Shown here: positions 1 through 64,000 of the stretch, piece after piece
Layout of the letters: every line of letters begins with the position of its first letter
How positions within the stretch are numbered: the first letter of the stretch is position 1
Assembly (NCBI GenBank): GCA_951799425.1
Contig: OX637398.1
Coordinates: forward strand, 5,017,501-5,081,500
Length of the DNA: 64,000 bases
Direction of reading: 5' to 3'
From: Ilex aquifolium
Lineage: Eukaryota; Streptophyta; Magnoliopsida; Aquifoliales; Aquifoliaceae
Notes under the pieces: model-generated
The model's database searches: none
Told to the model about the DNA's origin: nothing
Seen by the model: only the letters and a program-made list of their open reading frames with translations
Translations under genes and position numbers: made by a program

Positions 1-431
1 AGGTTTATTTGTAAAATGTAAATGCATACTTCTTTCACTTGTCAAATTGGCCCACTTTGAGTATGCATTTTTTATTAATAAATCATAAGGTGGCAACAAG
101 GAGTTTTCTCATTGGAAGTTGGAGTGAAATTGTTCTGATAAAGACTGGATGAGTAAGCCATGTATGACCTGTAAGTTATGATCAATTTACATGTTGCCTG
201 ATATACCTAAGCATCTTCTAGGGGCGGTTGGAACCATTTTTGTTCTCAACAAATTTCACTTCGTCTTATTATATTCAATTATATTGTAATTGGCTGCTAG
301 CTAGCATCCCACACTCAGTTTTTTTGAGCATAATCTAAGGATCCACTTGAAATTTTATTGACGAATTTGTTACTCCTTTTTTCTATGGCTTTCACTATCC
401 ACTTTCCGTTAACATGACTTCTTCTCTGCAG

Positions 432-1229
432 GTTAAGAAGCACCAGACACCACTTTTAAAGGTTTGGGATTCTTCTGCTATTGCCTTTAATGTGTCATTT
501 TTAGTCATTGGCATGGACGATAGTTACTGATTTTTCGTTATTTTTTAGGCTATGTGCATGGATTCCTTAATTGCAATATCAAGAAGTTTGGTAGTTGTTG
601 TAGATGGCCCTAAGAATCGAAAATTGTCTGAAGCTTCTGTTGCATTGCAATGTTCTGGCTTCTTGAGGATTAGAGACGGTTATGCAGCCTTGTGCTGGAT
701 GACTTCTGAGAAATGTGTTTAATTGCATTCTACATTGGTGTTTTTGCTTTTGTAGCCACCCTCTCAGTAAAGTCTCATCCCATTATTCTGGGCCGAGACT
801 GGCTTAGTAATTTTTGGCTTAGTAATTTTAGCAGTACCTATAACATTATCATTCTTTTCTGCCTTTCATGGCTGCCATACATTAGGGATTTCCCTGTTGA
901 TGTCTGGTTGTAGTTGTTCTGATGAGTGGATGGAACATATAGCAGCATACTCGATTAACTTTACCTTCTATATTGATGCCACTTTGAATTATCTAACATC
1001 ATTTTTTCACCGAAGGTCCACGCATAATTGGTATGGTTTCCTTTCATCTCCTACCACAACGTGGTTCTCTCAGCCTTCATAGTGCTAATACATATGTATT
1101 TAACTTGGTACTTTTAACATAACAATGATAAACTTGCCTGCGTGGATAACTTCAATTTTCTTTCTGTTGCAGGTCAAGGCATATGCAGACAACTTCAAGT
1201 GGAAGGGCCCTCCCAAAACGGAGGAATAG
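432..1229 (+). CDS. 3' terminal exons of an unidentified gene (partial)
   Basis: Two short phase-0 exons look credible. One (432-461) follows a pyrimidine-rich TTCTCTGCAG acceptor and encodes VKKHQTPLLK before a GTTTGG donor. The last (1173-1229) follows TTCTGTTGCAG and encodes VKAYADNFKWKGPPKTEE and a TAG stop. They join in frame. An alternative exon starts after the TTTTTTAG acceptor near 549 and reads in frame to a TAA at 718-720, which would give a different C-terminus. The 5' part of the gene lies before the window. I do not recognise the family, so no function is given. Confidence 0.45.
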
Positions 1230-2168
1230 TGAATTATCTCTCACCTGTCAGGTTTGTTGTTTGCTTGGGATACCCCAGGGCAGAGATTACGCCATGAAGC
1301 GTGCATTTTCTTTGATGCATGTTTTCTAACAAGTGATGTTGGTGAAGTTCCATTGGAAGACTACTGTCTCCACTAGGCTACTTGATTTTAATAAATCGAA
1401 CTGTTGTGTATTTCTCTTTCTTATATGGTGGAAATATCTTGGATTCATTCTCATCTTGATCCACCATAGAATCTGCAAGAACATTCTACGATTGACAACC
1501 TGAACATTTACCATGAGACATTGTTTGTTTCTATGCCAATTACACCTTGAACATTTCAACTTTAGATAATTTTTTTTCTTCATATCACTAATAAATCAAT
1601 ACTGTTTACTATTATAATTTTATGAACAATAATTTTATCTCTTTTAGGGAGAGATAAAAAAGAAGGGCGCAAGTAGTGATTGAACCAAATAATGTCGTAC
1701 AAAGCTATCCAAATCGACTGCTACAGTGTCTGTTATGTTGTAAAACTGCACTCGACAATCACATTTGCATTTGTACGTTGAGATGTAAATACAACTGCAA
1801 CTACCAACTAGCCTTTAAAGTTACTTTAAGCAGGACCACTATCCCATCCCCTCCCTTCACTAAGACCGGTGAGGTCACGGGAACTGAAACCGTATTTATA
1901 TATGGGACAAACCTGCCAATGGTCCCCTACTTCAAGAAGGTGGTTTTAATAAATGTATGGGACCAATTGCATTGTAATGTTTATTTTTTTTTAGTTCAAT
2001 GGTCAAGAATATTCAAACCAGTTTATATATATATTAATTAATTCTTTTCTATTATGGTTGGAATAATTTTGTAAAAATGGTTCTTTAAAATAAAAAATAT
2101 AAAATTTTAATATATTTTAACTAGTTATTTTGAAGAGCACCTTTGGAGATGCTCTAAGCTAAGTAAGG
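1230..2168. other. 3' flank and AT-rich spacer, no gene seen
   Basis: This holds the 3' flank of the preceding gene and AT-rich DNA. A 121-codon open frame at 1676-2041 has no recognisable domain or plant-like codon pattern and I do not call it. Confidence 0.5.
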
Positions 2169-2850
2169 CACTAAGAGCAACTTCAATCTAGTTCTATAAA
2201 ATGACTAGTCAAAATATATTTAAATATTGCATTTTCTACTTTAGCTATCTTTTTATAAGTTCACTCCAACCACGCTCCCTATTTTAGCTAATTACATCAA
2301 CAAACTTTAACTTTTAATAATATGCGCCAACCAAGTGTTTGATAAAATGTCAAGTATAGGTACAAAATGAATTCATAGCTAATATATAAAAATTTCAAGA
2401 TCAATGCAAATTAGATCGTGTTTTTAGTTCAAACCATTTCCTTAGATTTTGTCATTCATTGCTAAACCAGAAACATTCCAGAAAAAATAAAAACTGAACA
2501 CATCTCCTATTCCCAATCTAGAATATCATAGAAACCTTATCAGCAAAACTCTTCACCTCCCTATGCAGAACAGACCACAGTAGTCTTCTGAGTTCTTGAT
2601 TTCATCATCTAGAGTATCAAAATTATCTTAGGTTTTTATTTGGGCACTAGGGTTTCTGTCCACTCAAGCACACAGAAAGAAAGAGATCCATATCTGATGA
2701 AGACGATGAAGCCACAACGCAAAAAGACTAACTACAAAATTTAGTGCAAAGAGCAAAGAGTGAGGGAGCTTCGCTCGCCAGAAATAACGAGTGAAAATGG
2801 GGGAGATAAAATAGTTAGTGAGATAGAGAGCAAGTTAGAGAGTAATTTTT
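2169..2850. mobile_element. Non-autonomous element, GAGCAACTTCAA family, probably disrupted
   Basis: The left end (AAGAGCAACTTCAATCTAG, then AAAATGACTAGTCAAAATAT) matches for about 120 bp the element at 59.94-60.30 kb. The right part contains GAGAGCAAGTTAGAGAGT, like that copy's internal GAGAGTGAGTTGGAGA. The middle is unrelated, so the element probably carries an insertion. It has no coding capacity. Right end and target duplication are not resolved. Confidence 0.5.
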
Positions 2851-3215
2851 AAAATCGATTTTTTAAAATAATTAAAAATTAGGCGGGTTGCAGTTGCCCT
2901 AACCTGCGTAGCCTAGCCGCAATTTGGGAAGGCTGTATCCATTCGAAAACAGGTTTTCTTGGATAGAAAATTTTGAATGCGTTAACGCATTAAACGAAAG
3001 TATTACTGTGTCACGCGGTATGCAAACTCAACGAGAAAAACTGCTTGTAATTATTGGGGTCAGACTGATGGTGGGATTTTGATTTAATTTTATATCCAAT
3101 TAATTGGGCATAAATTGGTATTCTTACATATTTTATTGATTCGAATTATTCAACTATATAATTCATAATGAAAGAAGTTTAAAAATAAGGACTAATCTCA
3201 TTTTACACCATCAAA

Positions 3216-3635
3216 AGATATTTAAATTTTTAATTTGTACCCTTAAATATTAAGAATCTCAATTTCCACCATTTATAATGAGACTCTCGTATACGTCTAC
3301 CGTCCAATACGTATGGTCTATCCCCGGTTTAAACGAATACTCATTTTTACTCGATCCACTGCCATCCGTACACGTGATATGATTAGTCTTTATCTGATTG
3401 ATAAAACTTTATTTTTAATATATAAAATGATGTCAAATTGATCACTAACAAAGATTTGCAAAAATGAATATACTTTATCCACATGCTCGAAAGCACTAAC
3501 AGTTCAAGTACTTCAATTAATGACAGAAAATTGAACGTTAGTATGAGTTAGTCAAATCTACATTGTTACTAATTCATGATATTGAGGGTATAAATTAATA
3601 TTTTTAATGTTTAAAAGTACAAATTACAATTGAAG
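3216..3635. repeat. Imperfect foldback repeat upstream of the heptahelical gene
   Basis: Sequence near 3220-3270 (TTTTTAATTTGTACCCTTAA) recurs as a diverged inverted copy near 3585-3635 (AAAAGTACAAATTACAATTG). Between the arms, 3285-3372 matches the repeat at 10.11-10.22 kb. This looks like a decayed non-autonomous DNA element in the distal promoter. Boundaries are approximate. The stretch 2851-3215 before it shows nothing I can name. Confidence 0.4.
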
Positions 3636-3780
3636 AATCTTTTCGGTGCTAAAAACAATTTCGAAAAATATCTTCCATCGCCTTCTAAATGGCACATTCC
3701 CTCCACCTCCAAGACACTTGCCAATTCCTTACCAACATCATTTGGCCCATCTGGGCATCTCCGCATCTCTCAAAGAATAA

Positions 3781-3786
<6 letters not shown>

Positions 3787-3813
<27 letters not shown>
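3787..3813 (+). repeat. (TC)n tract in the putative leader of the heptahelical gene
   Basis: An uninterrupted CT run of about 13 units lies about 400 bp before the start codon. CT-rich tracts are common just downstream of plant transcription starts, so it may be in the promoter or 5' UTR. This is inference. Confidence 0.6.
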
Positions 3814-3817
<4 letters not shown>

Positions 3818-4069
3818 GTTACACGCAACTATAACTATAACCTCCAGTTAGCATAGAAACTAATGCTCTAACCTGTTTTGGTTAGTCTTTGATTTTTTCA
3901 TATTTCTTCCCCAGTTCTTTGGCTTCTATTTATCTGTTTTTGCTTTTTTCTTTGTCCCATCATCTTCGTCTGAAAAAAAAAAATTCTCTCAGGGACATAG
4001 ATACCTCGGAATATATCTGAATAATTCCAATTTGGGTCTTCTTCTCTGGCGGCGCTTCTTCCATTTTAG

Positions 4070-4205
4070 GTACTACATGCAAATTTTTTATATATTTTTC
4101 GACTGTTCAATTCATAGTTAAATTTGGTTGTTGTTGTTGTTGTTGAGTTGCCAAGTTATATATTGCGAGTGTTTGTTGATAAGTAGTTGTTAATTGGTTG
4201 AACAG
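4070..4205 (+). other. Putative 5' UTR intron of the heptahelical gene
   Basis: The sequence runs from a CCATTTTAG|GTACTA donor to a GGTTGAACAG acceptor three bases before the ATG, with a T-rich body. It is a plausible leader intron. It is predicted from splice consensus only. Confidence 0.5.
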
Positions 4206-4208
4206 AGA

Positions 4209-6967
4209 ATGGGTAAGGATGAAAAAGATCATGAGGATACAAAGGTGGGTTCTGGGTTAAATGAGAATCGTCAAGAAGGGTGTTCTTCAAAGGAAGGGAA
4301 GGGGAAGAGATTGTGGAAGAAAGTGAAGTACCAGCTAGTGGAGTACCACTCTTTGCCTGGGTTTTTGAGGGACAATGAGTTCATTCTTGGTCATTATCGG
4401 TCCGAATGGCCTTTGAAACAGGCTTTACTCAGCGTTTTCACCATTCACAATGAGACCCTCAATGTATGGACGTAAGAATTCTGTTCTGAATGCTTCACCG
4501 ACTTTCATTTAATTTCAATAACATTCATGGCTTTCCTTAGTTTTTTGATTCAGATTAGTAACTTTTTGTGAGCCTTATCTGTTTTAAGGTGAATCTTTTT
4601 GTTTAAGATTTCAATCTATTAAATTAGACAAGTGCTAGACAACCTTGTCTGACCTAATTAGTTACCAAGCCATGTGACAAGTCATCAACTACTTGAGATC
4701 ATACGAAAATGAGAATGGTCAGCCGAGTCTCTAATACACTTTGAGGAATTAATGTCTAGTACATAGAGCTGCATTTTTTCACCCTAGTTTCTTGAGGTTT
4801 AAGGTCCACATGGTATCATTACTTAAAACTAATTGAGGATGTAGTCGAAGTTGTTTTACCTGAAAAGGATGAATGCCCTTTATGTCTACTTGTGTCCACT
4901 TAGAGGCATGTAAATCAGCTGGTTATAAGACGACATATTCGTTTTCAATCACAAACACTTTTTTTTCTTTTACAATATGTATCGGATAGCTGATAATTCA
5001 ATACATAATCTCAGGTTTCTTTGTGCTCTCTTGAATAATTCAGTTTTTAATTATTCAACCATGTCGTCTAATGGGGGTCTGGTCTAAATTATTAAACTTG
5101 CGGTGTTTGTATATATATATATATTTTTGGGCTGGGGTAGAGAGTAGGGGTAGGATTGGATGCTAGAAATTATCTATTTGTTGAACAAAATTTTTAGGTG
5201 TCCATAACGATTGCCTGGTGAAACCAAATACTATGAACAATACTACCCATCACAAGGTTGCAGTTCATTTCCTATAATGTGATTTTTCTGCTGCTATTAG
5301 TTCCTTTAACTCCTCTGGATGTCTGTAACGAAGGCTGTTGACATGAATATTAATTCTGTACGCTCACATGTATGCCATTGTCCAATATAATTTCTATTAT
5401 TAATGATATTGCTGTTATTATTAATATTTAGCTAAGCCAAAATAGTTGGGATAAGGCTTTGTTAGTTGAGTAGAGTTGAGTTGAGTTAAACTGTTCTGTG
5501 CTATTATGCTACATCTACTCTAAGCATAAGCTGTTGTGTGACACAGGCATTTAATAGGGTTCTTCCTCTTCCTTACCCTGACCATTTACACTGCAATGAA
5601 GATTCCCAAGTTTGTGGATCTCCCTACCATACACCATTTCCCTGATGTGTTGAGAAAAGCCGATCTGCACAAACTGCATGCAGAACTTTTGACTTGTCTT
5701 CCTTCCTTGCCAAACATGCCTGATTTGCAAACATTTCGGGAGGAGTTAAAGACGTCAATATTGCCTTCCATGGATTTGCTACCATCACCATCGAACTGGT
5801 ATATTGTAGAATTGCTCACAAACTGTTTGCCTGAGCGATTCTCCCATTCCAACCATACTGATGTTTGTCTTTTGGTAAGGTCCTTTTTTGGTTGATGATC
5901 ATCTTTATAGTTTATAAGCTCACTATTTATGAGAAAATGCATCATTTAAACGTCTTCAGAACTTTTAAATTCCATCTGCCTGTCCTGAATGTTATCAAGC
6001 GGCTCAATACTCAATTGGATGGTTAATTGATGGGGTAATGCTATGCTTACCAAATTTCCATCCCAAATGATGTGGCACAGTTTTTCACCATCAGATAAAT
6101 GGATCCCATTAATATTCAATGACGGAGATTGTGCCCCATTATTTAGTATGGAAGATTTGGTAAAATTTTTTGGTAAGCATAGCATTTTTCTAATTGATGT
6201 AGCCTCTCATTTCATCCTATCTGTGCAGCCATACGCTATTGCCTTTTCTTCTGCCTTCCTCCCTGAAATTTATAATGTGGCTAATATTTTTCGCATGATT
6301 TTATCATATGCAGCTTAGCATGAAAGAGGAATTGGCAAACATAATTGCTCCCTTGATGAAGAGGCCAATCACACGATGGCCATTCTTTGCTTTCTTGGGT
6401 GGAGCCATGTTTTGCTTGCTAGCCAGCAGCATATGCCATTTGCTCTCATGTCACTCACAGCGTCTATCATGCATCATGCTTAGGCTTGACTATGCTGGCA
6501 TTGTTGCCCTCATATCAACTTCCTTTTATCCTCCTGTCTACTATTCCTTCATGTGCTACCCCTTCTTCTGCAATCTTTACATGGGATTCATAACACTCCT
6601 GGGAATTGGCACAATCCTGGTTTCTCTCCTTCCTGTGTTCCAAAGCCCCAAATATCGTGGCCTTCGTGCATGCCTCTTCTCCGGGATGGGTCTAATGGGG
6701 ATAGCACCCATTTTCCACAAGCTTATCTTGTTCTGGCATCAGCCTGAGGCACACCATACTACTGGATATGAAATTTTGATGGGGGCTTTCTACGGTCTTG
6801 GAGCGCTCGTTTATGCAACGAGGGTTCCAGAGCGATGGATGCCCGGGAAATTCGACATTGCTGGACATAGCCACCAACTTTTTCATATATTGGTGGTGGC
6901 AGGGGCCTACTCTCATTACCGGGCAGGACTAGTTTACCTCAAATGGCGAGACCTGGAAGGGTGCTAA
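4209..6967 (+). CDS. HHP4: Heptahelical transmembrane protein 4-like (PAQR/adiponectin receptor family)
   Basis: Three coding exons, 4209-4471, 5547-5874 and 6314-6967, join in frame at GT-AG borders to give 414 residues. The N-terminus is charged and cytosolic (KEGKGKRLWKKVKYQLVEYHSLPGFLRDNEFI), followed by seven hydrophobic segments starting with HLIGFFLFLTLTIYTAM. The PAQR metal-site motifs are present: CHLLSCHS (His near 244), LDYAGI, and GHSHQLFH (His near 384 and 388). The plant-specific loop after the first helix (KFVDLPTIHHFPDVLRKADL) matches the HHP4 type. Plant HHP proteins are membrane proteins tied to hormone and sugar responses; HHP4's ligand is not established to my knowledge. 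The start is the first ATG after the predicted leader intron. The gene looks intact; a MITE sits in intron 2. Confidence 0.95.
6033..6190. mobile_element. 158-bp MITE in intron 2 of HHP4, Mutator-like by TSD length
   Basis: The terminal inverted repeats are GGGTAATGCTATGCTTACC at the left and its near-complement ending GGTAAGCATAGCATTTTTC at the right. The 9-bp direct repeat TAATTGATG flanks both sides (6024-6032 and 6191-6199). A 9-bp target duplication is typical of Mutator-like elements. There is no coding capacity. It lies about 120 bp before the exon 3 acceptor and does not break the splice sites. Confidence 0.85.
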
Positions 6968-6972
6968 TAGTT

Positions 6973-7332
6973 CATTAGAGAAGGATTGAACTAGTGAGTT
7001 GGAAATCTCTGCTTGTTAGTATACCAATAGGTGATTCAGAGGTGTATATGTATGCTGTGTGAAGAGGTTCTATTCACCTTCTTGTAATGTGAACAGCATC
7101 ATCAATTAATTGTTGGATATATAGGCATTATTTTCAGCTGGGATCAAACAAGAAGGACAATTTAGATTTCTCCAAACTGTTGGATTTAGAGAAATTTAGC
7201 TAGTTGGAAATGTCTGCTTGTTATTGTACCAATAGGTGATTCATATGTAATACATATTTGTAGGTTGAAGAGGTTATACCCACCTTGTTGTAATGTGAAC
7301 TTCTTCATTAATGAATTGTTGGGTTTATCGAC
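6973..7332 (+). repeat. Tandem duplication in the 3' UTR region of HHP4
   Basis: About 150 bp just after the stop (6973-7132) recurs, diverged, at about 7182-7332. Shared landmarks in order are CTAGTTGGAAAT or its variant, CTGCTTGTTA, ACCAATAGGTGATTCA, GAAGAGGTT, TTGTAATGTGAAC, and TTGTTGG. Both copies contain a possible far-upstream poly(A) element (TTGTAATGTG), so the transcript may end after either copy. The following stretch to 7645 has no gene that I can see. Confidence 0.7.
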
Positions 7333-7645
7333 CTTCTTGTTATATGTAATCAATCATTTGTGAAATAAAAGAAGCATTAGGTTTTTCGAGGAGCATCTGT
7401 CTTCCAAGAAATAATTACAAGTTATTGGACGATGACGTGGTTTAAGTTTTAAACTTCAAAACAGATGCTTGTTCATAAGCTCCAGGTTCAAAACAATTGA
7501 TTCATTAAATAACTTTTGAAAGTGAAGAAAAAAATGAACCTGGTGAGATAGATCTTCATCTCCAGGTGCCTTAGGTTATATTGTCCAGAGGTTTTTTAGT
7601 TTTTACTTTACTTGCTCTCTCTGCCATAATGTAAGAAGCAGCATG

Positions 7646-7657
7646 AAAAAAAAAAAA
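7646..7657 (-). terminator. Pol III terminator of tRNA-Thr
   Basis: A run of twelve A on the plus strand gives a T12 tract on the minus strand, starting 6 bases beyond the 3' end of the tRNA. This is a strong RNA polymerase III termination signal. Confidence 0.85.
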
Positions 7658-7663
7658 GTAGAT

Positions 7664-7737
7664 TGCTCTCATTGAGAGTTGAACTCAAGACCTCCCGCTT
7701 ACTAAACGGGTGCTCTAACCAACTGAGCTATGAGAGC
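7664..7737 (-). tRNA. tRNA-Thr(AGT)
   Basis: The minus strand folds as a full 74-nt cloverleaf. The acceptor arm is GCTCTCA paired with TGAGAGC, with discriminator A. The D arm is GCTC...GAGC. The anticodon stem CCCGT/GCGGG has a TTAGTAA loop, so the anticodon is AGT. The variable loop is AGGTC and the T arm TTGAG-TTCAACT-CTCAA. Box A (TAGCTCAGTTGG) and box B (GAGTTCAACTC) are near consensus, the latter with an A for the usual G. No intron is seen. A T12 terminator follows, so it is probably functional. Confidence 0.95.
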
Positions 7738-9360
7738 TTGTGTTAAAAAAAGCTGGGAAATATAAACTTAAAATATAAAAACCACAATGTGCATGCAAAC
7801 TCCAACAATGATTACATTGTGACCCCGCGGAACATGGTTGGCCAGCAGCGTCAGATGATCACATGGCCGGGTCAGTCGATTTTCTGAGCCGTCGTTGTTG
7901 GGAGACTTTTGGTCAGAAAAAGAACATGTAGGGGAGGGACTAGCGAGTGTTTGGAAAAGTGTGGTATTTAGATTATGCAATTCTGAACTTTTGTTATAGT
8001 AAAATCCTTTGTGTTACATTAAATTAGAAACTGCAAGTCAAAGGCATTCTTCCTCGACAAATTCATCCTACAAAGGTTTATCATTAATCTCAAAATCTAT
8101 TAGATGTATATTCTAGTAAAATTAAATAAAAGATCATTAAATTTTATAACAATTCATATGATATTTGGCGGGACATAATCTGACATACTTATCAACAGAT
8201 AACACATGTATTGAAGTTGATTTCACTTCTTATGCATCATCCCCTGAGCACGTATTGACCAAGCGTATCGACCTTGCGATATACTAGAAGTTGTTGGCTC
8301 ATGGAATGCTCGGAGGAGTGCACGCGTCGAGCCTGGGATCTCCAACAGTTCCTTAACGATCGATTGATCCAACAGTCGTCATTCAAATTTACTGATAAGA
8401 CAGAGAACAAAGAATGTTAGTTACGTCGTCACTTTCATGTGAAGGCCAACGCGAAATCTCATTAACATTAACAATGAGACATAGACTCTTGCACACGTAG
8501 ATCAATCAAGTGATAGGTGGTATCATTTAATTCTTAACCCTGAGTAGTGCCATCAATGCAAATCTTGACCATATGTAAGTTTTTCTTCTAATAAATGCAC
8601 AATTAGAAACCTAGGTACAATCACTAATAAGGCAATTATTGCATGACTGTCACACCACAAATATGGATTAATGAGAGGATTTATTATAAAAAGATTATCA
8701 GACCTGTCAGCCAAGATATCATTACAAGGTATCCAAGTCAATATCACTTTAGTTATAAATAACCCAATGGATGGGCATCAGGTAGAGAAGTGAAAATCAG
8801 TTTTTCACATTAGGGAAGTGGTGGGAGGAGTAACCTCCATCCCCATACTCGGCATTAAAAATATTTATCTATTTTCGGTCCATTCCTGTTAGTTAAAAAA
8901 AATTTAATTTTCGTCTTTGCTCCGCAGGTAATTTTTGATTCTCATCCTCGCTCATAATAAGTAATTTTTATGATTTTAAGAAAAAAAATTTAAAAAAATA
9001 ATAAAACTTCACAAATGAATTTGTAAGAAAGATGAAAACTCATTACATAACAAATGGATCAAACATAAAAACTCACAAAAATAATATGTATAACAAATGT
9101 GTGAATTATTTTATTTGTTATATATATATACTAGTCATAACACGTATCTGAAAGTACGATGAAATATAAAATTTGAGCATTCAAAAAATAGATCTCACTA
9201 TACCAAATAACAATTTTTTATTTCTTTGTTTCTTTCATTACATCATTTAAAATTAATTTTTACCTATTATTTTTTTAAAAATAGCATCCAAATTTTCTCA
9301 AAATGTATAACTCAACAATATGTTTTCTACAAGTGTACACTATCATGTATGGATAATGTA
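7738..9360. other. Intergenic, no gene seen; old repeat sequence
   Basis: No credible gene. From about 8800 there is C- and T-rich repeat sequence (GGAGGAGTAACCTCCATCCCC) that resembles the flank at 10.04-10.10 kb. The later Helitron may have inserted into one old element spanning about 8.8-10.2 kb (inference). Confidence 0.4.
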
Positions 9361-9554
9361 TTCATAAAAATTATGTTAAATTATAAATTAATTAAATGTT
9401 AAATGAATGAACATGTGATAAAATTGAATGATGTGATGTTTTTAAGGGAAAAATGTATTCATAAAAATTATGTTAATTTATAAATTAATTAAATGTTAAA
9501 TGATTGAACATGTGATAGAATTGAATGATGTGATGTTTTTAAGGAGAAAAATGT
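9361..9554. repeat. Two-copy 97-bp tandem repeat
   Basis: The unit starting TTCATAAAAATTATGTTAA at 9361 repeats from 9458 with only a few substitutions. It is AT-rich and non-coding. It directly precedes the first Helitron. Confidence 0.85.
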
Positions 9555-9595
9555 ATATGGATAAACTTTTAAACTCCTATATGTTTTATTGTATA

Positions 9596-10019
9596 CTAGT
9601 TATTGTCTGTGCCTGAAGGCACAGAGTAATAAAAAATGGTAAACAATAAACATATTTGTGGTGGTGACGGTGGCCGCAATGGTGGTGGTGGCGGCGACGA
9701 TGGTAGCGGTGGCGGTGGTGGCGGCGGTAGTGGTGGCGGTGGTGGTGGGAGTGGTGGTGGTAGAAGTAGTGGTGAGACGGTTTTATATACTATTTTTTTT
9801 TTTTTTTAAGTACTTATGAAAAATAATTTTTATAAGTACTTTTAAAAAGTCACTCCAAATACACCCTTAGAGGCCTATTTTTCCTATTAAATTTAGGATG
9901 TTAATATTAGCCGTTAGATTAGCTTTAAAGTAAAATTTAAAGCGATCTGAACCGCGAAAAGCAAAAGTCATTTTGTTTGTCTTTTAAAATTTGAATTGTA
10001 AGCTATTTTATTATATAGA
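9596..10019 (-). mobile_element. Non-autonomous Helitron, copy 1 (internally deleted)
   Basis: On the minus strand the element begins A|TCTATATAATAAAATAG and ends with a perfect 8-bp-stem hairpin, CTGTGCCT-TC-AGGCACAG, followed by ACAATAACTAG|T. TC at the 5' end, a subterminal hairpin and CTAG at the 3' end, inserted between A and T without a target duplication, is the Helitron signature. It holds a roughly 120-bp GGN-rich core and a poly(T) tract. It lacks about 75 bp found next to the hairpin in copies 2 and 3. No Rep/helicase is encoded. Confidence 0.85.
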
Positions 10020-10039
10020 TATATATTACGGGTTTAGCG

Positions 10040-10220
10040 GGACGGAGGCAGAGAGGAGATGAATTTCAGTCCATCCTCGCCTCCATCTCCGTAAGGGTTT
10101 ATACGAGTATCTCTGTATATATCCACCGTCTAGTACGTATGGTTTATCCCCTGATCCAAATGAGACGGATTTGAACGAATACCTATTTTTTTTTCCGATC
10201 CACTATCATCCCTATTTGTA
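10040..10220. repeat. Dispersed repeat shared with 3.29-3.37 kb
   Basis: The stretch with CCACCGTCTAGTACGTATGG and TTTATCCCC, then GATTTGAACGAATAC and GATCCACTATCATCC, matches 3290-3372 in the same order. It is an old dispersed repeat without coding potential. From here to 10966 I see no gene. Confidence 0.55.
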
Positions 10221-10966
10221 TCATCTCTTTTTCTCTCACACTGACTAACTTAAGTATCGGGGGTGATACATTGGACATACATTCGACATCCTTCCTAACC
10301 TCTTTTGATGTTGTAAAAAATCAAGCGTGATCTACATAGGTGTTGCTATCTCACTGATTGTCGGAAAACATTCCATGAATTATGGAAAGAAAAATATTGT
10401 TTAAAAAATCACATATATACAATACCAAGAAGATTAGTTTGTCATATGAAATAAGTTTATTCATTACTAATCTGATTTATTTATTGTTAAGTCATACTAT
10501 TTTTTAATTCGCATCATATTAGATTTGAATAGTTTTAAATTTGGCACTCCTAAATTTGAATGGGAACAATACATGTGTGATCCTGGTCCGGTTCCATTTA
10601 ACATGAAAGACAGAAAATCTCAACTTCGTAAATTTTGTCTGAGATTTCTTTTTGTCAACATAGAAATGACAATTTTGTGGGGTCAAACTTAGCAAATAGA
10701 AAATGTGAAACAATTCACCAGGACGTGTGAATGGCCATCTGTATGGTCATCAACTCCATTTCACCAGACACTATCTATACCCATACCCATCATGGTTATG
10801 TATGCTTTTGAAATTCATCTCCTCCATAACTTTTTTGTTTTCGTGATTCATCTCGAATTTTGATATTGATTGAGGTTTTTTTTTAAACTACAGAGTTTAC
10901 AGGTTTACGCTGATTACTCTTTCGAGTTTCGCAGTTGATCATCGTGATTTGAGTTGTGTTAAATTA

Positions 10967-11559
10967 TGATGAGCCCGAATTCAACTAGGCCAGACCCAAT
11001 AAATTAAGTTAGCCCAAATCAGCTACAAGGTGACCCAGGCCCGGTTCATCAATCCGACTCAGTTCAAGATCCAAGGAACCCATGAAGAAAAGAGCACGTG
11101 CGAAAAGATCATCGGGATTGATACACAAGAATTAATTGTACTTACCTTTTGTAACTATCATCTTCGAATAATTAGTGCCCTCACACTCACGGCACTGCCT
11201 CACCTCACCGCCTCACCATACATATAAATTGTAAGCCCTCTCCACATGAGATGACACATCTTAGCATCTCACCACACCTCTCTCGACACACATAACTTCT
11301 CTCTCCTAGCTATTGTACCTCTTCCAGAGCACACCTCTCCCGGAGCTTTCTCTCTTACTTTACTCATTAATAAAGAGCCCCCAGTCACCGTTGCCGTTTC
11401 CGAGAGTGGAGTAGGTCACCCGGACCAAACCACTATATATCTGTGTGTTGACTCAATATTTACATTACTGCCATTGATTACTTTATTTATTGTCCATTAA
11501 TTAAACTTTATCACACACTCGATTGTTGATCTTGCACGAGACAGTTTTGTGCATCATCA
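10967..11559 (+). mobile_element. Solo LTR, 593 bp, with 5-bp TSD
   Basis: The LTR begins TGATGAGCCC and ends GCATCATCA, and is flanked by AATTA on both sides (10962-10966 and 11560-11564). No internal region remains, so it arose by LTR-LTR recombination. The 3' half has the GAGTGGAGTAGGTCACCC and CCAAACCACTATA signature shared with the LTRs at 50.1, 56.5 and 63.1 kb. This family's complete member appears to start at 63 kb and is Ty3/Gypsy by its primer-binding site. Confidence 0.85.
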
Positions 11560-11564
11560 AATTA

Positions 11565-12317
11565 TGTCCTTAAAGGGACAAGGGTGACTAACCCTTAGAA
11601 AGTATAAAAATGAATTGAACCTGATATTTCTGAATTATTAAAGGTCAAGGTCAATCACTGAATCATCTCTAAGAGTTTGATTGAGGTTTTTTACTAATTC
11701 AATAACTATGATAAAAAAACATCATACTTATAGTCATGTACACTTTTTGTAAGTATGAACAAATAAATATTTACTTACCATAAAAAGTCCACAAATTAAA
11801 TTAAAATTACAATTTCATTAGCCTCAAACCAAACTTTAAAGAGCAATGCTAATGTTCTAATAACATTAGTGAAATCAAGCCCAACAAGGTGTCGGCACAT
11901 CCATAAGTCAATATCAACTTGTCCATCAACTCTTACTTTGTTTTTTGGTATTGAAGTGGGGATGTGTCTAGAATTTAGATTCTAGATTATTTGTGTGGAA
12001 CTCAATTAATTTTTTTTTAATTTAATAAAAAACAAACTATTCATGTAAAAATTATGAAGGATAAATCTCTTTATATCTTAACCTAAGAGAATTGTCAATT
12101 TTTTTTTTTTCTGAATTTATCATTTATCTCTGTCTTTGTTGACTACTCTTATGCTTAATTGTTGTCCATCAACTTTTAAAGCATTTCCAATCGATCATGT
12201 AAAGTTTCAAAATAGTTAAAATTTATCTATCCAATGATAAAAATGAGGTTCCAATAGAAAATGTTTATAGTAGGTAAAAGACAATTTTGCTATATAGACA
12301 CTCTAAATATATAATAA
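11565..12317. other. Intergenic, no gene seen
   Basis: AT-rich DNA without credible genes. At about 12188, GCATTTCCAATCGATC resembles a diverged GAGCATCTCCAA-type MITE end. The possible partner end (AGAGATGCTCTTA) is at about 15290, which would make the intervening Helitrons and foldback nested insertions. This is speculative. Confidence 0.35.
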
Positions 12318-13141
12318 CTAGTTATTGCCTGTGCTTGAAGGTACAAAATAATAAAAAATGTAAACAATAAACATATTTGTATTTATATCCAAAATCAAAT
12401 TACAAACATAGAAGAGAGATAAATGAATTTAAGCATCGGTTGTAGTGGGGGTGAGAGGTGGTGGTGGTAGGAAACGGTGATGGTTGTGGTGGATGGCAAT
12501 GACCGTGGTGGCGGCGACGACAACGGTAGCAGTGGCAGCAACGGCAGTGGTGGTGGTGGTTTCGACGGTGGTGGCGGTGGTGGTGGCGATGGCGATGACG
12601 GTGGTGGTGGTGGTGGGGGTAAGGGTGGCGGCGACGGCAATGGTGGTGGTGACGACAGCGGTGGTGGTGGCGGTGGCGGTGGTGGCGATGGCGGCGACGA
12701 TGGTGGTGGTTGCGATGGCGACTGCGGCGGTGGGGGTAGCGGTGGAGGCGACAATGGCGGTGGGGTGGCGGCGGTGGTGGTGGAGGCAGTGGTGGTGGGG
12801 GGTAGTGGCGACGTTGGCGGCGGCGGCGGCGGCGACGACGATGGTGGTGGTGGTAGAGGTAGTGGTGGTGGGAGTGGTGGTGGTAGAGGCAGTGGTAGGG
12901 CGGTTTCAAACACTATTTTTTTTTTTTTAAAGTACTTATGAGAAATAATTTTTTGAAATACTTTTAAAAAGTCACTTCAAACACACCCTTAGGGGCCTAT
13001 TTTTCCTATTAAATTTAGGGTGTTAATATTAGCCGTTAGATTAACTTTAAAGTAAAATTTAAAACGGTCTGAACCGCGAAAAGCAAAAGTCATTTTGTTT
13101 ATCTTTTGAAATTTGAACTGTAAACAACTTTATTATATAGA
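12318..13141 (-). mobile_element. Non-autonomous Helitron, copy 2, with a 470-bp GGN core
   Basis: The minus strand begins A|TCTATATAATAAAGTTG and ends CTAG|T after a hairpin close to that of copy 1. The flanks match copy 1 over about 240 bp, including AATATTAGCCGTTAGATTA and GAACCGCGAAAAGCAAAAG. The core, about 12450-12900, is almost pure GGT/GGC/GAC triplets on the plus strand. This makes long open frames in several phases of both strands, including poly-Pro and poly-Gly. These frames are composition artefacts and not genes. Confidence 0.85.
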
Positions 13142-13360
13142 TTTATAATGTCATTGTAGCATCATGTATAAATAATTTATAATATATTCTCTCTCTGCTT
13201 CTCTTTAAAAAAATATTTTATAATACTTTGCTATTTACATATTCATTATTTTATAATATTTAATATTCAATATTTTCTCTCTACTCTTCTTTAAAATTTT
13301 CATATTATTAATAAAAAATGAGAAATAAAAAAAGATGCTATTTAATTAAATATTTTAATA

Positions 13361-14447
13361 TATATATAACAAAGTACAATACAATTCAAATTTCAAAAGA
13401 TAAACAAAATAACTTTTGCTATTCGCGGTTGATATCTCTTTCAATTTTATTTTAAAGTTAATCTGACAACTAATATTAACACTCCAAATTTAATAGGGAA
13501 AATAGACTCTTAAGAGTGTGTTTAGAGTGACTTTTTAAAAGTGTTTTTAATACTTATAATTCTCATAAATACTTAAAAAAAAAAGTAGTGTTTGGAACCA
13601 CCCCACCACCACCACTACTATCATCACCCCACCACCATCATCACTACCACCACCACCCCTCATCACCCCACCACCATTACTTTTACCACCGCCACCCCCC
13701 CTCACCACCAAACTACCCCCTACCATCATCACCACTACCACCTCCACCGTCTCCACCCCACCATCACCACCAATGTCACCACCCCACCCACCGCCTCACC
13801 ACCACCAATGTCACCACCTCACCCATCGCCTCACCACCACCACCTCGCCCCTTACCACCACCATCACTGTCATCACCATACCACATCTACCATTACCACT
13901 GTCGTCACCCCACCACCACCACCACCACCACCACCACCACCACTACCATTATCGCCCGACCACCACCATCACCACCACCGCTACCACTGTACTACCACTG
14001 CCGTCGCCACCCCACCATCACATCTGCCACAACAACCACCACTGCCTCCTACTATCACCACCGTCGTCATTACTACTGTCGACACCCCACCACTATCACC
14101 CCCTACCGCCCGACCACCACCATCCCCACTACCCCTACCACCGTCACCACCACCCCTACCGTCACTGCCATTGCCCAACCATCACCCCTACCACCACTAC
14201 CCCTATCTCCTCACCACCACCTCTCATGACCATCACCACCACCACCGCCATCGTCACCGTCGCCGCCACCCCACCACCGCCATTACCACCCACCATCATT
14301 ATCATCGTTCACTCCCACTATAATTGGTGTTTAAATTTATTTCTCTTTCCTTTATATTTGTGATTTAATTTTAAATGTGAATACAAATATATTCATTGTT
14401 GACCATTTTTTTATTACTCTGTGACTTCAGATACAGGCAATAACTAG
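13361..14447 (+). mobile_element. Non-autonomous Helitron, copy 3, inverted to copy 2
   Basis: The plus strand starts A|TATATATAACAAAGTAC, where the usual TC is TA. It ends CTGTGACTTCAGATACAG, a weakened hairpin, then GCAATAACTAG|T. The flanks match copies 1 and 2 in reverse orientation. The core, about 13600-14320, is CCA/CCN-rich and the longest of the three. Its open frames (His-, Thr- and Pro-rich) are artefacts. It is 219 bp from copy 2, so 12.3-14.4 kb forms a large imperfect palindrome. Confidence 0.8.
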
Positions 14448-14745
14448 TTTTATAATATCTTAACAATATTTTACAATATTTTGAATAATTTGATATTTTA
14501 CAACATTTTTGATAGCCATTAAATCAATGATAGTTAAAAAATGTAGTCCTTGGGTTAGTTGTTGAAAATGATAAATTGAAAATATAGTTGTTGAAAATGA
14601 TAAAATGAAAATATAGTTGTTGAAAATGATAATTGAAATATAATTGTTAAAAAAAAACATAATATTTAAAGAAAATAATTAAAGAAATTATTAAAAAAAT
14701 GAGTAACTAAAATAAAAGAATAAACTTTTAGATAACTAAAAAAAG

Positions 14746-15265
14746 TTAATTGCATTGGAGATCCTCAAAGAATATAGTTTGTCTGATTTTGGTTCTCAAT
14801 ATTTCAATTGTATCATTTTGATCTCTAAAATATTGAATACGTTTTTATATGGTATCTTAAGCAAACAACATCTAAATTACTAATAGTTTTTGATCATAAA
14901 CTTTTCACGTAATACTTAAATATAAACAAAAAATAGTTTGGGTAGCTCTTGACAAAAAAATTGTAATATGGGTAGCTCTTGACCAAAATTTGGATAACTT
15001 AATATCAAAATTGTGTAATTGGGTAACTCTTTGATCACAATTTGGGTAGAAATTTGGTCAAGAATTATCCAAATTTTTTTTTTACTTATATTTAGGTATT
15101 ACATGATAAATTTACAATACAAAATCGTTAGAAATCTGAATGTTGTTTGCTTGAAGGATCACATAGAAATATATTCAATATTTTGAGGACTAAAATGATG
15201 TAATTAAAATACTGGAGACCAAAATAAAAAAAATCTCATACGATTGGAGACCTTAGTGCAATTAA
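14746..15265. mobile_element. 520-bp foldback element (MITE-like)
   Basis: The arms are about 250 bp and imperfectly complementary. The left arm starts TTAATTGCATTGGAGATCC, the right arm ends GGAGACCTTAGTGCAATTAA. Inner matches include AAGCAAACAACAT on the left and ATGTTGTTTGCTT on the right. The loop carries several GGGTAGCTCTTGACC-like repeats. There is no coding capacity. No clear target duplication was found. Confidence 0.75.
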
Positions 15266-15524
15266 CCCCGACTAAAATACAAAACTAGATAGAGATGCTC
15301 TTACAACCCCACCATAAAAGTTGCTTACCATCACCAGTTCAAGTGCTACGCTCACTTTCACCACCGACGCTCCCATCTTTCTTTCTCTGTTCCTGCCAAA
15401 TCGTCTCCTCTAATTTAATGGTGTATAGAGATGCAAAACCTCAACTGTACATAAAAGATGGCGATGTATAATAGCTTCGCTACTAGAACTAGACACGACT
15501 CACCGAAAGACTGTCATCTTTGAA

Positions 15525-16910
15525 ATGAAGTTACCGGAGCTTTCTCAGTTTCAAACAACCTCCATGACTAAGCAAAATGGACGAGACAAATCGTCGTCGC
15601 TTCTCTCCAACGGCTTCCTCTTCGTTGGTGGAGCTATGGTGGCTCTACTATTTGTTTGGGCTCTTGGTTCCTTCATAAGCCCAAGCCCTGACCCTAGCCA
15701 CAGTTTCTCAACTGGAGTCACCGAGTCTAAACCCAGAGTTGCCTCAGAGGACGTGAACGTCTCACCACAAAATTACGCCGTCGATGGGCATGGTTCCAAC
15801 CTGCACTACGACCCACCTGAGCGGACGTTCTACGACGATCCCAAACTAAGCTACACTATAGGAGAGCCCATTAGAAACTGGGACGAGAAGAGAAAAGAGT
15901 GGCTGAAACACCATCAATCATTCGCCGCCGGAGCAGATGAACGAGTCCTAATGGTGTCAGGTTCGCAACCTTCGCCGTGTAGAAACCCAATTGGCGATAA
16001 TTTACTGCTGAGGTTTTTCAAGAACAAGGTTGACTACTGTCGAATCCACGGCTACGACATTTTCTACAACAACGTGTTGTTACAACCGAAAATGTTCTCA
16101 TATTGGGCGAAAATACCAGTGGTCCGAGCCGCCATGGTGGCTCACCCGGAAGCTGAGTGGATCTGGTGGGTCGACTCGGACGCTGCCTTCACCGACATGG
16201 ACTTTAAACTCCCGTTAGACCGATACAGAAACCACAACCTCGTCGTCCACGGTTGGTCCCACTTGATCTACGACAAGAAGAGCTGGACTAGCATCAACGC
16301 CGGCGTGCTCTTGATCCGGAATTGCCAGTGGTCGTTGGACTTCATGGAAGTGTGGGCCAGCATGGGCCCACAAACCCCAAAGTACAATCAATGGGGAAAA
16401 ATCCTCCGATCAACGTTGAGCGACAAGATGTTCCCGGAATCAGATGATCAATCGGGTCTGGTTTATTTACTGTTGAAAGAGAGAGATAAATGGGGCGATA
16501 AGGTTTACCTAGAGGGCGAGTACTATTTTGAAGGGTACTGGTCGGATATTGTTGGGACGCTTGAGAATATCACCGACAAGTATGCGACTATAGAGAAAGG
16601 GGTGCGCAGGTTAAGGAGGCGGCATGCTGAGAAGGTGAGTGAGAGCTATGGTGCGCAGTGGGAGGAGTATCTTAAAGACGCCGGGAACGGGAAGGGTAGT
16701 TGGAGACGGCCGTTTATCACACACTTCACGGGGTGTCAGCCATGTAGTGGGGACCACAACCAGATGTATTCTGGGCAGAGTTGCTGGGAAGCGATGAAGA
16801 AGGCATTGAACTTCGCTGATAATCAGGTGCTACGCAATTATGGGTTTATGCACCCGGACCTACTGGATTCTTCCTCCCTCTCGCCTTTACCGTTTAATTT
16901 CCCGGCTTGA
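15525..16910 (+). CDS. GT34 galactosyltransferase, galactomannan galactosyltransferase-like (GMGT/MUCI10 type)
   Basis: Single exon, 461 residues. It is a type II Golgi protein: short cytosolic tail, one membrane helix (31-50, FLFVGGAMVALLFVWALGSF), a variable stem, then the GT34 catalytic domain. The DxD metal/UDP-sugar site is WWVDSDAAF (Asp217, Asp219). Other family blocks are VDYCRIHGYDIFYN, HPEAEWIWW, SINAGVLLIRNCQWSLDFM, SDDQSGLVYLL and RRPFITHFTGCQPCSGDHN. Relatives transfer galactose from UDP-Gal onto (gluco)mannan; Arabidopsis MUCI10/GT6 and GT7 are close. The xyloglucan xylosyltransferase branch of GT34 is less likely. The first ATG is preferred over Met14 because the pseudogene at 21.3 kb shows a matching SQFxT segment upstream. 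It lies tail to tail with that pseudogene. Confidence 0.93.
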   Translation: MKLPELSQFQTTSMTKQNGRDKSSSLLSNGFLFVGGAMVALLFVWALGSFISPSPDPSHSFSTGVTESKPRVASEDVNVSPQNYAVDGHGSNLHYDPPERTFYDDPKLSYTIGEPIRNWDEKRKEWLKHHQSFAAGADERVLMVSGSQPSPCRNPIGDNLLLRFFKNKVDYCRIHGYDIFYNNVLLQPKMFSYWAKIPVVRAAMVAHPEAEWIWWVDSDAAFTDMDFKLPLDRYRNHNLVVHGWSHLIYDKKSWTSINAGVLLIRNCQWSLDFMEVWASMGPQTPKYNQWGKILRSTLSDKMFPESDDQSGLVYLLLKERDKWGDKVYLEGEYYFEGYWSDIVGTLENITDKYATIEKGVRRLRRRHAEKVSESYGAQWEEYLKDAGNGKGSWRRPFITHFTGCQPCSGDHNQMYSGQSCWEAMKKALNFADNQVLRNYGFMHPDLLDSSSLSPLPFNFPA

Positions 16911-18655
16911 GTAGAGAGATACAAAGTGTTTATCAAATACTTTTATGTATATATTATGTATAATGGAGTACGTATCAATTTATGTATTATAATCTTCTAG
17001 TAAAACGTTCATCTCGTTATTTCGTATTTTGGAAATGAATGGAGTAAGAGATGATTTTTCAAGAAGGAGTTTGCTTTTTCCATCTCGTAGAAATGGAGTA
17101 AGGAATGACCTTTTGTTTGGATCGTCAAACTTGTTATGAATAAACAAGACTTGTGTTTGATTAATTTATTTTTCACTTTGAGTTTGTTTTAATTTCTTTA
17201 ATATTATTAATTTTTATATATAACCAACTAAGCGTAAACTATTTGACGATAATGTAATCTCTTATGTTCTTATATTTGTGGATTGTATTATGCCCACCAT
17301 TCAAAATTGTTAATGTCGTCCTTTTGAACTTTTTTTCTTACTACATTAGGATAGATATACATTATAGTTGCTATAATCATTCATGCATGCCTATCAACAA
17401 AATTTTACTAAAAGATAGACCAAATTTACAAGGAGTGCATGACATTCATTTCAAGGGCATTAAAGAGACGGATTAAGGCTGTATAACTTATGTTAATTTG
17501 GTTCTTGTATTATAACCTTCTTTATTGACTTGGTCCTCGGCTATGCTTTTTTTTTTTTGCCCTTTCCTTTCCTTTTCCTTTTCCTTTTCCTTTTCCTTTT
17601 CCTTTTCTTCACTCGCTTTCCCATGGGCTCAACTCAAGGAGTGTCTAATATCACTAATAATAAAATCATAAATGAGTAAAGTGAACCCTCTTTGGATAGT
17701 TATTCGGTTTACATGGAAAAAGAGTGGGTAGTTATTGGCTTACATGAACAGTTAGTTGTTGGTTTGTGTGAGATACATTTTCTTATTTATTTACACATTA
17801 TTAATTAGTGATATCACGTAATAATACCGATGTGATATCAACTTTGTAATGAATATTTTTCCTTGTGTAGACGTTTTTTTGTATATTACTCAAGGAAAAT
17901 GTTATTTGACTCATTTGAGGACTTAATCAGTTACAACGAATTAAAAGTGAGTTTTATTTAACATTGAACATCACAATTAATTCAATAATTATAGTGAATT
18001 AAGTCACTAATTAAGTCTTCACATTAAATCCCTATTGAATTGTCAATTGTCATTAGTAAAAGCATGGCATATATTTGTTACTTTTGACTCAATTGTGGTG
18101 TTTTCTTTTTGGGAGGAACAAAACCCTTAAACGTTAGGATTCCACCCATCCATCCATCCATCCCCTCCAATATAGTATTTGTGACTTGAAAATGGGGAAT
18201 TGCCATGTCCATGTGCAATAGTCCAGAAGAAGCATTCATACAAGATAACCCAGTCTCATTGATTGTTGGGTCAGACGTGGTAGATGCTGTTAAAAATAGC
18301 TACCTAACTTCTCATCCACTTAGCATGGACACGGGTTCATTCATTACTCATATTGATATCATATCCATATTGTTATGATTATGTAATGGCAATGCATGCA
18401 TGCAGTTATTCCTTAAAAGCTTGTGATTCTTAAGTGCCCGTTTTCTGATCATGCATTCTTGTAATAGTCAATCATAATCCGTTAATTTAGCTGATAATGA
18501 TGCTGAAAATTATCATTACTATATGAAATACATATACTAATAAAATGAATATAAAAGAAAAGGATCACAGATTTGATAAAGGCTGAAAATGGATTTCTAA
18601 CTTATCCCACTCCTAATCCTAACTTTAATCTGCCCTTCACATCACACATCACACA
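16911..18655. other. Intergenic spacer between the two GT34 copies
   Basis: No gene seen. It contains a (TTTTCC)n tract at about 17561-17607, a CCATC repeat at about 18147-18163, and AT-rich DNA. The GT34 gene's 3' UTR probably ends in the first few hundred bases. Confidence 0.6.
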
Positions 18656-18921
18656 TCACATTCCCACAGAATCAAACGGCAGGGGCAAGACAGAGGCAGA
18701 ATCAAGTAAATCAGGGTGCACCAAACCATAGTTCCGAAACACTTGATTATCCGCGAAATTCAACGCCCTCTCCATTCCTCTCCAGCAAGAATCACCACCG
18801 TACATTGGATTGTGGTCCCCACTACACCGCTGACACCCCGTAAAATGCGTTATAAACGGCCGTCTCCCCGTATCCTTACCAAATCCCTCCTGTTTGAGGT
18901 ACTGCTCCCTCAGCGCACCAT

Positions 18922-20217
18922 GGGTGTGTTTGGGTAGTGGGTTAAGGTGGGTTAACTCCATAAGGATAGGATAATAAAGCAATGGGGCTCACAAAACCTT
19001 TGTTTGAAAAGTCAAAATTGAGGTAGGATATAAATCCCGGGTCTATCCTTGACCCGGATGCTACAGTGCTTTTTAACCCTGCTACATGGGTTAAAATTAA
19101 CCCACCTCCACCCTGGGTTTCAATCCCAGCCGACGGGTTAAGAATGGTAATTACATATTTACCCCACCTTCCTCTCTCTCGCTCGCTTCCAGAGATGCTC
19201 TCACTCTCTGTTTGTCTCCTCTCTCTCTCTCTCGCTTTGAGAAGGCAACAAAGTCCAAGCCTAGGGTTTCTGCTGGGATGGGTTTGGGTGTCGGAGTGGA
19301 CCGAATGAAGAAGAGATCTTCACCAGCACCAGCCCTAACCTCGAATGCCTTTGGGTGAATTATCGAGTTGCCAGAAGATTGTAGCTAAGATGAACCCAGT
19401 AACCAAAAATGCACCCAATCGAATTCCAAAAATCTCTGGCATTCGCCAAGAATTTTTGAACGATCGCTCCGATAGAATCGTCATTTTGATCCAGAGAGGG
19501 TTTGCAAATGTGGGCACCATTGAAGGACTCGAATCGTTTGCTGTTCCAGAGACCAATTTTTCTCGTGAAATGCTTGCACTGATTGCTTCTTTCAACGATA
19601 AATTATGGGTTGAACTTGGGGATTGATTTGGATCATTATCTCGAGCTTTGTTTCGCTTCAAATCCTGCCATGATTTGTTGAATTCGACTAAGCTTTTGGT
19701 TCCACCAGGTGAGCCTTCTAATTCTCGAATGAGATCGAGAGCGAACTCGGTTCGATTCTCGTTCGCCGGTATCGGATGGCCGAAATCGGAGAAGAACAAC
19801 GGTAGATTCGCCGGAGATCCACTGTAAACAGTTTGACCACGAGAGAAAAATATGGTTGTGGTGGTGGGTGTTCTGTTGTGGTGGTGGCGTTTCTGTTGTG
19901 GCAGTGGTGGCGTTGGGTGTTCTATTGTGACAGTGGTGGTTCTATTGTGGCGGTGGTGGCGTTTCTGTTGTGGCAGCGGTGGTGGCGATCACTATAGAGT
20001 GGTCTGGTTCATCAATGGGTATCAATGGGTATAATGGTAAATATCTACAAAAATCAAGTGGAGTCCATCCCATTCAATTGTTTCTTGCCAAACAATGGTT
20101 TGAGTTGGATGGTATACATAACCCATCTAATTAAGTGCCTGAATGAGTTGGGTGGGATGGGTTAGGATACAAAAAATCCAATTCATTTCTATCCTTGTCG
20201 ATTATCCAAACACACCC
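18922..20217. mobile_element. Pack-type TIR transposon (PIF/Harbinger-like) with captured ABCG fragment
   Basis: Perfect 12-bp terminal repeats, GGGTGTGTTTGG at the left and CCAAACACACCC at the right, are flanked by the 3-bp duplication CAT (18919-18921 and 20218-20220). Removing the insert and one CAT restores the GT34 sequence around ESHGALREQ. The TIR and 3-bp duplication suit PIF/Harbinger, though TWA is the usual target. Inside are subterminal GGGTTAA/TTAACCC repeats, a 514-bp ABCG gene fragment and a GGT-rich patch at 19855-19985. No transposase is present, so it is non-autonomous. Confidence 0.87.
19337..19852 (-). pseudogene. Captured ABCG (white-brown complex) half-transporter fragment
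   Basis: The minus strand reads without stops for about 170 codons: IFLSRGQTVYSGSPANL, then GHPIPANENRTEFALDLIRE, a variable linker, SLKEAISASISREKLVSG, and GAFLVTGFILATIFWQLDNS. This matches the linker after the nucleotide-binding domain and the first membrane helix of plant ABCG half-transporters (ABCG1/2/6/16/20 clade). Walker motifs and later helices are absent. It lacks a family start codon and ends shortly after NSPKG. The open frame is intact, which suggests recent capture, but it is not a working transporter. Confidence 0.88.
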
Positions 20218-21836
20218 CATGGCTCTCGCTCACCTTCTCATCGTGTCTCCTCCTTAACCTGCGCACCCCCTTCTCTATTACCGCCTATTTCTCGGTGACG
20301 TCATCAAAAGTTTTCACTAAGCCCAACCAGTACCCTTGGAAGCAGTACTCATTCTCTATATAAATTTTGTCACGCCATTTGTGTTTCTGTGTCAATAGCA
20401 AGTAAATCAGAGCCGATTGATCGTCTGATACTTGGGTTGATTTGTCTTTGAGGGTTGATGATAAGATGTGGCCCCACTCTTCGTAATTTGGGTTTATTGG
20501 GCCCATATTGGCCCATTCTTTCATCAAGTCCATGGACCACTGACAGTTTCGGATGAGAAACACCCCGGCATTGAGCCCGACCCAACTACGGCTCTCGTAG
20601 ATCATACAGGACCAGCCGTCCACTACGAGGTTGTGGTTTTTGTACTTCTCTAATGGCAGCTTGAACTCCATGTCGGTGAAAACGGCATCCGAGTCGACCC
20701 ACCATATCCACTCCGCCTCTGGGTGGGCCAGCATTGCGGCCCGGATTAAGGGTAATTTGGCCCAATAAGAGACCATTTTTGGGTGTAGGAAGGCACTGTT
20801 TTAAAAGATATCGTAGCCGTGGATTCTACAATAGTCAACCTTATTCTTGAAAAGCCTCAGCAGGAGATGATCACCGATTGGGTTCTTGCAAATCGACGGT
20901 TGTGATCCTGTCACCATGAATATTCTCTCTTTTGCACCGGGGGCAAAGGATGGATGATGTTTTAGCCACTCTCTTCTCTTTTCGTCCCAGCTTTTGATGG
21001 GCCTATCTAACGAATAACTGAGCATTGGGTTATCGTAGATAGTTCTGTTAGTTGGGTCATCGCGCAGGTTAAAACCCTGTGCATCCATGGAGAAATCATG
21101 GACTCTGGAGCTTTCTGTGGCTAATGTGGGCTTCGGCCTTGTCATGAATAAATCAGAAAAACTAGAGTCGGTAATGGTATAGGTAGATGACCAAAGAGAA
21201 CAACCCACAAAAAGAACTAAGTATTGCTATAGAAAAAGAAGGTAACTTCTCTTTCAGAAAGCAGCAGTACTCTTTAGTGTTTGCCAGGGCCTGTGAGGTC
21301 TTGAACTGAGACATCTCCGAGAAACCCGTTACGAACCGGAGATTTTGGTACATTTTATACTTGTTTTGAAGAAGTATTACTAAGCATTTGGTTGAGTGTG
21401 ACTCTCATTAGAAGTTATAGAAGCTGGAAAAAGTTGCTAGGTTAACAAATGGATGGTAAAACTAAAATCTGGGTTTCCAGCAAGCAGATAATACTGACTT
21501 AAATGATATTTCCTAAGTTTCTTTCACACTACGTTTCGTTTCGGCCATTTTCATATGGTAACAGAAAGCCATGTTTGCCATCTTCATCATTATGGTATTG
21601 ACAATTATTATGCTGACTGGAAGCTAATGACAACGAAAAAAAAAGGGCAAATTTATAGCATATCAAACGTGTATGCAAATCTACTCAAAATCTGTTCATC
21701 CAAACTATCACATAAACATTAATCATTACAATGTGAATAATACTTTTGAATATATGAGTGCGGCGCAAATTAAAAAGAAGCAGCAGCAGAACAGCAAAGA
21801 ATCACAAATTCCAGATTCCACGACGGAAGAACTTAC

Positions 21837-24194
<2,358 letters not shown>

Positions 24195-24754
24195 TTAGGG
24201 TTTGAGGGAGGGGTCCACCGTTCTATTTTTCTTTTTTTCCAGGACTGTGTCTGTGGCAGCAAGTTTAATATAAATATGGTATTTATTTGCAGATTCTTCT
24301 ATCCAAAGTACATCCAGACCGTGACCAAAAAAAAAAACTAACCTACAGCAAAGTAGATTCAAAACTTTAAGTTATATCCTTAAATTTGAAACAGTGTTAC
24401 CTTCATCAAGACTTAAATGTCATAATTGTGAAAAAAGGTAGCGGTATATTTTTTTTTTAATTCTAAAAAGATATTTTCACAACTGACAGGTGAAAAGAGT
24501 CAATGGACAAGGTCTATCTCTTGACTTATAGTTACCTATCCAACTTCAGGTAAAAGTGTCAAAGTACGATCTCAAATACAGGTATTTCAGATCGTCCATG
24601 TTACATCACAAGAAGAATCAATATTTTCAACTTAGGTGTTTAAATCGAGCTCATTTATTCACGAGTTGAATAAAAGTATAAGAGATCATTTAAAGTAGAA
24701 CGACCTCACAACATGACTTTTCATAGATATGGAAGACTATAACGTATCTAAGCT

Positions 24755-25127
24755 TGAAGACAAATCACAATGTCACATCATCATGTTCTAGAGATTACGT
24801 CACACCTAAGAAATATAACCTGTAACGGCCTAATATTCCATCAATAAAATTTTAACAAACTTGGGACCATGTGATGATGTAAAGACCACCCAACTTGTGG
24901 GTATAAATACAAGAAACATTCTCCCATAAACAACCAATTGTTATCTCTGTAATTATAACTCTATCTTATTCTCCAAGCAATAGAAATTTTTTCCAGAAGT
25001 AAGAAATTCCATTAAAATGGATTAGCTAAACTCTTTAGCCGATAAACCACTATAATCTGTGCGTTTTTCCTCGTCTTTTAGCTCTTACCTTTGTTCTGAG
25101 TTATTGCAACATTTAACAGAACCATCA
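24755..25127 (+). mobile_element. LTR-like sequence (solo or truncated LTR)
   Basis: TACGTCA, then TAAGAAATATAA, AACGGCCTAATATTCCATCA, and a later TATA box (GTATAAATACA), match in order the LTR at 54.70-55.20 kb. The end ACAGAACCATCA also matches. A start TGAAGACAAATC and flanking AGCT on both sides are possible, but the 4-bp match may be chance. No internal retroelement sequence adjoins. Spacer 24263-24754 shows nothing I can name. Confidence 0.4.
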
Positions 25128-25745
25128 AGCTTACCATAGTTCGGTTCCTCCTACACTGTTTATTCATACACTATTATTCCCAAATGCTTGAACTCTTCAG
25201 TTCAAAGCATACATCTTACGCTTTTGAGTTCTTACACCATTAGCATTCTTAATTTTTTAAGATTTTTTACCACATCTATCAACTAATAAGTGTCGGAGTT
25301 GTTCTTAATATAACTTTTTTCGGAGCATGCCGTACCCAAGAACAACCTAGCAATTACAGACCTATAGCGAGCGGATGTCACCATGGTAAATTTCCTGTAC
25401 AAATTCTTCATCTCCCTAAAAAGCCTTAATCCTTCTTCAAAATGCGGTGTGATTAATGATACTCGATGAAAAATATAATTTGGCCTAATTAGAATAGTCC
25501 AAATCAGATAACTGCATGCTACTTTAACCGAAACTTCTGCTATATCAATGTCCTGAGAATCAGAAGCTTCGGACACTTCTGCTATATACCTAATGTTGCA
25601 GCAACCATTAGAAAGTGATGATGCGATGCAATCCTCGGCCACAACTTCGGCTGTATCAATGTGACAATGTCCTGATAATCAGCTATTCACCAGCAAAAGA
25701 AAAGTCATGAAATTACACAGTAAGGTAATCCAAACACAAGAATGC
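25128..25745. other. Intergenic, no recognised gene
   Basis: A 119-codon frame on the minus strand (25283-25642) has no recognisable domain. It contains a degenerate internal duplication (AEVSEASDSQDIDIAEVSVK), and ACTTCTGCTATAT recurs in the DNA. It could be a relic of the downstream LINE-like sequence. I do not call it a gene. Confidence 0.4.
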
Positions 25746-25749
25746 CATC

Positions 25750-25913
25750 ATTTGGTATTACCTGCACGAGAGCATCTTTTGGAGAACTGCAAGCAACTTT
25801 ACGAATGCAAGGATTGAGCAAACTCTCAGAGAAGGGAACCAGTGTGCTCATGGTTTAGCCGACATAGTAGTTCAACAGGCGGGGGGGATTTGCTGAATTA
25901 GCTACCTCTGGGG
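25750..25913 (+). pseudogene. RNase H fragment of a non-LTR retrotransposon (LINE)
   Basis: One frame reads ARIEQTLREGNQCAHGLADI. The motif with a TLREGNQCA core followed by an A or D helix is typical of the C-terminal RNase H domain attached to plant LINEs and related RVT_3 proteins. Only about 50 codons remain, ending at a TGA. No reverse transcriptase is nearby. The identification rests on this motif only. Confidence 0.5.
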
Positions 25914-26384
25914 AGGGGGGGGCTCTACTGACTCTTGCTTTGGATTTCCACTGGACCAAACAAAAAAGCGTCTTTTCTATAATTGTGGAAAGCATCTGCT
26001 GTTGATAATAAATGGAAAGCATGTACCTTGCAGCAATCAAGGACTACCAACACGACAAACATTGTTAAACAATAATTTTTATCAATAGCTCATTCTGAAC
26101 TGTGTCAAGAACATCACCAGTTTGGCCCTGTCTTTCTAAAACTATTATACCTGATGGCCAAACCATCATCAGTTGTGATTCTGGAGAAAAAACATGCAGA
26201 CAAACAAATAAAAATAATGAGAACCATACCGAACATATTAGCAGCAAGCTCATCCTGCATCATAGTGTAAAATCCTAATCAGTACCCACAGTGACCGTAT
26301 CTTTGAGAACTTGACTTTCATCTGATCTCCCCATGACAATTTCACTACTATCTCAAGCGGTAACACCCTCAAAGTTCTCTGGAG

Positions 26385-27757
26385 TCAAGTCGAGCTTTCA
26401 TTGTGGGTGCCAGGGTCCTCACCTTGGTGGTTCTTCTCCACAACTGACAACTTCGACCTTTCTTTTGCTAGCTTCTTAGTCATTCTCCTCTGCTTTAGCT
26501 TGTTCTCGTTAGCACAAGCAGCTACCTCACCTAGATAATCACAAGTTCACCTAATTATTAGGATCCCACAACAGAAATAATAACTCCAGAAGCATACTAG
26601 CACACGGTCCAATTCAAAGCTTTAATGGTTCTGTTTCTTGCTGTTCGGATGCTTTCTTTTTTCTTATACATCCAAAAGCAGGATGTAACTTACAAGACAT
26701 TTATGTTACCTCCAGGCTCCAGCATTTCCTAATTGGTAGCTTGGATTACATCAACTAAAAAACTGCTGCAACTCTAGCGTCCCTCATTTTAATTTTATTT
26801 TTTGCTCTTCAAAAAGGGTGGTCGGGATCCGTAGCAACCCTCATGACGTTACTTTGAGGTTCCCCATCCACCGTAAAATATTCGGTTTGAGCCATAGCTA
26901 CGGACATGAGATGGTCAAGTTCGTCACACCACCGAGAGCAAGCTGTCCATTCAACCCCTAACAATATCTAAAAACTACTACCGCAAGCGGATTCGAACCC
27001 ATGACCACTGGAAGAGGGTGAGACTTACACCCTCTACTGAAAAGCCAATTAGGCTACCATGCGATCATGTTCGGACGGAAAAAGTTCACTAAAACACATT
27101 CAACTTGCTACAATCTTAAGCTTTACATAAAACTATACCTGGCTTGTCAATTCTCGTATCCAGTTCCTGCTCGGCATTTTGTCGAACAGCTTGAGGTTCA
27201 TTTTTTACAACCGCACAACAATCGCCATCACCGCCATCGCTCGATGTGGGTAACAATGGTCCGATAATTTTCCTTTTTTTTCGACAAGAATCGGCTTCCT
27301 TGAGCTTCTTCTTGCGAAGCCTCTTCCTCTGCGCCCTTGTCAGCTTCTGAAGCCCAAATCCACCCTCATTATCACTTGATGGCGATGAGCACTTCTCCTC
27401 TTCCAATTCATCTGCATTTTATCCACAAATAATGTGTTGTTGATTTGTTCCATTTAAAAAACAACTATTCATAACCATATTTGATTCATACACGTTTATT
27501 TATTAAGTAGTACTCTAACAGAAACCTGGGATACGATCCAAATTTAAACCGTCCCTCGATGTATTTAGTTGTTCTTCGTCATCTTCTTCCTGTGTCGGTT
27601 CATCAAATTAGAATAGCCCATCAATAGAGTCGAGATCAGAAAGCAACAGAGAGTTGAGAGAGAGAGAGATCACTTGATGAGGGGGTGATGGTGGTGGAGG
27701 ATAAAGAATGCTAACGAGGGCCTCATGGAACTTTCGTTGTTTCTCTTTCCTCTGCAT
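26385..27757 (-). CDS. Small Lys/Arg-rich protein of unknown function, four exons
   Basis: Exons 27674-27757, 27526-27589, 27139-27411 and 26385-26530 have consensus GT-AG borders and matching phases (0, 1, 1). They give 188 residues ending ...GTHNESST-stop. The N-terminus is MQRKEKQRKFHEALVSILYPPPPSPP, followed by an acidic stretch (EEDDEEQL), then the basic LTRAQRKRLRKKKLKEADSCRKKRKI (about residues 71-96), and a second basic patch near the end (KLKQRRMTKKLAKERSK). The two basic clusters suggest a nuclear or nucleolar protein. I do not recognise the family. The consistent phases across four exons argue strongly for a real gene. The last intron hosts a SINE. Confidence 0.78.
26800..27068 (-). 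mobile_element. tRNA-derived SINE in the last intron of the small basic-protein gene
   Basis: On the minus strand the 5' end reads GATCGCATGGTAGCCTAATTGG, containing a box A (TAGCCTAATTGG). About 45 bases later comes box B (GGTTCGAATCC). These are internal Pol III promoter boxes of a tRNA-like head. A unique body follows and ends in an A-rich tail with AAAAAATAAAATTAAAATG. There is no coding capacity. A clear target duplication was not found. It lies in the sense orientation of the host gene. Confidence 0.7.
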
Positions 27758-27920
27758 ATCGGATGAGAAAAATTCAAATCCAATTTCTCAAATGTCTCTC
27801 CTCGGAATTCACTAGGCAAGCCCCGGGTTGACCCACGGTCCTGTTATTTGGCCCAAAAAAATTAAGCTCGAAGTCCGATAAATCTGATAGCTGTCCAAGT
27901 TCAAGCCCAATATCTTTTAA

Positions 27921-28307
27921 GAGCATCTCCAACAGATGCTTCAAATTCCCAAAATAGGCAAATTTTAGCTAACCAAAACCAAAAATAGCACTCCAACAGA
28001 TTATGTTCATATGCTGTAAAATAAATTTTTGCTACAGTGATGCTCTAAATATAGAACATCACTGTAGCAATATGTAAACATAATATATATTATTTTATTT
28101 CTCTTCCTCTCATTTCTTCCATTCTCTCTCTTTCTCCCTTTCACTATTCCCAAAAAATATAATACAAAATGGATGATAAATAATATTTAAAAGGAGTAGT
28201 TAAAAATATAGAGAATTTGTTGGAGTGTGTATTGAAAAAGTGAGTAACTAAAATAGAAAAAATTATTTTTTGAATAGCTAAAATAGCTACTATTGTTGGA
28301 GATGCTC
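27921..28307. mobile_element. 387-bp MITE, GAGCATCTCCAACA family
   Basis: The terminal repeats GAGCATCTCCAACA (left) and TGTTGGAGATGCTC (right) are perfect inverse copies, flanked by TAA on both sides (27918-27920 and 28308-28310). TIRs with a 3-bp TWA duplication suit PIF/Harbinger-type (Tourist) MITEs. The body is AT-rich and non-coding. A similar right end recurs at 59.86-59.94 kb. It sits about 160 bp upstream of the small basic-protein gene start, in its promoter. Confidence 0.85.
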
Positions 28308-28754
28308 TAAGAGAAGGCTTGGACTTACCTTGAAATCCATTATTTGGTCTAAAACCCGACCCAAGAGCCTGCGCGAAAAACCCGACCTAAGAGCCCACCC
28401 ACTCTGCCCGTCTGCCATTCAAAGTTTCAAATTTGAAAGTTGAAAGTTTGGTGGCAATAATTTCCTTTTAAAAAAAAAAGGAAATTAGGTGCACAGTGCA
28501 TCATGCTCAATATACGCGTTTAAAAAATAAAGGTACAGACTCTGAAAGTCTGCTTGTAAGGCAGTGGCGGGTTAGTTGCGAGTAACCTATTTTTACTCGA
28601 AGTCCAGCCCGGCCCACTTGATAACTCAGCCGGATAAGAACTTGGGCCTACATGACCCAAGCCTAGTCTAAAAAAAATTTTGGGGGCCTACCCGGCCTAG
28701 CCCATGGACACCCCTAAAATTCAATGTCAGGCAGTTTCAGAGATAGAAATAAAA

Positions 28755-29035
28755 TTATATTTTACACCTTGAAAAATTTTAAATTTTTCACTTTAAACAC
28801 AAAGATTAATTTTTTTATATAATATCCTTAATATATTAAAAGTGTTACAATATAACCCTTTTAGTAGCTTTTTGTTAGTTTTTTCATCAGTGTTAATGAG
28901 TTAATTTTTGATGAAAAAAATAACATGAGGGCCACTTTGCAATATGTTCTAATACATTAAGGGTAAAATATAAAAAAATTAATCTTTTAAAGTGCAAAAT
29001 AAAAAACTTCTTTCTAGGTACAAAGTGCAAAAAGT
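28755..29035. repeat. Foldback repeat
   Basis: The left arm (AAAGATTAATTTTTTTATAT and CCTTAATATATTA) pairs with the right arm (ATATAAAAAAATTAATCTTT preceded by TAATACATTAAGG). The arms are about 120 bp with a short centre. It is a likely MITE relic. The neighbouring 28310-28754 stretch contains repeat-like GGCCTACCCGGCCTAGCCCA, but no gene. Confidence 0.6.
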
Positions 29036-29780
29036 CTTATTTTTGGGCTTTGGTTGTTTTTTTTGGGAGAGTCGACTACAGCTACGAAATAAAAAAATTT
29101 GGCACTGTGCCATCAAATTTTATAAATTTTTGTGGGTTGAGATACAAGTTTTTAAGTTAGTTTTCAATTAAAAAAACTATAATTTTTGAAGTCATGTTAC
29201 AAATTTTATGATTCAAAGTTATAACTTTTTTGGGTCATTTTAGATCGATCTTTAAAAATTTAATGACCAATTACAAATAACCTCAAAATTATAAATGACC
29301 TTAAAAAATTATAAATGATTCTCAAAACTTATAAAATGGCCCTTGAAAATTGTAAATGATCCTTAAAAATTATAAAAATAAACCACAAAATTTCTCTTTT
29401 TTGGGAGGTGGCAGGAAAGCCTTTCCTCCCTTTTTTTTTTTTTTTTTAATTTTAATTTATTTAATTATCACACGTAATTTTAGCTAATTAAATTTTAACA
29501 CGTAATTACTCACCCACCAAACTAATTAATTATTACTCATTTAATTTTTTTTTTAAAAAATCAATCACTAATTTAATTTTTTTTTTAAATGTAGTTTTAC
29601 CATCCTAACTTTTTATAATTATTTTATCACCTCAATTTTCAATAATTTTCTATCCAATTTTTCAAATGGTATGATGATAATAAAAAAAAAAAGGGGAAGG
29701 AGGACGAGAAAGAAAGAGGATGTGTGAAAATTCTAAGCAACATCGCCAAATATTTGTTATAACGGCAATCAGTGTCCATA
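29036..29780. other. AT-rich intergenic DNA, no gene seen
   Basis: Many short TTATAAATGACC-like repeats occur at about 29270-29370, with homopolymer A and T runs. Nothing coding is visible. Confidence 0.6.
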
Positions 29781-29782
29781 TA

Positions 29783-30302
29783 AGGCTCTTTTGGTAGGCG
29801 TATTATGAGGATTAAATATTATATTGTACTATTTTTTATTTAATCGGGTCTAATAATTTGTTTGGTAAGTAAATTTGATATCGTACTAATTTCAAAAACG
29901 TATATTTATCGTATATTTTTTATATGATAGACCTGTATTATGAAAATATTTTAATACTACCAAGAGAGGTGGTATTATAATCCAATTCAAACGTATTATT
30001 CTACACATTTACTATTATAACCCTCCAGTTGATAAAATCAAGCTGTTATCAATGTAACAAACACTGACTGAGGGTATTTTTGTTAATTCAACATTAATAA
30101 GAAGAAATAATTTCCTAAGCAAACAACCGATTGTATTAAATAACTACTATCCAACGTTTATGTCGTATATTGCCAAACACTAGATAAAATTATATATTAT
30201 TCTAATACCCTATTTAATCTTGTATTTTATTCATCTATATTATATTAGACTGTATTACTTTATCCAATCCATCCATTTTTAATACGACAACAAAACGAGC
30301 TC
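29783..30302. mobile_element. Non-autonomous TIR element, about 520 bp
   Basis: The left end GGCTCTTTTGGTAGGCGTAT and the complement of the right end, GAGCTCGTTTTGTTGTCGTA, are similar over about 22 bp and followed by TTA. Inside are only short AT-rich stretches. Family and target duplication are not resolved. Confidence 0.55.
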
Positions 30303-33160
30303 ATAGTGTGATGATTCAATTCAATTACAACTTACCAAGTGGACAAAGTTAATCATACTGTTTAAATAACTACACTCCATCTAAATAAAAATACCCACCT
30401 TATATAATATTGTGGGGTTTACTTTATCCACTTATTTACTTATTATTAAACAGTTATACCATATAACAATGTTAACATAGTATAATCGTTCTAATAAATA
30501 TTTTCTTGTTAATTAAAGTTGAGAAAATAATCAATTTTAAAATTATACTATGTCAACACTATAATGTAATGTAATCATCCCAAAAAAAAATAAAAAAATA
30601 GACAACCGAAGCCCACAAATTTCAATAATCACCCATCCATGTAATGTGATAATCATCCATTTTTTTGATTTTTTATTAGTCGATTACACTGCGTGACATT
30701 ATTGACGTGGTGTAACCAATTAATTCAATATTTACTCGTTGAAGTCTTAGTTTTTATTAGGGGGATTGTACACTAGGGGAAGGAAAGGGGGGGGGGGGGG
30801 GGGGGGGAGGTTAGTTATTTTTATTTTCCTTTTCTACAATATCCAGCATAATAAGGCCATTGTTTTTTCTCTCAAAAAGAAATATAATTGTATTGCAGAT
30901 AAATGACTCCTTTTTCTTTCTTTCTTTAAAGTGTTCGAATGTCTAGAAGTGAGAAACATGACATTGTTGTTGTTGAATTGACCATGACCTACTTTAAAGA
31001 TTAATAGGGTATTTAGTCAAATTTTATGTCGTATTGGATCATATAAAACTTAAATTAAAATATTTAAAGATTAAAGTGGCATAATTAGAAAAAATAGAAA
31101 CTAAATTATGGAGCACATACTTTAGGTACTAAGATTGTATTTTTTTATTAAATTCATAATTCTTTGTGGAATAAAAGTATAACTGCAAAAAAATAACTAC
31201 TATTTTTCAACAATATCCAGCTAAAAGAATGCAATTGGAGAGAATATATATTTCCTTTTCTTTTCTTAAAACTGTCACTTTCTATTATGGTTCTTTCTTT
31301 TTCTTTCTTTTTTTCTCCTGCGTTATCTTTTAATAAAGAACCTTGGCTCTTGGGTTCTTTGAATGAAGATACTTTGGTGTGGCTACTGATTTTTTTTTTG
31401 AGGGAGACCAATTAACTAATGACTCTACCAGAAATTTCTATTCAATGAGGGTCATTCAATGAACTATTATTAATCTCAAGTTTTTACATCACATGTTACA
31501 TATATCTCTGCGAATTATAGTTTGTCCCATTAAGTTATGGGCCGATATCACTATAGTCATCAATTATTGACTTGACCAGATTGCACAATAAATCATACAA
31601 AAAAGTCAGTAATACAAAATATTTATTACGAATTGAAATAACTAATGATACAATGTCTTCAAATTAGAAGTCAATGGATAAAAGAAAATCGAGAACGCAA
31701 TTTGAAGGTATACAATATTTTTTAAAAAGTTTGAGAGAGTTGTAAATTGGAATCAAAAGCATAATTTTAGAGGTCTAAAGCATGATTTTGAAAACTTGAG
31801 AGCGGACTATCATAATTTTAAAAGTTATAACTAATAATATTGGAAACTTGGGGGTTGGGGAGGAACCATAAATTTATGGGGAGACATGATAATGATGTAT
31901 TTAATTAAAAGATAAAGAAATAGTGTGTGATTGATTCGTAAAATATTTATAAGTTGCGTAGGTGTACACAGCACCATTGACTTGAGGCAGAAGGAAGCAT
32001 GTGGGCGGCTTCAACATCACTTACGTTGTTTATTTGTCAGATTCCTCAACATCCTTAAAATAATCAATTCCACAGAGGAATCTTCATGAAAAAGCACATT
32101 TGAAAGTCCTACCATTCATGATTCAACCTGTCTAATATATACTGTTGCCTTAGCATTAATTACGCTTAACATTAATTGTACGTTATCTAATTAAAATCAA
32201 ATTAATTGTACACTATTAGATTAAAGATGGATTTTATTTAATATTTAAACTGATTTGAATTTTATTTAATATTAAAACTCACAATTATTTTAATAAATAT
32301 AATAAATTTAGATCTTATATATGTGTGATGTATGAATACCTATAGCTCCACAATCAATTGGCTGTTTACCTTCCGAAAGCAATGATGAGTACTACCTAAA
32401 GACTTTGTCAAAGATCGGAGAATTAATCATCGCTGGTAAAGTCAGATTGTTTAGATCACTCAATCCAATCTGTTTCTTAGTTGGTAAAATTCTAGTGATT
32501 TTGAACAGATAAAAATTGAAACTTCTGCTGAAGCCTGACGGCTTTAGAAATCTTCTTCTACTTCATCTTCTTCTTTTACAATACATGCTTAAGGAACGGA
32601 TTACGAGCCAAAGTCAAAAAAAAGAACAAGAAAACAACAAATCCAACTAAACTCAATTTTTTTTTTTAATCTTAAGCTAATGTCATGTTACTCTTGTTTA
32701 ATTATTTGGATCAGCTCGATTTTTATATTTTTAAAGATTTGGACGTGAACTATAAAAAATAAGTTCGTTGATTCGGATATAGTTTTCAAATCGAATTTTG
32801 GATCAAATGAAACCCTATTCAAATCCGACTGTTCACATGCCTCCTAATTATTTATTTGCCAGTATTGGTGATGATCCTTCAACTGTTTTCTATTGCCCTC
32901 ATTGTGAAAAAAATCCTCGCTCCGCCCTTGCCTAATGAATTGTGTTTTTTCCACATCAAGAGCCGTATTTTCTTTTACAACAACACAAACACTAAACATA
33001 CAAAATGCAAGATCAGATTGCTAAGTAGATTAACCCATTTTGGTTTTGTTCCAAGGGAAATATAGCTAACCCCTTTCCGTTTCAGCTAATTAATGAGCTC
33101 CCACAACAAAACCTTGGATTCATACTGTCTTTTCTGCGTCAAACATTTATACGAATAGAT
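30303..33160. other. Long intergenic stretch, no gene seen
   Basis: AT-rich DNA with a short inverted repeat at about 30449-30560 (ATAGTATAATC and complement), homopolymers, and a G21 run at 30787-30807. Open frames at 31154-31411 and 32856-33065 have no recognisable features. Confidence 0.55.
30787..30807 (+). repeat. G21 homopolymer
   Basis: Twenty-one consecutive G bases, the longest of three such runs in the window. Length in the assembly is unreliable for such tracts. Confidence 0.9.
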
Positions 33161-33323
33161 CTACGTAAATCATATGAAACTGGTGGATGATTTGAAATGT
33201 TTGCAAATTAGTATATATGAAAACAACCCCATCGCAGCTCAAGCAACATCACTTGCAAATGATACAATGAACAAGAGAGAGGGAAAGAGAGAGAGCTGCC
33301 CTTCAGTTACCCTTCATTTCCCA

Positions 33324-33791
33324 TCATTTGACTCGTAGCAACCCAGTTGTTTTTGAAACAGCATAGCTCCTGCTTCTTGGATACACATTAGTCTTCTTCA
33401 CATTAATCTCTTCTCCAAACTCACAAGGCTTGTCTTCATCAATCCTTCCAACAGCAGCGCTATGGCTGCGAGGGACAGCGTTCACTCCGGCAATCGGCGA
33501 TTGTCTTCGGCGAAGCTCCAACTCGATCTTATTGCCCAGGCTCCTAGTCGAAGCAATCCTCATAAGCTCCCTAAAGTCTTCATCGTTGCTACTTGTTGAG
33601 TGGACGCTGAAACTCTTAGGCAGAGTACTGGTGACTATAGGGGCCGGGCCTCCGACGACGATGGGGTAGCTTACCCGTCCGGCGCACTCCGACAGGCTTC
33701 GGATATAGAAATCTCTGGCCCTGATCAGAACCCTAATGGGTGCCTTCATGCACCAGGTGATTTTGCTTTCTTTCTTCGCCCTGGTACTCAT
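33324..33791 (-). CDS. Conserved plant protein of unknown function, tandem copy 1
   Basis: A single exon of 155 residues starting MSTRAKKESK. The ATG aligns with MSTKPARKEN of the copy at 46.37 kb, so it is preferred to the ATG-like start five codons earlier. The N-terminal basic amphipathic segment (MKAPIRVLIRARDFYIRSL) is followed by a Ser-rich LPKSFSVHST, then DEDFRELMRIASTR, and the C-terminal VGRIDEDKPCEF and YPRSRSYAVSK. No enzymatic domain or signal peptide is seen. Many plants carry such short Ser/Arg-rich proteins; function is unknown to me. Homology to the second copy extends through the 5' leader and 3' flank. Confidence 0.85.
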   Translation of the reverse strand: MSTRAKKESKITWCMKAPIRVLIRARDFYIRSLSECAGRVSYPIVVGGPAPIVTSTLPKSFSVHSTSSNDEDFRELMRIASTRSLGNKIELELRRRQSPIAGVNAVPRSHSAAVGRIDEDKPCEFGEEINVKKTNVYPRSRSYAVSKTTGLLRVK

Positions 33792-34064
33792 GTTGTTTAA
33801 GCACACAAGGCAAGTCTGAATTAGAAAGAAGTGCTTAAGCTTTGTGTATAGAACAGAAGGAGAGATAAAGAAGGAAGATGATCTGTATCAAAACATGCGA
33901 AGAACAAAGTTAAAATTAAAGCAATGGTTAGTGAACAAATATATAGAGTCGGTTGGTATGGGATGCAAAGGTTGGATTCAAATTGATAGGCATATTTCTC
34001 AGAGAATCCCAATAGTTTGAAAGTGACACACACACATATACGTGTAGATAAATACATATAACCT

Positions 34065-34240
34065 AACTCTAAGGTAGCTCAATTTGTAATAAAGAGATAC
34101 TAGAGGTAAATTTAAACGTATTGAGTTCGAATTATGACAATTTCTTGAAATTAGGTCATGAGAGATTTATCTCTCATAAATACCTTAATCTCGGCGTGGA
34201 TGACTTACCTTTAACCAAATCGAAAAGAGAATTAATCGAT
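34065..34240 (+). mobile_element. tRNA-like SINE candidate
   Basis: A box A-like GGTAGCTCAATTTGT and a box B-like GAGTTCGAATTATG lie about 50 bases apart, followed by a body with GAGAGATTTATCTCTC. Similar pieces occur at about 51280-51440, 58495-58650 (plus strand) and 60950-61060 (reverse). A body phrase is AATTTATCCC or a variant. Boundaries are approximate. Confidence 0.45.
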
Positions 34241-35019
34241 GTGCACAAAAACTAGTCTGAATTCCTGCTGACCGTTAAAATAAATGTTGAATTTGTGTGG
34301 GGAATTTGTCAAAACAAAGCAGAATTGAAATATAGCAGTCGGATAAGAACAAGACGACAATCAATATAATAAAAACGAAGACAACAAAAAAAAAAAATAA
34401 ACAAAAAAATAGAAGAATTAGAATAGTGATGTTGAATTCTCCATTTGCCTGTCTGGTTTTTTTTTTTTTTGAACAAGTCCTTTCTGGTATTTAATTCTTC
34501 CTTTTTAGGACAGTGATTGAGACTTGATTCCTTAAACTTGAACTTAAGCAATATATGGGCTATTAGTTCAGAGTTCAGAGTTCAGAATCATAGAAACTAG
34601 GAAAAATTACTACTAAAGTTATAAGCATATAATAAACCAACTAAAGCTACTTTTTCAACGATGATATACTAAGTAAATAATCACTCTATTTCTTACTTTA
34701 TCCCTTATAACTAAAATATTGGTGATTTATTAACTTCGAATTAACTTATTAAAAAAGAATTGGAAATAAAATGCAATAAGCTAATGATATTTTAATTGCC
34801 AATTTATTTACAAATTAATCAATTTTATGTATTTAATATTTGCAGTATTTAAAAAGTACTAACATCATCAGTTTGAAGTTTTGATTAAGTTTTTTACAAG
34901 TTTTATCCTTATATTCAATGTATAAATTAAGTTGCCAGTTAGAGGTAAAAGAAAAATTATTATTAATGAAATGGTTGAATCCCCACTTATTGATAGAGGA
35001 TAGTTGTTTTGGATCACTA
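34241..35019. other. AT-rich spacer upstream of the Copia insertion, no gene seen
   Basis: AT-rich sequence with A and T runs and a GTTCAGA triple repeat at about 34567-34585. No gene. Confidence 0.5.
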
Positions 35020-35024
35020 GTACT

Positions 35025-35842
35025 TGTAAGAATAAAATTAAGTTTTAAAACTTCAATTGAATTCTCATTGAAATTATGTTTAAATTTTGAATTTTACAGT
35101 TACAGATTTTCTATCCTATTTACTGTGTATATTTAAGAATAATAATTATTAATATTAAAATTGGTTTTATTGTTTCTTGAAAAGCATGTGCCAAATGGTT
35201 ACTTCATTGTGAATGCCAAACGGCTACTTCACTGTGAATGCCAAATGGCTTTTGTCTTATTTCACTGTGTACGTTACACACACAGTGTCTATATAAGGGG
35301 CTTTGAGATCTTTTGGCTAGATAGAACAAAATCCACTCCAGAATCTTTCAATTGCTTATTCTTTTACACTTGACCTTCTTTTCCAATTTTCATATATTAT
35401 TTTACTTTGGGCAACTCGATTCGAGTCAGATTCATCCAAACCTTCCAGTGGACGTGACCATTGAGGAGGTGCTGCTGCGAGCGTCTGGGTTGGATCTTGG
35501 AGTCGCTGGTGTCCGTCAGTACCCTCACGTGGGGAGGCTCAGCTGCTTTAGGACAGTGATCACACGCCTCTCGGACTCGCAGGCCAGCTCTTTCTAAATA
35601 AATTTATTTGGTTTATATAGATTGCATGTTTATACATGTTCTGTATTTATTTAAATTGCATGTTATATTTTTAATTATCTAACTACTGTTTGCATGCTTT
35701 ATTTTGAATTTTAGATTACAACACTCTTAGTTATTTGCTCACTTCATAAATCTAATATTTGTTGATTTGGCCAAAAATCCAGTAGCCATTTTTCTTAATT
35801 CTAATGGTAAATTTATGTGTCAGATTTATAATTGTTAATACA
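35025..35842 (+). repeat. 5' LTR of the Copia element
   Basis: It starts TGTAAGAATA and ends GTTAATACA. The U3 part has about three near-identical tandem units around 35185-35255 with GTGAATGCCAAACGGCTACT, like the U3 enhancer repeats of some plant Copia elements. A TATA box (CTATATAAGG) at about 35289-35298 predicts transcription start near 35320. Confidence 0.95.
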
Positions 35843-35879
35843 ATCTAAAGCAGCTGAATATTTGTAGTTAAAAAAAAAA

Positions 35880-36260
35880 AAAAAAAAAACGTTTTTGTTT
35901 TGCTGGAAAAAAAACTGTTACTGCTTTCTGGAAAAAAAAAAAACTGCTACTGTTTTCTTGGAAAAAAAAAACTGCTACTGTTTACTGGAAAAAAAAAACT
36001 GTTTCTGTTTTCTGAGAAAAAAAACAGTTACTGTTTTACTGGAAAAAAAAAAAACTGTTTCTGTTTTCTGAAAAAAAAACCTGTTTCTGTTTTCTGAATT
36101 TTTTCTGGAAAAACAATTTTCTGGAAAAAAAAAAAACAGTAACTATTTGTTTGGAAAAAATAAAAACAGTAGGTGTTTGTTTAAAAAAAAAACCAGTAGC
36201 TACTTGTTTGAATAAAAAATATATATAGCCACTTGCTTTGAAAAAAAAAAAAAAAATTAA
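35880..36260 (+). repeat. Degenerate tandem repeat in the Copia leader
   Basis: Units of about 25-35 bp, each an A8-12 run followed by CTGTTACTGTTTTCTGG or a close variant, repeat about ten times between the left LTR and gag. The long A runs and weak conservation suggest replication slippage. A short open frame here (Lys-rich) is an artefact. Confidence 0.85.
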
Positions 36261-36400
36261 AGTTTCAAGAGCTATTACAATAATTTAAACACCTTTCTTA
36301 ATTTCGTTATAAATTGAGTTTTTGACAGTTGACATTTAAATTTAATACAGGTTCTTTGCATATCTCTTATTGTTTCTTTGCCCTTGAATTTTAAATAAGG

Positions 36401-39400
36401 ATGACTAGACTAGAAGAAGCTAATAGTGTCAAACCCGAAAAATTTAGTGGTCAAAATTTTCGTAGGTGGCAAAAACAAGTTCGTTATTGGTTGACCGTAC
36501 TAGGCTTAATCTCTGCTATAGAAGAACCTCAACCTAATCAAGAGTTCTCTTCATGGTATACCCCTGAACAAATTGAATATCACTGTTATAATAGGATTCT
36601 AAGTACTCTTTCTGACCATCTTTATGATGTCTACCATAATACTACGACAACCGCTAAAGAGCTTTGGAACACTTTAGAGGCAGAGTATGGGATTGTTGAT
36701 GCAGGAATTAAACGGTTTATGATCTCTAATTTTAATAGTTATAAAATGGTGGAGAATAAACTCGTTGGTGATCAAATTCATGAATATCAAGAATTTTTGA
36801 GGAAAATTGAAAAGGGTGGAACTACATTTAGTGAAGATTTTAAAGTTTCAAGCTTAATTGACAAACTTCCACCTTCTTGGGATTATTTTGCTAAGACCCT
36901 TAGGCATAAGCAAGGAGAGTTAACCTTAACCCAAACTATAAATGCTCTTAGGGTTGAAGAGAAGCATAGGGTTAGTACTAACTCACAAAATGAGAGACCT
37001 CCTAAGATAAACCTAGTGGAAAATAGTAACAACAACCATAACAATTTCCGACCTAGGGGAAGAAATTTTAAGAATAAGAGGTTTAATGGTCGTCCTAATA
37101 ACGGTCAAAATCAAAACTATCAAAACAACAACAACAACAACAATAATAATAATAAGTTCAAGGGCTTAGGAAGAGAGAGGATGCCTTGCTTTGTTTGTGG
37201 ACGAACCAATCACTTGGCTAAGGATTGCTACTACAAGAAGACTGAACCGTATAAGCCAAAGCCCCGGCCAAATCAAAGAGGTCCAAGAGCCCAAGTCAAT
37301 GTTCTAGTGGATGGAGATAATTCCGCCGAACCCTTCTTTAGGTATAATCGTTTCCTAGTAAATTTTATCTATCAAGAAAAAGATTGGTGGTTAGACTCTG
37401 GGGCTAATATACATGTTTGCTTTGATCGTGATTTATTTAAATCTTATCAGAAATCAAGTGGAGGAAGTGTAACGCTAGGAAATGATTCCGTCGCACAAGT
37501 ACTTGGAATTGGAGACATAGAGTTAAAGATGACATCTGGGAAGACATTGATCTTGAAGGGAGTGCGACATGTTCCTGAAGTTAGAAGAAATTTAGTTAGT
37601 GGGTCGTCCTTAGTCCAACAAGGTTATAAGGTTGTAATGGAGTCAAATAAAGTTGTGATAACTAAGAATGATATATTTGTTGGCAAAGGATATATTTGTG
37701 ATGGTTTATTTAAATTGAATGTACTTTCGGAAGTTAATGAAATTTTTCATCAAGTTTTCAATGTTGAATCTTGCAATGTATGGCATGGAAGATTAGGACA
37801 CATAAGTCTAAAGAAAATCAAAAGGATGATGGATCTCAATCTTATTCCCAAATCTCATGTAGATTTTAAACATAAATGTGAAATTTGTGTACAAGCCAAA
37901 CAAACTAGAAAACCTCATAAAAGCGTAGAAAGGAATACCCAACTTCTAGAACTTATACATAGTGATGTATGTGATTCTAGTAGACCGCCAACAAGAGCCG
38001 AAAATAAATATTTTGTGACTTTTATAGATGATTGTTCTAAATATTGTTATATTTACCTTATCAAGAACAAAGATGAAGTATTTAATAAGTTTAAGCTATA
38101 TAAAAATGAGGTTGAAAATCAATTAGAGAGAAAAGTGAAAAGACTAAGGTCCGATAGAGGAGGTGAATATACTCTAACTGATCTTAGTACATTTTGTGAA
38201 GAACATGGAATAATACATGAAGTGACTCCTCCTTATTCCCCTCAATCAAATGGGATAGCTGAAAGAAAGAATAGAACCTTAATGGATATGGTAAATTCAA
38301 TGTTGAATAGTTCCGGCTTATCTGATAATTTGTGGGGGGAAGCTATACTTAGTGCTTGTTTCATCTTGAATAGAGTATATGTTAAAGATAATGAGAAAAC
38401 TCCATATGAGATATGGAAGGGAAGAGTTCCTAACCTTAGCATCATGAAAATGTGGGGGTGTTTAGCTAAGGTAGCTATTCCCGAACCAAAGAGAAAGAAA
38501 ATAGGTCCTAAGACCGTAGATACTGTTTTTGTAGGATATGCCCAAAATAGTAGCGCTAATAGATTCTTAGTTTTTAACTCGGAAATTAGTGGAATTTCAA
38601 ACAATACTATAATTGAATCTAGAGATGCTACATTTTTTGAAGATATTTTTCCTTTTAAAAATACAATGCCTAGTCAAGTAAGAGAAACACCTTCAACTAA
38701 TGATCAACCTTCTACTAGTTCTATTGTTCCCGTAGAGAAAAATATAGAACAACATGTAGAGTTAAGGAGAAGTAAAAGACCAAGAATAGAGAAGAACTTA
38801 GGAGAAGGATTTTTTACTTTTCTAGTAGAAGGAGAGCCAACGACATATAAAGAAGCTATGTCTTCTATAGATGCACCTTTTTGGAAGGAGGCTATTAATA
38901 GTGAAATTGAATCTATATTGCTTAATAATACTTGGGAGATAGTAGAATTGCCTCCTGGAAGCAAAGCTATTGGGTGTAAGTGGGTATTTAAGAAGAAACT
39001 AAAACCTGATGGAAGTATAGATAAATATAAAGCTAGATTGGTGGCTAAAGGATTTACTCAAAAGAAAGGGATAGATTATTTTGATACATACTCGCCTGTG
39101 ACTAGTATTACTACCATTAGAATATTAGTAGCCCTAGCATCTATCCATAACTTAGTAATACATCAAATGGATGTCAAGACCGCTTTTCTAAATGGGGATT
39201 TAGATGAAGAGATATATATGGAACAACCTGAGGGGTTTATGGTAAAAGGACAAGAACATAAGGTTTGTAAGTTAGTGAAGTCTTTATATGGTCTTAAACA
39301 AGCTCCCAAACAGTGGCATGAGAAGTTTGATAAAGTAATTCTAGAGTATGGTTTTCAAATTAATGAAAGTGATAAATGTTTGTACTACAAGGATAGTGAT

Positions 39401-40393
39401 GTTGGTTGTGTGATTTTATGTCTCTATGTAGATGATATACTAATTTTTGGGACAAACTTGGAGATTGTTAATGATGTTAAATCTTATTTATCTACTAAGT
39501 TTGATATGAAAGACTTGGGAGAAGCCTATGTAGTCTTGGGAATGAAAATAGAGAAAACATCTAATGGAATATCTCTAAGTCAGTCTAGTACCATAGAGAA
39601 AATGTTGAAAAAGTTTGGTTTTTATGATAGTAAGTTTGTATCAACACCATATGATCCTCATGTACATTTGAAGAAAAATAAAGGAGAACCGATTTCACAA
39701 TTGAAGTACTCACAAATGATTGGATCTTTATTATACATAGCAAATAAGTCTAGACCTGATATCTCGTATGCTGTAGGGAGACTAAGTAGATATACACATA
39801 GTCCGAGCAAAGAGCATTGGGTTGCCTTAGAGAGAGTTTTCAAGTATCTTAAAGGAACCTTAGATTACTCTTTATGTTATAGTGGATTTCCTAGTGTAGT
39901 TGAGGGCTTTAGTGATGCAAATTGGATCACCGATAGTTTAGATATAAAATCCACTACTGGCTATGTCTTTTTGTTAGGAGGAGCAGCCATATCTTGGGGA
40001 TCTAAAAAACAAACCCTAATATCAAGAAGTACTATGGAGTCAGAACTTATAGCCTTAGATACCACGTGTGCTGAGGCTGAGTGGATAAAGAATTTATTAC
40101 TAGAGATACCTCTAGTGGAAAAACCCATACCTGCCATTTCATTACATTGTGATAGTAAGGCAGTGATTGAGCTTGTGAAGCAAAATCATAATAATAAAAA
40201 GATGAATAGACATATACAAGTGAGATATAAATCAATAAAGAAAATGCTAAGTAAAAGCATAATCTCACTAGACTTTGTGAAGTCTGAACTAAATATAGCT
40301 GATCAGCTAACTAAAGGGCTTTCGAGGAAAGCTATCTCAGAACTGTCGAAGGGGATGGGCTTAAGCCCACAAGGGAGTCACCTAGGGAGGTAA
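36401..40393 (+). CDS. Copia Gag-Pol polyprotein, intact
   Basis: One uninterrupted frame of 1330 residues in standard Copia order. Gag (UBN2 type, KPEKFSGQNFRRWQKQV) is followed by the zinc knuckle CFVCGRTNHLAKDC at about 263. The protease site is WWLDSGANIHVC at about 330. Integrase has the HHCC zinc domain (HGRLGH...CEIC), DDE core with SDRGGEY and QSNGIAERKNRTL. Reverse transcriptase has KWVFKKKLKPDGS, MDVKTAFLNGDL and the catalytic YVDDI at about 1009. RNase H has GFSDANWITD and STMESELIALD. It makes the virus-like particle and copies and integrates the element. All catalytic motifs I can check are present. Lineage is probably Tork-like (inference). Confidence 0.97.
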   Translation: MTRLEEANSVKPEKFSGQNFRRWQKQVRYWLTVLGLISAIEEPQPNQEFSSWYTPEQIEYHCYNRILSTLSDHLYDVYHNTTTTAKELWNTLEAEYGIVDAGIKRFMISNFNSYKMVENKLVGDQIHEYQEFLRKIEKGGTTFSEDFKVSSLIDKLPPSWDYFAKTLRHKQGELTLTQTINALRVEEKHRVSTNSQNERPPKINLVENSNNNHNNFRPRGRNFKNKRFNGRPNNGQNQNYQNNNNNNNNNNKFKGLGRERMPCFVCGRTNHLAKDCYYKKTEPYKPKPRPNQRGPRAQVNVLVDGDNSAEPFFRYNRFLVNFIYQEKDWWLDSGANIHVCFDRDLFKSYQKSSGGSVTLGNDSVAQVLGIGDIELKMTSGKTLILKGVRHVPEVRRNLVSGSSLVQQGYKVVMESNKVVITKNDIFVGKGYICDGLFKLNVLSEVNEIFHQVFNVESCNVWHGRLGHISLKKIKRMMDLNLIPKSHVDFKHKCEICVQAKQTRKPHKSVERNTQLLELIHSDVCDSSRPPTRAENKYFVTFIDDCSKYCYIYLIKNKDEVFNKFKLYKNEVENQLERKVKRLRSDRGGEYTLTDLSTFCEEHGIIHEVTPPYSPQSNGIAERKNRTLMDMVNSMLNSSGLSDNLWGEAILSACFILNRVYVKDNEKTPYEIWKGRVPNLSIMKMWGCLAKVAIPEPKRKKIGPKTVDTVFVGYAQNSSANRFLVFNSEISGISNNTIIESRDATFFEDIFPFKNTMPSQVRETPSTNDQPSTSSIVPVEKNIEQHVELRRSKRPRIEKNLGEGFFTFLVEGEPTTYKEAMSSIDAPFWKEAINSEIESILLNNTWEIVELPPGSKAIGCKWVFKKKLKPDGSIDKYKARLVAKGFTQKKGIDYFDTYSPVTSITTIRILVALASIHNLVIHQMDVKTAFLNGDLDEEIYMEQPEGFMVKGQEHKVCKLVKSLYGLKQAPKQWHEKFDKVILEYGFQINESDKCLYYKDSDVGCVILCLYVDDILIFGTNLEIVNDVKSYLSTKFDMKDLGEAYVVLGMKIEKTSNGISLSQSSTIEKMLKKFGFYDSKFVSTPYDPHVHLKKNKGEPISQLKYSQMIGSLLYIANKSRPDISYAVGRLSRYTHSPSKEHWVALERVFKYLKGTLDYSLCYSGFPSVVEGFSDANWITDSLDIKSTTGYVFLLGGAAISWGSKKQTLISRSTMESELIALDTTCAEAEWIKNLLLEIPLVEKPIPAISLHCDSKAVIELVKQNHNNKKMNRHIQVRYKSIKKMLSKSIISLDFVKSELNIADQLTKGLSRKAISELSKGMGLSPQGSHLGR

Positions 40394-40971
40394 CCCAACT
40401 TCTGTGATTGGGGACCCCATGAAGGAAGTTCAATGGGTAGAAACAATCCATACTGCGTGACTCATTAGCACTGTTATTTAGGAAATATCCAAGAGGAGAT
40501 ATTTTCCTGCTCATCCCTATGGCAGAAGTGCATATATAGTGTGACGGTAAGGAAGGGCTTTACCCTGAATGAGACCGAGGCAGGAACACTCCTGCAGGGT
40601 ATTGTGCACATGTACCCTTGGAGGGCTCACCTAAGTGAGAGTAGTCGTGAGGCCGCGACTATGAGAATTGGGCTATTCTCTAGAAACTCTCATGAGAATC
40701 AAGATCAAGTGCAAGGCCATTAATAGCACTGACCCGCGAATTTTGACCAATATCGGTACTGTGTGTGTGACATGTTGAACTCTGGTTCAAAGGGTCTAGT
40801 TCAAGCCTTTGGTTACTATGATCCTTCGGAGGAAGACTGTCAACACTAAGTGAGGTTCAAGTCCGGAAGACACCTACACCTATTGCACAGTATAATAGTT
40901 GCCCGTATTTTTTATATTAAAGTATTTACAAAATTTTGAGATACTTTGAAGTTTAAAAACTTCTGGGGGAT

Positions 40972-41789
40972 TGTAAGAATAAAATTAAGTTTTAAAACTT
41001 CAATTGAATTCTCATTGAAATTATGTTTAAATTTTGAATTTTACAGTTACAGATTTTCTATCATATTTACTGTGTATATTTAAGAATAATAATTATTAAT
41101 ATTAAAATTGGTTTTATTGTTTCTTGAAAAGCATGTGCCAAATGGTTACTTCATTGTGAATGCCAAACGGCTACTTCACTGTGAATGCCAAATGGCTTTT
41201 GTCTTATTTCACTGTGTACGTTACACACACAGTGTCTATATAAGGGGCTTTGAGATCTTTTGGCTAGATAGAACAAAATCCACTCCAGAATCTTTCAATT
41301 GCTTATTCTTTTACACTTGACCTTCTTTTCCAATTTTCATATATTATTTTACTTTGGGCAACTCGATTCGAGTCAGATTCATCCAAACCTTCCAGTGGAC
41401 GTGACCATTGAGGAGGTGCTGCTGCGAGCGTCTGGGTTGGATCTTGGAGTCGCTGGTGTCCGTCAGTACCCTCACGTGGGGAGGCTCAGCTACTTTAGGA
41501 CAGTGATCACACGCCTCTCGGACTCGCAGGCCAGCTCTTTCTAAATAAATTTATTTGGTTTATATAGATTGCATGTTTATACATGTTCTGTATTTATTTA
41601 AATTGCATGTTATATTTTTAATTATCTAACTACTGTTTGCATGCTTTATTTTGAATTTTAGATTACAACACTCTTAGTTATTTGCTCACTTCATAAATCT
41701 AATATTTGTTGATTTGGCCAAAAATCCAGTAGCCATTTTTCTTAATTCTAATGGTAAATTTATGTGTCAGATTTATAATTGTTATTACA
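40972..41789 (+). repeat. 3' LTR of the Copia element
   Basis: The same length as the 5' LTR. Differences seen by eye are C to A in CTATCCTATT, G to A in CAGCTGCTTT, and A to T four bases before the final ACA. The 578 bp between the pol stop and this LTR contain GGGGACCCCATGAAGGAAG and TTCAATGGGTAGAAAC, like the 3' untranslated region of other plant Copia elements. Confidence 0.95.
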
Positions 41790-41969
41790 GTACTGTGAAC
41801 TCTAAACGAATCACAATTACATAAAACATGAAAGAAGTTCGAAATAAAACCAGAATATAACTCCCAAACAAAGAGACACAAAACTTTTTTTACAGCTTGT
41901 GCACTGATAATGGTAGGATTTTGGAGTGAGTTGTTCATCCTAAATTCAAATCATTTAATGGGCCCAACA

Positions 41970-42700
41970 GGTGCATAACGGTCCAAGAGACCCCTCTACA
42001 ACCAATCTGCTCTGTAATAAGGAATGGACTATAATCCAAAGGAGAGAGCCCGGCAGAGAGTCCAACTCAGCACAACCCTGCTCGGTCATAACAAGCTCAG
42101 TGGTAAGCAGTCCGGGATCAAAGAGCTCGGTATTCACCAGACCCCGAATGTCCCACATCGCACCACGTGTCCAGGGGGACCAAGGGATAATTTTTGGAGC
42201 CTTTAACAAACGTGTACTCTCTGATAAAGGGAATATTTGTACACATTTCATTGAAGGACCGTGGATATGATTAATTTCAGGGTAACGGTCACCATTACAA
42301 GACAAAAAGGAGGGGACCATATAATCAGCCAAAACAAGAGGAAGATCGCAAAAAATCCTAAATAATCCCTTGTATAAATAGAACAGCATGACACAATGTA
42401 AAACCTATCTAAGAAACCTCTACTCGCAAGGCATTGTTCAGTAAAGTTCTAAGCTAAGAAACTCACTGTAATCTTCTTCTTTAAGTAATATAAACCCTAC
42501 GGAATAAGAGCCTCCATTACAGTGGACATAGCCCTGATCTTTCGGTTAGGGTGAACCACTTATATATTTCTTTGATCATATATATTTTATCTATTAGCTT
42601 AGAATATTCATACTACCTTCCCCTATTTTGTAAAACATTGACCTAGACTCGGGCTGAGTGTTTTTCGAGCACTATCATACACAAATACAAACCCTTTGAT
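41970..42700 (+). mobile_element. LTR-like sequence, borders unclear
   Basis: The stretch has a TATA box (TTGTATAAATAGAAC), then AGTAATATAAACCC and ATTACAGTGGACATAGCC, then GGTGAACCACTTATAT. The GTGGA...GAACCAC pair is the same R/U5-like signature as in the other LTRs in this window. CG-rich upstream sequence (AAGAGCTCGG, AGCTCAGTGG) is like U3 of the 54.7-kb LTR. Ends and target duplication are not resolved. Confidence 0.45.
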
Positions 42701-42839
42701 TCATTTATTATACACTACGACCTCAATCATGTTAATTATTTCATGTTCTTAGATATTCTGTCACTTTTTGGGATAGATAATGTGAGAAAAAGTGATAATA
42801 GGTGAGATAAAATCAAGCAAATATAATAGCTTGAAGGAT

Positions 42840-42905
42840 AAATTATAGACATTAACCGTAAAGTCAGATATGTCGGACTTATAGTCAGATATGTCGGACT
42901 TACTC
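42840..42905. repeat. Short tandem duplication
   Basis: GTCAGATATGTCGGACTTA occurs twice, directly adjacent apart from a short join, at about 42860-42902. Its neighbourhood, 42700-43145, shows no gene. Confidence 0.8.
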
Positions 42906-43145
42906 TCACTAGTATCTTCCAAGTTAACCCGATACTCAGCTTACGTCTACTTTGCAGGATTAGCTTCAATATGGCCTTGCACTGAAAAAGTCTCTTGTTA
43001 TGAAAAAATAAAGAAAAAAAGAAGGTGAAGGTTAGGTGAACCACCATTAAACCAACTTACCTAAGAGAATTAATAGCATCTAGCCGGTATAAATTAATAA
43101 CATCTAGCTCGTGGTTTTAAATAATATGAATGCCCTAATAAGACG

Positions 43146-43743
43146 TAGAGGTGTCAATCTGTGTCGTCTCGTGTAATTCGCGTGTCGTGTCATTATTATT
43201 CGTATCATATTTGTGTCAAGGCCCACGAAAAAAAAAAATTTATTAAGTATGTTCTGAGTATTAAATATTAGTCTAAACTATTTATTATACATATTTAATA
43301 ATTGTGTTAATTTTATAATCGTGTGTATCAGTTTGTGTCGATCTGTATCAATTGGTCAGAGTTGACACGTTACAAAGACGGAATTACCATATTGGGAATT
43401 GGGTTAACATCTTCCTCAAGATACGACCAATTAATTTAGCATATAACTAAGTGGAATTTGTTAAATACTGAAAGTTTACCGCATATCACTCACCGGCAAT
43501 GACATAACCTAAATCTTGCAGCTTGGAATACTTCCCACTTTGACAAAAAACAAAAAAAAAAAACTGATCAATATCCTGCACGCCATTAGATCGAGTTACG
43601 CCAATAAAGTATTATGTCAAGTTCGAGTTACGTATAATTTTAAATTTATATAAATTTATATTTTGAAATGACCTGGTTTATAAGTCGGTTATGATTCAAA
43701 CCCGTTTATTGTTTATTTCATGTCTAGTTGATTTGTCAATCCT
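43146..43743. mobile_element. Possible non-autonomous hAT-like repeat
   Basis: It starts AGAGGTGTCAATCTGTGTCG with GTGTCGTGTC repeats and ends GATTTGTCAATCCT, a weak inverted copy of the start, with an inner AACCCGTTTATTG. Such GTGTCGTGTC-rich repeats are common in plants. No target duplication was confirmed. From 43744 to 44289 I see nothing to name. Confidence 0.35.
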
Positions 43744-44289
43744 AGTTATGATAATAGACCAAGTGATAATAATATTAAAGGAAATATTTTTTTTTGCACC
43801 TAATTTAGTGACTTTATTTAGTGACATGATGGACCATAGTCATTGAATTGAATAATAAGGTAATTAAAAAGATCTATATTAAACTTCATAAAATAATTTG
43901 TATAATTAAAGTTATTCAACTTTTGAACATAATGTTTAGAAACCAGCTTGAATTAGTCAAATCAAATGATTAGTTTGTAAAGACATTTTTTATTTCGGTG
44001 ATTTAGGTGGCTCTATACCCCATAATATAAAATAGAACAGATTTCGGTAAGTTCATCTGATAGTCTCAAATAGACTCATCTAACGGCCACCAACATCTCT
44101 ATTAGAATCATTCACATTGCTGACACGGGTTACCCCTAATAATATCATAAACATGAAATAAACTTCAATACATTATACAAGTTGGTGGCCAGTACCCTTG
44201 ATTCTCCGGAGATTTTATTGTCTCTTTTTCGGACTTTTTCATACTTTTACAAATATTCCATTATTTTTATCAAAATCGCATTTTGTTGA

Positions 44290-45080
44290 CAAAATGCTAA
44301 GTATCTTTTATGATGCTAAAGTGCATTTGATGAAAAATAGTGGACATAGTGCAACGCAAAGTAAATATCAACAGATTGTTAGTAGTCTGATGTTTCTGAT
44401 GAATTATATTCGTTCTGACATTACATATGATGTTGGTAATTACTTTTCTATATCATATATAATTATAATATTAATTATTAGAATGCAATGTCTAGCCTAA
44501 CGAGATAATAAGAGGCATAATTGATTATGGTTTATCTTTTTATAATTATTTTACGTTAGGTGATTATTGGGATACTAATTGAATTGTTGATGCAAATGAG
44601 TTAAATCTAACTAGTGGTTATGTGTTCACACTAGCTGGAGGGGCAGTCTCTTAGAAAACATCAAAGTATATGGGGATTGCGAGATCCACCGCATAGTTAG
44701 AGTAATTGCCTTAGAGAAGACTTGTTCAGAAGCAGAATAACTAAGAAATTCAATATTTAATAATCCAATTTTACATGTGAATGTACATTGTGATTATCAG
44801 GTTGTCATAGCTCAAGCTAAAAACAAATTATATAATGGGAAAACCCATCACATCTGGATAGGGCAAATATTGTAAGTCAGTTGATCAAGAATGTTACTTC
44901 CATTGATTATGTGAAGTCAAAGATGAATATTGTGAATCCTCTGCTAATTAAGCTACTAGTGTGGAGACTAGTGAGCAAGATATCAAGGGAGATGAGGTTG
45001 TTGCCTATTTTAGAGACTAGATACCCAACATTTATTATTGGTGATTCTACATGTAAAGTTAAATGAAAAACGAAGTCACA
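44290..45080 (+). pseudogene. Degraded Copia reverse transcriptase/RNase H fragment
   Basis: The first part reads KVHLMKNSGHSATQSKYQQI, then SLMFLMNYIRSDITYDVG, matching the region just after the Copia RT core (compare HVHLKKNKGEPISQLKYSQM of the intact element). Later, LTSGYVFTLAGGAVS matches RNase H but a stop follows. Further C-terminal pieces are spread over all frames (IDYVKSKMNIVNPL). Many stops and frameshifts show age. It is unrelated to the insertion event of the young element. The 3' region to about 45560 may be the rest of its tail and LTR. Confidence 0.8.
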
Positions 45081-45744
45081 AACAATCTCAGGTGTACAAT
45101 CATCTATTCTTATTTTCACTTAGGTGCTGAGGTCGAATGTGTAGAGTCCATCCCAATGGTATCCTAACACAACCTTTGGATTGAGAATGATTAACCTATT
45201 ATTCTTAATTGATCTAGAGCCCCTAATTGATGGGATGGAGTCGTCAACTACATCACACTTGTAATTGATGTTATCTATATGCATGTGAACGTGGAGTCAC
45301 ATTTTAGGTTCAAGGAATTAGATTCAAGGAATTTGACTCTATTATTATTTAAGTGAATTTCTCTCTTATCTAGGTGAGGTTAGAGCTTATGTAGTATTGC
45401 ATTACTATATGATTCTCCTTGAAGGGATAATCGAATCCCTTCCGTACTTTTCACAACAAGTGTGTGCTAATAAAGTGGACACTATAAAAATTCTTGGACG
45501 TTAATTTGCGAGTACTAATTACACCAAATTGCCAACTCTGGGGGCACAAATTAACTATTAAGGACAAAACTTCAGTTTAATTCTATAGTTGTTGAAATCA
45601 TTCTCTTTCTTTATTTTGCAATTTGATCCTTCAAAGGCAAAACATATGTGGGTTTATTTTCTTTGATATTTGATTAAATAAATTATTCTTTATGCAAGAA
45701 ATAGTTTTCCATTGTTTTATAATTTCCTTGAATAAAATTCCACA
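45081..45744. other. Probable 3' tail/LTR debris of the degraded Copia
   Basis: Sequence with GAAGGGATAATCGAATCCC and similar phrases probably continues the degraded element. No gene is seen. From about 45745, homology to the 3' flank of the first tandem gene copy begins. Confidence 0.4.
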
Positions 45745-45903
45745 CAAATCATATGGAATTGGTGGATGCTTTGAAAGTTTTACAAATTAACATGTATGAA
45801 AACAACCCCAGAGACAGTACCACACAGCTCAAGCAACAGCAATTGTAAATGAGAGAGAGAGAGAGAGATGGCCTTCAGTATCCTTCAATTCCCATAACCT
45901 TGT

Positions 45904-46365
45904 TTAGAGCATTCCTCGAGTTCTTTTTGAAACAGCATAGCTCCTGCTTCTCGGATACACATTCGTTTTTACATTAATCTCTTCTGCAAATTCACAAGGC
46001 TTGTCTTCGTCAATCCTTCCAACAGCAACGGTCTGGCTGCGAGGCACAACATTAGCTCCGGCCATGGGCGATTGTCGTCGGCGAAGCTCCATCTCAATTT
46101 TGTTGCCCAGGTTCCGAGTCGAAGCAATCCTCATAAGCTCCCTAAAATCTTCATCGTTGCTGGCTGTGGAGTGGACGCTGAAGCTCTTAGGCAAAGTAGT
46201 GTTGACATATGACATTGGGCCCGCAACGGTGCCGTAGCTGACATGTCCGGCGCACCCCCACAGGCTTTGGATATAGAAGTCTTTGGCCCTGATCAAAACC
46301 CTTATGGGTGCTTTCAGGAATCGGCGGGTGATTGTGTTTTCTTTCCTGGCCGGCTTGGTGCTCAT
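45904..46365 (-). CDS. Conserved plant protein of unknown function, tandem copy 2
   Basis: A single exon of 153 residues, MSTKPARKENTITRRFLKAP onward, closely matching the copy at 33.3 kb. Shared blocks are KAPIRVLIRA(R/K)DFYI, TLPKSFSVHST, DEDFRELMRIASTR, LGNKIE, VGRIDEDKPCEF and YPRSRSYAVSK. The region after KSLWGCAGHVSY and the C-terminus differ most. The frame is intact, suggesting selection on both copies. A conserved leader with AACATGCGAAGA lies about 100 bp upstream. Confidence 0.85.
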   Translation of the reverse strand: MSTKPARKENTITRRFLKAPIRVLIRAKDFYIQSLWGCAGHVSYGTVAGPMSYVNTTLPKSFSVHSTASNDEDFRELMRIASTRNLGNKIEMELRRRQSPMAGANVVPRSQTVAVGRIDEDKPCEFAEEINVKTNVYPRSRSYAVSKRTRGML

Positions 46366-47991
46366 ATTTGACTGTTGAACTTCTCTACCGTATTAGAAAG
46401 AAGTGTTGATGAAATATATGCAGAGAAAAAGAGAGAGAGAGAAGACGATCGGTAACAAAACATGCGAAGATCAATTAAAGGTATACTTTAAAGCAATGAT
46501 TAAAGAATATATATAGATTAATTGGTGTGGTATGCAAAGATAGGCTTTGGAATAAGAAATTACGAGTAGTTTGAAACTTGAAAGTGACATATATCGGGCA
46601 AGAGAGAGAGACAGAGAAAGAGAGAGAGAAGGGTTTCTGCAGGGGGTATAATCCAACGACAGGCCGAAGGTATATGCTTGACCGAGCAGTTGGATGGCAT
46701 GGGGGGGTACTTTGCAAAGTCAAATTAGCAAGATTGGATTGGAGTCCAACCGAACTGAGATAAGAATAAAACACAAAGATGATCAATATGTCTGTACAAA
46801 AAAGAAAAAAAAAGGACAGGTTGAAGAATAAGAATGGTCCACGTTGAATTCTCCATTTGGCTAACTTCTTGTATTTATTTTGTTATTTTTTCCAGTGGCA
46901 GGAATTGAGTTCCAACTCTTTAGCCATTAATATACACTTCTATATGTGCTACCATTTCAATGTTCAAACTAAAATGACCTAGCGAAAATTAAAGAAGCAA
47001 TAGTTTTTCCCACCAACTTTCTTAAAATATAAGTCCTATGAACCTTTAAGGTTATTTTCCAGCATTTTAACGCTATATATCTCTTCTAATTTGTTCTCTA
47101 AACCCTTGTTGATTATCATATCGAAGATTTTTTTAGCATCAATCAGAGTCTCTTCTTCTTACTTCTCTTCTTTCGTTTTTTTAATAGTGTAGGTCATCGA
47201 GGAACCAATGAATATCCCTCGATAACTATTTAATAAAAAACCGCATCAATAAAAATGATAATCAACAGTTTTTTTAGAAGAGAATCTATTCTCCATTAAT
47301 AATATAGGCTAATTAAATACATAATCAAATTAATCAATAAAACTTCAACATCAGCAATGACCTAACCTAGTTTGGAATAGTCCTCAAGATCCTGATTATC
47401 AAGTCTAATTTTTAAATCCGTGTAGCATTATTCCTCAAGAGTAATAGACAAATGGCTGGTCAATAAATGGCAGGTCACCATGAACCCTTGTGTCCTTAAC
47501 TAACTATTTTAATTTTAGAGATGTAAACTGGGGAAACAATTTCTTATTAAATGATGCGATTTATTAATTAAGCTGAATTAGTCATCCTTTTCTTCCGAAT
47601 ATATTAATCATGAAACAACCAACTCTTCTGTTGAATATGGAATTTTTTTTAAAAAATAAAGCCCCCACAAATGGTATGAAATTGACCATCAAAATCAGTT
47701 TGAATTATTCAAGAATAGATGATTAACAATTTAAGGATTGGGGAGAAAAAAAAAAAGGCAAAATGAGAATCGGATAAGTCTAAATTTAGTACGTCACGGT
47801 GGCTTGATTGATTTTTAGTAATTAATTATAAATTACCCATTAAAAAAAAAGAGTCGGTACGATACTGAGTTCATCGAGAATCGTAAATTTTGGCTTGATT
47901 GATTTTTAATTATTAATTATAAAAATAATATAATAATATAATTTTTTTTTATACAAGCTTCATCGTCTAAACAGTGTATTTGTGCAGTACT
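46366..47991. other. Promoter of tandem copy 2 and AT-rich spacer
   Basis: The first 250 bp are conserved with the flank of copy 1 (TTAGAAAGAAGTG, AAAACATGCGAAGA, TAAAGCAATG, AGTTTGAAA and AAAGTGACA in order). A GA-rich tract lies at about 46600-46630. At 47395, AAGTCTAATTTTTAAATCCG resembles a SINE-like repeat at 60.95 kb. No further gene. Confidence 0.5.
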
Positions 47992-48000
47992 TAAGATTAA

Positions 48001-48232
48001 GGGGTTTTTGGAAGCCGGTACACCTAATTAGAGTTATTTGGCAAAAAGTACACATTAAAAAATGTCTTGGAAAAAAATACACTACATGGATACAAAGACC
48101 TAAATATCCCCTTTAGGGTCATTTAATTCAAAATCTCTTATCTTTAATGCACCTTGATTCATGTGTATTAACAATTCAAAATCTCTTATATTTAATGCAC
48201 CTTGATTCATATATATATATATATATAAATTC

Positions 48233-48273
<41 letters not shown>

Positions 48274-49036
48274 TATAATTTATATATATATGTATATATA
48301 CGTATATATATAAATTCGTATATTATATATATATATATATATAAGAACTTTAATATTCTATATTTGTATATCCTCCCTTGATTCATGCGAATTTTTTTTG
48401 GAACTTTAATATTCTATATTTGTATGTCCTCTCTTGATTCATGCGAATTTTTTTTGGAAAGTGATTTTGTTTTCAAATTATATTTAATGCACCTTGATTC
48501 ATGCGTTTTTTTTTTTTTGGAAAGTGGTTTTATTTTCAAATTTATTTAATATCCGGAATAGTGTAATAGTGTAACAATAACAGTGTAACAATAAAAGTGT
48601 AACAGTGTAACAAACTATATACACAAAATATTGTACTATTACATTTTGTTAAACATATATTTTCACATAATTTCATTCAAAACAGTCCATCTCCGTTTAG
48701 AATTTATTACCACATGCACAAAGTGTAACAATAAAAGTGTAATAGTGTAACAATAACTGTTACACTGTTATTGTTACACTGTTACACTTTTATTGTTACA
48801 CTATTATACTATTTCGGATATTAAATTAATTTGAAAATAAAATTACTTTCCAAAAAAAAAACGGCATGAATAAAGGTGTATTAAATATAATTTGAAGACA
48901 AAATCACTTTCCAAAAAAAATTCGCATGAATCAAGGGAGGATATACAAATATAGAATATTAAAGTTCTAAAAAAAATTCGCATGAATCAAGGGAGGATAT
49001 ACAAATATAGAATATTAAAGTTCTCATATATATATG

Positions 49037-49078
<42 letters not shown>

Positions 49079-49352
49079 CTTGTTTGAATTTGTATATATA
49101 TTCAAACAAGTATATACACGAATTTAATGCACCACTTTCCCATAAAACTAAGAGATGTTTAATGCACCACTTTCCAAAGAAAATATACATGGATCAATGG
49201 AGGACAAAAATGTCACAAAAAAATCAATAAAATTCAAATAATGTACTTAGATACAAATAAGTATCAAAATTAAAGACTTAATTACCCAACATTTTTTTCT
49301 GTGTACTTTTTTACAATTAAGTCTAATTTGATGTACCCCTTCCAATTTCCCC
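48001..49352. mobile_element. 1.35-kb foldback Mutator-like element with 9-bp TSD
   Basis: The element is flanked by a perfect 9-bp duplication TAAGATTAA (47992-48000 and 49353-49361). It starts GGGGTTTTTGGAAGCCGGTA and ends with the approximate complement, TACCCCTTCCAATTTCCCC. The inverted arms run several hundred bases and carry inner duplications of a unit with GATTCATGCGAATTTTTTT. The centre has GTGTAACAATAA-type repeats. It encloses (TA)n at about 48205-48345 and (TG)n at 49045-49075. No coding capacity. Confidence 0.87.
49045..49075. repeat. (TG)n microsatellite
   Basis: About 15 TG units within the right arm of the foldback element. The matching left arm has only TA repeats, so the tract expanded after insertion. 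Confidence 0.9.
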
Positions 49353-49533
49353 TAAGATTAATATGTTCTACATGGAATAGGCCTGCCAAGTGGCCCGACC
49401 CATGGGAGACAGGGAAGGAAGGGGTAACGGTGGATGAACATTTTGTTAGGCTAGTTCTTCTAAGCCTTCTATTGAGTATAAGGATAAAAGGCAAAATGGG
49501 CCTAGACCATGAGACTAATATAATTATCCATGT

Positions 49534-49647
49534 GTCCCTTCGGGGACATCCGATAAAATTGGAATGATACAGAGAAGATTAGTATGGTCCCTGTGCAAGA
49601 ATGACACGCACAAATCGAGAAATGGTCCAAATTTAAAAAAAAAAAAA
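49534..49647 (+). pseudogene. U6 snRNA retropseudogene with poly(A) tail and 16-bp TSD
   Basis: The segment begins GTCCCTTCGGGGACATCCG and contains ATACAGAGAAGATTAG, GACACGCACAAATCGAGAAA and TGGTCCAAATTT, so it is a full-length U6 snRNA copy. Instead of the U6 T-run it has an A13 tail. The 16-bp direct repeat ATATAATTATCCATGT flanks it (49518-49533 and 49656-49671). It carries at least four C-to-T or G-to-A changes compared with plant U6 (for example AGTATGGTCC), as expected from methylated cytosine decay. There is no USE/TATA U6 promoter in front. This is a LINE-mobilised RNA copy, not a working gene. Confidence 0.93.
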
Positions 49648-49671
49648 TTATATATATATAATTATCCATGT

Positions 49672-50117
49672 AGAAATGATTTAAGTACCTTGAATTGGAA
49701 AAATAATTGGGGAAAATAATTGGATTTAAGAAGGTTTTTAACCTCAAATTATAAAAGAGTCGAATTTGAACTATGTTTGGCTCAACTTGAGAAAGTTATT
49801 ATCCCGAAATAATTCAAAATTTGTCGCAAAATAACTCCTATAAATTATCTTTAAATAGTTTGGAATACAAAATTGAGGAGATTCTTGTTCAGAAATTGAT
49901 TGTTTTACTTTTAGTATTTTGATTGGAAATTGATTAGTAAGCTTTAGAATTTATTTTTTAATAATTTTTGGTGAGAAATTAGGCTTTGTTTCGAGTTAAA
50001 TACTCTCCATCTCTTATTAAATCAAACTTGAATTGAATCTAAACTTAATAGTTGAGCACAGCCTGAATGCTCGAAATTAATCATTATAATTAAGTCTAAC
50101 TTAATTATATAAGTAAC
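49672..50117. other. AT-rich spacer, no gene seen
   Basis: Low-complexity AT-rich DNA with no coding or repeat feature that I can name. Confidence 0.55.
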
Positions 50118-50122
50118 GTTAC

Positions 50123-50644
50123 TAATGGGCCTGGTCTAGACCTGAACCAGTTTAGAGGCTCAATCTAGAATTAAAGATTAAGCCCAGCTTAGAGACCTAG
50201 TTTATAAACATAGATTAGGTCCAGAATCGCAGATTAGACCCACTTCAAACATACATGCAAAGCCCACCACAAGATGAAGAAAGTTTAGTTAGAATAGTCG
50301 CGTCATCTTGAGAGACTCGGTCCAAAATTAACACACGAAGAGATCTCCGTGGGACGCGCACATTACCACGTCCACGGAGCTGTCTCGCTTATTACGAGAA
50401 TGACGTCACATCCACCGAACTACCTCACATGTTATAATAATGACGTCTCTCTCATATATCACTCACATATAAACACTGTATCCTCATTAAACAATAAAAC
50501 ACTTAGGTCACCGTAGTCTTTCATAGTGGAATAGGTCATTCTGACCAAACCACTTAATTGGTGTTTGCTTGTGTTGAGTCTTATTCTTAATTGCTACATT
50601 AAATATTTGATAGATGGTGTATAAACACATTTTATACATTATCA
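50123..50644 (+). mobile_element. Solo LTR, 522 bp, same group as 10.97 kb
   Basis: It starts TAATGGGCCTGG (decayed TGATGGGCC) and ends ACATTATCA. The flanks are GTTAC (50118-50122) and ATTAC (50645-50649), a duplication with one change. The signature GTGGAATAGGTCATTCTGACC and CAAACCACTTAATTGGTG matches other LTRs here. A TATA-like CATATAAACAC lies at about 50465. No internal region remains. Confidence 0.75.
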
Positions 50645-50649
50645 ATTAC

Positions 50650-52200
50650 TTAGATTTAAAATATTAATATTATTTATTTAATTTCATTAATTATTATTAT
50701 TAATTTAATTAAAATTAATTACTTACTCAATGATTATGCTGAATGAAATCATGCAAATATTTTAAATCAGGATTTCTTTAATCATAATCAAGCTCGAAAA
50801 GCAGTCCAGTCAAAGCACAGACCAGATACGTACAGTCAAAGCAAAACCTGTCACGGTCAATTGCACAGCTGGCACCTTTTGTGAGAATATTGCTTAAAAG
50901 GGACCCCAAGAAAGGCATATTCCCCATAATTTCTCGAATTTCCAAATTTGCAGAATAAAAAATACTTATTGATATTCGGTATTTTGGATATTTCGAGATG
51001 TGCCCCTGCCCATTCCCGGTCCTCCGGTGGGGATAATTTGGACTTTAGAGAAAAAAAAAAAGGGGCAGCCTTTTTTACTGCGTGCGGGCACCTTGTCTCA
51101 TCAAAAGACGAATTTCTCCTTGATTTTTTTTCTCGTTAATCCATGAAGAATTTATAATCTTTTTTCTGACCTAAAAAAGTGACCAAGTAGGAAGAATAGT
51201 AAAAAAATTGTAAGAATGAATTTAGAGGAATTTTTTAGATTAGTTCTAATTTTTTTTACTAGATATCAAAATATGATCAATATGTTCGAATTAGTTTAAT
51301 GGTTGAATAAGCAAAGAGTCACAAATTGACACTAATTGAGTTTGAATCTTGTTGATATATAAAACTCGGGTTTAATTAATACTCATATTTTGTGATTCAG
51401 TGTGCATGTTCGAGATTTTGCACTGTAGCCATAGATTAAAATATGTGATTATAATGATTATTTATGACAAAAAAATAACGACGATAATTTTTACAACCAG
51501 ATCTCACTATAGAATTGAAGAGATGAAATAAATAAAAATTAATTAAGGTCAAGTTCAAATTGTATTAATTTAACTTTGAAAGTTCATAATAGAGTGGTAT
51601 TTAATTAATTTATTTTCTTATAACTCTTACAAGTCACCAATTAGATAAATTACACTAAATTTTATATTTTTCATACATCAAAACAATTGCAGCGTATTAG
51701 TTAAGTACGAAAATCATATTCAAAAAAATAATAAATAGAACTAAAAAATTAAATTGTAGGTTTATTGAGTCGCTAGAGGTATTAGATAAAGATATCATGT
51801 GCATGTTCCATTTATTGTTTTAGAATTTTTGGGCATTGAATTTACACAAATGAAGCATATTTGTGAGTAGCAAAATTAGAAAAAAAAAATAGACATTCTC
51901 ATATCAAGCTATACTTATAATGAATTTATAAAAAAGAACAAAAAGGAAAAAAAGAAAAAAGAAATGGACTTTATCAAGGGTTTAAGTGTCATTTGAGTTT
52001 TCTTAAACAATGTCAAAATAGGAAAGTTAAACCGAAAGGTTACGGCGGCAGGTGATATTACTGCACCTGCGGTGCGCGAGCCGAGGGTTTAGTTACCGGC
52101 TGCAACCCGCTATCCGGTAACTGGATTTTTTCAAAATAAAAATATTTCCATTTAGTTCCCTTTTAGTTTTCTAATTTTTCAGTGAAGGGTCCTCCATTAA
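50650..52200. other. Spacer and distal promoter of the U-box gene, no gene seen
   Basis: AT-rich DNA. A SINE-like sequence is possible at about 51280-51440 (GTTTAATGGTTGA then GAGTTTGAATCTTG). CG-richer DNA starts at about 52030 and holds a short palindrome. No gene is seen. Confidence 0.5.
52091..52122. promoter_or_regulatory. 9-bp inverted repeat upstream of the U-box gene
   Basis: AGTTACCGG and CCGGTAACT are perfect inverse copies 14 bases apart, in a CG-rich patch about 190 bp upstream of the predicted leader intron. It could be a palindromic factor-binding site or a hairpin. Function is unknown. Confidence 0.4.
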
Positions 52201-52282
52201 CAACTGCCCCGAGAAAGAAGAACTCAGAAGAGGGAGACTTCGAAGGGGATAGTCCTTTCACTCCTCAGTCCTCTCTCTTGTG

Positions 52283-52466
52283 GTATGACCTCCAATCTCT
52301 TTGACTCCTCAAATGTTTAGCCTTTTATGGTCTGTTTCTTAATAGCTCTGCTCAATTTCTTCTATAGTTTGTTGTGTAGATCTTTGGTGAGTCTGTTTTT
52401 TTTTTTGTTTTTTTTATTCTTTTCTATAGCCCTGCTGTAGGGTTGATGATTCAACCCTTTTTGCAG
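52283..52466 (+). other. Putative 5' UTR intron of the U-box gene
   Basis: A donor TTGTG|GTATGA and acceptor CCTTTTTGCAG bound a T-rich 184-bp stretch in the leader. Downstream, before the main ATG, is at least one short upstream frame (52520-52582, 20 codons). Evidence is splice consensus only. Confidence 0.5.
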
Positions 52467-52786
52467 GTTGAGTAGGAAGTGAACTTTGATTTTAGAGAAG
52501 AGCACTGATTGTATCCAATATGACGTGCATTATGATAGTGATGAGTCTTTTGACCACAAAAAGAGAAAGTCATATAAAGTGAGTGAGAGAGAGTATTTTG
52601 CCTTCGAAAGAGAGTATTGTTGCCTTTGGTTGTCAATGAAGAGAGATACTTCGTGGAATGCTTATTCCTCCTTTATCCTTTTGCACACATTCGTTATGTA
52701 ATGTGCTTTCTTGAAGGGTTTTGGGTGTGGATATTTCTCCAAGGCTCTTTGCCATTGGGTAGTTTTTGACTCACAGGGCCGCCAAA

Positions 52787-54136
52787 ATGCCTATGTTTCA
52801 GCCTTCCAAGAGGGATGTGCTTGTTGGGTTTGAAGGTAGTGGAAATGGGCAAGTTCTGGATCTGGATACTGCAGTTAAAGATGGGGTTTTGGGTGGTGTT
52901 AGAGGCGGCAGTTTTGGCGGTGGAGTTGGAGAGAAATTGGATCTCAAGAAGATGATTGAAGAGCTTGATTTACCAGAAGTTCCATCGGTGTTTATTTGCC
53001 CCATTTCTCTTGAAACCATGCAAGATCCAGTAACCCTTTGCACTGGACAGACCTATGAAAGGTCCAACATTCTCAAATGGTTCAGCTTGGGGCATTACAC
53101 TTGTCCCACTACAATGCAAGAGCTTTGGGATGAGTCGATTACGCCAAATAAGACCCTTTACCATTTAATTGATACTTGGTTTTCACAGAAGTACTTGCAA
53201 ATGAAGAAGAGATCAGAAGATGTGCACGGAAGGGCATCGGAGCTTCTCGACACGCTGAAGAAGGTGAAGGGTCAGGCTAGAGTTCAAGCCCTGAAGGAGC
53301 TACAGATAATTGTAGCAGCTCATGCCACTGCTAGAAAAACTGTGATTGATGAAGGTGGGGTAGTTGTACTGTCATCTCTACTGGGTCCATTTACATCACA
53401 TGCTGTTGGCTCTGAAGTTATTGCAATTCTTGTGAATTTGATCTTCGATTCAGAATCAAAAACAAATTTGATGCAACCTGCGAAGATTTCGTTAATGGTG
53501 GACATGTTGAATGAAGGATCAATTGAGACCAAAATCAATTGTATGCGGTTGATTGAAATCTTGATGGAGGAGAAGGATTTTCAATCAGAACTTGTCTCGA
53601 GCCATAGTTTATTGGTTGCTTTGATGAGGGCTGTGAGGGACAAGAGGCACCCAAATGGTAACTTACCCGGGCTTAGTCTACTCAAAACAATATGCTTACA
53701 TAAGCATATCAGGAACTTAGTTGTGTGTATTGGAGCTGTCCCTCAATTGGTTGAATTGTTACCTGGTTTGAATCCTGATTGCTTGGAACAGGCCCTACTC
53801 ATTTTGGATGCCCTGTCCTCTATACCGGAAGGGAGATTAGCTTTGAAGGATTGTTCAAATACTATACCTAATGCGGTGAGACTAATAATGAGAGTTTCAG
53901 AAAGCTGTACACAATATGTTCTGTCAATCTTGTGGTCTGTATGCAAACTTTCCCCAGATGAATGTTCATCGATAGCTGTGGATGCGGGTCTTGCAGCAAA
54001 GCTCCTCCTCGTTATCCAGAGTGGCTGCAATCCAGTATTGAAACAGCGGTCTGCAGAGCTCTTGAAGCTTTGTAGTCTAAATTATTCAGATACGATATTC
54101 ATTTCCAAGTGCAAGCTTACGAGAACAATCCAATGA
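52787..54136 (+). CDS. PUB30: U-box/ARM repeat E3 ubiquitin ligase, PUB30/PUB31 class
   Basis: A single exon of 449 residues. The start MPMFQPSKRD matches the family; the in-frame codon at 52766 is leader. A short N-terminal segment has VLDLDTAVKDGVLGG. The U-box spans about 66-137 (VFICPISLETMQDPVTLCTG, QTYERSNILKWF, CPTTMQEL, PNKTLYHLI). Several ARM repeats follow (about 160-440), Leu-rich, with VIDEGGVVVLSSLL and AVPQLVELLPGLNPDCLEQA. The U-box recruits the ubiquitin-charged E2, the ARM region binds substrate. Arabidopsis PUB30 is reported in salt stress responses. It could equally be the PUB31 co-orthologue. The gene looks intact. Confidence 0.94.
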   Translation: MPMFQPSKRDVLVGFEGSGNGQVLDLDTAVKDGVLGGVRGGSFGGGVGEKLDLKKMIEELDLPEVPSVFICPISLETMQDPVTLCTGQTYERSNILKWFSLGHYTCPTTMQELWDESITPNKTLYHLIDTWFSQKYLQMKKRSEDVHGRASELLDTLKKVKGQARVQALKELQIIVAAHATARKTVIDEGGVVVLSSLLGPFTSHAVGSEVIAILVNLIFDSESKTNLMQPAKISLMVDMLNEGSIETKINCMRLIEILMEEKDFQSELVSSHSLLVALMRAVRDKRHPNGNLPGLSLLKTICLHKHIRNLVVCIGAVPQLVELLPGLNPDCLEQALLILDALSSIPEGRLALKDCSNTIPNAVRLIMRVSESCTQYVLSILWSVCKLSPDECSSIAVDAGLAAKLLLVIQSGCNPVLKQRSAELLKLCSLNYSDTIFISKCKLTRTIQ

Positions 54137-54514
54137 GTGCATTTTCTATGGTCTTTTCCACCAATTGGCTGCCCCCTTCGTTACTCACAGGAAGGGGGTT
54201 GAAGAGGGCTACAAAGCTGAAGCATTACTCTCAGACCAGTTTAATCATGCACCATGCGTTCTGAGGTACAATTTTGATCTCCTGTATATACTCAGAGGCT
54301 TCAATTCCAGCTATTGATTAAAAATGGCAAGACATAGTGTGGACATAATCATACCTGGTCTCCTGTAAAGTTCACTTTTCCACAGCCGAATCTATGCTTG
54401 TTTCAGGTGGGGAATTTGCATCAAGCGGTTGGGGCTTGCAATTTCAATTCTAATTACCTGGTTCTATTTGGGGTTCCAGGGGCTCCCATTTTTTTTTTCT
54501 TTTGTTTTTTTTTT

Positions 54515-54533
54515 GGGGGGGGGGGGGGGGGGG
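54515..54533 (+). repeat. G19 homopolymer after a T-rich tract
   Basis: A T-rich stretch runs into 19 G bases, about 380 bp after the U-box gene stop, perhaps in or just beyond its 3' UTR. From 54137 to 54698 there is no other gene. Confidence 0.9.
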
Positions 54534-54698
54534 TCTTCGGCCTTTTGACATCAATTGAATATGTCCAATGAAATTCACGGAACTACTTTTGAATATCTCT
54601 ATCATCTTCGGTATGATATCTGATCATACTAAAAATTATCCAAGGTTAAACTCGGCTCAAAAATTGCTTAGAGACATGCCTCCAAGAGGGGGCCTGAA

Positions 54699-55201
54699 TG
54701 ATGACGTCAGAATTTGGGTTTAGTTCGAGACAACTAAAGTCGGGTGAACGAGCTGAGGTCTCAATCCCTAGCTGTCCAGCTTGTGACCTCAGCTCAGACC
54801 TCCTAGCTCGGGAATCCCATATTTGGGGACAGCACCAACGTGACCCTCGTGAACACTACGATAGCGGACAACTCACACCTTTTAGAAGGGTACGTCATGC
54901 TTAAGAAATGTAATATCTAACGGCCAAATATTCCATCACATGAGTCGTAACAATCTCAAAAGATTCACGCAGATTATGCAAAGATCATACTCTTACACAT
55001 TATAAAGGATCGAATATCTATAAATTGACTTTCAAGAGCATTATATCGTCTTTACCAAACAATAAAAAACTGCTCTAGAAGCAAAAGACTCAATTAGAGT
55101 AGACTAATTAAACTTTCAAGTTAATGAGTCATTATAAATCTCTTGCTGTCTGTTGATTTTTATTCTCTGTTATTATCTTTGTGTTGATTGTTTAACCATC
55201 A
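54699..55201 (+). mobile_element. LTR-like sequence, 503 bp, probable solo LTR
   Basis: It begins TGATGACGTC and ends AACCATCA. Middle landmarks TACGTCATGC, TTAAGAAATGTAA, AACGGCCAAATATTCCATCA and a TATA-like CTATAAATTGAC are shared with the 24.8-kb LTR. No target duplication is evident, so it may be truncated or old. No internal region adjoins. Confidence 0.55.
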
Positions 55202-55210
55202 AAAATCTAA

Positions 55211-55721
55211 TGGTCCGTTTGGTACGAAGGATGGAAAGTGGGAAGGAAGGAAAAGTGGAAGGAATAAACTTTACATCCATGAAGGAAAGAAAGTTATTTT
55301 CTCTCCTTTTTGTTTGGTAGGAGGGATGAAAAATAGAAAAGATATATTTTCCATCGTTTGGTATTAGATGAAAAATGAAAGGAAAGGAAAACCATACATA
55401 CCCAATTTTACAATTCTACCCTTTAAATATATTAAGTCATTTTATTTGTTTGCTGTTTTGAGAAGTGAGTTTTATTAGAAGGGAACAAAGGGCAAAAAAG
55501 TAAAATTATCAGTCAAAGGTCAAATTTTGTTGGCTTCTTCTCATTTTCCGCCCATTTTTGGGGGGAAAATAAATTGTGGGCGGGAAGGAAAAGCCTTCCC
55601 TCCAATTTTCCTTTCCATCACCCTTTCCTTCCATACCAAACAATGGAAAGTTTTTCCATCCACCCCATTTTCCTTCCCCCATTTTCCATCCACCCCATTT
55701 TTCATCAAAACAAACAGACCA
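55211..55721. mobile_element. 511-bp TIR element (PIF/Harbinger-like)
   Basis: The ends TGGTCCGTTTGG and its near-complement CAAACAGACCA are flanked by TAA on both sides (55208-55210 and 55722-55724). Both subterminal parts are rich in GGAAGG/CCTTCC repeats in inverse orientation. There is no coding capacity. It sits 9 bp beyond the LTR end at 55201. Confidence 0.8.
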
Positions 55722-55724
55722 TAA

Positions 55725-56455
55725 TAGTTCAGACGAGATATTCTAATAAATTTCATTAACGTCGTTTGCTCATCTTCAATTCATTTTTACTTTTTAAGCC
55801 CCAAACTCACCGCGTAAATTACACCACCACTCTCATTTGCACATACCAATTTTTGAGAATATGATTTTGTTGCCAGCGAGAAGTGGGTGGGAGAGAGGGA
55901 GGGAGGGAGGGAGAGAGAGAGACGCTGCAGGGTTGTTGCTTCACTGGATGTGCAGTGCAGCTGCTATTTTTGGAATGACTATTGATAACTATGTGAACAT
56001 GGTGTACTTTCTTTATCCTATTGCAGAAGTGTCAAAAGTTTTGAGGACAGGTCTCCTTGTTACTTCAGAATCAATCAGTGCTGTCATGAAAAGAAAGAAA
56101 AGAAAGCTCAGAGCTTTTCCTGAATTGGAGCATTAAATTGCTATTTGATATGAGTGGGACTTCACTACAAAACAAAAAATTTTAAGCTGTCATTCCTGAG
56201 TGCAAGCAATGTTTCTGGCGAAACATGTGAGCTGCAAAATTTAAGATTAAAGTTTTATAATTAACGAGTTGTCTACTGTATACCAATTTTATTTTTTTTA
56301 ATATTATATCGATATTTTATCACAAAGAAATAAGTTGTCAGATTTTATCTTTCAAATAAGAATTATTTAACAGTTAAATTGGTATCATTTATGGATAAAA
56401 ACTTATTTAAATGAAGTCGAGCATAGTCAAATCGAATCAATCAAGGAAAAAGGAC
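55725..56455. other. Spacer, no recognised gene
   Basis: A GGGAGG/GAGAGA tract lies at about 55890-55922. A 99-codon frame at 55837-56136 (including IDNYVNMVYFLYPIAEVSKV) has no recognised domain and is not called. Confidence 0.45.
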
Positions 56456-57075
56456 TGATGATACACAAAAATATATTTATGCACAATCAACAGTCAAGTA
56501 TGTAATACAGAGTAATTAATGAAGCAATGAATGATAAAAGACAGTGATTGGGTCAACACGAGCAATACACAGATTTATAATAGTTCGATCAATGTGACTT
56601 ACTCTACTTTGAAGGCGGCGACGGTGGCTGAAGAACTTTTATTAATAAAGTAGAAGGTGTGTAAGAGAGAACAAACGTAAGCTTTAAGAGATGTTAGATA
56701 GTTTTGAGAGAGATAGTTATATAAAAGGTGTGTAGAAATATGCAGAGGTGTGTAGAGATGCACCTCTCATGTGGAGAGACTTATAATTTATAGGCACAAA
56801 GCCTTAGTTGGGCGTGAAGGGATAGGTGACTAATTCTTCAGTTTAGATAGCTATAGCTAAGGATAGATACAATTAGTGATAGTTTTGATCTTCGAGTAGT
56901 GGATATCCCGGTAATTACTCCTCATGCGCGTTGATCTTCTGGGTCTCTTGAATTTTGGATTTGGCTGAATTTATGAGTTGGACTCGACCTACTTTGTAGC
57001 TAATTTGGGCTTGTCCTATTAATTTGGCCTAATCCAATTAAATTAAAGACGATGAGATTCGAACCTACAATCTTA
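56456..57075 (-). mobile_element. LTR, minus orientation, same group as 10.97 kb
   Basis: The minus strand ends ...GTATCATCA at 56456. It carries the signature GTAAGTCACATTGATCG in reverse, a TTAATAAAAG poly(A)-type signal and GCCCAAATTAGCTACAA, matching the 10.97-kb LTR (GCCCAAATCAGCTACAAG). AGGAC flanks 56451-56455 and 57076-57080, but the start near 57045-57075 has diverged (no TGATG), so this boundary is uncertain. A tRNA-like GGTTCGAATCTCATC lies at 57043-57063 on the minus strand. Confidence 0.6.
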
Positions 57076-57535
57076 AGGACCAACAACGATGACAATTAAT
57101 CCAACCCCTAACCTTTGCTTTGAACATGTTTGCATAAACTAAAATCTAGGTTTCAGCACAAGATGCAGGAAGATTTTTGGGTGGTTGCAACTTGGAGAAA
57201 GTGGGTAAATTATTAACCTTTGAATGATGGTCCATGTGGTTTGAAGCCTCCAAGTCACTTGGAGTAAGTTCTTTTTATTTATTTAATTTCTCAAGTTTAG
57301 TCCTCCATCTTCTTCATATTCTCTTAAATTAATAACAAACACAGAAGAAGAAGTGCATAAATTATTGTTCTTACACGTTGGTATCTCCAAAACTGTGGTT
57401 CCCTCTGTGAATTTGAGTACTGCCTTTAATTAGAGCATATGTCCATGGGTGAGGAGGCAGCTCGATTATAACTCAGCTACAGATCTAGATCTTTCTAGAA
57501 GGTAAGTATTTGTTTGTTTTTCTATTAATGGCACT

Positions 57536-58099
57536 TGATGATGTATTTAGCACAATAGAGTTGAAATAGGAAATTGATGGGCACTGAGTAATTCAGTCTA
57601 AGCTGTTAGGTTCTTTAAGATTTGGACTAGGGATTAGGAACTATCACATAGAGTTTATAATGCCAGTTCGGGAGTTTGGTTAATCCACTTTCAAGGGAGT
57701 TTCTTACTCCTGAGACTTATATTGATAAGAAATCAGATTACAAAATGTTTATTTAAGCTACAATGACTTGTCTGTCTATTGTTGGGGGTTATGCCCCTTA
57801 TTTATAGTTGATCCTGAGCTTTGCTTGATTTTCAGCGAGATCTTTGCTCTTCCTTGTAACGGTTGCCACTACCTTACAACGGTTGTGGAGGGTGTTGGGG
57901 CAGTTGCGACTCTTCTGTCTGGATGTGCGATAGTTACTATCTGGGTGGCGCTTGGGTGGAAGCTAGCTTGAAACGCGATTGCAGGGATAGGAGGTCTGAC
58001 CTCGAGCTTCATAGACATCTAAAGCGGGCTGGGCTCCAATCTAGGAAATCATGACCTTAATTACCGAGCTCATCCTTAAGCATATTTAAGGTATCATCA
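57536..58099 (-). mobile_element. Solo LTR, 564 bp, minus orientation
   Basis: The ends are TGATGATGTATTT and AAGGTATCATCA, so both strands read TGATGAT...ATCATCA. Flanks GCACT (57531-57535) and ACACT (58100-58104) differ by one base. In minus orientation there is a TATA box (CTATAAATAAGGGGC) midway. Open frames inside are artefacts. The sequence differs from the 10.97-kb LTR group, so it is a second LTR family. Confidence 0.7.
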
Positions 58100-58104
58100 A
58101 CACT

Positions 58105-59858
58105 TATTCAGCGAAAAAGAAGAACAATTATGATTAAATTCAGCTAGCATTTATAAAAACAAGAAATGAAAAGAACTTTGGCGCATCGACAATTTAGTAT
58201 AAACACTAAATTTTACCATTTCCTTTTTTTTTAAAACGAATTAAAATTTGCGGTTTCCTTTTTTATAATGGTCAATTGTCAGTGCACCATAATTCTTTTT
58301 ATTTTATTTTTTTTTTGTAAAATCTAGCTTAATTTAATCCTATTTTCCTTCTTTTTTGGCTGAACAAATGGGCATTAAGACAGTGAAAGACTCACCTTCT
58401 AAAATATCTAGATCTTGTTGAATTATAAGGGAACCGCCTCCTCACTTCCAGTAAATGCAAATGGGTCACCAGAACAGAGACTTTGAAGGAGCAAACTTAA
58501 CTACCCTACAGGTTAAGTGATAATAGGGACGAGTTATAAATTCTGATGTCTTGACTCTTGAATTTGAATTTTGATAGTTTTTTAGGCTCAAACAATGAGA
58601 AATTTATCCCTTATGAATACATGTTGCTCTAAAATCTCAATCGACAGACAGCTCCAAGGCGATTGCTTGTGGATCAGGATTTCTTTCGATGAAAATTTAA
58701 AGCAATGAACACATAGAATGATGAATTACTAAAAGTGAATTATTTTATTAATCTAATCGAATGAGTTTCAGTTATAGAGAGACTGAATTAAAAGCCTTTG
58801 ATTACAACACTAACTACTTTCTAAAATTAAGTTTAATACTACTCTTACATGCCCTGCTCATAGGTGTTGGAGGGGGGGGGGGGGGGTTTGAGTTGTCTTT
58901 CAACTTCCTTCTTCTCCGTCTTTTATAACTATTCCCTTCGACGATTTTTCTCTCCATCGACGATCAATTGACATGTAACTCCTAAACAGTTACACTTCTT
59001 TTTCAAACAACATTGTTGTAATGATATCATGATTTTTTTTTTATAACGAGAAATCTCTCTAAAATAATGAGATATTAAATTATTTTTATAAATTAAATCT
59101 CAAATAATTACAATCATCCGTTAATTACAAATTTTACTTAAAAAGTCTAAATCAAAAATTCGCTCAAACTCCACCACACATCACATCAATGGACTATTCG
59201 TGCCGGTTACGATATAACCAACTTGCTAGTAGTATGAACATGACAAAAATATAAATACTCATGGAAGGCTCTTGGGTAGCAGCAAAGTCAAATGGAGATG
59301 GACAGTAGCCCCCCAGAACTCCATGATTAAAGGGAAAATTCATGCATGGCAGCATCCACCCAATAATTCAGGTGTCTGCTTCTGTTCTGAATTCTGACCA
59401 ACATAACGTGGCTTTAATTTTGGAAATCCTATAGTATCCAAATTTTTTTTTGATAGTTATATTTTCGATTACTATTTTATATAATAAAATTATAATTTTA
59501 AAATGAGAGGGAGATTATAATCAATCACAGACATTGATGATTGATCATAAAAAATACGGTATCGATATCAACATTTTATAATCGATCATGTCTTTTAAAA
59601 TTACAATTTATACTTTTAAAAAATTATAACTTAATGTTAAAAAATTATAATTTTGTACCATTGAAGTTCCTATTTAATTTAAGTACCATCTTTGTCGTCA
59701 AAGTTGATATCTGTTTTGTTGCGTGTGTATCAAAATTGCAGGGACAGGGAGTAGATCAGGCTGACGTCGGGCGGCTAGCCTCCACAGGAAGAAGTGCCCA
59801 ATTTTTTTTTAACAAGAAAAAGTCATTTCATTCAAACATAAGAAGTATTACGATCTGA
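58105..59858. other. Spacer with repeat fragments, no gene seen
   Basis: A SINE-like piece is at about 58495-58650, a G15 run at 58872-58886, and AT-rich DNA elsewhere. A 105-codon frame at 59541-59858 has no recognised domain; a CG-richer patch at 59740-59800 (GGCTGACGTCGGGCGGC) looks foreign to its surroundings but I cannot name it. Confidence 0.4.
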
Positions 59859-59859
59859 A

Positions 59860-59938
59860 AACTTGTATTAAAAAAGTGATTAGTTAAAATAGAAAATGTT
59901 ATTTTTTGAGTAATTAAAATAATTTTTGTTGTTGGAGA
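59860..59938. mobile_element. Truncated right end of a GAGCATCTCCAACA-type MITE
   Basis: GTTAAAATAGAAAATGTTAT then TTTTTTGAGTAATTAAAATA and TTGTTGTTGGAGA match the right end of the MITE at 27921-28307. The final TGCTC is missing where the next element begins. Confidence 0.6.
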
Positions 59939-60296
59939 GTAACTCCAACCCAACTCTCTAAAATGACTAGTCAAAATATATTTAAATATTACATTCTTTA
60001 CTTTAACTAGCTATTTTTACAAGTTCATTTCAATCACGTTCTCTATTTTAGCTAACTACTACACCTAACTCTCACTAACTTTAAAAATTACAATATATAT
60101 ATAGAGAGAGATAGAAAGAAAAAAAAATAGAGAGAGAATTTGAAGAGGCTAAATGACTCTCCATATTTGGAGAGGCATTTTAGTGAAACGAGAAATAGAG
60201 AGTAGGATAGAGAGTGAGTTGGAGATGGTTTTTAATGTTTGACTAACTAAACTAGTTAAAAAATAAGAAATAGAGAGTGGGTTGAAGTTGCTCTTA
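59936..60296. mobile_element. About 360-bp MITE, GAGCAACTTCAACC family
   Basis: The left end GAGTAACTCCAACCCAACTC and complement of the right end, GAGCAACTTCAACCCACTCT, are inverted repeats of about 22 bp. The body starts AAAATGACTAGTCAAAATAT, shared with 2169-2300. A (TA)n/(GA)n stretch lies at about 60092-60140. The exact target duplication is not resolved. Confidence 0.75.
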
Positions 60297-61239
60297 GTGA
60301 ATTTATGACCCAATCAATTGACAACAACGGTGTAAATTTGGTCTTTACAACCCAATGAATAGCTCTATCAATTTTATGAGTATGGTACGTAAAATTGAGT
60401 TTTAACATAGTGCCCAATTCGATTGATAAATTAATATAGATTTTTGCTCGAGTATTTTTGTAGAAATTGTGGAAGGTTTAATTTAAAATTGAACTCAATT
60501 TTTGAATAAAAGTTGAACCCTATATATATAGTAAGCAAAAGATATTTAAGTTCTTTTTATTACACTTTCACTCCACTTGATGAAATGTTGTGTAATGCAT
60601 ACGGAAGAGGATAACTACATCGGAGAAACATAGTCAAAGTTTTGGCAACCGACCATGTTAGTAACATCATCACATGCGCCACCGCCGCCACAGAGGACAA
60701 ACTAACATTTCAATTTCCGTGGTTCCGCCACCCACTATTTGATTGCCTTTTTTTCTTTTATTTTTTACGATCAAGGTGCGCACATCAATTTATATGTACT
60801 TCGATTAAAAAAAATGTCAAATAAATTTTAAAATTTGACTTAATAAATTATTATCATTGAATAGGTAGTGAGATTCAATAAATATTAGAACCCACAACTA
60901 AATCAATGACAACTATAGCAGTCACATCATCAAGTCTGATTTTTAAGTCTGTATATCATTGCTCATTTGACTAATCTCCTCTCCAATCTAGTTAAAAGTA
61001 AGTCATTCACATCAAAATTATGATATTTGCGAGGAATAAATTCTCTTCTAATCTGATCCAAAAAAAATTCTAAAATTAAAACTTAAATTTATAGTTGGTA
61101 TGGTTACCAATTTGACTAGTGTTAGCACTTGGGCTGGCCAAAGGGTTATTACCTTCTGGCGTCTGAGCCACTCCAACGGTTTCATCTATCCGTCGTTGTC
61201 CTCTCTCTCTCCTCATTTACTAACTCTTTCTTCCAACAC
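60297..61239. other. Spacer upstream of the VQ gene, no gene seen
   Basis: AT-rich. A reverse SINE-like piece at about 60950-61070 resembles the one at 34.1 kb. A CCACCGCCGCCAC patch at 60677-60692 is short. No credible gene. Confidence 0.45.
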
Positions 61240-61254
61240 TATATATATATATAT
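61240..61254 (+). promoter_or_regulatory. TATA box of the VQ gene
   Basis: An extended TATATATATATATA run lies about 100 bp before the start codon, at a normal distance for a plant TATA box with a short leader. A CT-rich stretch (CTCTCTCTCTCC) precedes it. Confidence 0.6.
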
Positions 61255-61354
61255 GCACAAAGAGTTGACGATAATGTAATATAAACCATTCTTATAACTC
61301 TTGTTTGAGAGTAGTTTCTTATATATTATCAGAATTATACAGCTCAAAGTTTTC

Positions 61355-61909
61355 ATGGAATCATCAAACTCATACGTCTCTTCTTCAATTCCACCAGCCA
61401 AACCACCCGCCGGTTTTCGATCCTCATTGCATTCAGTTCATAAGCTTTCAGGTAAGCCAATGAAGAAACCGATTGCGCCACTGCCACCAACACCGCCAAA
61501 AGTCTACAAGGTTGCCCCTACTAACTTCAAGGAAGTCGTTCAGAAGCTCACCGGGGCACCGGAGTTCCAGCCACGGCATCTCCAAGAGGTGGTGGTGCCA
61601 CCGCCACTGAATCTTTCGGCAAGTGCATCTTCAGACGACCGTGATAACATTGGAGCACCTCTGGAGCTCTTTCCTTCTCCCAGTAAAACTCCATTGCCGG
61701 CAACCTTTCCTGACTTGACGACCGAAGCACAAGATGAGGAAAGCTGGAAGTTATCGGAGAGTTTTGGAGCACCGACTCTGAGTCCAGTCGGGTTCAGTCT
61801 GCCGCCATATTCTCTTGCATGGTGGCCCTCCTCCTCCCTTCTTATGAGTCCGGGAACTCTATCCTCTTCCTCTTTAGAGCAAGGCACAGTTTATTTAGGT
61901 CTTTTATGA
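61355..61909 (+). CDS. VQ motif-containing protein
   Basis: A single exon of 184 residues, typical of intronless plant VQ genes. The motif is FKEVVQKLTG (58-67), an exact FxxxVQxLTG match, following the basic, Pro-rich KPMKKPIAPLPPTPPKVYKV. The rest is low-complexity, Ser- and Pro-rich. VQ proteins bind WRKY transcription factors in the nucleus through this motif and tune defence and light or growth responses. Start: ATG at 61355 (MESSNSYVSSS), the first that gives a family-like N-terminus; the upstream extension is hydrophobic and probably leader. Synteny suggests relation to AtVQ29/AtVQ12, but I cannot confirm it from the sequence. Confidence 0.92.
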   Translation: MESSNSYVSSSIPPAKPPAGFRSSLHSVHKLSGKPMKKPIAPLPPTPPKVYKVAPTNFKEVVQKLTGAPEFQPRHLQEVVVPPPLNLSASASSDDRDNIGAPLELFPSPSKTPLPATFPDLTTEAQDEESWKLSESFGAPTLSPVGFSLPPYSLAWWPSSSLLMSPGTLSSSSLEQGTVYLGLL

Positions 61910-63139
61910 TTCGAGTAATGCTATAGTGGTATGATAAAACGTATAAGAGTAATGTTATTATGATATAATTTTGGGGTCTAATTTGGATTGAAAATGAGTT
62001 TCATCTAACTTTGAAACTTACAATTAATTCAACTATTGTATTGAATTAGGTCTTCAAATTAAGTTCAAATAGTATTTTCAATTGTGTAATTCAAATGATG
62101 CGGTCCTTGATCTCGAATATTAAATAAATAAAAAGGAGACAAACGATATCATATTATTTAGTCCATTTTTTTCTTCCTTTTTTAATCAAATTTTAACAAT
62201 TAGAGTTCCCTTCATTTTCCTTTTCTCTCTCCTTTTGGGAGAAAATATTCAATGTATCAAGATATTGTTAGACAAAAATGGATTTGTTGTCGACTTTGAG
62301 TCTAAATTAAAATGGGGCTCACTCATCGTATTTTACTCCGTGAGAAGAATAACGTAATATACTCACTTGCTTAAATCGAGTAAGAAGTGAATGAAAAAAT
62401 TGACTTCAAAGTCATTGTCTTGAAATGTGGAAATAAAAGTTACGTAATATGAGATTTAACATCAATCCCACATTAGTTGGCCAAGAATGATTTGATGAGC
62501 ATATTATCCTAAGTTTACTCTATGGGTTGGACCCCAAGGAACACCCCACTTTTTATGGGCGGAAGAGGACCTAGATAGACTTGAGTTTGACCACACAAGC
62601 GTGTGTGCTTTGCTGCTTCCCGACTTGATCGGGCTCAGGTGTAAATGTGTTTCAGATTCAACCTTATGTTTTTAGAGAAAATCGTTTACTAAATGGATCT
62701 TTAATTTCTTAACCCAAATTTTAATTTATATCTGTTGGAATTTAAAATTCGCACTAGTTTAAATTTAATTTTTCCTCCAATCTGAAATTGTTTTTTGTGT
62801 CAGTTCATGAATGAGCAGACATGAATGAAGTCTTCTGGGTTGCATGGTATCTTATGAGTTGTATTGGTCAATGATAGTTATTCTGAATAGTCACTTATGC
62901 ATTTATAAATAATTTAAATTCATTAACATTCTTTATTTACATAACTTACAAATCTCGTGATTAAGAGAGTTATTACATTCATTATCATTGTCATTAGAAG
63001 TGTTCATTTCTAAGAATACAAAACACATTCTGATTCGTTGGGACAAAATATTAGAAAGTTGTTTGCGTGAATATTATTGTATCATGTGAGATAAACGTAG
63101 AGATTTTTCATTTGCACCTGTGTGGGGGCGAAATTTGTC
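61910..63139. other. 3' flank of the VQ gene and spacer, no gene seen
   Basis: AT-rich DNA. Near 62465, CAATCCCACATTAGTTGG is a common plant repeat phrase that loosely resembles the snRNA upstream element (RTCCCACATCG), but no snRNA follows. Nothing else to report. Confidence 0.5.
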
Positions 63140-63732
63140 ATAATGATATAGTGTTAAACACTAGTCAGTGCCATGGGAATGACTCCGATGAAAGTCCAAA
63201 CGAACGTAGTCCACTCCAAGTCCAATCTCAAGATCAAGACCAAGCCCATCATTCCTCGACGGAATAGGAACACGAGGGAGAGAATATCGGGATGAAGATT
63301 GAGAAGATTGAGTCCTACTAAAATGGTACTTACCGAAATGGTAGAGACCTCCTTTATCACGTCACCGCCTCACCGTCTTACCCTAGCTATATAATGTACG
63401 TCCTCTCAACATTGAGGGCACGCCTCCAAAACCCCTACACTCACCCTCATACACACTGCACTCTCTCTCTCTCTCTCACAGAAGCACTGTAACTTCGGAA
63501 TACACCGTCCGGTGACAATTATTCATTAATAAAGAACACCGGCCATCGTTGCCATTCCAGAGAGTGGACGTAGGTCATCCGAGACCGAACCACTATAATT
63601 CCCTGTGTTGATCTGTTGTTTACTGTTTTAGTTCCCTTGATTGTCATTGATTACTCACTAATTACTTATTAATTGCATCATTACTCATACTTGACTGTTG
63701 ATCTTGCACGAAGACCAATTTGTGCATCATCA
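63140..63732 (+). mobile_element. 5' LTR of a Ty3/Gypsy element running out of the window
   Basis: It ends TTTGTGCATCATCA, as does the solo LTR at 10.97 kb, and shares GAGAGTGGACGTAGGTCA, CCGAACCACTATAA and TTGATCTTGCACGA. A TATA-like GCTATATAATG is at about 63389. The start is uncertain (a TGATATAGTG at 63142 is a candidate). The internal region follows directly, so it is a 5' LTR. Confidence 0.75.
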
Positions 63733-63752
63733 GTTTGACGCCGTCTGTGGAA
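63733..63752 (+). other. Primer-binding site of the Ty3/Gypsy element
   Basis: GTTTGACGCCGTCTGTGGAA directly after the LTR is close to TTTGGCGCCGTCTGTGGGAA, the primer-binding stretch usual in plant Ty3/Gypsy elements of the Tat/Retand and related groups. A G-to-A change is present. Confidence 0.7.
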
Positions 63753-63783
63753 ATCGACTAGTCTTCCTACTCTCATTCAATCC

Positions 63784-64000
63784 ATGGCAATCACTACCCG
63801 ATCAATGAGCCAGCAACCGGGAGACAACAACCAGGCTCACCGAGAGGAGGCTCCGCCTCCCATCGTGCCTGGGGAACCTTCTACTACTGTTACTCCCGCC
63901 ACTGGACATCAACAACTCCTCCAGACCATGCAGTTGCTGGTGAGCCAGAACCAGCAGATCATCCAACTCATGCTCTCCCAAGGAGGAGTCCCACTCCCTC
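63784..64000 (+). CDS. Start of Ty3/Gypsy gag (partial, cut by the window end)
   Basis: An open frame begins MAITTRSMSQQPGDNNQAHR and continues through a Pro/Gln-rich stretch with LLVSQNQQIIQLMLSQGG to the window edge. The position, about 50 bp after the primer site, and the Gln-rich coiled N-terminus fit a Gypsy gag. Domains are beyond the window. Confidence is from context. Confidence 0.65.
   Translation, partial: MAITTRSMSQQPGDNNQAHREEAPPPIVPGEPSTTVTPATGHQQLLQTMQLLVSQNQQIIQLMLSQGGVPLP

Follow-up and report, generated by a model that had tools for sequence, protein, structure and literature searches.

The window analysed here, a 64,000-nucleotide stretch of Ilex aquifolium DNA, contains a 1,296-bp unit (18922-20217) that, judged by its ends and its relatives, is a non-autonomous PIF/Harbinger-type Pack element. 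It carries a captured piece of an ABCG half-transporter gene and sits in a GT34 pseudogene, so that the original prediction, a Pack-type, PIF/Harbinger-like TIR element with an ABCG cargo at such a site, is upheld in all these parts. We consider it very probable that a PIF/Harbinger Pack element captured the ABCG piece once, by template switching, and that the cargo was then spread by transposition.

Table 1. Features of the Pack element and of its insertion site, in window positions
Feature	Position	Strand	Basis
Pack element	18922..20217	.	TIRs and TSD in the sequence; matches at other loci start or stop at element positions 1 and 1296
TSD CAT, left	18919..18921	.	Uninterrupted GT34 paralog L053 has a single CAT here
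TSD CAT, right	20218..20220	.	CAT flank; comparison with L053
Left TIR, GGGTGTGTTTGG	18922..18933	+	Sequence
Right TIR, CCAAACACACCC, reverse complement of the left (12/12)	20206..20217	-	Sequence
Exon piece captured from an ABCG half-transporter gene, about 171 codons	19340..19853	- (sense)	95% to L013 3948-4464; ABCG16 E=7.2e-62
GGTGG-rich minisatellite native to the element family (limits approximate)	19854..19992	+	
GT34 pseudogene, 3' part (C-terminal frame)	18659..18919	-	18670-18921 75% identical to paralog L053
GT34 pseudogene, part open between its two in-frame stops	20288..20800	-	PF05637 E=7.8e-37
GT34 pseudogene, part open ahead of the first stop	20804..21199	-	PF05637 E=3.4e-8

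The perfect 12-bp TIRs and the 3-bp CAT duplication on both sides of the unit, claimed at the outset, can both be read in the sequence. The TIR, GGGTGT-GTT-TGG, fits the motif G(N)5GTT described for the PIF/Harbinger superfamily (PMC2213677). Besides other frames of 50-101 codons, the element has three open frames, the cargo frame among them, in which a scan found no transposase match.

The host site was likewise correctly identified as a GT34 pseudogene. Both pieces to the right of the element match Glyco_transf_34 in Pfam (Table 1). The piece to its left has no Pfam match at E<=0.01 and aligns to the GT34 paralog L053 (75% over 252 bp). Apart from the element, the GT34 reading frame at the site holds two in-frame stops, and this copy is therefore a pseudogene independently of the insertion. 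The frame is indeed continuous once the element and one CAT are removed, as had been claimed, but the 1,299 bp removed are a multiple of three, so the restored phase alone proves little and the paralogs offer a better test. A search with the right flank found three other places in the genome (L053, L054 and L055). Joined without the element and one CAT, the window flanks show 77% identity to L053 in a 238-bp alignment that has no gap across the site, which is the stronger evidence; L054 (75%, 6 gaps) and L055 (70%, 7 gaps) are likewise contiguous across it. By these alignments, all three are GT34 paralogs without the insertion. L053 corresponds to window 15525-16910, an open GT34 gene of 461 aa. 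It lies about 2 kb from the pseudogene, and the two form a local duplicate pair.

When the whole element was searched against the genome (800,232,872 bases), the best 40 of 496 candidates yielded at least 113 matching pieces, and all copy numbers given here are lower bounds for that reason. The 39 places retrieved comprise 37 element places and two ABCG genes (L013 and L016). The two ends were analysed in 29 of the 37 element places and in the window copy, giving 30 copies; two clear ends were not evident in L023, L025, L034, L037, L038, L040, L043 and L045, which were left out. By eye, a few copy ends were shifted, by 24 bp in L030 and by 1-2 bp in the others. Both TIRs are present with at most two mismatches in 29 of the 30 copies, L030 being the failure, and 24 of these 29, the window copy included, have a matching 3-bp TSD. 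Pairing the left and right flanks of different copies as a chance control gave 56 matches of 3 bp in 812 pairs (6.9%). Other TSD lengths were rejected (2 bp, 6/29; 4, 5, 6, 8 and 9 bp, each 0/29). The check for further copies with the same TIR has thus found them, together with their 3-bp duplications. Counted over the genome, a 16-base end pattern is found 251 times on one strand and 248 times on the other, against 0 and 1 occurrences of the same pattern in reversed order.

The TSD of PIF/Harbinger elements is 3 bp long and typically TTA or TAA. In the present family, TAA or TTA accounts for six of the 24 matching TSDs, and the other 18 contain at most one G or C; the window copy has CAT. The target consensus over the 29 copies is palindromic, CYC-TWA-GRG, and appears to resemble the extended palindromic target of maize PIF, CWCTTAGWG. 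One copy, L009 (1276-3025), has its left part doubled in direct order, as if a copy had inserted into or beside another.

A transposase-bearing relative is also found in the genome. The search with PF13359 gave at least 150 matches (150 of 932 candidates scored), and four PF13359 loci near a family-type TIR, out of 18 places first selected, were examined. One of them, L048 (657-9011), spans 8,355 bp, has TIRs with 2 (left) and 0 (right) mismatches of 12 and the TSD TGT/TGT, and contains DDE_Tnp_4 (1.4e-16; partial, positions 66-158 of 158) and Myb_DNA-bind_3 (5.3e-10) domains. Its similarity to the window element covers 208 bp on the left (72%, E=7e-23) and 86 bp on the right (75%, E=3e-8), and copy L028 aligns to its right part over 442 positions at 80%. 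The similar ends, combined with the DDE_Tnp_4 and Myb/SANT domains, indicate that the element family is PIF/Harbinger. We regard L048 as a relative, not as a proven helper, because its left TIR has two mismatches of 12 and the match to its transposase domain is partial. The suggested search for a PIF transposase with matching TIRs has recovered this one, with similar TIRs and a partly matched DDE_Tnp_4. The remaining loci, L049-L051, each have a family-type right end, but in none of them did the stretch examined show a left end whose flanks match.

The cargo itself lies antisense in the element. The minus-strand frame 19338-19988 is open over 217 codons, and its residues 44-216 match Arabidopsis ABCG16 (PDB 8wtm; the E-value in Table 1 is for the whole sequence). 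In Pfam, ABC2_membrane is matched only below threshold (21.3 bits against a cut-off of 26.9), and since this match spans model positions 4-45 only, the cargo is mostly the region before the membrane domain. The ABCG identity originally proposed thus stands, with limits differing slightly from the 19337-19852 then given. The expected host parent was found as well: L013, on contig C18, has an intronless open frame of 771 aa (775 codons from stop to stop), and its paralog L016 is 80% identical to the cargo. Searching the genome with only the cargo as query produced 14 matches. They fall in the window copy, in six further copies of the element, one of which is matched in two pieces, in the parent and its 80% paralog, in three places at 67-68% and in one short fragment.

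The seven ABCG-bearing copies lie at separate loci, each between matching 3-bp TSDs, which attests past mobility after the capture, and all are on contigs other than that of the parent. On the right, the cargo of all seven stops at parent base 4464; on the left, four copies have kept the border, and in each of them the cargo begins at base 3941. A majority of the copies departs from the parent at 11 sites; at 10 of these every covering copy does so, and at one all but L009. At six of the 11, the copies carry the base of the paralog, and the change was probably on the parent side. At the other five, the covering copies differ from both the parent and the paralog, which places the change on the element side (L011 has a third base at one of them). 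As far as sequence comparison can tell, the common borders and these five element-side sites show a single capture followed by transposition to at least seven places. The same borders bear on the idea that the ABCG piece arose by processed or segmental gene duplication and is not transposon cargo. The intronless frame of the parent and a TIR-less ABCG fragment elsewhere (L070) would be compatible with such an origin; however, identical cargo borders inside one element type, in seven copies with separate TSDs, contradict plain duplication, and we give this idea practically no credence.

The fragment in L070 (1544-1765, on C6) is short and decayed. It was considered as a further element copy and rejected, as there is no TIR-like site in 3,401 bp and a 22-bp match extends past the common cargo border of the parent. 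In L014 (1214-3455), an insert of about 800 bp interrupts the ABCG cargo, and the same 12 bp of cargo flank it on either side; the insert is perhaps another element with its own duplication. Two things are absent from the window copy: the native stretch from its position 423 to the cargo, present in L009, L010, L011 and L014, and the first seven cargo bases. A 5-bp overlap is seen at the joint.

The original prediction emphasized that the captured frame is stop-free. The frame is open, but this carries little weight. The full-length cargo frame is open in the window copy only, that is, in one of seven copies: L009, L010 and L011 have stop-making changes, the L014 cargo, besides its large insert, has a 1-bp loss, L015 is without 167 of the parent's 524 bp, and L012 is without 161 bp, with the remainder open. 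Of the 13 substitutions private to the window copy, 12 are transitions; 9 of the 13 are nonsynonymous and 4 synonymous. Neutral simulation of 13 changes under the observed mutation spectrum gave means of 8.7 nonsynonymous changes, 3.5 synonymous changes and 0.85 stops, and 41% of the simulations remained stop-free. Across the seven copies, C-to-T and G-to-A together make up 59 of 87 private changes, as would be expected of methylated transposon DNA. The changes in the window cargo fit neutrality, with no detectable constraint, and the open frame is on these grounds no evidence of function. Selection for the open ABCG frame, as a new peptide or exon, could be invoked for the roughly 171 open codons, in which the sole indel relative to the parent is 3 bp long. 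The closed or shortened frames of the other copies, the neutral-like changes, the frequency of stop-free simulations and the position of the window cargo in a pseudogene make such selection very improbable.

The family has acquired host sequence more than once. L017 (element 1134-2508, minus) contains a PTR2/NPF exon piece (2.6e-20) that is 97% identical over 461 bp to its best other place in the genome, L063. This piece has the sense orientation and continues the reading frame of the family's ATG leader (MGLGVGVDRMKKRSS...), the whole forming an open frame of 184 codons; the TSD of L017 does not match (TAA/TTT), and its right TIR is poorer. L018 (element 1081-2381, minus), with the matching TSD TTT, contains an EXO70 exon piece (5.5e-22) that is 90% identical to L057, a 654-codon EXO70 frame. 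The NPF and EXO70 cargoes are each known from one element copy. Three cargoes are a lower bound, the interiors of L027/L035 and of the remaining copies being outside the searches. The interior of L024, which is common to L031, was tried as a further cargo and rejected: it has at least 56 matches (40 of 102 candidates scored), and no single host gene is evident.

The ABCG, NPF and EXO70 pieces lie at three different points, at about 441-588 of the cargo-free copy L019, each flanked on either side by native element sequence. Relative to L019, about 12 native bases are missing at the NPF piece and 1 at the EXO70 piece. The ABCG piece has borders that are blunt or overlap by 1 bp; because they fall in a repeat or next to one, its insertion point is ambiguous. 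Cargo and native sequence clearly overlap at three of the six junctions, over a length that varies with the cargo-free reference. The overlap is 9 columns at the left NPF junction, the first 6 of them exact, and at EXO70 it is 2 on the left and 3 on the right against L019, or 0 and 6 against L020. The remaining three junctions are blunt, overlap by 1 bp or have 1-2 extra bases.

We propose that a PIF/Harbinger family supplies transposase in trans to short non-autonomous copies sharing its ends. The GGTGG minisatellite of one of these copies would have received a stretch copied from a host ABCG gene, most likely via template switching during the repair of a break or stalled fork within the element, while the source gene retained its long open frame. 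The element with its cargo then spread by transposition to the seven or more places documented above, one copy inserting in a GT34 tandem duplicate with duplication of CAT. The native stretch and the seven cargo bases missing from the window copy may most simply reflect a later deletion, and the cargo is now decaying without detectable constraint. Template switching is favored because the cargo lies within native sequence with little loss and some apparent microhomology, and because the source gene was left open. Against it, junction overlap is clear at only half of the six junctions, and the ABCG insertion point is ambiguous. A further point against it is that gap-filling has been assigned in animals mainly to single-copy Pack-TIRs (PMC8277862), and the ABCG cargo is multicopy.

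A different route has been published for Pack-TYPE elements, including Pack-PIF, by Gisby and Catoni (PMC8903248), in which two elements insert in tandem around host DNA, lose their inner ends and are re-mobilised together. The repeated left end of L009, where a left end is followed by a second, longer left part, fits tandem insertion and speaks against template switching, so that both routes may operate. For the cargoes described here, however, we consider tandem insertion unlikely. All three cargoes lie inside otherwise collinear native sequence with only the few missing bases noted above, and no TIR was seen by eye in the 30 native bases at each cargo border. A TIR-like site with two mismatches does occur about 50 bp left of the ABCG cargo (19276-19287), yet the same stretch is present in the cargo-free copies L019 and L020. 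The NPF and EXO70 pieces, at other internal points and with native flanks, also favor template switching over tandem insertion.

It is possible, though we hold it only tentatively and with some doubt, that this PIF lineage contains a break-prone internal stretch, an inverted repeat beside the GGTGG minisatellite, into which host exons are repeatedly written by microhomology-guided template switching. An inverted repeat, seen by eye, does adjoin the minisatellite inside the element, and the three entry points fall within about 150 bp of native sequence. The ABCG cargo is antisense to the element's leader, and dispersed antisense copies might, as a part of this same reading, feed small RNAs against the parent gene. 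If true, capture through such a stretch would be an equivalent in plants of the route proposed for Pack-TIRs of animals.

Capture by PIF-type elements was thought in the original prediction to be less described. The class was right, but such capture is already in print, and this family is a further example with unusually complete evidence. Pack-PIF elements, that is, PIF/Harbinger Pack-TYPE elements, are known from maize (Gisby and Catoni 2022, PMC8903248). Like them, the present elements are non-autonomous, have PIF-type TIRs, contain host coding DNA and form multicopy clusters with some members in gene loci; unlike them, they come from another genome and include three host cargoes in one family, each flanked by native sequence. 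PIF elements with transduplicated genic sequence, sometimes common to several copies as in our case, have been reported from grapevine as Pifvine-3 (PMC2528002). In Pifvine-3, the extra sequence forms an extended 5' part of elements that also have PIF coding regions, whereas that described here is in a short, transposase-less derivative. The accessible text of a 2026 review of plant gene capture (PMC13317346) contains no mention of 'harbinger' or 'pack-pif'.

Animal Pack-TIRs share with the present family a cargo inside the element, interior breakpoints and microhomology at some breakpoints (PMC8277862). For these, gap-filling has been proposed mainly for single-copy cases, and fork switching followed by transposition for multicopy ones; among the single-copy cases, 160 (56.9%) lie within 15 kb of the parent (PMC8277862). 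In contrast to these single-copy cases, the ABCG cargo is multicopy, with every copy on a contig other than the parent's. By analogy, NPF and EXO70 would fall under the single-copy, gap-filling route and ABCG under the multicopy, fork-switching route.

The significance of the family lies in the combination, within one genome, of the parent gene, a cargo-free element, seven daughter copies, uninterrupted target paralogs and a transposase-bearing relative. With three cargoes in one family, the two published models of gene acquisition by TIR elements become comparable base by base. It is also a warning that Pack elements can be annotated as genes, since their cargo frames may stay open by chance.

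Several other features of the window were recorded. TIR-like sites at 9855, 12977 and 13514, which lie in a repeat other than the element, were discounted by eye. A repeat with GGTGG-type tracts and a TGTGTTTGG-like segment was also seen by eye in three copies, one of them inverted, at 9620-9900, 12435-13050 and 13450-14320; its ends differ from those of the element. Adjoining the GT34 pseudogene, two open frames at 21837-24140 (minus) resemble, by eye, parts of a RuvB-like helicase gene. A 1,330-aa open frame at 36401-40393 has the look of a copia-type retrotransposon polyprotein.
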